Shown here piece after piece: positions 1 to 64,000 of a DNA stretch of 64,000 nucleotides (position 1 is the stretch's first letter; each line of letters begins with the position of its first letter). Origin of the DNA: Watersipora subatra (taxonomy: Eukaryota; Bryozoa; Gymnolaemata; Cheilostomatida; Watersiporidae); the NCBI RefSeq assembly GCF_963576615.1, contig NC_088711.1, positions 11,836,869-11,900,868 on the forward strand, in the 5' to 3' direction. The position numbers and the translations under genes are program-made. The notes beneath the pieces were generated by a model. The model was not told where the DNA came from. It made no database searches and saw nothing but the letters and a program-made list of their open reading frames with translations.

Positions 1-235
1 GAATATATATATACAATATATTATATATAACATGTTCTTTTATATAAAATATAATATACATGTATATTTTATATTACAATATATATAGTATACATTGCAA
101 TATATAATATATGTATTATTATATTATAATTATATGTAATATATATCATATTATATATTACATATAATATAACTAGTATAATATAGGATATTATTTATAT
201 GATATATGTATATAAATATAAATATCATCTATACA
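1..235. repeat. AT-rich simple sequence
   Basis: Almost pure A/T made of irregular tatata and atataatata runs, with no reading frame and no clear unit. It resembles the decayed TA microsatellites found elsewhere in the window (20.45 kb, 39.7 kb, 42.1 kb). Confidence 0.8.
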
Positions 236-886
236 CTGGAGTACAACACCAGAGTGTTAACAGCCTCAGTAATAATCACATGTCATGCCTATTGTTAAAC
301 TGTACCATGTCTCAGTTTAAGGTTTGTAACATGATACTTGTGAGCTAGCAGTCACTCAATAAGCATAAGTTGGAGGCCATCTTAATAAGTTTAGGAAACT
401 TTTAGTGCAGACAATGAGGAATGTTACCAACTAATTGATCTGAAAGCTTTTAAATATAAAAAAATTCAAAGGTTTCAAACATCCCTACACATTACAACGC
501 TCTTGAATTAATCATAGTAAACAGAAGATTTGGGTTGTTTGCAATTTCAAGGTTTTTATGAATCAAATTTTTATTATCATTGTTTCTTCAATTCACTGTA
601 TATCATTACATTAATATATTATCATCCTATTAAGGTTAATGTAGTAACATTTTTATATAATTTAATATACTAATGTAATAAAACTTTTATGTAGTTTAAT
701 ATATTAATGTAATTATACGAAGCAATAATAATAAAAACTTAATAAATCATTAAAAATTAATTTAACTGTTTTGCAGTTTATTCGACTTGACTTAGAAGGT
801 ATTTAGACTTAAAACCTGACATCAAAGATAATTATGAAGCTCAGACTTCCTCAAGCTATCTTATTCACTTGATGTACAGCGATGCA
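236..886. other. Non-coding stretch, no gene seen
   Basis: No supported exon. Around 600-720 a short AT-rich phrase (taatgtagtaac / taatgtaataaaac with ttttatataatttaatata) is repeated about three times as a degenerate local tandem. The rest is unremarkable AT-rich DNA leading into the minisatellite. Confidence 0.5.
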
Positions 887-3808
887 AACAGGGCCTTCTT
901 TAGTGCAAGTGTTGACCTCAACAGTGACCTCCTTTAGTGCAAGTGTTGACCTCAACAGTGACCTCCTTTAGTGCAAGTGTTGACCTCAACAGTGACCTCC
1001 TTTAGTACAAGTGTTGACCTCAACAGTGACCTCCTTTAGTACAAGTGTTGACCTCAACAGTGACCTCCTTTAGTACAAGTGTTGACCTCAACAGTGACCT
1101 CCTTTAGTGCAAGTGTTGACCTCAACAGTGACCTCCTTTAGTGCAAGTGTTGACCTCAACAGTGACCTCCTTTAGTGCAAGTGTTGACCTCAACAGTGAC
1201 CTCCTTTAGTGCAAGTGTTGACCTCAACAGTGACCTCCTTTAGTGCAAGTGTTGACCTCAACAGTGACCTCCTTTAGTGCAAGTGTTGACCTCAACAGCG
1301 ACCTCCTTTAGTGCAAGTGTTGACCTCAACAGCGACCTCCTTTAGTGCAAGTGTTGACCTCAACAGCGACCTCCTTTAGTGCAAGTGTTGACCTCAACAG
1401 CGACCTCCTTTAGTGCAAGTGTTGACCTCAACAGTGACCTCCTTTAGTGCAAGTGTTGACCTCAACAGCGACCTCCTTTAGTGCAAGTGTTGACCTCAAC
1501 AGTGACCTCCTTTAGTGCAAGTGTTGACCTCAACAGTGACCTCCTTTAGTGCAAGTGTTGACCTCAACAGTGACCTCCTTTAGTGCAAGTGTTGACCTCA
1601 ACAGTGACCTCCTTTAGTGCAAGTGTTGACCTCAACAGTGACCTCCTTTAGTACAAGTGTTGACCTCAACAGTGACCTCCTTTAGTGCAAGTGTTGACCT
1701 CAACAGTGACCTCCTTTAGTGCAAGTGTTGACCTCAACAGGGCCTCCTTTAGTGCAAGTGTTGACCTCAACAGTGACCTCCTTTAGTGCAAGTGTTGACC
1801 TCAACAGTGACCTCCTTTAGTACAAGTGTTGACCTCAACAGTGACCTCCTTTAGTACAAGTGTTGACCTCAACAGTGACCTCCTTTAGTGCAAGTGTTGA
1901 CCTCAACAGTGACCTCCTTTAGTGCAAGTGTTGACCTCAACAGTGACCTCCTTTAGTGCAAGTGTTGACCTCAACAGTGACCTCCTTTAGTGCAAGTGTT
2001 GACCTCAACAGTGACCTCCTTTAGTACAAGTGTTGACCTCAACAGTGACCTCCTTTAGTACAAGTGTTGACCTCAACAGTGACCTCCTTTAGTACAAGTG
2101 TTGACCTCAACAGTGACCTCCTTTAGTGCAAGTGTTGACCTCAACAGTGACCTCCTTTAGTACAAGTGTTGACCTCAACAGTGACCTCCTTTAGTGCAAG
2201 TGTTGACCTCAACAGTGACCTCCTTTAGTGCAAGTGTTGACCTCAACAGTGACCTCCTTTAGTGCAAGTGTTGACCTCAACAGGGCCTCCTTTAGTGCAA
2301 GTGTTGACCTCAACAGTGACCTCCTTTAGTGCAAGTGTTGACCTCAACAGTGACCTCCTTTAGTACAAGTGTTGACCTCAACAGTGACCTCCTTTAGTGC
2401 AAGTGTTGACCTCAACAGTGACCTCCTTTAGTACAAGTGTTGACCTCAACAGTGACCTCCTTTAGTGCAAGTGTTGACCTCAACAGTGACCTCCTTTAGT
2501 ACAAGTGTTGACCTCAACAGTGACCTCCTTTAGTGCAAGTGTTGACCTCAACAGTGACCTCCTTTAGTACAAGTGTTGACCTCAACAGTGACCTCCTTTA
2601 GTACAAGTGTTGACCTCAACAGTGACCTCCTTTAGTGCAAGTGTTGACCTCAACAGGGCCTCCTTTAGTGCAAGTGTTGACCTCAACAGTGACCTCCTTT
2701 AGTGCAAGTGTTGACCTCAACAGTGACCTCCTTTAGTACAAGTGTTGACCTCAACAGTGACCTCCTTTAGTGCAAGTGTTGACCTCAACAGTGACCTCCT
2801 TTAGTACAAGTGTTGACCTCAACAGTGACCTCCTTTAGTGCAAGTGTTGACCTCAACAGGGCCTCCTTTAGTGCAAGTGTTGACCTCAACAGTGACCTCC
2901 TTTAGTGCAAGTGTTGACCTCAACAGTGACCTCCTTTAGTGCAAGTGTTGACCTCAACAGTGACCTCCTTTAGTACAAGTGTTGACCTCAACAGTGACCT
3001 CCTTTAGTGCAAGTGTTGACCTCAACAGTGACCTCCTTTAGTGCAAGTGTTGACCTCAACAGTGACCTCCTTTAGTACAAGTGTTGACCTCAACAGTGAC
3101 CTCCTTTAGTGCAAGTGTTGACCTCAACAGTGACCTCCTTTAGTACAAGTGTTGACCTCAACAGTGACCTCCTTTAGTGCAAGTGTTGACCTCAACAGTG
3201 ACCTCCTTTAGTACAAGTGTTGACCTCAACAGTGACCTCCTTTAGTGCAAGTGTTGACCTCAACAGTGACCTCCTTTAGTACAAGTGTTGACCTCAACAG
3301 TGACCTCCTTTAGTGCAAGTGTTGACCTCAACAGTGACCTCCTTTAGTGCAAGTGTTGACCTCAACAGGGCCTCCTTTAGTGCAAGTGTTGACCTCAACA
3401 GTGACCTCCTTTAGTGCAAGTGTTGACCTCAACAGTGACCTCCTTTAGTACAAGTGTTGACCTCAACAGTGACCTCCTTTAGTGCAAGTGTTGACCTCAA
3501 CAGTGACCTCCTTTAGTACAAGTGTTGACCTCAACAGTGACCTCCTTTAGTGCAAGTGTTGACCTCAACAGGGCCTCCTTTAGTGCAAGTGTTGACCTCA
3601 ACAGTGACCTCCTTTAGTGCAAGTGTTGACCTCAACAGTGACCTCCTTTAGTACAAGTGTTGACCTCAACAGTGACCTCCTTTAGTACAAGTGTTGACCT
3701 CAACAGTGACCTCCTTTAGTGCAAGTGTTGACCTCAACAGTGACCTCCTTTAGTACAAGTGTTGACCTCAACAGTGACCTCCTTTAGTACAAGTGTTGAC
3801 CTCAACAG
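887..3808. repeat. 34-bp minisatellite, about 86 copies
   Basis: Head-to-tail copies of a 34-bp unit (core gtgttgacctcaacag plus cctcctttagt) run without interruption for about 2.9 kb. Copies differ at a few fixed sites: tgcaag versus tacaag, cagtgacc versus cagcgacc, and a shorter cagggcc form that recurs at roughly 1738, 2284, 2655, 2858, 3367 and 3569. The cagcgacc form is clustered near 1300-1480. These linked variants show that blocks of several units have been copied together. The unit contains the short palindrome gttgacctcaac. No open frame crosses the array. Confidence 0.97.
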
Positions 3809-4418
3809 GAACAACACTCAGTTGTTAAATAAAAGCTAAATAAGTTATCAACATTTAGTGGAAGTGTTATTATTTCTTGGCTAAAGCACAGTATTTGCAA
3901 TAAATACCAATTATTCATATTTAGGGTCTTTTTATGAGAACTTCCTACTATGAATATCACTTATTATTGCGCTGAAAAGCCTCAGGTCCGTAACATTCTA
4001 CAGTTTTTATATACATGTACTGACTGTAAAAATTTACATTGTGGAAGATCTCATGTAATACGCCTAATAGAGCTGCCTAGTGGAACAAAGTGTGCCCAAG
4101 TAAGGATCTTGCATACATACAACCTCGGAGCAGTGCTGTCGGTATGTAAACATTTTAAAACTGCGTTTCAGAATAGTTATATAAAACAGCTTTAATTAAA
4201 ATGGCTAACATAACAATATTCAATGCAGTACATTGAATTCTAGAGTGGCAGCTATTCATCTCGCTCATTACTTATTCATATTTAAGTAGAACATGTAGAG
4301 GACCTCTAGTTCTTCACACCCTCGAAGCAGAACGCATACTGAGGGTTATAAATGAGCTGATTGAGAGACTTCAAAGAGCCTATAAAAAGAACCTTAGGTG
4401 TGTAAGTTTTAGTAGAAG
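3809..4418. other. Unique AT-rich DNA, no gene recognised
   Basis: An 81-codon open frame on the plus strand (3950-4195) is followed by a gtatgt that could be a splice donor. Its protein has no recognisable domain and low-complexity composition, so it is not called. The minus strand, where the next exon of the ankyrin gene would be expected, has stops in the frames examined. Confidence 0.4.
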
Positions 4419-5640
4419 TAGTAAAAGTATTGCGATTTTCAAAAACTACCAAACGATTCAATATTGCAAATTTGCAATTTCGAATTGCGATATATCGCGG
4501 AATGAAGTTGTGAATCGCAAGTTTGCGAGTCGAATCGCGATATATCGGGATATTATTATTATTATGTAAAAAAAGCTTGTAAATTTTTCTTAAGATTTAT
4601 TAGTACAGTCAAACATGGATAACTCGCCCACAGATAGCTCGAACACATGGTTAACTCGAATGGTTTCTTTGGTCCGTCCCACGTAATGATAAATTGCTAT
4701 AGATAACTCGACCTCAACTCTGTTAACTCGAACATTTTTTTGCCCAACGGCTACCGAGACGGTTGTTATCGCTTTAGAAAATCACTTTATTCCAAGTCAT
4801 AGAGGTAAACCTCAACTGTTCGTAAATCATAGGCGCCGCTATTACCACCGTCGGCAAAATATTTTTGTCAATGACTTTTCTAAAGGTTTGGTGAATTTTG
4901 ATTTTTACCAAACATCCGCTTAGCGATCGCCTTTCGGAAGCATGGAAAAGTGAGGTGACCTTCGCATAAACTTCAAGAAAAATCGGCAAAATTGATCTCG
5001 GTTAAAACGCTCAAAAGAAAAAGATGTCTTTTCTTCTGAGCCTTTCAACAACGATCAAGTCTTGCCAATTTTAATCTAAAAAACGTCCTGGCAATAACAT
5101 CACCTCAAACAACAAACCAATCTCAAGTGATAGAAAAATCTCCTATACTTTTTAATAAAAAAGTTTTAAACTTTACATTAGAAGCATTTAATTTGAAACA
5201 AGCCATTTATGCTTTTGATTTCTATTATAGTTTGTATATGTGCATGTATCTACTAATAAATAAATAAATACATGGACTTGTGACAGTGCTCTGATAACTT
5301 GAACGCTCTGATAATTTGAACACTTTCGCTCGGTCCCGTGAAGTTCGAGTTATCCATGTTTGACTGTATATTTTAAATTAAAAAGAAACTGTTTTGTGCT
5401 CGTGATAATTAGAATCATTTACTTTATAAATGCCTGTGGGCGCGGAAGTTCATAGAATGAGGCCCATGCATTGTAGTTCCAGTATCGGTCACACTAAAAT
5501 CGTTAGGTGTGAAATAAATCGCCATTACACATTTATATCATTTATATGATTAGCGATATCTCTCTGAATTGTGGCAATTTTTAAATTGTCTACCTTAAAC
5601 TCAAACAATTAAATCGCCACATCGTGATGCTCTGTAAGTA
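4419..5640. mobile_element. Possible hAT-like element, interrupted by a MITE
   Basis: The outer parts carry terminal-looking, related sequence: gtattgcgatttt near 4430 and, inverted, aaatcgccacatcgtgatgc near 5620. The left part also has repeated internal atcgcgatatatcg palindromes. Such ends are seen in hAT non-autonomous elements. A separate MITE (4606-5366) sits inside. No convincing 8-bp target duplication could be defined, so the borders are approximate and the family call is inference. Confidence 0.35.
4606..5366. mobile_element. pogo/Tigger-like MITE with TA target site
   Basis: The ends are a perfect 21-bp terminal inverted repeat beginning cagtcaaacatggataac, flanked on both sides by TA, the target duplication of Tc1/mariner/pogo transposons. 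Ends with ataactcg are typical of pogo/Tigger-derived MITEs. Subterminal copies of the ataactcgaa motif occur at both ends. The 761-bp interior has no transposase frame. Its centre (about 4990-5110) matches the fold-back family at 47.6-47.9 kb, so the element is itself composite. Confidence 0.85.
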
Positions 5641-5800
5641 ATATGCTAGCCCAAGAAAGTAAGCAATCTTTTGAAGATTAAACAAATCTACAGACCAGCA
5701 AACATTGTTAAATTATGTTACTGCACAGCGGATAGATACTAATTTGCATTATAAGTTGCATAACTTTCAACAACTAATAATGATGAAAAGGCCAGCTAAC

Positions 5801-5947
5801 CAGTTTCGAGAAGAAGTCTGGTCACTTGTGCCGAGTTCTTGTCGGCTCTGGCTGCGCAGTGCAAGGCTGAGGTTCCATTAAGGCTGTTTAAGGTTTTCAC
5901 AACACTGCATCCGGCTTGAATACATTTCTTCGCCAGCTTCACGTGTC
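5801..5947 (-). CDS. Ankyrin gene exon C: two ankyrin helices pairs
   Basis: A 147-nt exon (49 codons) that completes one ankyrin repeat (HVKLAKKCIQAGCSVV) and adds most of the next (NGTSALHCAARADKNSAQVT). The acceptor is tctcag. The donor is taken as ctg/gttagc, weak but in the right place, because the frame reaches TAG directly after it. It was recognised by translation and phase continuity with exon B. Confidence 0.7.
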
Positions 5948-8900
5948 CTGAGAAGCATAGATTAAATTTTTCTCAGAAGTTCCTCATACTAAACAGCATT
6001 GCATTAGACGAGGAAGTAAGGCCATTTCACTTACTTGGTGATTACTAAATGCATTGCTATTATCAGCTTATTTCTTGACTTTACACTTCAAGGGGCTTGA
6101 TTGGTCACTCCTTAACTTTGTGGACTTTCTTATCTAACTTCAAAGGTTAATAATTGACTTTCGCAAAGTTTATGTTAAAAACCATGTTAAATTTAGCCTA
6201 TTTGCTTCGACAAATGTAAAAATTTTGTGAAAATTTTTAATAGTGCACAGTTATCGCTGTATCATATCAAAAATGCTGAAAAAAGCAAAGCTCGGTTGTT
6301 ATTCAATAATATTCATATGTAGAACTTCCTTAGGTTTTCAACGATGTGCATTTTGTAATAATATATATAATAACTTCTTAAAAATATGAGTTAATAACTA
6401 CATGTTTATTTTAAGCCACCGCATAATTATGATTGCCACTGTATATAAACTAAGCACTGTATGCGAACTAAAATGATGATAGGAGAGTGATGAGGTTGGA
6501 TGGATGTCTTGAGTATAGGAACCTATGCTAAACATATCCATTATGAGAGCTTCCTCTAGTGAGTACAGAGGTTTCCGCACACTCGGTTCTGGGTATGGCA
6601 ACAGTTGCCAATGAGACTAAACCTCTCACAAGTAACAATGCCACACAATCCACAATAATCACGAGTTGGTGGATCTGCATTTACTGGTGATTTGACCAGG
6701 TAACCGCTTATTGACATGCACGATAGCACTCTTCGTCATCCAATACCACTTCAGTAATGCCCTGATAATGCTGGCTATAACTTCAATAAGAAAAATTTGA
6801 AGCATGCCCGAGCAAACAGCCTTAACTAATCATTGTGAGGTGATAGGTGTCTACCATGCAAAGCTAGTCAAGGCCAAGGGTTGAGTGAAACGTGCAGCCT
6901 CCATACAGTTGTCTGCAATATAGGCCTACAGCAATATAAGGGTAGACATATGCCAGCTAACTAGTATATAGCAATGCACAAACCATTCAATGTTATTTGC
7001 TAGTTATGTCATATAGAACCTTAGTATGTCATATAGAGCCTTTGTCTTGCACAATATTAGCGTACAAGCAATAAAAGAATATGTTTGATATTTACACGTT
7101 CAACTAAGTTCTGGTCCAGTATCAACTTGAGTAAATACAGGTAATGATTGTCTTGTGCAACTGATAAAGACTAGGCTGATAGTTTTGCAGGTACTACAGC
7201 ATGTACAGCTTCAAATGTGTTTGGTTTTATCTCTATGCAGTGACCTTAGGAGTATTACCTCCCTCCATACAGTGACTTGCCTTTATACCAGGAGTATTAC
7301 CTCTCTCCATACAGTGACTTGCCTTTATACCAGGAGTATTACCTCCCTCCATACAGTGACTTGACTTTATACCAGGAGTATTACCTCCCTCTATGCAGTG
7401 ACTTGACTTTATACCAGGAGTATTACCTCCCTCCATACAGTGACTTCATACCAGAAATATTACCTGACTCTATACAGTGACCTTATACCAGGAATATTAC
7501 CTGACTCCATACAGTGACTTCATACCAGGAATACTACCTGACTCTATACAGTGACTTCATACCATGAATATTACCTGACTCCATACAGTGACATTATACC
7601 AGGAATGTTACCTCATTCAGATAGGTATCAGGTATAGAAATTGAATGCAAACAGACACACAAGTAACTTACCAGAATCTGCAGCCCGATGCAGCAAAGAC
7701 CAACCGTCGATTTCTGATCTCCCAATTTTCTTCTTATTGAGAAGACTGAGAGCTTCCTCTAGTGAGCACAGAGGCTGCCGCACACTCGGTAAGTTTACCT
7801 CCATAACAGCAGCGCTTGGCACGCTGTGACTTCTCTGTCTCACAGCGGGACTGTGACTGAAGGATAGGTCACGCATATACCAGCAAGCATTTCACCCCAG
7901 GTATAAGTAAGATAGTGCAAGCCATATCAATGGTTCCTTCAGGCTGATATCGACTTACTGACAAGATAACATTCCTTCTTGCATTTAGCATTTAATCTGT
8001 CTAACATGTCCCGTGGTAGAAATATCAACAAGTGACAGACAGCCTCCCTGCACAGTGAGTGAACTAATACTGGAGTACAAATAGTCCAGCTGGTATTAGA
8101 TTGCAGCTGTATATGCAGAAAAAAGCCATTCATGGTGATGATAAACTATAGAGAGTTGGGTAAAGGTGAGAGAACACGATTCTACTGAGTCTATCAGCAA
8201 TTAATAAAACGGATGATAGCATCAGATATTAGAGCAGCTGAAAAGATGGATATTTTTATTACAAGTGTGAAAATGTATCGTTTCCAGAATTATTCCAGTA
8301 TATCAAAATAAATTCTACTGTTCAACATTGTTTGGTGAATCATTCGCAGTATTAGAACTCATTGGGCTGATCAAAAGTTCCTAATGTGGTACAGAGTTTA
8401 TTTGATTTGGGGTTTTATATGTTAGTTTTTTTCAACTGGTACAATCTAAATGAATTGTCAAAAGTCGATGAAAGAATAATCAAGTTTTTCGATGAAGCAA
8501 CAGTTATTGTTTTGCTAATTCCTATTTGCTATAGTGAGCCTCACCTGGTGAAGGAGAAATCTTGGTTAGAGGTTTTTGGAATGTCTAATATATTTGGTAT
8601 GAGCAAGCTGGTTGGACGCTGATTCCGTCGTTGCTGCAGTCCTACCTTCGTCGGTTGCAGGAGATTATCGGCTGAAGCGTAGCGGCCCTTCGCTTGAAAC
8701 GCTGCCCTGTGGCAGCTACTGCTCGCGGCTGCTAAGGCGTTGCTACTATTACCAACTTCCTCCTCCCCTATAGTGTGAATTAGGTCATGTGATCTACTTA
8801 ATATTGCTAAGCTATTTGGCCGAGACTTTTTTACAATGGTGTCTTTTGAGTTGATTGCATTCTCGTCGATAGTCTTTTGTGTTAGTCCAATCAACGGCTG

Positions 8901-9190
8901 CGCTGCGCCCAAATTGCAGCAAGGCGATTCATTGACAACTTCATAGCGATTAGCATGCATGTCTCTGCTGCAATTCTGAAGCTCTTCTAATGGACGACAC
9001 TTGTCAAACTCTTGCTGTCTATTGTCAGCTGCCAAAGGTGACTGTGTATGACTGTTAAAGGAATCTTTCACAGAACTGTCGCAGTCTCCACCGGATAGCA
9101 AGTGATTCTGTTCATCTGCACTCTGCGCTGGACCAGTTCTTCCCGTCGATCCATGTGATGAGTCAAATAGTTGAAGCTTTGCTCTAAACG
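5801..9190 (-). CDS. Ankyrin-repeat protein gene, partial (three exons)
   Basis: Three minus-strand exons join in phase: 9190-8545, 7856-7672 and 5947-5801. The first ends in phase 2 (ccag before gtgagg) and the second supplies the third codon base after ttcag. The second ends in phase 1 before gtaagt, and the third starts with two bases after ctcag. The product begins with about 215 low-complexity polar residues, then a Ser/Arg segment, then ankyrin motifs (WSLLHRAADSGHVKLAKKCI, TSALHCAARA and TRLLLETG). The second ankyrin motif runs off the last exon, so more repeats should lie at lower coordinates. The first exon starts in phase 1, so coding sequence exists further upstream. The family is not recognised. 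Ankyrin repeats mediate protein binding; no catalytic domain is visible. Confidence 0.7.
6545..6587 (-). pseudogene. Copied fragment of ankyrin exon B in the intron
   Basis: These 43 bp match 7748-7790 of exon B with 3 mismatches and no gap, and translate to PSVRKPLYSLEEAL against PSVRQPLCSLEEAL. Similarity stops sharply on both sides and there are no splice sites, so this is a short duplicated or gene-converted scrap and not an extra exon. Confidence 0.75.
7230..7620. repeat. Minisatellite in ankyrin-gene intron (about 41- and 36-bp units)
   Basis: About ten head-to-tail units built on atacagtgactt, ataccagga and attacct. The left half has roughly 41-bp units (with gtattacctccct); the right half has shorter units of about 36 bp (with atattacctgactc). 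Open frames on both strands are repeat artefacts. The array lies just downstream of the donor of exon B, inside the intron. Confidence 0.9.
7672..7856 (-). CDS. Ankyrin gene exon B: start of ankyrin repeats
   Basis: A 185-nt exon with acceptor ccttcag and strong donor ctg/gtaagt. It encodes a Ser/Arg-rich stretch (VRQRSHSVPSAAV), then SVRQPLCSLEEALSLLNKKK, then the first half of an ankyrin repeat (DGWSLLHRAADSG). Phase 2 in and phase 1 out match both neighbouring exons. A 43-bp piece of this exon (7748-7790) is also present in the intron at 6545-6587. Confidence 0.75.
8545..9190 (-). CDS. Ankyrin gene exon A: disordered N-terminal region
   Basis: This 646-nt exon follows the acceptor tttgtttgcag and ends at the donor ccag/gtgagg. 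It encodes about 215 residues rich in Ser, Asn, Gln and Asp with no known domain. A basic segment near the end (LQQRRNQRPTSLLIP) could be a docking or phosphorylation site. The open frame continues a few codons into the intron before a stop, consistent with the true exon end lying at the donor. Confidence 0.6.
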
Positions 9191-9199
9191 CTGCAAACA

Positions 9200-12110
9200 A
9201 ATAATAGTTTAAAATTTAATTATCCATTTAAATTCTTAACACATGTAAATCCTACAACAAAGTTTGAGAGACAAAAATTAAAAACACTCAATAAAAAACA
9301 CAACATACAATCTAGCAGTCTTTAGGATTAGCTATTCATTTAGTGCTTGGAATAGATATAAAATATAGACAGCTTTCTGATGCCAAGCTGAGTGTCCCGG
9401 TATATCTTGGTGAGAAGACAAATCCTGTTTATGTTCTAACAGCTGAGTAGATTACTGTAGGCATGGTCGTGCAGTTACACGCAATGTTTGATAGGCCTTA
9501 CAGAATTAAGATGTGGGAGTTGCCCTATTAAGAAATAAGTAAAATTATAACCTCAATTTATGTTTCACTAGCTGTAGGAAGTTAAGTCATCACAAACCCT
9601 GCCTGATATGAAAAGTCAACATTGGCGCATAGGTGGTACGCGCATTAGAATATTCCATAAACATTTCAGCTCTTTTATTGTAAACTAGTGTCCTGACAGT
9701 CTTATACGCTGTAGGGGATCGTCATGTGTGGTGAGTATGTGTACAATTATTCCTAGATATTTTCTCCTAATGCTCTTAGTGCGGCTACGGACAGATGAAT
9801 GGTAACGAATTTTATTATGGTAAAAATTTTCATGTTAAAATTATTTCTTTTTATAGATTATTCATTTTCAGTGTATTTAGTAGCAGAAGTGTTAGTATGA
9901 TTGGCCAACTTATATGGGATAAAGATTTCTTTCCAGGTTCCAGGTCAAGTGAGAAACATCTAGCAACAATGTGAAAAAATGCTAACAAGTGAGATTAAGT
10001 GACCAATTTGATATTTTTTGAGAATTGGTTAATAACAGTCTGATTCAAGCACACAGTTCCTACTACGAGAAAGGAGTGGTTATAAGAGCATGGTGGGCAG
10101 GGCACAACTCTCAAGGAAATTTGGAGCAGATTATTTAGTCAAGAGTCACTCTTCTGCTCGAACCTCACTCTTGGTACATATACATGTAGCTGCCTTGTTC
10201 AGCTCAATAGTTGCTTCAAGGATAACGCAATGATTGGTGCAGCTCAATCATTAATGTTGATGATTGAGTAGACGACTCTCAGCTAGTAGACGAACTCAAT
10301 TTGCAAAAAATAAAATCTTATTCATTGAAGACAATAACAGACAAGAAATTTTGAATTCGGTTTGTTAAAAATGGGAGTCTACACTATTCAAAATGGATAA
10401 GAGTAGTTTGAGAAATATAATGAGATTGTTTATACCATAGATATATAAACCATAGATATATAGGATTATATATCTATGGTTTATACTCAGTCACTGAGCT
10501 TATAAACACTAATAACACTTTCTTATTTGCACCTTAAATTTCATGCTATTAAGTATTGCTGAGTAAACTATAACCCTGTCAGTATGGGACTAGCCTATGG
10601 ATAACAGTTTGACACTATTGGAAAATATGAATGATGAAGATGGCCAAACGATAAGAATGATTAGAAACATTTATAATACAATAGTAAAAGTACAAACTGA
10701 AAGTATAAAAGCCCAATTTAAAGTCAGACAGACAGACTGACAGACTAATGTGAAACTCGAAAGGGGGGTATTTGGTGTTGTGAGCAATAGCAATTAATTA
10801 CAGCCACGTGTTCCGATCTTACTAATAGGGTCTACATAGGTGCTTGACTAAAAATGGTGTGTGTTTATTCGCTCCTGCAATAACAAACGAACAGTTTCTC
10901 TACTACGAATATCAACCAGTAAACCAACGTATGAGTGAGAAGCTTAATTTATCAAATAAAAGCACGTTTGCTAGCATGAACAGCAAAACTTGCACAAAAA
11001 TGCAAGGTGAAAGTTTGTAGCCGCGAAATTGTTAACTTTTTTGGTCCTGTAAGAAGTTCCTTAAAAATATTGGCTCCAAAGCTAGCAGTTTTAAATTACC
11101 CTTTGCAAGTTTAAAACTGGGATTCTACAATCAACCAGATAATTACTATGATTATTATAAAAACTACAACTATGATGTATAATTAATGTATTTTAATATT
11201 TGCCAAGAGAAAAAAATTTAATGCAAAATATTATTTATTGTAGGAAGCCCATACAAATAAGTTTTGCACTGAAAAGAAACTGGAAGATTTTGGCATAAGA
11301 ACTTCAGCTAGTAAGAAGGAGAGGGTAGATATTCTTTGAGCTAAAGTGCTAGCATATCACCCAATGCTTGGTAATGCAGAGTCTGTTGTCTTGATATGAG
11401 CCATCTAATCACAAAAAGATAGCGGGAATGATTTTGGATATTTTTGATTCTGAGGTGAAAGTGTAGGATTTTAGCAAGATGGCTGGAGTGATGTACACAA
11501 TCAACTACAGACAAGTGAGACAGTCTATTTTATTAGAAGCAAATTGAATAATTCAAACAAAAAGACTGCAGTATATCATAATACCCTTGCATGGGAAGTA
11601 CTGCTAGGTATTAGTATGTAAAGTTGATATGGTTACTGACGATGGGGTTGCAATAGAACAAGTTCTTGTAGAATTCAGATAAACGCATTCTGATTTGATC
11701 GTGCAGGATGCTCAGCCCCCTATGGCTAGAAGGTTAAACTGTCAAGTAAACAGCCTCAAGTCTCATGTTTCAAGTTAATATGTGCGCTATTATATTATTA
11801 TATTATATTATTGGCTATAATAGCCAATAATGAATTTGATTATTATATAGCAAAACTTGAGTGTTTAACTATTTAAGGAATTCAATGATCGTGTGGACAA
11901 TCACCAAGTAACCATTTAGTATTGGCTATGTATTAATGAGATGATGCAGCCATGGCAGACGCCTGTCAGCATGGGGTAGAATTTACTAATAATTATGTCC
12001 TGGAACTTTAAAATCATTTTTAGCTACTGCTCAAGCCTGCTCAAGATCTTATTGAACAGTCGCATCCTTAATACTTAGGAACGACAGTAAAACAGCTGCT
12101 ATTGGTAACA
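9200..12110. other. No gene recognised
   Basis: Upstream exons of the ankyrin gene should lie here or beyond, but no frame with convincing splice sites was found. Visible structures are small: a hairpin at about 10434-10490 (ccatagatatata and its inverse), a cagacagacagactgacag run near 10720-10745 of the type ending SINEs in this genome, and the hairpin ttattggctataatagccaa near 11810. Confidence 0.45.
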
Positions 12111-12117
12111 CCCATTA

Positions 12118-12205
12118 TATTATATGTTGGCAGTTGTTTCCTCCTGTAGTCAGCCTGTTTAGCCTACTTGTATTACCTGACGATGTTCACAAGTGATTTA
12201 GTAAT
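12118..12205. repeat. Dispersed repeat copy, paired with 18.12 kb
   Basis: The segment with tgtagtcagc, tgtttagcc, acttgtattac and gttcacaagtgatttagt matches 18115-18205 in the same orientation, with scattered substitutions. It is a fragment of an unidentified interspersed repeat with no coding content. Confidence 0.65.
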
Positions 12206-13976
12206 CATAAAAATCGTAAAATCACAAAATCGCTTTAGTGATTTGATGCCAGGAAGAATAGAAATGGAAGTCAAATATGAATAATATTGTTTGTGAAAAT
12301 CTCTTTGTTGAATCTTTTGCCTAAAGGTTAGAAAAAGGACCAAAGCCATTGTGAGCCACTGATTATGCCATCACTAATGACATACGACCACACAATGAAT
12401 TGAAAGGTTCACTCTGGCCACATGTTGACAGTGCTTCACAAGTGCTTGTAATTTTACATTTAGAAGTGGAACAGTAGTTTATTAGCAGGCAGTTTACCAC
12501 CTTTTCTCTTCATAAACTAGCTTAAAATTGTCATCAAGCAACAGATTAAATTGATACTGAAACTTTTATAGAAAGTAATGTACTCTCTGTAACTTTGACT
12601 GCTGACAGTGAATTGATTGTCACTTGGTTTTATCAAGGTCTTTTCGTAATCCTTTTTCTTTGATTTTTGAACTGCAGTACTGAGCGAAATAAACTGGACT
12701 CCTTCCTTGGAAAACAAAAATTCTTATTTACAATATTGTTACTCAATGAAAATTTAGTCAATAGCCATAAATTATATGGAAATAAATCCTTATTTTGTTT
12801 TGATTTCAAATATGTAAACCAAATAGTTGTATATGACATTGAAATAAGCAAATAAAAATTTATGTGGTGTGATCATATCTGTACAGATTGTTATTTTTAA
12901 CCGTTAAACACATGAAATGTTCAGAGTTTAGCCTACATAATCATTCAAATACATAATTTTACAGCTGTTTGGTTTACATATAATTTGAAATCAGGACAAA
13001 ATGAGGATTGACTCAATATATAATTTATGACGATTAACTAAATTCACCATGAGGAACTATACTGTGAATGAGAGTGTTGGTTTTCCAACAAAGGAGTCCA
13101 TATTATTACACACACCACCATAGAAGAGTTTTGATAACAGCTTAAGTAAAAAAAACTTAGCCTAAAAAAAGGCAAACTTGAATTTATTCGTAAGTTGTGT
13201 CCTCAATATTTGGTGGAGATAACTACTCGTAAGTTCAAATCTTATTTTGATTCTGACTGGATAATGGTCAATGCTTCTCAAGACTAGAAAATTTGAATAG
13301 TTGCATTGTGGCCAGTGAATTGAAAGTGTTATTTATGTCGTAAACTGACACCACAAAAGAAGGCAATAAGCCAATAATCAATAATTATAGTTAGCTGTTG
13401 TACTAAACTGAAACTTAGAATGTCATTCTTGACAAATATTTGAATAAACGATTGACACAAATCAGCATTTAATCTAATAATAGCAATCAGACAGAGATTT
13501 TAAATAATGTATAAGATTGTAACAATGTGATAGAATTCAACAGAATGAGTAACACCTGGCTATCATGCATCTCTTTCGTCACCATTCACAATGCCCAATT
13601 TTTGCTGGACAAAGCATGATTTGTGACAGGAAGTGCAATTGTAACGTTAAGCTCAGTTGTTTTAATACCTTGTGGTGGTATGTGAACTACACTTCGTATG
13701 CCTGTCAAGAATCTAGGCAATGAATACGCACAACTGTGATGATACGGAAATGTTCTTTTTACTTCCATCCATAAAGTCAGAGTAACACAACTGGTATATC
13801 AATGAATATCACTGCAATATGTTATTCTATGAAACAGTAATCAAATGAAATTATTAAAATAGTTAGACTAGTAGAAAAATTTTATGCATAAGTTAAATTT
13901 GTAGAAAATATTATGTACTATGAATTTCATCTTATACATTATTTAAAACCTTTATCTGCTGGCTATCATTAGAGTA

Positions 13977-14806
13977 CCATAAAATCTCTATTTGAACGCC
14001 ACCTCTATTTGACCCCTACTATAGAAGGGTTAAAAAATACAGCGCTACCACGGGTACTCCGAGCGTTGTGATAGGTGATGGTAAGAAAAAAGAGAGAAGG
14101 GTATAATACAAAAAACACACATGTCATTCCCTTTTAGAGATGCTCTCAATTGAAAATATACATCAAACAACCTAAAAACCAAAAACTTTACCAATTAAAA
14201 CACTCATCTTTTTTAATAATATACAACTTTAAAAAGACACTTTGCGAGCGAAAATGAGCATTTAATGTAGACCTTTGAATATCGAGATTTGATATATATA
14301 AGGGCTACAGGACAAGCTTAGGCAATGAACCTTAGACCTCGTCATTGGATTGGCCACAAACAGCTTTTGCATTTGGTAAATACGTGTATCTACCAAATGC
14401 AAAGAATCTATGATTCCAAAATTGCTACGATTATCCATTAGATCATCGTAGCAATTTTGGAATCATATATGGTTAATGATGATCTATAAGATCATCGTAG
14501 GTTAATTGCAAGCAATAAATAGCAACCGATAGAGATATTTCTCAGTTTCCCAATGCATATTTATTTAGAGATTTACAAGTTAGAGGTAAGTTGTAGCAGA
14601 TTCATGCACCAAAAATATTTGATGTCGCTCCGCTCGAAGGAGAATGCAAAATATAGATGATATTCGCTTTGCCCGTGAAAGGGTTAAATTTAGCTTTCCA
14701 AAATTCTGACGAGTTACTTGAAACATGCAACACTACCCTCTATTTGAACGTCACCTCTAATAAAAAGCCACTACAGGAGAAGGGTTAACAAATGGAGGTT
14801 TTACGG
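13977..14806. mobile_element. MITE with TA target site, cc(a/g)taaaa ends
   Basis: The left end ccataaaatctctatttgaa and the inverted right end (ccgtaaaacctccatttg) form terminal inverted repeats flanked by TA on both sides, as for Tc1/mariner-type insertions. A second subterminal copy of ctctatttgaacg(c/t)cacctct occurs at both ends. The 830-bp interior lacks a transposase. It inserted exactly beside the right arm of the fold-back at 13240-15040. Confidence 0.8.
14410..14466. repeat. Perfect 22-bp hairpin inside the MITE
   Basis: The arm atgattccaaaattgctacg plus two bases pairs perfectly with its inverse after a loop of about 13 nt. The atcatcgtag motif recurs at about 14489-14498. It is the internal palindrome of the MITE; its size is close to a miRNA stem but no other evidence supports that. 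Confidence 0.75.
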
Positions 14807-16564
14807 TAAATGCTAATTTGTGTGAATCATTGATTCAAATATTTGTTAGGAATGACAGCAAGTTTAGGTTAATACAAAAGCTGACTATAATTATTGATTA
14901 TTGCCTTATTGGCTTCCTTTGCTGTATAAGTTCACAACATGAATAATACCTTCAATTCACTGGCTACATTGCGACTCTCCGTACTTTCTAAGGTGTTGAG
15001 AGCCTTTGACCATCAAGATAATCAAGATAAGTGAGAATGGTCAAAGATTAATAGCATTCACCTTTGGTTTTAGGCAAGTCATGGTTGAACTTGGACATGC
15101 ACCCACTGAGTTTAGGTTTAAGGAACCCAGACTAATTCCAAATAATTTAAGCTATCACAAAATAGTATTGTGTCATATTGCTCATTTGGTACATACATAA
15201 AGAGCATTAATGCCCATTTAGTAACACTAGTAATGATAGTAATAGATAACAATAATAAAAGGAAGCATTAATGCATTTTGCCTAAAGTCGTTTCACACAT
15301 TTTAAATAAAGAATGGAGTCAATATGTCTATGATGACAGTAATGAGCTGATTTAATTCAAGTTTACTGGTAGAATGTGTCAAATCAGTTCAATTCAGCAG
15401 TAAAAGATACCATAGAATTGACTCAATTCAATTTCGAGTTGAGCCGTAAGGCTTGTTTGAGCAGGCATGTTAACTCAGCAGTGCCCATATCTGCTAATTA
15501 CATACAAATGTTTAAAAAATGACCACAGAATAAGAAAGTTGATGGTGTTCCGCAATAAGAATAAGTTCTAACCTAAACAGATGTTTATCTTCAACTGTGT
15601 TATTATCTAATCTTATGTCTGTCTCAAGATGACTCAGTTGCACGCAATGAGCCGTTTTAACATGACAATAGGAGAGAAGCCATAATTACTGTCAGTGCAA
15701 TAAAGGCTTTCTAAAGATACTCAAATATGATGGCTGCGTGAGTCACCTGATAGGATTGTGGGTAGAGTAACTATATAACATCTACACCTACAGTTTAAAT
15801 TTTAGGTTGTCAAGTTTCCAAATTGACATGCGCGCAGATGCAACAGGTGTTCACAAAGGAGAGAACTACAGCCACGGAAATGGATATCAATTCTTTCCAC
15901 GCAACATCTAGTATGGAGGTGAACTGTCTTTAGCTATGCATCTAGTTACCATGGATACAGAAGGCTACTCAAGATCAGCTATCTCAGAAACATTAATTCC
16001 TCCCATAAATTCCACAATTCAATAGGAAGACAAGAAGTTGCATCATGCCTAAGTTTTAGTACTGGTGGCTAGTATGCCACTCATCAAGTAGAATAGCAGT
16101 TTTGCTAACCATAAGCAGTATTCCACTCACTTTCACAATGGTTGAGTGCAGCAGACAGACTGACTAGGCAATCAGTACTATAGAACTAGAGTGAGATCTT
16201 GGTATAAATGACTTAAATGGATGCTCTAGAACGCCTCTAATACAGCCATTTACACTAGTTGATACTAGTAAAAGGACCATACTAGTAATGGGTATGACTA
16301 TTGCTTGTAGAACTCTGAGAATGATTCTCAACAGGCTCCGCTTACATATTTTTATGGAAAGTCGACGATATTACAATTTGAAATGATCCTGTGTATCGGA
16401 GCAACAAAAGAAACATGAATAAAAAATAAAAACACGAAAAAGAATAAGCAAATGTATTTATATAGATGTTTGACCACAGTCTTTGTATAATAATAATCAC
16501 TTCATTCTACTTGTATGTTGTCTTCTCTAATGAACTGTATCAGGAAAAAACTGCTATGATTGTA

Positions 16565-17066
16565 CAATAGACACTTCTATAATGTATACTTATTATAACG
16601 TAAATGCTACTCAACATAAAACAAATTATGTAAAGTTTTTGCTTCGTATTACGTAAGAAATTCCATATAATGTAAAGCGCCAATTATAGTAAAAAAGTCA
16701 AGTAGAAAATAGTGAAATTTTTTTTAGTTAAATTGACATTGAAAGTGTGCACCTCCCTTAGCTTGATAAAACATTACTTTAATTGTGAACGCTAAACCAG
16801 TTGAATGTGATAAAAGAGAGAAAAGTCATCGGTACAAATCAATAAGTCAATACAAGTCAATACAAATCAATAATACCACAGTTACTGTACAGTCATTAAA
16901 TTAAAGTTGTTTAGTTTTTTTTCGATTGAGAGGCCAAAGAGATAAGTTTAGGAAGACCTTGAAACGGATTAGGCAATTTACAGGTATTTTACTGTTCGTA
17001 TAATGCAAAATCTCCATAACGTAAACGCTATCGGAACGGATGGTTTGATTGTGAGAATGTCTACTG
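16565..17066. mobile_element. Tc1/mariner-like MITE (caatagacay ends)
   Basis: The left end caatagacacttctataatg and the inverted right end cagtagacattctcacaat are terminal inverted repeats flanked by TA. Inside, the phrase aacgtaaa(c/t)gct recurs near both ends. No transposase frame. Related ends at 18310, 18591, 19489 and 19829 show this family is locally abundant. Confidence 0.75.
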
Positions 17067-17075
17067 TACAATATA

Positions 17076-17309
17076 TTGTGTTGCTTTGACAGGATATCAC
17101 CACTTTGTGACTTGAAAACTTTGGAATCAATTCAACAGGTTTTTGAAGCGACCAAGCGCAGTAAACTCAGACCACTGGCAGACAAATTAATGCACAAGCA
17201 TTCGGAGAGAGCTGAGAGTTTACCTTTTACTAACTTTTCGAATCAAAAAGCAAACAAAATTGTTTCTTTACAGCGTGTACACGAAATGTATACAACGAGA
17301 CTTGAATAA
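17076..17309 (+). other. Open frame of unknown nature beside MITE
   Basis: A 77-codon frame containing CDLKTLESIQQVFEATKRSK and ending before a stop at 17309. It follows the sequence ttgctttgacag, which could be a splice acceptor. The composition is protein-like (charged, helical) but it matches no family I recognise. Lying directly against a MITE, it may be a relic of a transposon or an isolated exon. The two cannot be told apart from this sequence. Confidence 0.2.
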
Positions 17310-18114
17310 TCAATGCAATGCTTCATCACACCCCTACGGTATGCTTACTAAGTTCCCACTTCTGACACCAAATATGGTAATTATTGCTCTGAAGTTAGAA
17401 AGACACCCTTACCTTAGTTTACCTTTGAGATTTGCTCCCATACTAGTGACTCACCTATATGAACTACCTACTTAAGATAGCGACGACACAGAAGCTTTGA
17501 AGCGCGGCGGTAATGTCTACTTTTAAACTGTTTGCTTAGCTGCAATACATTGAATAGAGCATACAAACAGTAAATATTCTTAGGCTCAGCCAAATTCCCT
17601 TCACTGGTGAATATCCAAAACTAGCCAAATTTAGCAATTCTTGACAACCTCAACAGGAAACAAAGAACTTTACTCAAACAATCCTGAGAGGTGTTGGTAA
17701 GCATAACATCTACTGTTCTGTACACACGAAAGACTAGTTAGCAATGCCACAATGGTTTTAAACCCTTCACTGCATTTTTAATTAGATATTTGAGTTTTCT
17801 GCAATCACTACTACCACTTTGGTGATAGTACATATTTCTGAGACATACCATCACTTAGATTGTTGGTAGATTGAGCAGTAATTAATATGGATTAGCGACA
17901 GATGTGATTAATATTCCGACAGAGCTGCACATAGCTTGCATCACATTGAGTTAACCTGCAAAGCAATGCTACTACTACATGCTTGGGTGAAATAATAATA
18001 CCATCTACCTGCATTAATTTCCTCTTGTCTACTTCCAGTCATTACCATAAAAACTCTCGAATTCTAAATAACAAGTGCTATGGGTTGCACTCCCTGCATA
18101 ATATTAAAAAACTT

Positions 18115-18210
18115 ACATACATCGGCGGTTTTTTCTGTAGTCAGCATGTTTAGCCAACTTGTATTACATGAAAATGTTCATAAGTGATTTAGTCACCATA
18201 AAATACATGA
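18115..18210. repeat. Dispersed repeat copy, paired with 12.12 kb
   Basis: Same orientation and order of blocks as 12118-12205 (tgtagtcagc, tgtttagcc, acttgtattac, aagtgatttagt). Confidence 0.65.
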
Positions 18211-18309
18211 GAAGACAACCTACATGTACATTGAACAAGAGAATATTTTCTATTGTAAATTTTTATGTTTTTGTTTTAATTTCATTTTATTATTTGAAGT
18301 AAGAATATA

Positions 18310-19830
18310 CAGTAGTATCTCGCCTAACATAAAAACACCTTATAGGTATATTCTAATGAACAATGAAAATTTATGCAAAGTTTTTACATTGTATTATGTA
18401 AAAAATTGCATATAGCGTAAAGTATTAAGTCTCTGCAATTTTTCAAAATTTATTTAAATAACAAGGATCCTATAGTTGGCCTTGAAGGTATCGCTTTTTC
18501 TCTTGCCTCTCTTGGGAAAGAAAACGGCGCATATAGGTATCTTTAATATATATATTTTTTAATTTTTCTTTTGCTTTATAATGTCAGTACAGGAGACGCT
18601 CCTGTAATGTAAATGTAATGTATACCTCCTGTAATGTAAATTTCAGGTAACGTAAAAAATGTATGTGAAGTTTTTTGCTTTCTACTATATACGTAAAACT
18701 TCCATACAACGTAAAGTGCCAAGTCAGGCGAGTTTTTAAATTTGATTTGAACGTTAATCTATCTCGCCGCACTTGCAAAAGAAAGACGACATGCGTATAG
18801 CGTTATACCTACATATTATACAGTATACGTATAAAAATTTTGCAACAATCTAGTTTGTTGTGATAGATCGTCAGATGTGTCGACAAAACAGAGAATAGGG
18901 TAGCTGCGCATCGTTCATAAATACAAAGACGATCAATTGGTACAGGGGTTACAGCGTCGGCCCACCAATCCGAATGTCATGAGTTGGAGTGTCGTCGGAA
19001 GTTTTCTTTTATCGCAACCTTTACCCCTGGATGCAGATAGATGACGAATTACTAGTACAGCTTTTTTGTAAAATATTTTGCTGTTTTGCTTTCTTGTAGA
19101 CGTATAAAATATTTGTTATTAGTTTTACTTTGAAGAGTACACATTGCTGTCTAGATAAATAGGCAAATCGTTGTAAATGAATGTCGAAGATGTGCCCCTC
19201 CCCATCAACTTATTGTAGAATTACCGCAATCATAGTCTATAAAAACCAGTGAGAATGATCATAAAAGATAGAAAAGTTGTCTGTGCAAACTAATAATGCT
19301 GCAGTTACGGTACAGCCTACAAATTAAAAAAGTTCAGTCAAGTTTTGCCTTTTTGTATTCCTAAAGGGGTGAGTTTAGAAAGGTCTTGGAACGGATTAGG
19401 CAATTTTCCTGTATTTAACTGTTCTTATAACATAAAACCCCGTAGCGTAAACGCTCTTAGAGTAGATTGTTTACTTTGTAGGCGTGCTGTATCTTGTTTT
19501 TATTGGTTTACTTATACATACCAATGCATATGGTAAGTATAAACCAGGTAAGTATAAACCAGGTAAGTATAAACCAAAATGTAGTGCCTGAGATTTTATC
19601 ATTTTCACACACCCTTTCCTGTACTTTTTTTCTTTTATTTAAAGGGCCTATTAATAGAAGTGAAACAACGAAAATGACAAAGTTTCAAGTTTGGCTTTTC
19701 ATTTGGAAGAGCCAAATGGGTGAGTTTGAGAAGGTCTGGGAATGGATTAGGCTATTTACATGTATTTTGCGTTTCCTATAATATAAACAGTTTAAGAATG
19801 GATTATTTACGTTGCAAGGGTGTCCGTAGT
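18310..19830. mobile_element. Cluster of nested/truncated Tc1/mariner-like MITEs
   Basis: A left end at 18310 (cagtagtatctcgcctaaca), another at about 18591 (caggagacgctcctgtaatg), a right end at about 19489 (gtaggcgtgctg) and a further right end at about 19829 (gtgtccgtagta) all carry the same subterminal gtaaa(c/t) motifs as the element at 16565-17066. The right-end blocks at 16920-17066, 19343-19489 and 19690-19830 share gagtttagaaaggtct- and ggattaggca-like sequence. The region appears to be two or three family members broken by later insertions. Exact borders are uncertain. Confidence 0.6.
19531..19577. repeat. 15-bp tandem repeat, three copies
   Basis: Three perfect copies of ggtaagtataaacca inside the MITE cluster. 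Confidence 0.9.
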
Positions 19831-20439
19831 AAAGAAGCAATAGATCTTAGACCCTATTGTTGATGCTTTTGCACCTTGAGCTGAGACTGTAACCCAAATG
19901 TTAGACAAGATCTGAAGTTAAGGAAAGTGACGAAAACCGCTACAGATGTGATACCATACCACCAGCTATGTACCTAGAGTCACACAAGCTCAACATCTTT
20001 TATTTAACTAAGACGAGAACTATGAGAACATTGGTGACATATCTTCAGTTTTATCCTATGGAAATGTGAAGTCACGCGTGTACGAGCTGTTTACCAGCTT
20101 TTGTGGTCAGTGCTTTTCTAATTATGAAGTCAATGCTAACTAAGCCTACAATCCCCTGAGCCAACTTGAGATTGTCTCTGAGTCAGACTATGTTATGTAA
20201 TGTTCTATTCATACGCTATCGCAGCATTGTAGTATTCTTGAGGTTGTGTCAATATTACACATTATTTGTCGGCAATACAATCTATTGCAGAAGAGATATT
20301 GAAAGTATACAGGGTTCTTCGCAATGATACGACAGTTTTGAACTTTGCTGAACTAATATTAAAGGTTGAACGCTTTTAGCTTGCAACCCAGTAAACAAGA
20401 TTAATATGAATATGTTACTGTTTTAATATACTCAGACTG

Positions 20440-20535
20440 TTATCCATTATATATATGTATGTATATATACATAATATATATACTACAGTGTATATATATA
20501 CGCTATATATATGTACTATATATATGCAGTGTATC
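20440..20535. repeat. TA-rich microsatellite
   Basis: Runs of tatatatgtatgtatatata interspersed with acag and gcag; a degenerate dinucleotide array with no other content. Confidence 0.85.
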
Positions 20536-20785
20536 CTATCACAAGACTGTGTTCTGTGCCGAGAGGATAAGCTGCATCCTTGAAAGACCCCTGTACAAAC
20601 TATTCTCCAGGCTATTTATAAATTTAGCTTAATATTTCATGTTGAGCACACTTTATTAGCTTTACGTATGTAATTATCTTTTATAATATATACAAGGCCA
20701 TTTTAACCCGTAGGTGCACTGTACTAACTAATAATTTAGCGAAAAGAGTATACAGTATACGGTAAGAGCAATAGGAATTGTAAGA

Positions 20786-20972
20786 ATGGTGTAGCCTTCT
20801 GGTTAGGTGTGCGTGTCTACAAACTTGCGGTTGCAATCTTTGCAATTTCAAATCCAGTACTATGCGTGTTTTTCCTTCCTGGATTTTAATCACTATAACT
20901 GAACAGACGACAGACGACAGACGACAGACGACAGACGGCAGACGGCAGTCAAACTTTGAGATTTATATATAT
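20786..20972 (+). mobile_element. tRNA-derived SINE
   Basis: The head has RNA polymerase III promoter-like boxes: an A-box-like tctggttaggtg near 20799 and a B-box-like atttcaaatcc near 20845. The tail contains ctataactg, a cagacgacagac run and gagatttatatatatagatag. The same tail order occurs in the copies at 45.7 and 59.7 kb, which defines the family. It does not fold as a normal tRNA. Confidence 0.65.
20903..20948. repeat. 7-bp tandem repeat in SINE tail
   Basis: About six copies of cagacga / cagacgg, the expanded form of the cagacag motif found in the tails of the related SINEs. Confidence 0.9.
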
Positions 20973-21907
20973 AGATAGTGGCTAATGTTCATGGGGCATA
21001 TCAAAATAGGGCATATCAATTTATATATATATAGATAGTGGCTAATGTTCATGGGGCATATCAAAATAGGGCATATCAATTTATATATATATAGATAGTG
21101 GCTAATGTTCATGGGGCATATCAAAATAGGGCATATCAATTTATATATATATAGATAGTGGCTAATGTTCATGGGGCATATCAAAATAGGGCATATCAAT
21201 TTATATATATATAGATAGTGGCTAATGTTCATGGGGCATATCAAAATAGGGCATATCAATTTATATATATATAGATAGTGGCTAATGTTCATGGGGCATA
21301 TCAAAATAGGGCATATCAATTTATATATATATAGATAGTGGCTAATGTTCATGGGACATATCAAAATAGGGCATATCAATTTATATATATATAGATAGTG
21401 GCTAATGTTCATGGGGCATATCAAAATAGGGCATATCAATTTATATATATATAGATAGTGGCTAATGTTCATGGGGCATATCAAAATAGGGCATATCAAT
21501 TTATATATATATAGATAGTGGCTAATGTTCATGGGGCATATCAAAATAGGGCATATCAATTTATATATATATAGATAGTGGCTAATGTTCATGGGACATA
21601 TCAAAATAGGGCATATCAATTTATATATATATAGATAGTGGCTAATGTTCATGGGACATATCAAAATAGGGCATATCAATTTATATATATATAGATAGTG
21701 GCTAATGTTCATGGGACATATCAAAATAGGGCATATCAATTTATATATATATAGATAGTGGCTAATGTTCATGGGGCATATCAAAATAGGGCATATCAAT
21801 TTATATATATATAGATAGTGGCTAATGTTCATGGGGCATATCAAAATAGGGCATATCAATTTATATATATATAGATAGTGGCTAATGTTCATGGGGCATA
21901 TCAAAAT
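20960..21907. repeat. 60-bp satellite, about 16 near-identical copies
   Basis: The unit is exactly 60 bp (gatagtggctaatgttcatg, gggcatatcaaaatag, ggcatatcaatttatatata). Copies are identical except for a g/a change (atggggcata or atgggacata) in a few of them, so the array was recently made or homogenised. The first unit begins in the gagatttatatatatagatag end of the SINE. A 313-codon minus-strand frame exists only because 60 is divisible by three and the unit lacks a stop; it is not a gene. Confidence 0.98.
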
Positions 21908-22079
21908 GTATACTAGTTTTACAGATTATTTGTTTGTGTACTCTTCTCAGTTACTTACAACTTCTGTTCATCCTATTGAATGTTGAGTAAATGCAATGCA
22001 TGTAGATGAAAAAACAAACAAAGTATTCCTAAAACAGTTCTACAGTCATCTACATCGTTCTATTTCTAGGTAGGTTATC

Positions 22080-22485
22080 TTATTTTACTACTGTAGGTAA
22101 TAAGTACTTACCAATGCTCATGTGTCCTGTATTAGGTAGTATGTACTTACTACTGAGGATGTGTCCTGTATTAGATAGTATGTACTTACTACTGAGGATG
22201 TGTCCTGTATTAGATAGTATGTACTTATCACTGCTCAAGTGTCCTGTATTAGGTAGTATGTACTTACTACTGAGGATGTGTCCTGTATTAGATACATGTA
22301 GTATGTACTTACCACTGCTCAAGTGTCCTGTATTAGATAGTATGTACTTACTACTGAGGGTGTGTCCTGTATTAGATAGTATGTACTTACCACTGCTCAA
22401 GTGTCCTGTATTAGATAGTATGTACTTACTACTGAGGATGTGTCCTGTATTAGATAGTATGTACTTACCACTGCTCATGTGTCTG
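22080..22485. repeat. Minisatellite of alternating ~40-bp units
   Basis: Copies of a unit with tatgtacttac and gtgtcctgtattag alternate between two types, one with tactgaggat and one with cactgctcaa, giving a dimeric higher-order period of about 80 bp. Both strands are open, which is a repeat artefact. Confidence 0.93.
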
Positions 22486-22489
22486 GTAT

Positions 22490-23750
22490 GGAGGCCATTA
22501 GATGTGGGAGAGAAAGCTGGTAAGTCCCCATTAGACATCATGGTGATATATCTAACGGCGAAGAGATACTATAACGGGTCTGCAGGCTGATAAAGCTAGT
22601 CGTGAACAGAGTGGCGTTCCTTCGCTACTAGCTACTCAGACACACAGCATTCCTACCGCACTGGTAAGTGGTAAACAACTCAAGCAGATTAGCTTTACCA
22701 CCTTTTCTGTACGTCACCACAAATGTTAATATTAGTCATTGCTTGCCCCGATGCCCATCATTAGTGTTACTGTACAATCCCAACATCTTGCATTCTGGAA
22801 TAATCTGCAGAATTTCAAATGAATTTTTGATTTGAATTTATGTATTTCTATAAAGTAAGACAATTACCAAGAAATACACTTTTAAAATCATTGATGAAGT
22901 CTCCATGTACAGAATAGTTTGACTGATTGTGGTACAGAGTCTAGTTGGTAGATGGTGGGCAGGGTGGGGCTCACTAAGATGCAAAATCCCTGCCATTTAA
23001 AAGAAAAATGACAGGTCAGCGTAGTACTATGATAATTGTGTAAATACGGTAGGAATACTTGAGTTCATTAGAAGGAACGCTGCCTCGTAGAGTTCAACCA
23101 TTTGTTTGTGGATATTCATATTCTAGGATGACATGAGAGATGAGTTTCATGTAAAATGTTTAACTTGAGCAAGAATTATAATATAAATTGTTTTCACCTT
23201 ATGGTTAAGTGCATTGGTATGGTAGTATGTCATCTTTAAAATAGTTTCAAAAAGCTTTGAATTTTTTGTTCACTTTACATCGCAACCATATTAGGCCATC
23301 TTTGTGGTATACGTTAGCTCGTTGCATTAAGATTTCTTCGCTCTTTGTCTGCAAGATTAGCAAAACTATTCGTTTTACAAGCCACAACCATGGCAACGGA
23401 AATGTTCCGTTTAACCATTGAGCTAGCTATATGGTATGTAGAGTACCTAGCATTGTTATAATGCTCGTGAATACAGTGATTCATTGGGTAATCTCAAGCA
23501 TGCAACTGCATGGATTTAGTATGTATAGGAGATAAAGCCAGCCATTATATTGTAATGAATGAACAAGGAAGAGCCAAGAAATAGTAAAAGAATGAGAGAG
23601 CAAAAGAGATGGTGAGGAAGATAATTATGACAAAACAAGTGTCAACCTCTCATGCTTTCACACGGTTAAATAATAAGTGATTAGAAGTTAATTTACGACT
23701 GTAAGGAATTGATGCAAACAGTTTTAAAAGTGATCACAAATCTTTGCTAA
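22490..23750. other. No gene or repeat recognised
   Basis: AT-rich DNA without a supported exon, clear transposon end or tandem array. Confidence 0.4.
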
Positions 23751-23755
23751 AATAA

Positions 23756-23888
23756 GTCTCTGTCTGTCCGTCCGTCCGTCCGAAGCCACGCTAAAAGCAT
23801 CAAAAGTATAAGGATCACATAGGACTTGAACTCTGACTCCCAGCTCTGCAGTCAAGCATATTAACAACTGTGCCATTGGACCACCTTG
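23756..23888 (-). mobile_element. tRNA-derived SINE, minus strand
   Basis: Read on the minus strand it begins caaggtggtccaatggcaca (A-box-like), has a B-box-like agttcaagtcc, and ends in cggacggacggacggacagac, the tandem tail type of this SINE family. Paired-arm bases typical of a working tRNA are incomplete. Confidence 0.6.
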
Positions 23889-23889
23889 C

Positions 23890-24890
23890 AGCTATGCAGA
23901 AAAATCGTGAAACATACCGATTATATTTGATGATCTCCTTGGTAAGCAAATATTGATGTGCTTCTGAACTCAACACGGGGTGGTAGCTGCTGTAGAAGGG
24001 CAGGACAGATGCAGTGGAAAGCGTAAAGGAACAAATAAAAAGTTATGACTTTCTAACCTGATTTGAAAGGAGTTTTTCAAACCTGGCTGTGAAAGAATAT
24101 ACATATATACCTTTGTTATTAAAATCCAAATTATTTCTTTTAAAAAGTGCTTTAATTTTTATTACACTCGCTGGTAATAAAAGTAATCATAAAATGCAGC
24201 CTTTTGTTAAGTTTTATAACAAAATAATTCAACTGCATAGTGTAATCCTGTGTTAGGCAATGATGACCAAGTAGATTTCTTTAACTCATTGCTTGGGAGT
24301 TAGTGTTTCCTCAGGTCATCTATTTTAGAGACCAACTGCACTGTCCTTGCCCCTTCAACAATGCAAGAACAATAAGTACAACTTGTTGATATGCAAATGC
24401 AAGCAATACAATTTTATCAACAAGAATATCCAAAGGTCTAAGATGAGTGGAGTCAATTGCTCCTGTAACATTGAGGTCTGCTGATGGTGAGATGTGACTG
24501 ATGGTAAATTAATAGACTATTTGGAACAGTCAGAAGGGCTTTACTGTCAAAATTAGATATAAATACCCACCAGCGCCTAGAACGGTTGTTTAAGGAAACA
24601 CACAAATTCTCATAGCTTTATTTGCTATTACTTGCCTGGTGGTCTAGAGTGCCTTTATTGAGGACCAACAGATTACGGTTTGATTTGTGGTGGAGGTGGC
24701 AGGAAGGGCAGCTATTCTTAAATTGCTTGCTCAGCCAAACTAACAGAGCTGATTAGTCTAAACAGCTACCCACAATATTGACCCACTAATACGTGTTACT
24801 TACATGTAAACTTCTGTTAGATCAGGAACTTTTAACAGCAGATCTGTTAAGTTATGAGGTGTATGAGGTTGGCTATAGACAGTCATGTAG
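23890..24890. other. No gene recognised
   Basis: AT-rich unique sequence; no exon, RNA gene or repeat can be supported. Confidence 0.4.
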
Positions 24891-24894
24891 GTTT

Positions 24895-25340
24895 GTCTGA
24901 AATAAGCTTTGTAAAGTCGTCTGAAGTCGGCTTCATGGAGTGAACTGAAGTCAGCCCAATAGATTGTACTGCTGTCAGTTCTATAGATTGAACTGAAGTC
25001 AGCTTTATAGAATGAACTGAAGTCAGCTCTATAGAATCAACTGAAGTCAGCTCTATAGAATGAACTGAAGTCAGCTCTATAGAATGAGCTGAAGTCAGCT
25101 CTATAGAACAAACTGAAGTCAGCTCTATAGAATAAACTGAAGTCAGCTCTATAGAATGAAATGAAGTCAGCTCTATAGAACAAACTGAAGTCAGTTCTAT
25201 AGAACAAACTGAAGTCAGTTCTATAGAGTGAAGTGAACTTAGCTCTATGGAACAAACTGAAGTCGAAGCTGAGATCCGCTCTGTAAAGTTGAGAAAGCTA
25301 TCTACATAGAACCAGCTGAACTCAGCTCTGTGTAGCTGTT
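24895..25340. repeat. 24-bp minisatellite, about 16 copies
   Basis: Units gaactgaagtcagctctata plus four bases, mostly 24 bp, more diverged toward both edges (gtcgtctgaagtcgg at the left). Multiples of three keep a minus-strand frame open; not a gene. Confidence 0.93.
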
Positions 25341-25827
25341 TTGTTTACTCTATAGAATGAGCTAAAATTTCTTCATGTTTTTATATGAAGCCGATATTTT
25401 AAATGCTGCTTTTCTCTTCATTTTACACATTACTGCTATTTATCAGATATTACTTTAGTTCAATATTTTATTGCGAGGTTAAAGTAAGAAAATGTTGGAA
25501 GTAGAACATTTATCTATTTGATTCAGTTTACTTATCAAGTCATCAAACACTTTAACTACTCCGATGAGAAATATGGCAAGAGCAACCGGATGTGCTGTCA
25601 TAAGAAAGACTTAACGATGTGAAAGTGCATTGGTAATGATGAGGAAACAAAGATTGAAGTACGTTGGAAAAATATTGTACATTAGAAATTATAGTGCTGC
25701 GGCTGACACTAGCGTATTTGTGCGTATTAGGAGTGCTCCACATTTACAGCTGTTTCTATGCTGTGATTGGCTGTCGGAACATCAGAGAGGATGCTTTAAA
25801 ATGAAACTCGAGACGCACAAAAAGAAA

Positions 25828-26250
25828 GCATATACTGCATATGTACTAAACACTGCATGTGTACCATATACTGAATATGTACTAAACACTGCATGTGTAC
25901 CATATACTGAATATGGGCTAAACACTGCATGTGTACCATATACTGCATATGTACTAAACACTGCAGGTATACCAAACCCTGCACATGTGCACCAAACACT
26001 GCATGTGTACCATACACTATATGTGTACCAAACATCACATGTGTACCAAACACTGCATATGTACCATATATATACCCTATATGTGTACCAAACATCCCAT
26101 GTGTACCAAACACTGCACATGTGTACCAAACACTGCACATGTGTACCAAACATCACATGTGTACCAAACACAGCACATGTGTACCAAACACTACACATGT
26201 GTACCAAACATCACATGTGTACCAAACACAGCACATGTGTACCAAATCCT
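25828..26250. repeat. ~20-24-bp minisatellite (catgtgtaccaaacactgca)
   Basis: About 18 units based on gtgtaccaaacactgcacat with variants accatatactg and accaaacatcac. Open frames of 100-230 codons on both strands come from the repeat. The plus-strand frame opening at 25630 is unique for its first 50 residues but has no domain. Confidence 0.92.
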
Positions 26251-26339
26251 AAGCGGTGGCACGATGTCAACAGAGAAGAAAAGCTGGGTTTAAATGTTAA
26301 TGAATATTCATAGATATCGAAACCAAAAGCATAGTAATA

Positions 26340-27331
26340 AGCTGTGCTAAAGTAGGGTAAAAGAAACTTGATAGGTTGATACAGTTGATAGGTTCAAACT
26401 AAACACCTGTTCCTGACTGACAAACAACCAGCTTTCTGGAGTGAGATAAAGTGAGGAACTGAATCTACAATTAACATGCGCTAAAGGAGTGGAATTAGAC
26501 TTCAATAATCACATAAACTGTTTAGAGTAAAACACGTGAATAACTGATAGATGTTTGAGTTCCACTGACGGTCAAATGCTTGCACAGACATCTAGAACAG
26601 AGATCGTAGCTCTTACAAGAGCTACAAATAAAGTATTCTTGTCAATTACCTATGGAGAAATGTTATAGAAAGATTAGTATAGCATGTCTAGTTTTTGGTG
26701 CAAACAATTGAAATTTAAATTTACATGTAAAAATAGTAGCAGTTTGTTATGCCACGTAATGAATTCTGACCAGCGATGTAAAAGTATTTATGAAAGAACA
26801 TAAGGGGTTTATAAAAATCATTTTGAAAAAATTAAATGAATGCTAACAATCAACAGATATCTAACATGAAATTATCCTATTTGCAAGTGGAACAACTCCT
26901 CTATGATATTCCAAATATTGACCTTTATCATTGTTCAAACGTTCCGATCAACACTGACAAGCCAAATTTAGAAAGTTAAATTTAAAAATAACTATTTCTC
27001 CGAATCAATTAGCCATTGCGGGTGTTTGAACACGCTGCCATTAACGACGTATTTTATCAGCTGTTTGTTACGTGCTAGGAAACATGATGTCCGTTATCAG
27101 CTCTTGCTGATTGACCAGTGCTGACATAGGTAATCAGGTGGGTCATTTAACCATGCTCATTTTGACAGGCCACACCACTATGCAAGATTGGAGACAGCTC
27201 TGAACTCAAAGGTAATTTGCACAGAGGTTTATACAGACATATTCATAGTAAAACTACGGCGCCAGACAAGGTTTAGAAAAGGCTGAATTACTTTTCGCAT
27301 ACTGCATAATTCTTTGCCATTTTCTTTTTAA
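26340..27331. other. No gene recognised
   Basis: AT-rich DNA between the minisatellite and a fold-back element; nothing supportable. Confidence 0.4.
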
Positions 27332-27841
27332 AGGTTGACTTGCAACAAAATTCACATTACAGTTATTTGGTATCAAAAGGTTCGCCATGTTTACTCTGCT
27401 GCGTTGTAGGTGCAAAGAATGTGATTACAAGCTCTTAAAAGCTCAAAAATGAACAGTTAATTGTATTCATCACGAAAACGCCGTAGGTTAGAATCTTTTT
27501 ATTTTGATGACATACTCAACTCGACGTGGTTATTGTTTTGACATGTGATGTTATCACGTGAATAGAAAGGCCAATAAAAGGCTCAATATAAAACGTCTTG
27601 TAGCACTAGTTTATGACAAACACTTCAGGCTCTACCGAAAAGCCCTTATTTGAACCATTTTGGAGAGGGATTCCAATCTACGGCGGTTTTGTGATGGCTG
27701 CAATTAACTGTTCGTTTTTTAGCTTTTAAGCGCTTGTAATTACATCTAGACATATTTTGCACCTACAACACAGCAGAGTAAGACATGGTGAATCTTTTGA
27801 TACTAAATAATTGTAATGTGAAATTTGGTGGAATTCAACCT
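27332..27841. mobile_element. Fold-back element with TTAA target site
   Basis: The left end aggttgacttgcaacaaaat and the inverted right end form long (over 100 bp) inverted arms flanked by TTAA. The arms share tcacattacag/attattt, tttgatac, caccatgt, tgtaggtgc and cttttaa blocks. The TTAA site is the hallmark of piggyBac-type transposition. No transposase is encoded. A second, longer copy is at 47965-48840. Confidence 0.8.
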
Positions 27842-28560
27842 TTAAATCACAATGGTTTTGATGTATTACCCAGTGTGTAGATTGTAAAATAAAGGCTGGC
27901 TCTCAGTCCACAGGCTAAGCCATATGAAAGACGATTACAATTGCGATTCATTACTTTTTAAAAATGACAAACAGACATTCCATTGAAGTAACTTGCTTTG
28001 ATAGAAGATTGTGCATAGAGATTATTACTCAAACTGACCATTTATAAGTTGCAGCAATTATAATATTATAAGTGTAAAAATATTTCATATGATTTTACCA
28101 GTTATAGAGTTACAGATGTTCAGTAAAGGTGAGTAAATTTATAACTGATATTCAAGCATAAGAGCTTCAACTATTTTACATACTTTCAAGCTTGTTTTGT
28201 TTAAAATAATTACAAATTTTTATAAATTATTTTCATTAAATACCACGCTCTGTCGATAGGCAGCGAGTCGCCTTTAGGTGAATGGTAAGTCTAACAGCGA
28301 GCTGAGTATGCTTGCAAAAATGTTATGATTTGTTATGCATATTCTTTGAGTGTCTGTAAGTCAGCAACATATTCATTTGTTACTATTTACATTCTCTTAA
28401 ATACTTGCTATTATGACAACGTCAGATATGCTCTTTATGGGAATCATGGTAACTTTAACACAAGAGAAGATAATTACCTGTTTGCTATAAGTAACTTTCA
28501 ACCTTGCAAAAGGCACGATTATACATGTATATAATCTTCAGATATATAATATATATATAT

Positions 28561-28749
28561 ATAGATTTAGAATAAATATAATACGTTAGATAAAACACTT
28601 GATTACTAATAATTTCATGCTTGCTAAGAGCAATCCTAATAAAGCCTATATTATACATACATGTATATCTGAAAATTGCTCTCAGAAAGTGTGAAATTAT
28701 TCGTGATGAAGTGTTTTATCTAAAGTATTATATTTATTCTAAATCTAAA
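28561..28749. repeat. Long hairpin, ~74-bp arms
   Basis: The left arm (28561-28634: atttagaataaatataatac, agataaaacactt, aatttca, aagagcaat) is repeated inverted at 28675-28749 with few mismatches, separated by a loop of about 40 nt. It may be a tiny MITE or the centre of one; as RNA it would form a near-perfect stem. Frames across it are not genes. Confidence 0.85.
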
Positions 28750-29299
28750 TCTATCTTAAAATATAAATCTTCTAAATATAAATTTATATTTGACTCAATA
28801 TATAAATTTTTTCAAAATATGCCGTACAACAATAATAAAACAAAAGAACAAGTAAAAAGGGCAACAGTCAATAAAATTAAATAAACGGTTTGACATATAG
28901 TGTTCAAATTGTTTTTCCCAGCTAAGAGAATGTTTTTTTCAGATTTTTTCTGTTAAGAGAATGAATATTAGGTAAAGCATTAATAAAGCAGTCAGCAAGA
29001 ATATTCTCATAATAATTGTTAGAAATTGTATGCAATTTGTTCATATCATATAAGTAGGCATGAGTTGAATACCAGTAACTGTCATGTAAAAAGGAGGACA
29101 CAAACCATGAAAGATCATAAAACCTTTAATCGGAGTAAAATATACATTTAACAAAGTAAAGTAAAAAGCTGCAAAGATTCGGAAAGATTATTTGTTGGAA
29201 TAAAATATACTCGAATATGACGTGTATTTGCAATTAGCAAAGATTAATTTCAATAACAAAACATTTTATGTAGTCAAATTCATTAGATTTTTTCAGTTC

Positions 29300-29460
29300 A
29301 TACTTTAACATAGACAACTATTCTATGACATTTTCAACTTATACCCTAACATAGACATCTATTCTATGGCATTTTCAACTTATATCCTAACACAGACATC
29401 TATTCTATGGCATTTTCAACTTATATCCTAACACAGACATCTATTCTATGGCATTTTCAT
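29300..29460. repeat. 41-bp tandem repeat, about 3.5 copies
   Basis: Units of cattttcaacttatatccta, acacagacat and ctattctatgg repeat in tandem; the left copies are more diverged. Confidence 0.9.
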
Positions 29461-29469
29461 CGCTAGAAA

Positions 29470-31200
29470 CTCTAGCTATTGTAGTAAACACAATATTGTA
29501 TGATATTCACCTTTCAACCTTCCTTTTTTAGAGGTAATGAAAATATTTTATTGATTCAACTTCCAAATGTTTTATAAATTTCATGGCTTCTATCACTCTG
29601 TGTTTTAAAAGATGTTCAAACGATGGCAGCAGAGTAGTCAAGTAAATAGCCAACTTTCAACCAAACTCTCACTTCTAAGCATCTTATTTGCTGCAGGCTG
29701 TCATGTAGGCACAGTGACAAAGCCTTGGAATTGACAATAAACTTTGTATACATGTTTAGAAGTTAGGCTTGAAGGTCTATCATTCAATAATAAAGAACTC
29801 TTTATAATAAATAATAATTCTTATTTCTTATTGAAACTACTTAGTGCTAAAAGCCTTTTATTTCGTTCTCAGCACAAACTTGAGCAGACCAAATGCTTGC
29901 ATGGTGGCCTCGCAGCTGACTGGCTGGTGTGTTATTACTATTATTATTACCCTTATTTCCTCATATTACTCTTCCTTTTGTATCGGTAGTGTCAGAACAG
30001 GGAAATTACTCATTTTAAATCGACCCCAATTTATGACACTTAAACATTTAAAATTTTGACTGACATTCGCTGCGAAATATGAGCAAACATTTGGCTCTAT
30101 GTCTGAAATAATTTTCAACATACAACATCTGAAGTTTCCCGAAACATTGCATTTTTGTCAATAATTTCATATCATAGTTCTCGATTGTGAAAGATCTCCA
30201 GAAACTTAAAGTTTACCATATGTTTGTTGTTCATCGCAAGTTGTTTAAAAAAGTGAGAAAATAAATAAATAATAATGATAATAATAAATGAGAATGAGAC
30301 GTTTTTACTGAAGTTCCTCTTTTGAACTATCAAACACAATGAGCAGCAAGTCTATCTTTTATATCAGGTTTCTTTTATAAGATGATTTAAAATATGTCAG
30401 TGTAAAGTTTAAAAGGTTGTCAAAATTTACATAAAAGATAAATCATTACATTAAAGTTTAGTCATAGGCAGGTATATAAAGACGATGAAAGGTTTGTATG
30501 CTTTGCGAATGACTCAAAGCTCTGACTTTTAAATTTTTTAAAGTTAACCTCTTATTCAAGAGTAGAAAAGTTAATCAAAGCCTATCGGAGGGGAACAGAA
30601 TTTACAACAAGTCTCAGAGCTCGGTTGTTACCAGTGCTTCTGATCTACGCCTTGCTTTGTTCAGCACATTCAAGCGCTATCACGTTTCGCAGTCTCACCT
30701 CGTGATCCTCAACGCCATCTGATGTTTGGAAAAATACTTTCAGCTAAGCAAACTTCAACTCTGCGCTTGACTACTGAAGCCTTGCATTATCTAATCATCA
30801 GAGAAAGTTAATTCCTGTTAAAGCAAATTAACATCATGTGACCAGGATAGCAACGAAAGTGCACACTGCGTAGTGACCGAAATTGTAAATATTTTCTCAA
30901 AAACTGTGGAGCCATAGCAAAAGGCTTTCTTTTTTCGGTGTCCGGTAACAGTTCATTGGAACAACTAAAAGTTAATTTATTGAAATATTGGAACGCAGGT
31001 GATCTATTGTTGTAAACATACATCTCCACAAGCACACAGGAAGTTATGGCATGACCTTAGCAGATGGTAATACCATATAAAGCTAGCAAATCTTTCTGTT
31101 TGTTCTCCATCAAAATAATCGAAGACATGAATTTTGCAAGTATTGGAACCCTGAACTAACCTCCTGCAAATACCAGCCATATTTTTAGAAAGTAGCAAAC
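29470..31200. other. No gene recognised
   Basis: Mostly AT-rich. From about 30580 the base composition becomes less AT-rich (for example 30600-30720 and 31210-31420), which could mark a promoter-proximal region of the downstream RhoGEF gene, but no TATA box, start site or splice site can be assigned. Confidence 0.35.
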
Positions 31201-31285
31201 TTCGATATCACGTGAAAAGTTACAAAATAGAATCCAGAGCGATGCACCCCGAGATGCAATGCTCTCAACTCACAGTCGCTGACTC

Positions 31286-31408
31286 ATGGAGCGACGATTG
31301 TCAGTCTTTTCACTGGTGTCAAGATTCTCAGCCTTCCCAACTGACACTAGCGCTGCATATTTCAATGCTGTCGGCCCGGGAAGGCATTCCGACAACATTG
31401 GCAAGCCA
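31286..31408 (+). other. Possible 5' exon upstream of the RhoGEF gene
   Basis: In a locally GC-richer stretch, an ATG opens the frame MERRLSVFSLVSRFSAFPTD and continues to about NIGKPSM, before possible donors (a/gtatgg or atg/gtttgc). The composition is protein-like. The phases do not join directly to the exon at 33233, so an intermediate exon would be needed. This is a suggestion only. Confidence 0.2.
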
Positions 31409-32016
31409 AGTATGGTTTGCAAATCAAAGGCCATTTTATTACAAACTTACTTATGTTGGGTACTTACTTTTCTTACTTACTTTTGTATGTAGGTTTACAG
31501 ATCTAAAGCAGCTGCTGGTAAAATCTCAAAGTAGAAGCAAAATCAAACATTTTGTGATAATCAACGGCAGTACAACGGCGGAGATAGTCAGCTAGCGAGT
31601 AGCCAATCATTTTTATTATCACACAATTATTAGTGTTATCACTATGTTACCATCCCTGCTCAAGCTTGCCAATAATTGAATATTTAAACTGAAGCAAGAT
31701 GGCCAAATGAATTCAAAGTAATCTTCCTAGCGGAAGGAGGAACTTGTGATAGAGCTGCATTACAATAACTGATAAAGTTAAGTTTACTTTTATGACAACT
31801 ATAAACTGGGAATCTGATACGAAGGACTTCAGCTCCTATATAATTGGATCAAATTTATCTGTGTGTCACGGTCATGTTAATATCTTGAGAGACCTTGAGT
31901 CATCAGAGTAGACCTATGGATTGGTTTTAATTGGCTGACTGCTTGATTTCATCCACTTCTACATTTTGACTCCTCGTAAGCAAGATTCAAGTCTATGCTG
32001 CCTCTTTATCTCAACA

Positions 32017-32398
32017 CAGTGGTTCTTATTCTGTGTTCCATCAAATCCTACGGGTTTGATAAGTCAGTTCTAGAGGTTTGGTGGAGGTCTCTCAAAGGTA
32101 ATAGTAAAAGTCACACTGATTTGCAAGATCGTGTCATTATAAAAATATTTGCATTTATTGTGAGTTCATGCATTGTATTGGTTTTTTCTTTGAACACAGC
32201 AATGTTAATAATACTCAGCTTATTTTGTGCACCAGAAAAGCATGTAGCTGTCTTGAATGTAAAAAAAAAATTACTTCTCAAGAAAGAAGAGTTCGGTGAA
32301 CCCTTCTTTATGACAAATAAAAGGAAACCGGTGCATTTCACGAAAGCGCATATGAAACTAGTAGGGTTCAGTATGTCTAACAAGGTTAAGAACCACTG
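32017..32398. mobile_element. hAT-like MITE (cagtggttctta ends)
   Basis: The left end cagtggttctta and the inverted right end (cagtggttcttaacctt when read on the minus strand) are the terminal repeats common in non-autonomous hAT elements. The gttcggtgaaccc motif near 32294 is also typical. No 8-bp target duplication is preserved. A 151-codon frame (31995-32450) runs across it and beyond both ends, so it is not a gene. Confidence 0.65.
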
Positions 32399-33232
32399 TA
32401 CTAATACGACCGGGAAAGTTATCAGACATGCTCAGTTCTTGTATAACTAGACAAGTAATGAGCGTGTCACAAACAAACATACTTTTCAAACTCAAACAAT
32501 TGCCTGGCCTTTTATTACTATAGAAAGCTGACACAAAAAGCTCATCATAATTAAAATGCAGGTGTTCCATTAACCTCTCTTACAGGTTCTCTATAAGAGT
32601 AGCTCCAAGAGTAAGTAGCTATATTTAAGATAGTTAAATATGGCCTATTTAGATTACTGTATGCTTGTGTTTATATTCATATTGACTTGCGAATACCTTG
32701 TTTTCACAGAGTGATTTGCTTACGGTTCCGATTTCTCTCTTGTTTTGAATAAGGTGCATTTCAGGTACATAGTTCAAGAACTGTATGATAGAAAGTGTAT
32801 GACTTATAAATATGCATTTCTCTTAGAGATCAATGGAGCATTTGTCTATTGGGCATTCCAATTGTCTCAACAGACCGTGCACTCCTGACTCGTCTGGTTT
32901 TTACCTAATGCTGCGTGAAAATCAATAATTGTTTAGTTTATGGAATGCTATTGGCTCTATAGAAGCCATTTGATTGGTTGAAATTGTGCACTCAAACTAG
33001 TCTATGTTCAAGGGTTGTTCAGTCTAATTCGAGTTATTGCAGGTGCTGGCAGTCAAAACTTTATTCCTTAGCAGAAGAAGTGAAGTAATATCTTTTATTG
33101 TTTATAACGCTTCTACTCTACAAGAACAGTATTTAATTCAGCTGCGTGTCACGCATATTGGCTTTTACGTTGGTCAATCAATCGCCAGCAATAACACAAT
33201 GCTTATATTGTAATAAACATTGATTTCTATAG

Positions 33233-33319
33233 GAGCGCGGGCCAGGCAATTAAAATCCTCAGCACAATTGGGAGCAGATCTGCAGGACTGACTGATACCA
33301 TTGACACTAAACAAGCTCA
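33233..33319 (+). CDS. RhoGEF gene, upstream coding exon
   Basis: An 87-nt open exon between the acceptor ttctatag and the strong donor gctca/gtaagt. It enters and leaves in phase 2, and splicing to 33548 (after attcag) gives CA+T and then the ATG-containing frame of the large exon. It encodes SAGQAIKILSTIGSRSAGLT and a further nine residues. No domain is visible. If it is used, the start methionine lies further upstream and the ATG at 33549 is internal. Confidence 0.5.
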
Positions 33320-33548
33320 GTAAGTACTGCTTTAACTATAATAGTAACTACAGATGCAAAAGTTCAGCAGAAAATGATAGACAATACATATTGTTAAGTA
33401 AATGAACAGATTGAATTGAGATGCAAACTCTGTACGCTGTGTCATGCTGTTGTTTTTTAAGGAAGTAGCAGTCAGATGATATTGTTTATGATTCAGGAAC
33501 TGCGAGTTGGACATATGACGGGCTCGGATTTTGTCTAAGATATTCAGT

Positions 33549-35576
33549 ATGGAAGTGACAGTCATGTCGTCAACTAACCTGCTTAAAGAATATCGTGAAA
33601 AGTATAAACCACTTGAAACTGAGACAAATCACAAACCGACTTCAGCGATCGTTTATACGTCAGATGTCCAGACGTTGCTCAATAGATATTTGAGCAAGGA
33701 GTGCTCGTCAACAAACTCTGAAGACGTCGTAGATTCTTGTGTGCGAAAGGATGCCACAGAAGACGATAATGTTCTAAGGTCTTGTGACAAAACTGTAGAG
33801 TCAGATGATGAAGACATGTTTGCTGATGACACAAATGACAGTTTGCTTCCTACGTCGATGCTTTCCGAACAGCGCCGTATAACTGTCGATGATGTTATCA
33901 GGAAAGACAGACATTTAGATAAGACGTTGAGACGACACTCGAGCCCTAACAATTACGAGAGTCATCCTAAAATGAGGCAAATGAAAAGACGAGCTTCCTC
34001 ATCACCTGATGGTAAACGACTGCTAATGGTAGACACTAACCTAGGCTTGCCAATTAGTCGTCGTGGGTCTGAAAATTTACGACATTTGAGACGACATGAC
34101 AGCAATATTTCCAATATCAGTGTAGAGTCAAATGGAAGCAACCAGAGTTTAAAAAACGAACTGCTTGACTTATCCGATGAGGATTTTGATTTGGACTTTG
34201 AGATCGACTTAAATTCTTCCAAACAAAGTGATACGGATAGCCAGAAATTATTCTCTCAATTTCAATTAGAAACCGACAGTCAAAAGGATTCAGATAGTCT
34301 TGCAGGCTATGATGAGGTGGACAGCAGCAACTGTGTACACTGTGATTCGGTGAGCACTCGACCTCTGCATTCCACAGATTCCAATCATTCTTTCTGCACC
34401 AAGTGTACCTCCCAAAACAAAGAACGATATGAAACAATAAAGGAGATTTTAGAGAGTGAACTGAGCTATTTGAAGGACTTACAGTTAATACAAAAACACA
34501 TTCATGACATCCTTTTGGAAAATGGCTTGATAAGCTCCAATGACATCGCAATGGTTTTTGGCAATATTCCACAGTTAATAGCAGTCAGCCAAAAGTTTAG
34601 CAGCCATTTATCCCAGCATCTACATCATCTCGAGTCGGAAGGAGACGATAACTACAACAATGCTCGCATTGGCCAGCTCATATGCGATTCTTCCGCAATG
34701 TTTTTGGCCTTTGAAGCGTATTGTTTGAACTATTCGAATGCTGTCACAACTGTAGATCAACTTCGGAAAGAAAATCAGCTTTTAAATCTATTCCTTCAGG
34801 CTTCTCAGAATGACAACAGCGCGTTGAGGCGAATGGATCTTAAAACTTTCCTCATGCTGCCAGTGCAGCGAGTCATGAAGTACCCGCTCTTGCTCAAACG
34901 ACTACATAAAGCAACACGACCTTCTCATTCTGATCGAAAATCTATCGAGAAAGCTAATGAGAAACTAACAGATATTTTACACCACATAAATGCGCAATCT
35001 AAGGTGTTATCCTCTCTCTCTGTCGGTACGAAAGACAACACAAAGCCAACTAAACGTACATCTTTTGAAATAGCACTAACCAAGCTCGTTCTGAACACAC
35101 TTAATTGGCGACACGATGAAATACACTTCCTCAACTCAGGGAAACTTGGCTATCTGCAACCGGCTGACAGTCAGTGGGCTGAGAAGTTAAGGACTTTGCG
35201 TCTTAACACGGGTTATGCGGTGCTCGTCACAAAAGGAAAATTGGATGACTTGCCTAAAAGAGCAAAAGAAGGTCGCTTAATATTTCCTAAGAGCACAACA
35301 GTGACTGATGCAGCGCTGCTCACAGTGAAAAAAGGCAATTCAAGATTGCAAATTGTTGGAGAACCGTATCATCTCGGACAATGCCTCGTATCACGTAATT
35401 CAGAATTCTACGACGTGTGCGAGATCGCTCGAGATTACACGAAGGAGCCTTTCATCATTCGACCGGTTCACGCTAGTGACAAGTGGTACAGAAACCTTAA
35501 ATATTACTCGATGGTGCTTAGTGGACGCAATAGCTGCAGAAGGAATGCGCTAGCAAACATTTTACTACAAATATAA
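33549..35576 (+). CDS. Rho guanine-nucleotide exchange factor (DH domain)
   Basis: Dbl-family exchange factors load GTP onto Rho GTPases at membranes and the cytoskeleton. From the ATG at 33549 the frame gives 675 residues. Residues 1-255 are Ser/Asp-rich and probably disordered, with basic patches (KRRASSSPDGKR). Residues about 261-286 hold CVHC and CTKC pairs that could bind zinc. The DH domain is about 294-483: ETIKEILESELSYLKDL is the first conserved region and MLPVQRVMKYPLLLKRL the third. Residues about 500-675 probably form a PH domain by position, though this is not clear by motif. The exon probably begins at 33548 (acceptor attcag) and runs uninterrupted to the stop. The subfamily is not assigned. 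Confidence 0.85.
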   Translation: MEVTVMSSTNLLKEYREKYKPLETETNHKPTSAIVYTSDVQTLLNRYLSKECSSTNSEDVVDSCVRKDATEDDNVLRSCDKTVESDDEDMFADDTNDSLLPTSMLSEQRRITVDDVIRKDRHLDKTLRRHSSPNNYESHPKMRQMKRRASSSPDGKRLLMVDTNLGLPISRRGSENLRHLRRHDSNISNISVESNGSNQSLKNELLDLSDEDFDLDFEIDLNSSKQSDTDSQKLFSQFQLETDSQKDSDSLAGYDEVDSSNCVHCDSVSTRPLHSTDSNHSFCTKCTSQNKERYETIKEILESELSYLKDLQLIQKHIHDILLENGLISSNDIAMVFGNIPQLIAVSQKFSSHLSQHLHHLESEGDDNYNNARIGQLICDSSAMFLAFEAYCLNYSNAVTTVDQLRKENQLLNLFLQASQNDNSALRRMDLKTFLMLPVQRVMKYPLLLKRLHKATRPSHSDRKSIEKANEKLTDILHHINAQSKVLSSLSVGTKDNTKPTKRTSFEIALTKLVLNTLNWRHDEIHFLNSGKLGYLQPADSQWAEKLRTLRLNTGYAVLVTKGKLDDLPKRAKEGRLIFPKSTTVTDAALLTVKKGNSRLQIVGEPYHLGQCLVSRNSEFYDVCEIARDYTKEPFIIRPVHASDKWYRNLKYYSMVLSGRNSCRRNALANILLQI

Positions 35577-35691
35577 CCATCATTTCTACATTGGCTTCCA
35601 AAACTTAAAGCATATATTCCTATTGTATCTAGTTGGCTACTACTGCTGCTCAATTCAGCGTTTCACTTGCTATTCAGCTTGGCTTCCGTCA

Positions 35692-35697
35692 AATAAA
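35692..35697 (+). terminator. Polyadenylation signal of RhoGEF gene
   Basis: AATAAA lies 116 bp after the RhoGEF stop codon in AT-rich DNA. It is the first canonical signal downstream and gives a short 3' UTR. Confidence 0.6.
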
Positions 35698-35699
35698 TG

Positions 35700-37318
35700 A
35701 TTGGAGGCATTTCATTTTAGCAAATTGCATTGAGCTTGTAGGGATACATGGTTGCTACGCGTTCCATAGTTACTAGCGTATATTGTTCATATCTGAGCTG
35801 AGGGACGCCTCAAATATTAATATAGGTTCTGCCTCGTTGTGGCATAATTTATCCCGATGCCTATTATAGAGAATATTGAAATGTTATAACCATATTTGCA
35901 TGAGAGACTTAGGCTAGATCGGCAATTATAAAACTTTCTTAATATAATTATCCATTTCTAGTCTCCAAGGCTTTATTAAACAATTATGAATGCTTTCAAC
36001 AGCTTTAAAAATTTGAGCATGACCTTGTGAAGGAAAAGCGTATGTACTGTTTTATTTCTTTAGGAATAACGTAGAGGAAAATGTGAAAGCATAATATGCA
36101 ATTTTATTTCACCATGAATAACATAAAGGAAAATGTGAAAACATAATATTTATAAGAATACTGTGAAAGACGCTCCATAATTTGTGTGAATACTGAGGCC
36201 CAAGTATACTATAGCACTGCAGCTAAATGAGGTGCCTAGTCATAAGTTGGAAGATGCAAACTACTCGATAGCTATTATTGACTAAAAACTGTTCACATGT
36301 TGGTTGTCCAATACAAAAACTCCCTGCACTTAAATTGGCAAAATCGATTGAAAAGTTACTTGTTAAAGCAGCTTGAAATACCAACATGATTTAGACATGA
36401 AGAGTTATCTCCCATGACACTAGCCTAGACAAGATGATATCCATGAAATCTAAAGTACTTTAGCAAAATGAAAGACCCTGACCAGGCCAGTCTATCATAT
36501 GAGAGTTTTCAGAGCGTTCAGACTGAATGCCTCATTTGGCATATGCTATTGTACGCAATACGACTGACAGAAGGAGATAACTTTAAAACAAACAGGGTAA
36601 TATGCACATGAGCCACGTTCAAGGCCAACAATGCAATGGGTGTGGGTCTCGAATCAGCGCTTGCAATTATTGGATAATTCACAAATACATGGAGGTGGAG
36701 GATATCTTATTTTTCAAAAAGTGATTGCAGAGCACAAGTAATTTTTCATGGCTTAAACTTCTAGTAGGAAAAAATTTAACTGATTACCGAATTTACTGAA
36801 CGAACGCAGAAGACCGATGCTAGAACTAGACCCGAACCGCATCGATTACAGCTTATAGTGAAAACAGCCGGATCAACTATAGACACTGGCAGGTGTGTAC
36901 AACATGTCCACTTCATCTTTGATGCTGTAATCTATCATTTGTAAACTAAAGATGTTTACAAAAGTACTTCAAGTCATCAGAAACACTGCGAGGGTCTTAT
37001 CTCTAGCGTCCCCCGTAGCTGCCCAACTGTATAATGCATTGATATAAAAGCACACCACGCTTATCTCTATTCTATTATTCTATATTTGCGCCCCCACTCT
37101 ATAATTGTTTAGCCGCACAGTTTCAATGAGTGTCAACAAAGGATTTGCCTACTGGCTAAAATGATAGAGAGAGCATTGTATGGTCACATGGAGTATTGAG
37201 CTCTGTAAGGAGTTGCTTAGCAACCGATGCAAACAGCGCGCTAGCCGAGTATAGTAGAATACAATGTACTGACTTTAACTACTAACGAGTTGATACATTA
37301 CGTACACACTGCTCTATA
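35700..37318. other. Intergenic region between RhoGEF and Sp17-like genes
   Basis: No exon supported. A ~58-bp direct duplication is present at about 36060-36150 (aggaaaatgtgaaa(g/a)cata twice). The last 300 bp upstream of the Sp17-like ATG should hold its promoter and 5' UTR; no TATA box is evident. Confidence 0.45.
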
Positions 37319-50743
<13,425 letters not shown>

Positions 50744-50756
50744 ATTATTTGAGCAA

Positions 50757-50762
50757 AATAAA
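50757..50762 (+). terminator. Polyadenylation signal of Sp17-like gene
   Basis: AATAAA only 13 bp after the stop codon; another AATAAA at 50833-50838 is a likely alternative. The 3' UTR would be very short. Confidence 0.6.
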
Positions 50763-50839
50763 GCTTTTGTTTTGGCCAAAACAAAAATGTTTTTGTGAAA
50801 ATTTTACCTGGTAATACTTTAACAACTCACACAATAAAT

Positions 50840-53800
50840 AATTTTTGTCAACAATTGTCAAATTAGTTTTTTGAATTTTTCAAGACCAACTCTGCTTATG
50901 AAAATTTTTTAAAAGTATTCTTATCATATTATATTATTATACAAATATATAGAGAAAAGTCTTAAATATAGTTTTCAAGCAATATAAGAACAAATACATT
51001 TGATCCTTCCGTTGTTCCGTTATAGGAGATTCAAGGATGTTTAAAAAAACTTTATTCTATTTTTACAAGCGCATTTTTACAAGCACCCAAACAATATAAC
51101 ACTAAAATGCAATGATCATACCAATATTAGGATGGCTGTAAAATGATATAACAATAATAGCATATTTATGTCTGCAAGTATAAACATAGTACAAACTTGA
51201 ACTAACATAAAAATGTAGTTTATGTTATGAGTTGATCATCGTCTACCTTCGGTAGCTGCGAAATAATTAGTAAATAAAACTTACTTGGAACTTTTATGTC
51301 TGTACTTCTGTATATAGTTGATAGCTCTATATTCATGTACACTGTATTGTACTTTTTGTTCGTTTATATACATAAAGACTGCTATTGAGAAAGTAACTTG
51401 AAATCAGTCAGTTTGGGTTAAAAGGAATTGATTTTTAAACATGATGTTAAAGGGAACTAACCGATTAAATCTATAGCAATTATGATTTGTCAACTTAAAT
51501 TGTTTCAGTAAGAACAAGATAAAACCTACATCTTATTTTGTTTGTAAAAAGTCGTAGAAGAATCAAACATGGTATGAGACTCAAATGTCAGAAATGTCCC
51601 ATTTTGATAGTGACAATATATTTTTTGAATTTTTGAAAGCCTCACAAACGTGTGACAGAAGAAGGCAATTACAAAGGTAGCTACAATGCTAACGTCCGCT
51701 TAAGTCAAGCTATTTTACAGTTTTAATCAGTTTGAATGCTCATCGTATTCTACACAAGCACTGTGTTCAGGAAATTAACAAAAATTTCATATTGTGTAAT
51801 TTTTAAGTTTGAAATGCTGAAATTTAAAGACGGTTTTGTATTTTCTAAACTTAGCCCTCTCTATGCAAACACCTTTCTATGCAGACCCGTATAGAGCATG
51901 GAAAAAATCTATTGTTGAAGTATACGTGTGCCCCCAAATTAAGAGTTATCTGCTAAATGCCACTTTTAACCATAGTATTCAACATGAAAATAACTCTATT
52001 GATTAGAAGATGTTTTTTTAAATGAATTCAATAACTAATATTTTAATATTTTTCAAACAGATTTGTTATGCACACGCACTCGGTTATTACGGCTTACAAA
52101 TGTAAAATATCAATGAAGAGTTTGCAGACAGTTTTTTTAACATCTACATTATGCATACACCATTTTGACAGTGTTTGTAGTCACTGACAATGTGTGTAGC
52201 CATTTAATAGTGTCAGGGTGCGTAGCCACTGCAAATATCAACATTACGCATTGGCGGTGTGTAATGTCGGGTGTAGCTAAGCTTTGAAATTTGGTTGGTG
52301 TAAGCTTTTAAATGAGTACAGATATTTTATTTACTTACCTTACTATTTACTCTATACTGTTATCTTATTTTACCCGCTGTCAACGATAGCATCTTCTCCA
52401 ATCATCCCAAAGGCCTCTTTAATCGAAAACCGTACACAGTTAGAATTTGAGCTTTCTATGCACACCCCTTCCGGGCTGGAAATCCTAAAAAACACTATAT
52501 TTATTAGTAAAAAATGCTTTTCATGGTTTTCAGCAATAATCTTGGATGGTCAAGACAAGTCAGAACTTGGTATTTCTAATATGGAATGGAAGGAGGCAGC
52601 AGTCAAGATCTTTCCATTTTCATTGTGGAAACATTTTGACTGTAGTATTATTCGCCTACATGCTGCTCTGCATTAACAGTATTAGTCGATTGTATGACAA
52701 GATTTAGCTACCAAGGGAGATATTAACAGCTGTACACAGGTCCAGAAAGAGAGGTTTAACAAGCTTGTTAAACATTTCATAATTATCCGTGCTTGCACGA
52801 GTAGCCAACACACAAAAATATTGCCAAATTACTTCATGCGCGATTTTAATTTTGGTAAGAAACTTTTATTACTTTGAGAAATATATATACATGTATATAG
52901 ATAAAAGATAGATAGTCAGTGTAAACAAGCACTGGAACTTTGGACAAGTGTAAAAGGCCAAGTGACCTACGGGCTCTTTTTGTGTAGTCACTGAAGCCTC
53001 ACCACTAACTACTCCCTTTTAGATGTGAGTGAACTTAAAGCTGCAGGTGGTTTGATTCAATTCATCCTTAGGTAAACCAGTCAGCAAGTAGCATATACTG
53101 AGGTTGTAGTGAAATTGGTCAACCAGAATTAGCTTGGTACGGAAAACACATGACTTAGCTGTTTACCACACTGTTGCATTCTGTACACTCCTGTATTCGG
53201 TACGCTGATGTATTCTGGGAACTGATGTATTCTGTATGCTGATGTATTTTGTACACTGATATATTCTGTATACTGTCGTATTATATACACAGTTACATTA
53301 TTCACAGATTTCTGATGTGATTAGACCTAGAGTTCAGCTATGACTGTCTAAAACAATTTGTTTTTAAGTTTGTTCTACAATTCGTGTGGCAAAGTGCAAT
53401 TTTGCTAAGACTTTATCCTCAAGGAGTCTAGATAATCAGAATGTGGTGACACATTGAAGATTCTACACTTGTTCCAATCTAGAACAAATCTGCATTGTAA
53501 TAACAGCCCAACTCCTAGAGACACCCACAACTAGCCTGAAATAATCACTCAGCCACCCTAATACAATATGAACACTAATATTCATGCAACAGTTTTAGTG
53601 CCTGAGCTAGGGCTTAGCATCAGTTAGTTGAGAAATGCTACTGTAACGCACCATATCACCAATATTTACTTCTTGCTACGAACCAGTTCAATCGGTAAGC
53701 GGTAATTGGTCCTAAAACAACAATACGCCACTTGTCTGATAGTGTTAGTATCATAGTCGAGGGTAGTTCAATCCTTATCATCGAATCTACGAATCTACGC

Positions 53801-54410
53801 AGACATTTTGCTCACTCAGCTATAACCGAGCAGAAGCAGCGAGCCGCTCAACAGATCACAACGGTAAGTTTCCTACAATAACACTTTTACTAGTCAATCC
53901 AGAGTGGTTGATCGCTCATTGACATTTCTTGAGGCAGTCAGCAACATCTACTTAACAGCATTGCCAAACTCCTAAACATAAACTGAGACTTTTTAAGCTA
54001 TATTCGTTGGTGAGAGCGAGTTGATTACATCTAATATCTCTATAATACTATTTGCATTTTATTGGAACTGCCCTAACATGAGACTGGACTTACAAAGGAC
54101 AGATATACAGCAGCATGTTCGATCATGATCATATCTAATCGCTTCTATTGTAGTCTCTGTATGCTTAATGTGGCTTACAAGCTTCTTCTGTACTTGTCAT
54201 GACTTATGGGCTTCTATCATACTTGAAGTGACATGAAGTTTCGTTGTACTTGATATGACTTACAGGCTTCTCTTGTACTTGACATGACCTGAACACTTTC
54301 AAAACATGTCAAGTAACTGACTTGAAGCCCATCAATTTCAAGAAACTAACTCTAAGTTGGAGCTTTAATCAAAGAAAAATATAGAAAATGCTTAAAAGCG
54401 CACACTACTC
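50840..54410. other. Intergenic region, no gene recognised
   Basis: AT-rich. A 130-codon frame at 52284-52676 has no domain, strong compositional bias and no splice context. A few degenerate copies of the tgtattctgtacactgatg unit at 53180-53290 foreshadow the array at 54.4 kb. Confidence 0.45.
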
Positions 54411-54412
54411 AC

Positions 54413-54870
54413 TTACTCTACACACTGTTGTATTCTGTATACGAATGTATTCTGCGCACTGATGTACTCTACACACTGCTGTATTCTGTACACTGATGCA
54501 TTCTGCACACTAACATATTCTGTACACTGATGTATTCTGTACACTGATGTGTTTTGTACACTGATGTATCCTGTACACTGATGTATTTTGTACACTGACG
54601 TATTTTGTACACTGAATATATTCTACACACAGATGTAGTTTGTATACTGATGTATTCTGTATACTGATGTATTTTGTATACTGATGTATTCTGGGCACTG
54701 ATGTATTCTGTGTACCAATTTATTCTGTACACTGATGTATTCTGTGTACTGTTGTATTCCGTACACTGCGGTATTCTGTACACTGATGTAATCTGTACAC
54801 TGATGTATTCTGTGTACTGATGTATTCTGTAAACTGATATATTCTTTACAGAGTTCTTTAACACATTCTT
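54413..54870. repeat. 19-bp minisatellite, about 23 copies
   Basis: Units close to tgtacactgatgtattct with variants gtatactg, gcacactg and gtgtactg. Frames of 60-134 codons on the minus strand are repeat artefacts. Confidence 0.94.
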
Positions 54871-54914
54871 CATTGTTACATGATAAGTTCATTGGAAAAC
54901 CCTGTTAGCCAATG

Positions 54915-55620
54915 AACTTACCATGTATTATATCACCTTTAGTATATCATCTATACCATATCACATATGGCATATCACTAGTAATATATCACCTTTAGTA
55001 TATCATCTATACCATATCACATATAGCATATCACTAGTAATATATCACCTTTAGTATATCAACTATACCATATCACATATAGCATATCACTAGTAATATA
55101 TCACCTTTAGTGTATCATCTATACCATATCACATATAGCATATCACTAGTAATATATCACCTTTAGTATATCATCTATACCATATCACATATAGCATATC
55201 ACTAGTAATATATCACCTTTAGTGTATCATCTATACCATATCACATATAGCATATCACTAGTAATATATCACCTTTAGTGTATCATCTATACCATATCAC
55301 ATATAGCATATCACTAGTAATATATCACCTTTAGTATATCATCTATACCATATCACATATAGCATATCACTAGTAATATATCACCTGTAGTATATCATCT
55401 ATACCATATCACATATAGCATATCACTAGTAATATATCACCTTTAGTGTATCATCTATACCATATCACATATAGCATATCACTAGTAATATATCACCTTT
55501 AGTGTATCATCTATACCATATCACATATAGCATATCACTAGTAATATATCTCCTTTAGTGTATCATCTATACCATATCACATATAGCATATCACTAGTAA
55601 TATATCACCTGTAGCGTATT
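54915..55620. repeat. 56-bp satellite, about 12 copies
   Basis: Units of exactly 56 bp (tatcacctttagtatatcat, ctataccatatcacatata, gcatatcactagtaata). Copies differ mostly at ttagtgta versus ttagtata. All parts are variants of a shorter tatcac motif, which suggests that the 56-bp unit was built from a smaller repeat. Confidence 0.96.
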
Positions 55621-55890
55621 GCCTGTTGCGTATCACTTGTAATATATTACCTGTAACGTATCACCTAGCATATCACCTGTAGGATATCACCTGTAGTGTA
55701 TTCCTTGTAATGTATCACCAGCAGGATATCACCTGTACCGTGTCACCTGTAGCGTATCGCCTGTAGCATACCACCTGCAGCGTACCACCTGTAGAGTAGC
55801 ATCTGTACCGTATCACCTGAAAGGTATCTATCACCTGTAGCGTATCACATGTAGTTTACTACCAATAGCATATCACCTGTAGTGTATCAC
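55621..55890. repeat. Degenerate ~18-bp repeat leading to caspase exon
   Basis: Irregular units of tatcacctgtagcg continue the 56-bp array and stop about 30 bp before the ankyrin-caspase exon acceptor. Confidence 0.9.
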
Positions 55891-55923
55891 TTGCTGTGTA
55901 CAAGAAATGCATTGTTGCAGACT

Positions 55924-57459
55924 ATGGACAGTTTAACGCCAGATTTACAAAGTGGATGTAGACAAGAATTAAAAGACCTGCATGAAAAAGTCATAGCAAG
56001 TGTGCGACGCGGGTGTGCTAAAACCCTGAAAGACCTTCTCCAACCTGTTCGACGAACAAAAAATTGTTATATACTGCTTTCTCGGATTAGTAAGACTGGC
56101 CAATTCCCTCTACACTATTCTATCAATGAGATGGTGTGTGAGGACGGAGAGAAAACTGACAGACTAGACATAGTACGTGTCATCATAGATAGCCTGAGAC
56201 GAGAGGATCGGTACAGACACTTTGAGCTACAGGATAAACTGAACTCGCATACTGCTTTACACACAGCAGCAGTTAATGGTGAGATGGAAGTCATCAGAGA
56301 AATTCTGAATTCCATAACTAGCGTCGAGCAACAAAAATTGATAGACAGGCGTGACAAACACGGACGAACCGTATTGGATTGTACCAACAGAAGGGAGATT
56401 AAGGACTTCTTTAAAACTTTTGAGAACGGACAAGCCATGCCAGATGACAACAGCAGTGATGATGGATGCGCAACCTTGGACCACGATGATCTGGTGTCTC
56501 ACCCTGAACAAAGTGCACATCCAGAAGAGATGATTCCTTGGCTATGGGGGAAAGATGAAGGAGTGGGTACACAAAGGTTTCACCCCGAAACGGTAAATGC
56601 TGAAACCGCTTTCAAGTACTTTGATGAAATGCTCAAATTTGTTAAGGCAGAGAATAGCTATGATGTTTTAATGGATGAGTTGAAAAATTCTAATGGTCAA
56701 ACTATCCTTCATCTTGCAGTAATTCACAGACAAGATCATTTGGTCGAAGAATTGCTCAAAATGCTTCCGAAATCTGAAAGCCTTCAGAAATTGATATTGA
56801 TGCCATGCGGAAAAGGAAAAACATCCCTTCACTACGCAAGTTTAACGAGTTCGTTATCTGTCGTAAACCTCCTTCTAGAGCACTGCACGGGAGTACGACG
56901 GTGGCGCTTGTTGTCAGCACATTGTCTCGAAGGAAAGACTGCTTTACATTATACCTGCCAAGTTGATTCTCTTGATATCGCTCTATCACTTTTACACCAT
57001 TCAGGTGAGAATGACTGGGAGTTGGTTTGTGCAAATTCAAAAAATCTTGCGTGTAAAAGTGCAAAAACAGAAATGAGCATGCTACTGAAGCAGGTAGAAA
57101 CACACTACTGGAAAGCGATATACAGGCGTCCTATGACTCACATATTTTATAACACCTTCGATGACTATCCGCCGCGTACAAAACGACAGGGAGCAGAAGA
57201 AGAGAAAGATCAAATGGTAGAAGCATTTATCAACTTTGGTCAGCAGCCGCAGGTGCATTGTGGGTTCACAGAAGAAAAGTTACGAAGTGAAATTGCAAAA
57301 GCAATTCAGGCGGAGGGAGAGCGCATTTCAGGAATAGTTGTGGTTCTTATGAGCCATGGCGAAGAGTACATAGTCTACGATGAGAACTACAGAGAAATTA
57401 GGCTTCAGAGCATGCTGAATATTTTGTGCCACAATGACTTGCTCAATGGCAAACCAAAG
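55924..57459 (+). CDS. Ankyrin-repeat caspase, partial (large exon)
   Basis: Caspases are cysteine proteases of cell death and inflammation. The ATG at 55924 follows ttgttgcag, a likely acceptor, and begins MDSLTPDLQSGCRQELKD. The frame runs 512 codons to the donor aag/gtaaga in phase 0. Ankyrin motifs are near residues 102-165 (HTALHTAAVNGEMEVIREIL) and 258-375 (GQTILHLAVIHRQDHLVEEL, KTSLHYASLTSSLSVVNLLL, KTALHYTCQVDSLDIALSLL). The caspase p20 part starts near 404 and includes SGIVVVLMSHGEEYIVYDEN with catalytic His478. It stops at LLNGKPK, directly before where the QAC(R/G)G active-site cysteine is expected. No CARD, DED or death domain is visible. The remaining exons were not found in the window. 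Confidence 0.85.
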
Positions 57460-57480
57460 GTAAGATAGATATATAGATTG
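57460..57480 (+). other. Intron donor of ankyrin-caspase gene
   Basis: aaag/gtaagat is a good donor; the frame reaches TAG three codons later, so splicing is required for an active protease. Confidence 0.7.
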
Positions 57481-58506
57481 TAGAGATGCCCCGATTCTAA
57501 TTTCACCAGCCGATTCAGATACCGATTCGATATACCGATTCTTAATGAAAAATAATCCGATTCATATACCGATTCAGATTCTTTTGTGTTGCATAGATAG
57601 TTGTTTATTTGTTATGCAAGTATAAATATAATGCCAAGAAAATATAAATATTAATGTATTTATTTGTTTGTATTTATGAAAAAAGATATACATGTATATA
57701 TATTCACATACTGACATACCGTGCATCTAATAACAAAACAGTCCATGTTTCTTGAAATATGTTATTATTAATGGTAATTACAGTTAGTGGTACAATTTTC
57801 TCTGTGATAATGAAGACTCTTTTCTACTGCTGAACGAACGGCTGCGCCTGTACAAGTCTAAAGCAAATAAATGCGTCTTTTAATTACCGTTAGTGATTCA
57901 AATATCTCAGTGAGACGTCTTTATCTTCTATCACTATCGATGTAGCCAGTCGTACTGAAGGACTCGCACGCTACAGATGATGGAGGGCAGGCTAAACACC
58001 GATAAGCCACTGAGGTTATTTTATGCAATACAAACGATACATCATATCGTCAGGATCAAGAGAGAGATAGATAACTTTATGCATCAACTGCTCAAATTAC
58101 TTTCGCAATGCTAGTAAATAGAAACATTCTTGTTGCTCGTTATGGTTCTCTTGTTTGTGATTGGCTGCAACAAATCATATCGCTGTAATTGGGAAATACC
58201 GCGCTTGGTGATTACGTCCTGACTAAAGCCAAAATATTATGCAGCTGTGTGGATGTTTATTAAGCTATAGACATGAAATATATTGTTAGAAAGGCTCGGA
58301 AATCATTAGATAAAAGCAAGGAACTTGCAGCTGATGATTTGTTATTAAAGTAGCAGGCTGAAATACAGGTTTCTGCTAAATAGTTGATATGTAAAAAGTA
58401 TCTGAAGTGTCCGATTTTTTAAGAAAAGATCGGCCGATACCGATTCAGATACTTTACCCATATCGGCACCGATACCGATTCCGATATTGAAATCGGGGCA
58501 ACTCTA
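57481..58506. mobile_element. hAT MITE with perfect 8-bp target duplication
   Basis: Ends tagagatgccccgatt and inverted tagagttgccccgatt, flanked on both sides by the identical 8-bp sequence atagattg (57473-57480 and 58507-58514). Subterminal accgattc(a/g)gata repeats occur at both ends. 8-bp duplications and such ends define hAT transposons. The 1026-bp element has no transposase frame. It inserted 20 bp after the caspase exon donor. Confidence 0.95.
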
Positions 58507-58559
58507 ATAGATTGATATATAGATATACTAGCTGTATATTGGACAGCTTAGACAAAAAA

Positions 58560-58900
58560 TTGATTTGTATTTAACATATAACAACATTTGCCATTCTAAC
58601 TTTCAAACTACATATCATGAGAAGCGTTTTGTGTAATTGAAATAAATTAAGAGAAAAAATAAAAACAACTGTAAAGGTTTTCATACTTTGTCAAACAACT
58701 GTACCTTTTAAACTTCATATCATGAGGAAATAGTTTTGTGCAAGGACAACTAACATGTAATTAAAAATAAATAAAAGAACTGTAGAGGTTTTCAAACAAC
58801 TTTAAATTTAAAATTTCATAACTTGAAAGAAGTGTTTCGTTGAAATAAATTAGAAGGAAAAATTGAAATGTAAAGGTGTTTAAATGTAAATGTAAAATTA
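58560..58900. repeat. Degenerate ~110-bp tandem repeat, three copies
   Basis: Blocks cttcatatcatgag, gttttgtg, aaataaa and aactgtaaaggtttt recur three times with many changes. Confidence 0.65.
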
Positions 58901-59451
58901 TTAGCAAGTAATAGCTAAATATAGTCGATTTCACTACGATTACAATCAAAAATTACTTTGTATAAAATTATATGAGTTCAATTCGTTTCAGTGTTGGCAT
59001 GCAAAAATTGGCATGTAGGCTAATATCGTAAGCTATAGACGTACATAGAGTGGTATGGAAACCCATAGTCATTATCTAATGCAGTCACCTTCTAGTAAAA
59101 ATCATCATCATTAAAAATAGTACCAAAATACTATGTTAACCTTAGTAACTATAGGTACCTACAATGACTTTACCGCATTTTTTGGTTATGATCTGTGGGC
59201 CCAAGATAATATAACATTACAATGTATTATGTGAAGAATTTTTACCTTCGAGACAGACGTGTAACATAACTACTGAAACAAACCTAAATGAATTTAGTTT
59301 ACTAAACGCATACTTGAAAGAAGTTTTAGTGTGTATTTTAATAAACTTCAAACTTTTAACATTAAATTTATCATTGCTAAACGTTTTTATTATAACGGAT
59401 ACCGGATATACCGTATAACGGATACGGATAACTCGCCATGGCAAGTTCAGC

Positions 59452-59700
59452 GACGTATATTTTTTAATAACGTATATAATCAGTACACAGATCACCAAAT
59501 TTTAAATTCGAGATAAATTATTGTCTATATCGTTGGGCGGAATCAATTAGCCCTAACGAAAAAAAAACCAAGAAGAATTGTGTCGCATAAACTTAGGTCC
59601 TAAAATATTTCCTAACAGAGGCATCGTATCGTGTGGGCGCAAGCGTGTAGCTAACATAATTAGCATGCGCATGGTGTATATGTAAACACCTTTGGTCAAT
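59452..59700 (+). repeat. Dispersed repeat, copy 1
   Basis: Contains aacgtatataatcagtac, aaattttaaattcgagataa, cttaggtcc and gcatgcgcatg(g)tgta. It matches 61096-61290 in the same orientation. No coding content; family unknown. Confidence 0.8.
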
Positions 59701-59703
59701 ATG

Positions 59704-59878
59704 CTGTTCTAGCTGAGTGGTAGAGTGTCTGGATAAGAAACTTGTTGATGCATTCGTCGTGAGTTCAAATCCATCAAAACATGGAATTTTAATATCAAGA
59801 TTTTAATAGCTATAGCTGGACAATCAAAATGACAAACACACATGCGACCAATTTTGAGAAATATATATAGATAGATAA
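59704..59878 (+). mobile_element. tRNA-derived SINE
   Basis: A-box-like agctgagtggtagagtg and B-box-like gagttcaaatcc, then ctatagctggacaatc, gacaaacacacatgcgacc and an atatatagatagat end as in the other copies. Confidence 0.65.
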
Positions 59879-59896
59879 TGTGTGGTGTATGATAGT

Positions 59897-60085
59897 TAGA
59901 TAAGTTTAACTTTATTTACACCGGTCAGTGCTGCTTAAAGCAAACTAGACTATGAGACAAAAACAAAAAATAGTAAAGTAAATAATGTGTAAGAGGAAAG
60001 CTATTTTTGCATAACGATGTTCTATAATGCAAATTGGCAAGATGTTGGTGTCTAGTATAAGCCACAGTATAAGGTGTTGTGGTTT
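59897..60085 (+). repeat. Dispersed repeat, partner of 39136-39300
   Basis: Shares aactttatttacacc, gctgcttaaagcaaa, ttttgcataacg and gatgttggtgtct with the copy in Sp17-like intron 3. A 75-codon minus-strand frame overlapping it is not a gene. Confidence 0.7.
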
Positions 60086-60235
60086 TTTAGAGAAGTAGTA
60101 ATGTACTGGATAGTCAAACAGATTGTAGATACAATTACAGTATTTTAAACAGCAAATGTTTAAAAAACACATTTAGCTTCTCAGCATTTAGACACTGATA
60201 GTAACTGTCCATATCAGGTAAGACCTGATATTAGC

Positions 60236-60275
60236 CCTGTCCCAAATTATGTACGTGTACATAATTTGGGACAGG
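60236..60275. repeat. 40-bp near-perfect palindrome
   Basis: cctgtcccaaattatgtac and its inverse are separated by two bases. A symmetric site of this length could extrude as a cruciform or be the touching ends of a deleted inverted-repeat element. Confidence 0.92.
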
Positions 60276-60778
60276 TATTTTAGATAATGATACGTAATAA
60301 CAATAGTTGCATCATTTATATGCAAGTTCTTATTTAAATTATAACAGTTTTTAAAAAAAGCTTTACAAAAAATAATGTTAACATTGATTATAGTTTATTT
60401 GCTATAGCTAACATACTGATATATCAAACTAATGAAATGCCAAAGCATTACAATATGCGGGCTTATGATTGGTCCAACTACAGAGAGCAATGGCTATAAT
60501 AATTAGGGCTTTTCAGTACCTTTTTACAATTGGTTAATTTGGCGGCAAATAAGGTATTCAAGTTTTCAAAAAATCTGACATGCTAAAAAATTGTGATTTA
60601 GATGATGAGCTTCTGTATCCTATTCTACTTACTTCAAATAATTTTCATAGTTTTTTGGACTACCATGCATTGTTGAATTTAGCAATATGATAGGCATTAT
60701 TTCTAGTTAGTTTTATTATGTATATATATATATATATATTTTTTTTTTAAGGCATTAGACATTGTGTAACTTCTGAGA

Positions 60779-60846
60779 ATACATGTATTTAATATTTAAC
60801 AAAATATTAAATATTAAATACATGTATTTAATATTTAACAAAATAT
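60779..60846. repeat. AT palindrome with direct repeat
   Basis: tacatgtatttaatatttaa occurs twice directly, with its inverse between, giving overlapping palindromes. Confidence 0.85.
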
Positions 60847-61095
60847 CAATACAACAAAGATGTTTTAATTTGAACTCAACGAAATAACGTAAAAATATTT
60901 TTTAAACGAACAAAATCTTTGTTCGTATTTAATGATTGTGGAGCGCAAGGTACCAAATCAGAATCTAAAAACCATAATGAAGCTGGAAAAAGTCTTCTGG
61001 GCAGCTGGAATAAATAAGTAGTGAAATAAATGTAGATGTAAAATAAATAGCAAGTATGTAAACTAAGAAATGTCGATGCAATGTATATATATATA

Positions 61096-61290
61096 TATAT
61101 CAGTAACGTATATAATCAGTACAAAAATTGCCAAATTTTAGGTTCGAGATAAATTATTAGCCCTCAAGAAAAAAAATGAAGAAGCATCGCGTTACATATA
61201 CTTAGGTCCCAAAAATAATTCTGTATCGTAACTCATGAACGCAAGGCTAAAATAATTAGCACACGCATGATGTATGCGGTATATGAAAAC
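61096..61290 (+). repeat. Dispersed repeat, copy 2
   Basis: Same orientation as 59452-59700; preceded by a (ta)n run as copy 1 is preceded by TA-rich DNA. Confidence 0.8.
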
Positions 61291-61587
61291 AGAAGTTTAA
61301 CAGAAGGGTAAGAAGTGCAAAAAGAGAAGATACGTAGGTGTATTTATCCTTTGTAAACTCATTTCAGCGTTACGCTTGATTGTAGTGAATTGTATCTACT
61401 TGTTCTGTCTTTTCATGCTTATAGAGCTTGTGTAATAATGAGGCATACTCATTCACCAATCACCTTGCTTGAAACAATTACAGTTGTGCATGAGACTCAT
61501 TCAGTACAAAACAACTTGTACGCAGAACCCATTTGCAAGTGGCTAGTCAGCGCTGACTTCCACAACAATAGTTTGACAAATAGTGTT

Positions 61588-62665
61588 TGAAGCACATCAA
61601 TTAAAGCATCAATTATGTCAGCACTGTTTCAGCTTATTCAGGTTCTTCAATATCATGGCTTTCAAATGAGCCATTGTTTGACATGATGAGACAGACATTG
61701 GTTGGTGTTTATAGGATTTTCCCAAAGCTCTACCACAAAAATGTTTTATGATATAGGCTCGCAAATTATGACGTCGCAATTTTCAAATTCTGTGTTGGGT
61801 GCTCTAACTGCTTATTTTAATCGCTTACCGCTTATACAATGTATTTATCAACTACGATAATGACGCTAGTGGCAGGTGAAGGTCGGACGACTCCAGAGAA
61901 CCAATGAAGATGACAAAGGAATCAGTGTCATTAGCTCTCCATGTGCAGATTATTTCTATGATAAATAGCTCAGATTCCAAGCATCATACTATGTTTTCCT
62001 GATGATATTATGCACTAGCCCTCTCTTTTTATTGTGATGTTGAGGGGCACGACTGAGGCTAATTAATTTCAAGCATTGTGGGATCTCGCGAGAGTGCAAT
62101 CTACATATAGTCCTAGGGCCACGCCGCTGCAGGTCACAATTTAATCGATGTGATTTCATTACCTTTATCAACGACAATATACTTATTGAAGCATAATCAT
62201 ATTTAGAAAGCAACATGGAAAGCGATATGAATTCTTCAGATAATAATACTATACTACAACTAAGGGTGAAAAAAGCAAACTCTAACAATCACCGAAGATC
62301 TATTAACCCAGAACATGTGTTTGTATTGGTCGGGTGTTAGCACGATCCTCAGGCATTGTTGATTATTTAGAATCCTAGTTTATTATTAGCGCTCTCTGGG
62401 TTTAAGAGCACCGATTGTCACAGAAAAGCGCAGCGTCAATGGCAGCGAAAGGGATCGACGGCCTAAGGCTAAATGCTAATTATGACATCACATTGTGGGA
62501 ATGACAACCAAGTGTTTTTTTATTGCAGGACATACTTGTGACACCCTGTTTTTCATAGTTCTATTATTCTTTGTGTATTGAATATAGGCTCATTTGAAAG
62601 CCAAGACTCTGAAGTACTGAAATATATGATAAAAGTACTGATATAATTGATGTGCTTTAAAATAA
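61588..62665. repeat. Fold-back element about 1.1 kb
   Basis: The left arm (61588-61665: catcaattatgtcagcac, ggctttcaaatgagcc) is inverted at 62590-62665. Similarity continues inward with gaps (tatgacgtcgcaa versus inverted ttatgacatcaca). The small frames inside, including 99 codons on the minus strand, show no domain. Confidence 0.75.
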
Positions 62666-62669
62666 CTTT

Positions 62670-63390
62670 CTCTGCTTAAAGAATGAATATTAGATGGAAG
62701 ATTGTAAAGCAACTAGCAATGATATTTTCAAAATAAATTTTGTATGTAATTTGTACATGTCACATAAGTTGAAATGAGTGAAAAATCTAACTGTCCAGTA
62801 AAAAAATTATTACACAAACCATATATATTTATAAGTTATTATATAAATTTAATACAAGCACGGCAAACCCACCTGAACTCACTAGCTTTGGCAGAACATA
62901 ATCGAATATTCTAAGTTAGAGGAGACAACTACTGCTTGCAGTCACATATTTATCGCTTAGTTGTAATAAAAATGTGCCACCAGCCAGTATCTAGTGTTAA
63001 TGGTAAAAATAACACTATGTTATTCACATGGCTCGCTTAAAATTTATGAGTGGCTCGTGTCATACAAGACTTTGATAAGAAATCTGATAGCTAGCTGAGC
63101 CATTAGTGTTCCCTGTAACAATATTAACTCACACGATACATGATTTTACTTGTTGCGTATTTTTTAAGCTGAACTTTAAGAATAACGCTTTTCAAACGTA
63201 ACCTATATGTTGTATCATTCATTCGATTTGATCGATTACTTGTTGCCATTTTTATGATTCTTGTATGGCATAATTTAAAAAAATTCTGTTTGAAATTAAA
63301 ATATCATTAATAACTCACCATTTCAAATTTTTATTCCAAAAAAACTACTCTTTCCATGAAAACGTTTAATATGATCAGACCCGCTGTCAT
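62670..63390. other. No gene recognised
   Basis: AT-rich; nothing supportable. Missing caspase exons (a frame around QAC(R/G)G) were looked for here and not seen. Confidence 0.4.
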
Positions 63391-63394
63391 TAGA

Positions 63395-63590
63395 AAACAA
63401 AAAGCCAATCAGCTTCAAGCCAATCAGCTTCAAGCCAATCAGCTTCAAGCCAATCAGCTTTAAGCTAAACAGTTTTAAGCCGATCAGCTTTAAGCTAAAC
63501 AGTCTTAAGCCAATCAGCTTTTAGCGAATCAGCGTTAAGCCAATCAACTATAAGTCAATCAGCCTTTAGCCAATCAGCTTTTAGCCAATG
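63395..63590. repeat. 14-15-bp tandem repeat, about 13 copies
   Basis: Units caatcagcttcaagc, with variants ctaaacagttttaag and caatcagcttttagc. The first three copies are identical; later ones are diverged. Confidence 0.93.
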
Positions 63591-63599
63591 GCAGAACAG

Positions 63600-64000
63600 T
63601 ATGTTTGCTAATCATAAAAACCACTACTCATTAATCTAAATAATGCTTACCATATACAAGCAGTTTAAAAACTATTTCTTTTTTATTTTCGAGTTCATTT
63701 AAACAATATAATGTAGGTAAAACTATGTAGTCCTGTCTACTCTAGTTTAGTGTCTGTTAGATTAGAGGATTGGAATATTCATTCAATAATTGAAAACTGC
63801 CTTCATACACTTTGGAGACCGCCTGACTTAATTCGTAAAACCACGAAGCTTTGCTTTCTGTCGTCAAACTTCAGCGGCATAAAATTACATTATAGTAGAT
63901 ATTTTCTTCAACTACTTTGTTTATGAAAGAAATACATAAGTTGTAAGAAAAGTTGAATAACAGAGGGTTTTTATCACACAATGATACATTTTATTTTTGT
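63600..64000. other. No gene recognised
   Basis: AT-rich tail of the window without a supported feature. Confidence 0.4.

Follow-up and report, generated by a model that had tools for sequence, protein, structure and literature searches.

The contacts that normally assemble initiator caspases are made by CARD, as in caspase-2 and -9, or by DED, as in caspase-8 and -10. A locus of the bryozoan Watersipora subatra raises the question of whether ankyrin repeats could stand in for these modules, in a gene that is complete and maintained and in front of a protease that is active. The locus lies in a window of 64,000 nucleotides (C4:11836869-11900868) of a genome that spans 783.7 Mb over 239 contigs, and we analysed it together with 140 kb of downstream and 20 kb of upstream sequence, giving a chain of 224 kb. 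An initial annotation, made from the letters of the window, had described one exon encoding ankyrin repeats and the beginning of a caspase. The features of the gene as we now read it are collected in Table 1.

Table 1. Parts of the first ankyrin-caspase gene of the array, in positions of the window or, beyond its end, in window-equivalent positions
Feature	Position	Strand	Remarks
Exon 1, gene copy 1 of 9	55924..57459	+	512 codons, ends in phase 0
Ankyrin block 1	56089..56436	+	residues 56-171, limits approximate; motifs at 59, 108, 147
Linker joining the ankyrin blocks	56437..56613	+	residues 172-230
Ankyrin block 2	56614..57108	+	residues 231-395, limits approximate; motifs at 258, 298, 337
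Caspase large subunit, first part	57109..57459	+	residues 396-512; Peptidase_C14 1.8e-7
Arg421, aligned with the caspase P1-pocket Arg	57184..57186	+	alignment to ancestral caspases and caspase-3
Catalytic His478 (SHG)	57355..57357	+	caspase alignment; 6 of 6 copies
Intron 1	57460..64000 in the window	+	GTAAGA donor; acceptor TTTTTGTAG; genomic end at window-equivalent 64002
Exon 2 (QSC)	64003-64078 (window-equivalent)	+	76 nt, just past the window end
Exon 3 (p10)	64685-65016 (window-equivalent)	+	stop 65017-65019

Ankyrin repeats and a caspase p20 in one exon

The exon limits given by the initial annotation are exact, and its statement that both domains are read from one frame, with no join made by gene prediction, holds. 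The 512 residues encoded from the ATG at 55924 up to the GTAAGA donor at 57460 lie in an open frame of 537 codons (55855-57468, + strand), as against an average of 127 and a maximum of 177 for the longest stop-free run in 50 simulated 64-kb sequences (Markov-1, local composition). The Pfam run on these residues that the annotation had proposed returned both families at significant values, Ank_2 at 8.7e-20 over three stretches and, in the same frame, Peptidase_C14 at 2.4e-6 over residues 414-512. Scanned as overlapping pieces, residues 1-229 and 193-389 matched Ank_2 by themselves (4e-6 and 4.2e-17), and residues 390-512 matched Peptidase_C14. The annotation was right that ankyrin repeats are present, and its figure of at least four helix pairs was an undercount, since the exon has six motifs in two blocks, one of them, at residue 147, degenerate (TVLD). 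Between the blocks, residues 171-205 carry a net charge of -10.

We found no CARD, DED or death domain in exon 1 (Pfam, E up to 1). In the 6.5 kb upstream, compared among seven copies of the gene, no added N-terminal domain was seen, and the longest frame that is open and aligned in all of them has 43 residues. This is too short for a single-exon death-fold domain, although a short or more distant upstream exon may exist; the death-fold prodomain of initiator caspases was thus not seen in exon 1 and these 6.5 kb. The 5′ side of exon 1 is abutted by a tandem array (54925-55619, a 56-bp unit repeated 12.4 times) with degenerate 14-bp relatives up to 55890. Searches of genome_contigs, viral_contigs and phages, whose scope is bacteria, archaea and viruses, returned no relatives of exon 1. 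Single-sequence AlphaFold models of exon 1 and of the p20 alone had a mean pLDDT of 39.2 each and gave no usable fold.

The catalytic and p10 exons

The initial annotation had expected a downstream exon with a QAC(R/G)G cysteine and a p10. Both exons exist, so that its reading withstands the refuting case of a missing catalytic exon, and the motif is a different one, QSCLT. A search for QACxG found no catalytic exon in the window and the 20 kb downstream, and only three chance-like matches in the 224-kb chain. The locus was therefore read for a time as half a caspase, a reading that was dropped because the QACxG motif had been too narrow. It was a comparison of the downstream segments of six copies that revealed exon 2, as a conserved frame directly 3′ of the acceptor TTTTTGTAG. 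This exon begins with VLVLQSC, and the spliced junction reads GKPK and then VLVLQSC, at a position where solved caspases read KPK and then (I/L/M)F(I/F)(I)QAC. Its interpretation as a last exon of 61 residues was replaced by the present one, with an inner GTAAGT, GTAAAT or GTAAAC donor and an in-frame p10 exon behind the acceptor TTTCATTTAG. The second intron measures 606 bp in copy 1 and 491-737 bp across the copies. Joined in this way, copy 1 encodes 648 residues, and all six copies held in full give stop-free models of 648-650 residues with conserved splice sites.

The match to Peptidase_C14 grows with each exon, from 31.5 bits for the p20 to 47.5 with exon 2 and 60.5 with exon 3 (PF00656, cut-off 21.4), and then runs over both p20 and p10, from profile position 11 to 230 of 233; the joined model of copy 5 reaches 71.5 bits. 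When exon 3 was shuffled (n=3), the scores were 47.1, 47.3 and 49.0 bits, compared with the 60.5 of the real sequence. By itself, exon 3 gave no Pfam hit with E up to 10, and none of its three PDB matches is to a caspase. A profile of the six copies likewise failed to pick up a p10 in the remaining caspase loci examined (best outside E 0.68). Judged by these scores, exon 3 is a very divergent p10. Further 3′, a frame of 149 residues (L009:2031-2477, window-equivalent 66031-66477) is present in five copies of the unit; it was rejected as a part of the gene, as one of the five copies found carries a stop, and the 134 residues scanned have no Pfam match.

The p20 matches a reconstructed ancestral effector caspase at 2.2e-5 and, more weakly, caspase-2 and caspase-3. 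The arginine of KRQG and the histidine of SHG are in register with the ancestral alignment, and Arg421, which we take to be the P1-Asp pocket Arg of the p20, aligns with the RxG arginine of caspase-3 and of the ancestral caspases. The catalytic His announced by the initial annotation (SHGE) is found within SHGEE at residues 477-481. Arg421, His478, Gly479, Gln517 and Cys519, the last within QSC, are invariant in the six joined copies. The QACxG pentapeptide is absent from all six; each reads QSCLT, with LT in place of xG. The substrate loop of the p10 is short, reads STSRGKKSQPG and contains no recognisable SWR, the motif usual in this loop; another caspase locus of the genome, L001, does show SWR in the loop alignment, which rests on few sequences. 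No Asp occurs between residues 364 and 413 (365-412), and the linker from Cys to p10 contains three, at 522, 524 and 538.

Activity is not assured, given that QSC is followed by LT, that the p10 is unmatched alone and that SWR is not recognisable. Nevertheless, QSC is compatible with activity: HeLa cell death was promoted by a caspase-3-like protein of amphioxus that has QSCRG (PMC3196919, excerpt), and in the bryozoan genome two further caspase loci, L011 and L012, have QSCSGG. Overall, the catalytic dyad argues for activity and the p10 loop for altered or lost specificity, and the chance that the protease is active seems somewhat better than even.

By the count of domain matches, the caspase family of this genome is very large. 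Scoring 150 of 494 candidates gave at least 158 Peptidase_C14 matches at E <= 0.001, clustered on C9, C8, C10, C6, C2, C3 and C4. Two caspase-like loci, L001 (at about 1852) and L008 (C2:69553333-69553932), have open frames in which the motif of the catalytic Cys is replaced, by DASFG and DANSQ, respectively, and are likely dead caspase homologues. Further fusions had been suspected from long frames (471 to 739 residues) tabulated for other caspase loci, and were dropped after five of the entries had been checked: in four (L011-L014) the tabulated frame was too large, with just 92-104 residues open around the match, and in one (L015, 84 residues) the table was correct.

Nine copies in a tandem array

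From the window, the initial annotation could recognise neither the atypical active-site motif nor the fact that the gene is the first of nine tandem copies. Among the 84 of 477 candidates that were scored, exon 1 gave at least 73 matches in the genome, of which nine are full length and free of inner stops, all within C4 11892792-12082100. The other 64 are confined to residues 68-359, that is, to the ankyrin region. Exon 3 gave nine matches (nine of nine candidates scored), all on C4 and also without inner stops, and the two exons alternate, one exon 3 lying behind every exon 1. Sequence was read for exon 1 of the first seven copies and for exons 2 and 3 of the first six, the remainder being taken from the genome-search tables. 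The seven full-length copies of exon 1 within the 224-kb chain are all open, end at a GTAAGA or GTGAGA donor, and have TTGCAG followed by ACT ahead of the ATG. Clusters of matches confined to the ankyrin part lie on C2 (13.2 and 22.5-23.0 Mb) and C8 (47.9-49.3 Mb), with frames tabulated as 700-2411 residues.

Selection was measured over all pairs of the six joined copies, which are not independent of each other, and gave pS 0.092, pN 0.036 and pN/pS 0.39. This ratio differs among the regions, with 0.50 in ankyrin block 1, 0.70 in the linker (the highest among the long regions), 0.40 in ankyrin block 2, 0.24 in the p20 (the lowest) and 0.32 in exon 3; exon 2 alone, with 25 codons, gives 1.12 and no visible constraint. 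Counted over the first, second and third codon positions, variable sites number 44, 29 and 55 in residues 1-395, 12, 12 and 26 in the p20, 3, 2 and 2 in exon 2, and 10, 7 and 15 in exon 3; in exons 1 and 3, third positions are thus the most variable. The regional differences in the ratio come mainly from pS, and pN changes little from one end of the protein to the other (0.030-0.044). We had considered that the ankyrin part might be under diversifying selection, which these values do not support. Gene conversion among the copies is likely, since copies 2 and 6 hardly differ (dS 0.02). Given the intact frames, the conserved splice sites and the ratio of 0.39, the genes of the array look maintained under overall purifying selection.

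The duplicated unit extends upstream to an exon with an IQ motif. This acidic, repeat-rich exon (49856-50743 and L009:5731-6519) was duplicated along with the ankyrin-caspase genes, and its IQ motif is weak (18.1 bits, below the cut-off of 20.3); frames that look IQ-like by eye lie at 38642-38944, 39273-39560 and 46593-46883. A non-autonomous element of 1,026 bp (57481-58506; region 57473-58514) begins 21 bp 3′ of the copy 1 donor. It has near-identical inverted ends, a perfect 8-bp target duplication and no second copy in the 224-kb chain, is likely a recent insertion, and is presumably hAT-like, a label we base on its end sequence and the 8-bp duplication. Elsewhere, the window contains a long RhoGEF-domain exon (33519-35576, + strand, 8.7e-41), pieces of LINE-type reverse transcriptase (39922-42121 on the - strand and 43674-44549 on the + strand; RVT_1 3e-24, with zf-RVT matches under the cut-off) and large tandem arrays at 887-3808 (34-bp unit, 86 times) and 20964-21907 (60-bp unit, 15.7 times).

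Possible modes of action and comparisons with other animals

With the fusion in one frame, the three exons bounded by conserved splice sites and the conservation of the His/Cys dyad and of Arg421 established, we lean, by a little, toward an initiator-like caspase in which the two ankyrin blocks stand in for recruitment by CARD or DED and which is activated by induced proximity. The single chain would be inactive at rest. The ankyrin blocks would bind a partner, either an adaptor of the host itself or a ligand that is foreign or stems from stress, and the bound partner would gather two or more molecules, so that their proximity turns the protease on, as happens with the adaptor-bound CARD or DED prodomains of initiator caspases. 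The initial annotation had proposed that the repeats sense a ligand or pathogen, or serve as a scaffold, and so drive dimerisation of the protease, a role that is likewise hypothetical. Because the stretch from residue 365 to 412 lacks Asp, self-cleavage is unlikely to free the ankyrin part, which probably stays attached to the protease, and the subunits could be separated by cuts at the three Asp residues between Cys and p10. The short substrate loop of the p10 predicts an altered cleavage preference. Like initiator caspases, the protein has a long N-terminal interaction module, a p20 with SHG, a catalytic Cys and a p10, and activation by induced proximity is probably common to both. Unlike them, it has ankyrin repeats instead of a death fold, QSCLT instead of QACxG, and a short p10 loop with no SWR.

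A different possibility, which we regard as rather unlikely, is that the protein cleaves little or nothing and that, much like c-FLIP, it pairs with active caspases to serve as a scaffold or dominant regulator. QSCLT and a p10 with no recognisable SWR, too divergent to score alone, would fit such a pseudo-protease, as would the existence of L001 and L008, open caspase-like genes with a replaced Cys motif, in the same genome. However, none of the residues His, Cys, Gln and the P1-pocket Arg varies among the six copies, the p20 has the lowest pN/pS of all regions, and the QSC caspase of amphioxus was able to promote cell death (PMC3196919, excerpt). If, on the other hand, the protease is active, it could be of an executioner-like type, cleaved and activated by another caspase, with ankyrin repeats that do no more than position the enzyme or retain its substrate. 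The nearest solved relatives, which include reconstructed effector caspases and caspase-3 and also caspase-2, and the Asp residues between Cys and p10 are consistent with this. We nevertheless consider it improbable, since a long interaction module with no Asp between it and the p20 seems more initiator-like.

It is also conceivable that the array is decaying, or that ankyrin and caspase pieces adjoin by chance and have no function, and the lack of constraint on exon 2 by itself would agree with that. This is very improbable, however, as none of the nine copies of exon 1 and nine of exon 3 has an inner stop, the joined frames are intact in six of six with the ratio given above, and the variable sites of exons 1 and 3 are concentrated at third positions. 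An assembly artefact is hardly credible, for the same fusion recurs in nine copies that differ mutually at many sites, and both domains lie within one uninterrupted exon.

Our searches of the open-access literature found no ankyrin-caspase gene, which fits the view of the initial annotation that the combination is uncommon; database entries with this architecture and no publication could exist. The lone phrase match was part of the name of a domain of NLRP1, which is of CARD type (PMC13429693, excerpt). The accessible text of papers on a coral (PMC4715348), a placozoan (PMC6321704), a sea anemone (PMC5094078) and prokaryotes (PMC3501461) contains no such fusion. In sponge TRADD-N proteins, ankyrin repeats or, alternatively, caspases follow death-fold domains at the C-terminal side, and in the excerpts of that paper the two are alternative partners, never named as an ankyrin-caspase fusion (PMC8195603).

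Other animals do join unusual modules to caspases. For instance, amphioxus has "shortcut" fusions, TNFR-caspases and LRR-caspases, and for the former cDNA has confirmed the architecture. They resemble the bryozoan gene in that a recognition module is joined straight to the caspase and an adaptor is bypassed, and they differ in the module and in that QACxG is reportedly kept (PMC2575513, excerpt). In bivalves, caspase prodomains include DSRM in an oyster (PMC7836458) and, in Mytilus coruscus, FN3 or PB1 (PMC10967218); in the text of these papers, "ankyrin" and "ank", respectively, occur 0 times. Prodomains other than death folds, expanded families and tandem duplications are thus shared with bivalves, although the tandem arrays described for Mytilus consist of two or three genes, compared with nine here (PMC10967218, excerpt). 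A protein that only works alike is RNase L, whose ankyrin repeats hold its effector latent until the ligand 2-5A drives dimerisation; there, the effector is a pseudokinase-nuclease with a known ligand, and here, it is a protease (PMC4730318, excerpt).

By this analogy, the protein might be a self-contained sensor-protease whose ankyrin blocks directly bind a ligand, either foreign or made under stress, and in which dimerisation driven by that ligand switches on a caspase with a changed substrate preference, a proposal that we hold to be quite doubtful. If it were true, the nine copies would represent parallel switches for death or signalling that need no CARD or DED adaptor. In any case, the fusion suggests a route from recognition to proteolysis within one protein. 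Amphioxus LRR- and TNFR-caspases already suggest such direct wiring, and a maintained ankyrin-caspase family would show that animals also wire other recognition modules directly to caspase activation. The nine natural copies and the unusual active site make activation driven by ankyrin repeats testable.
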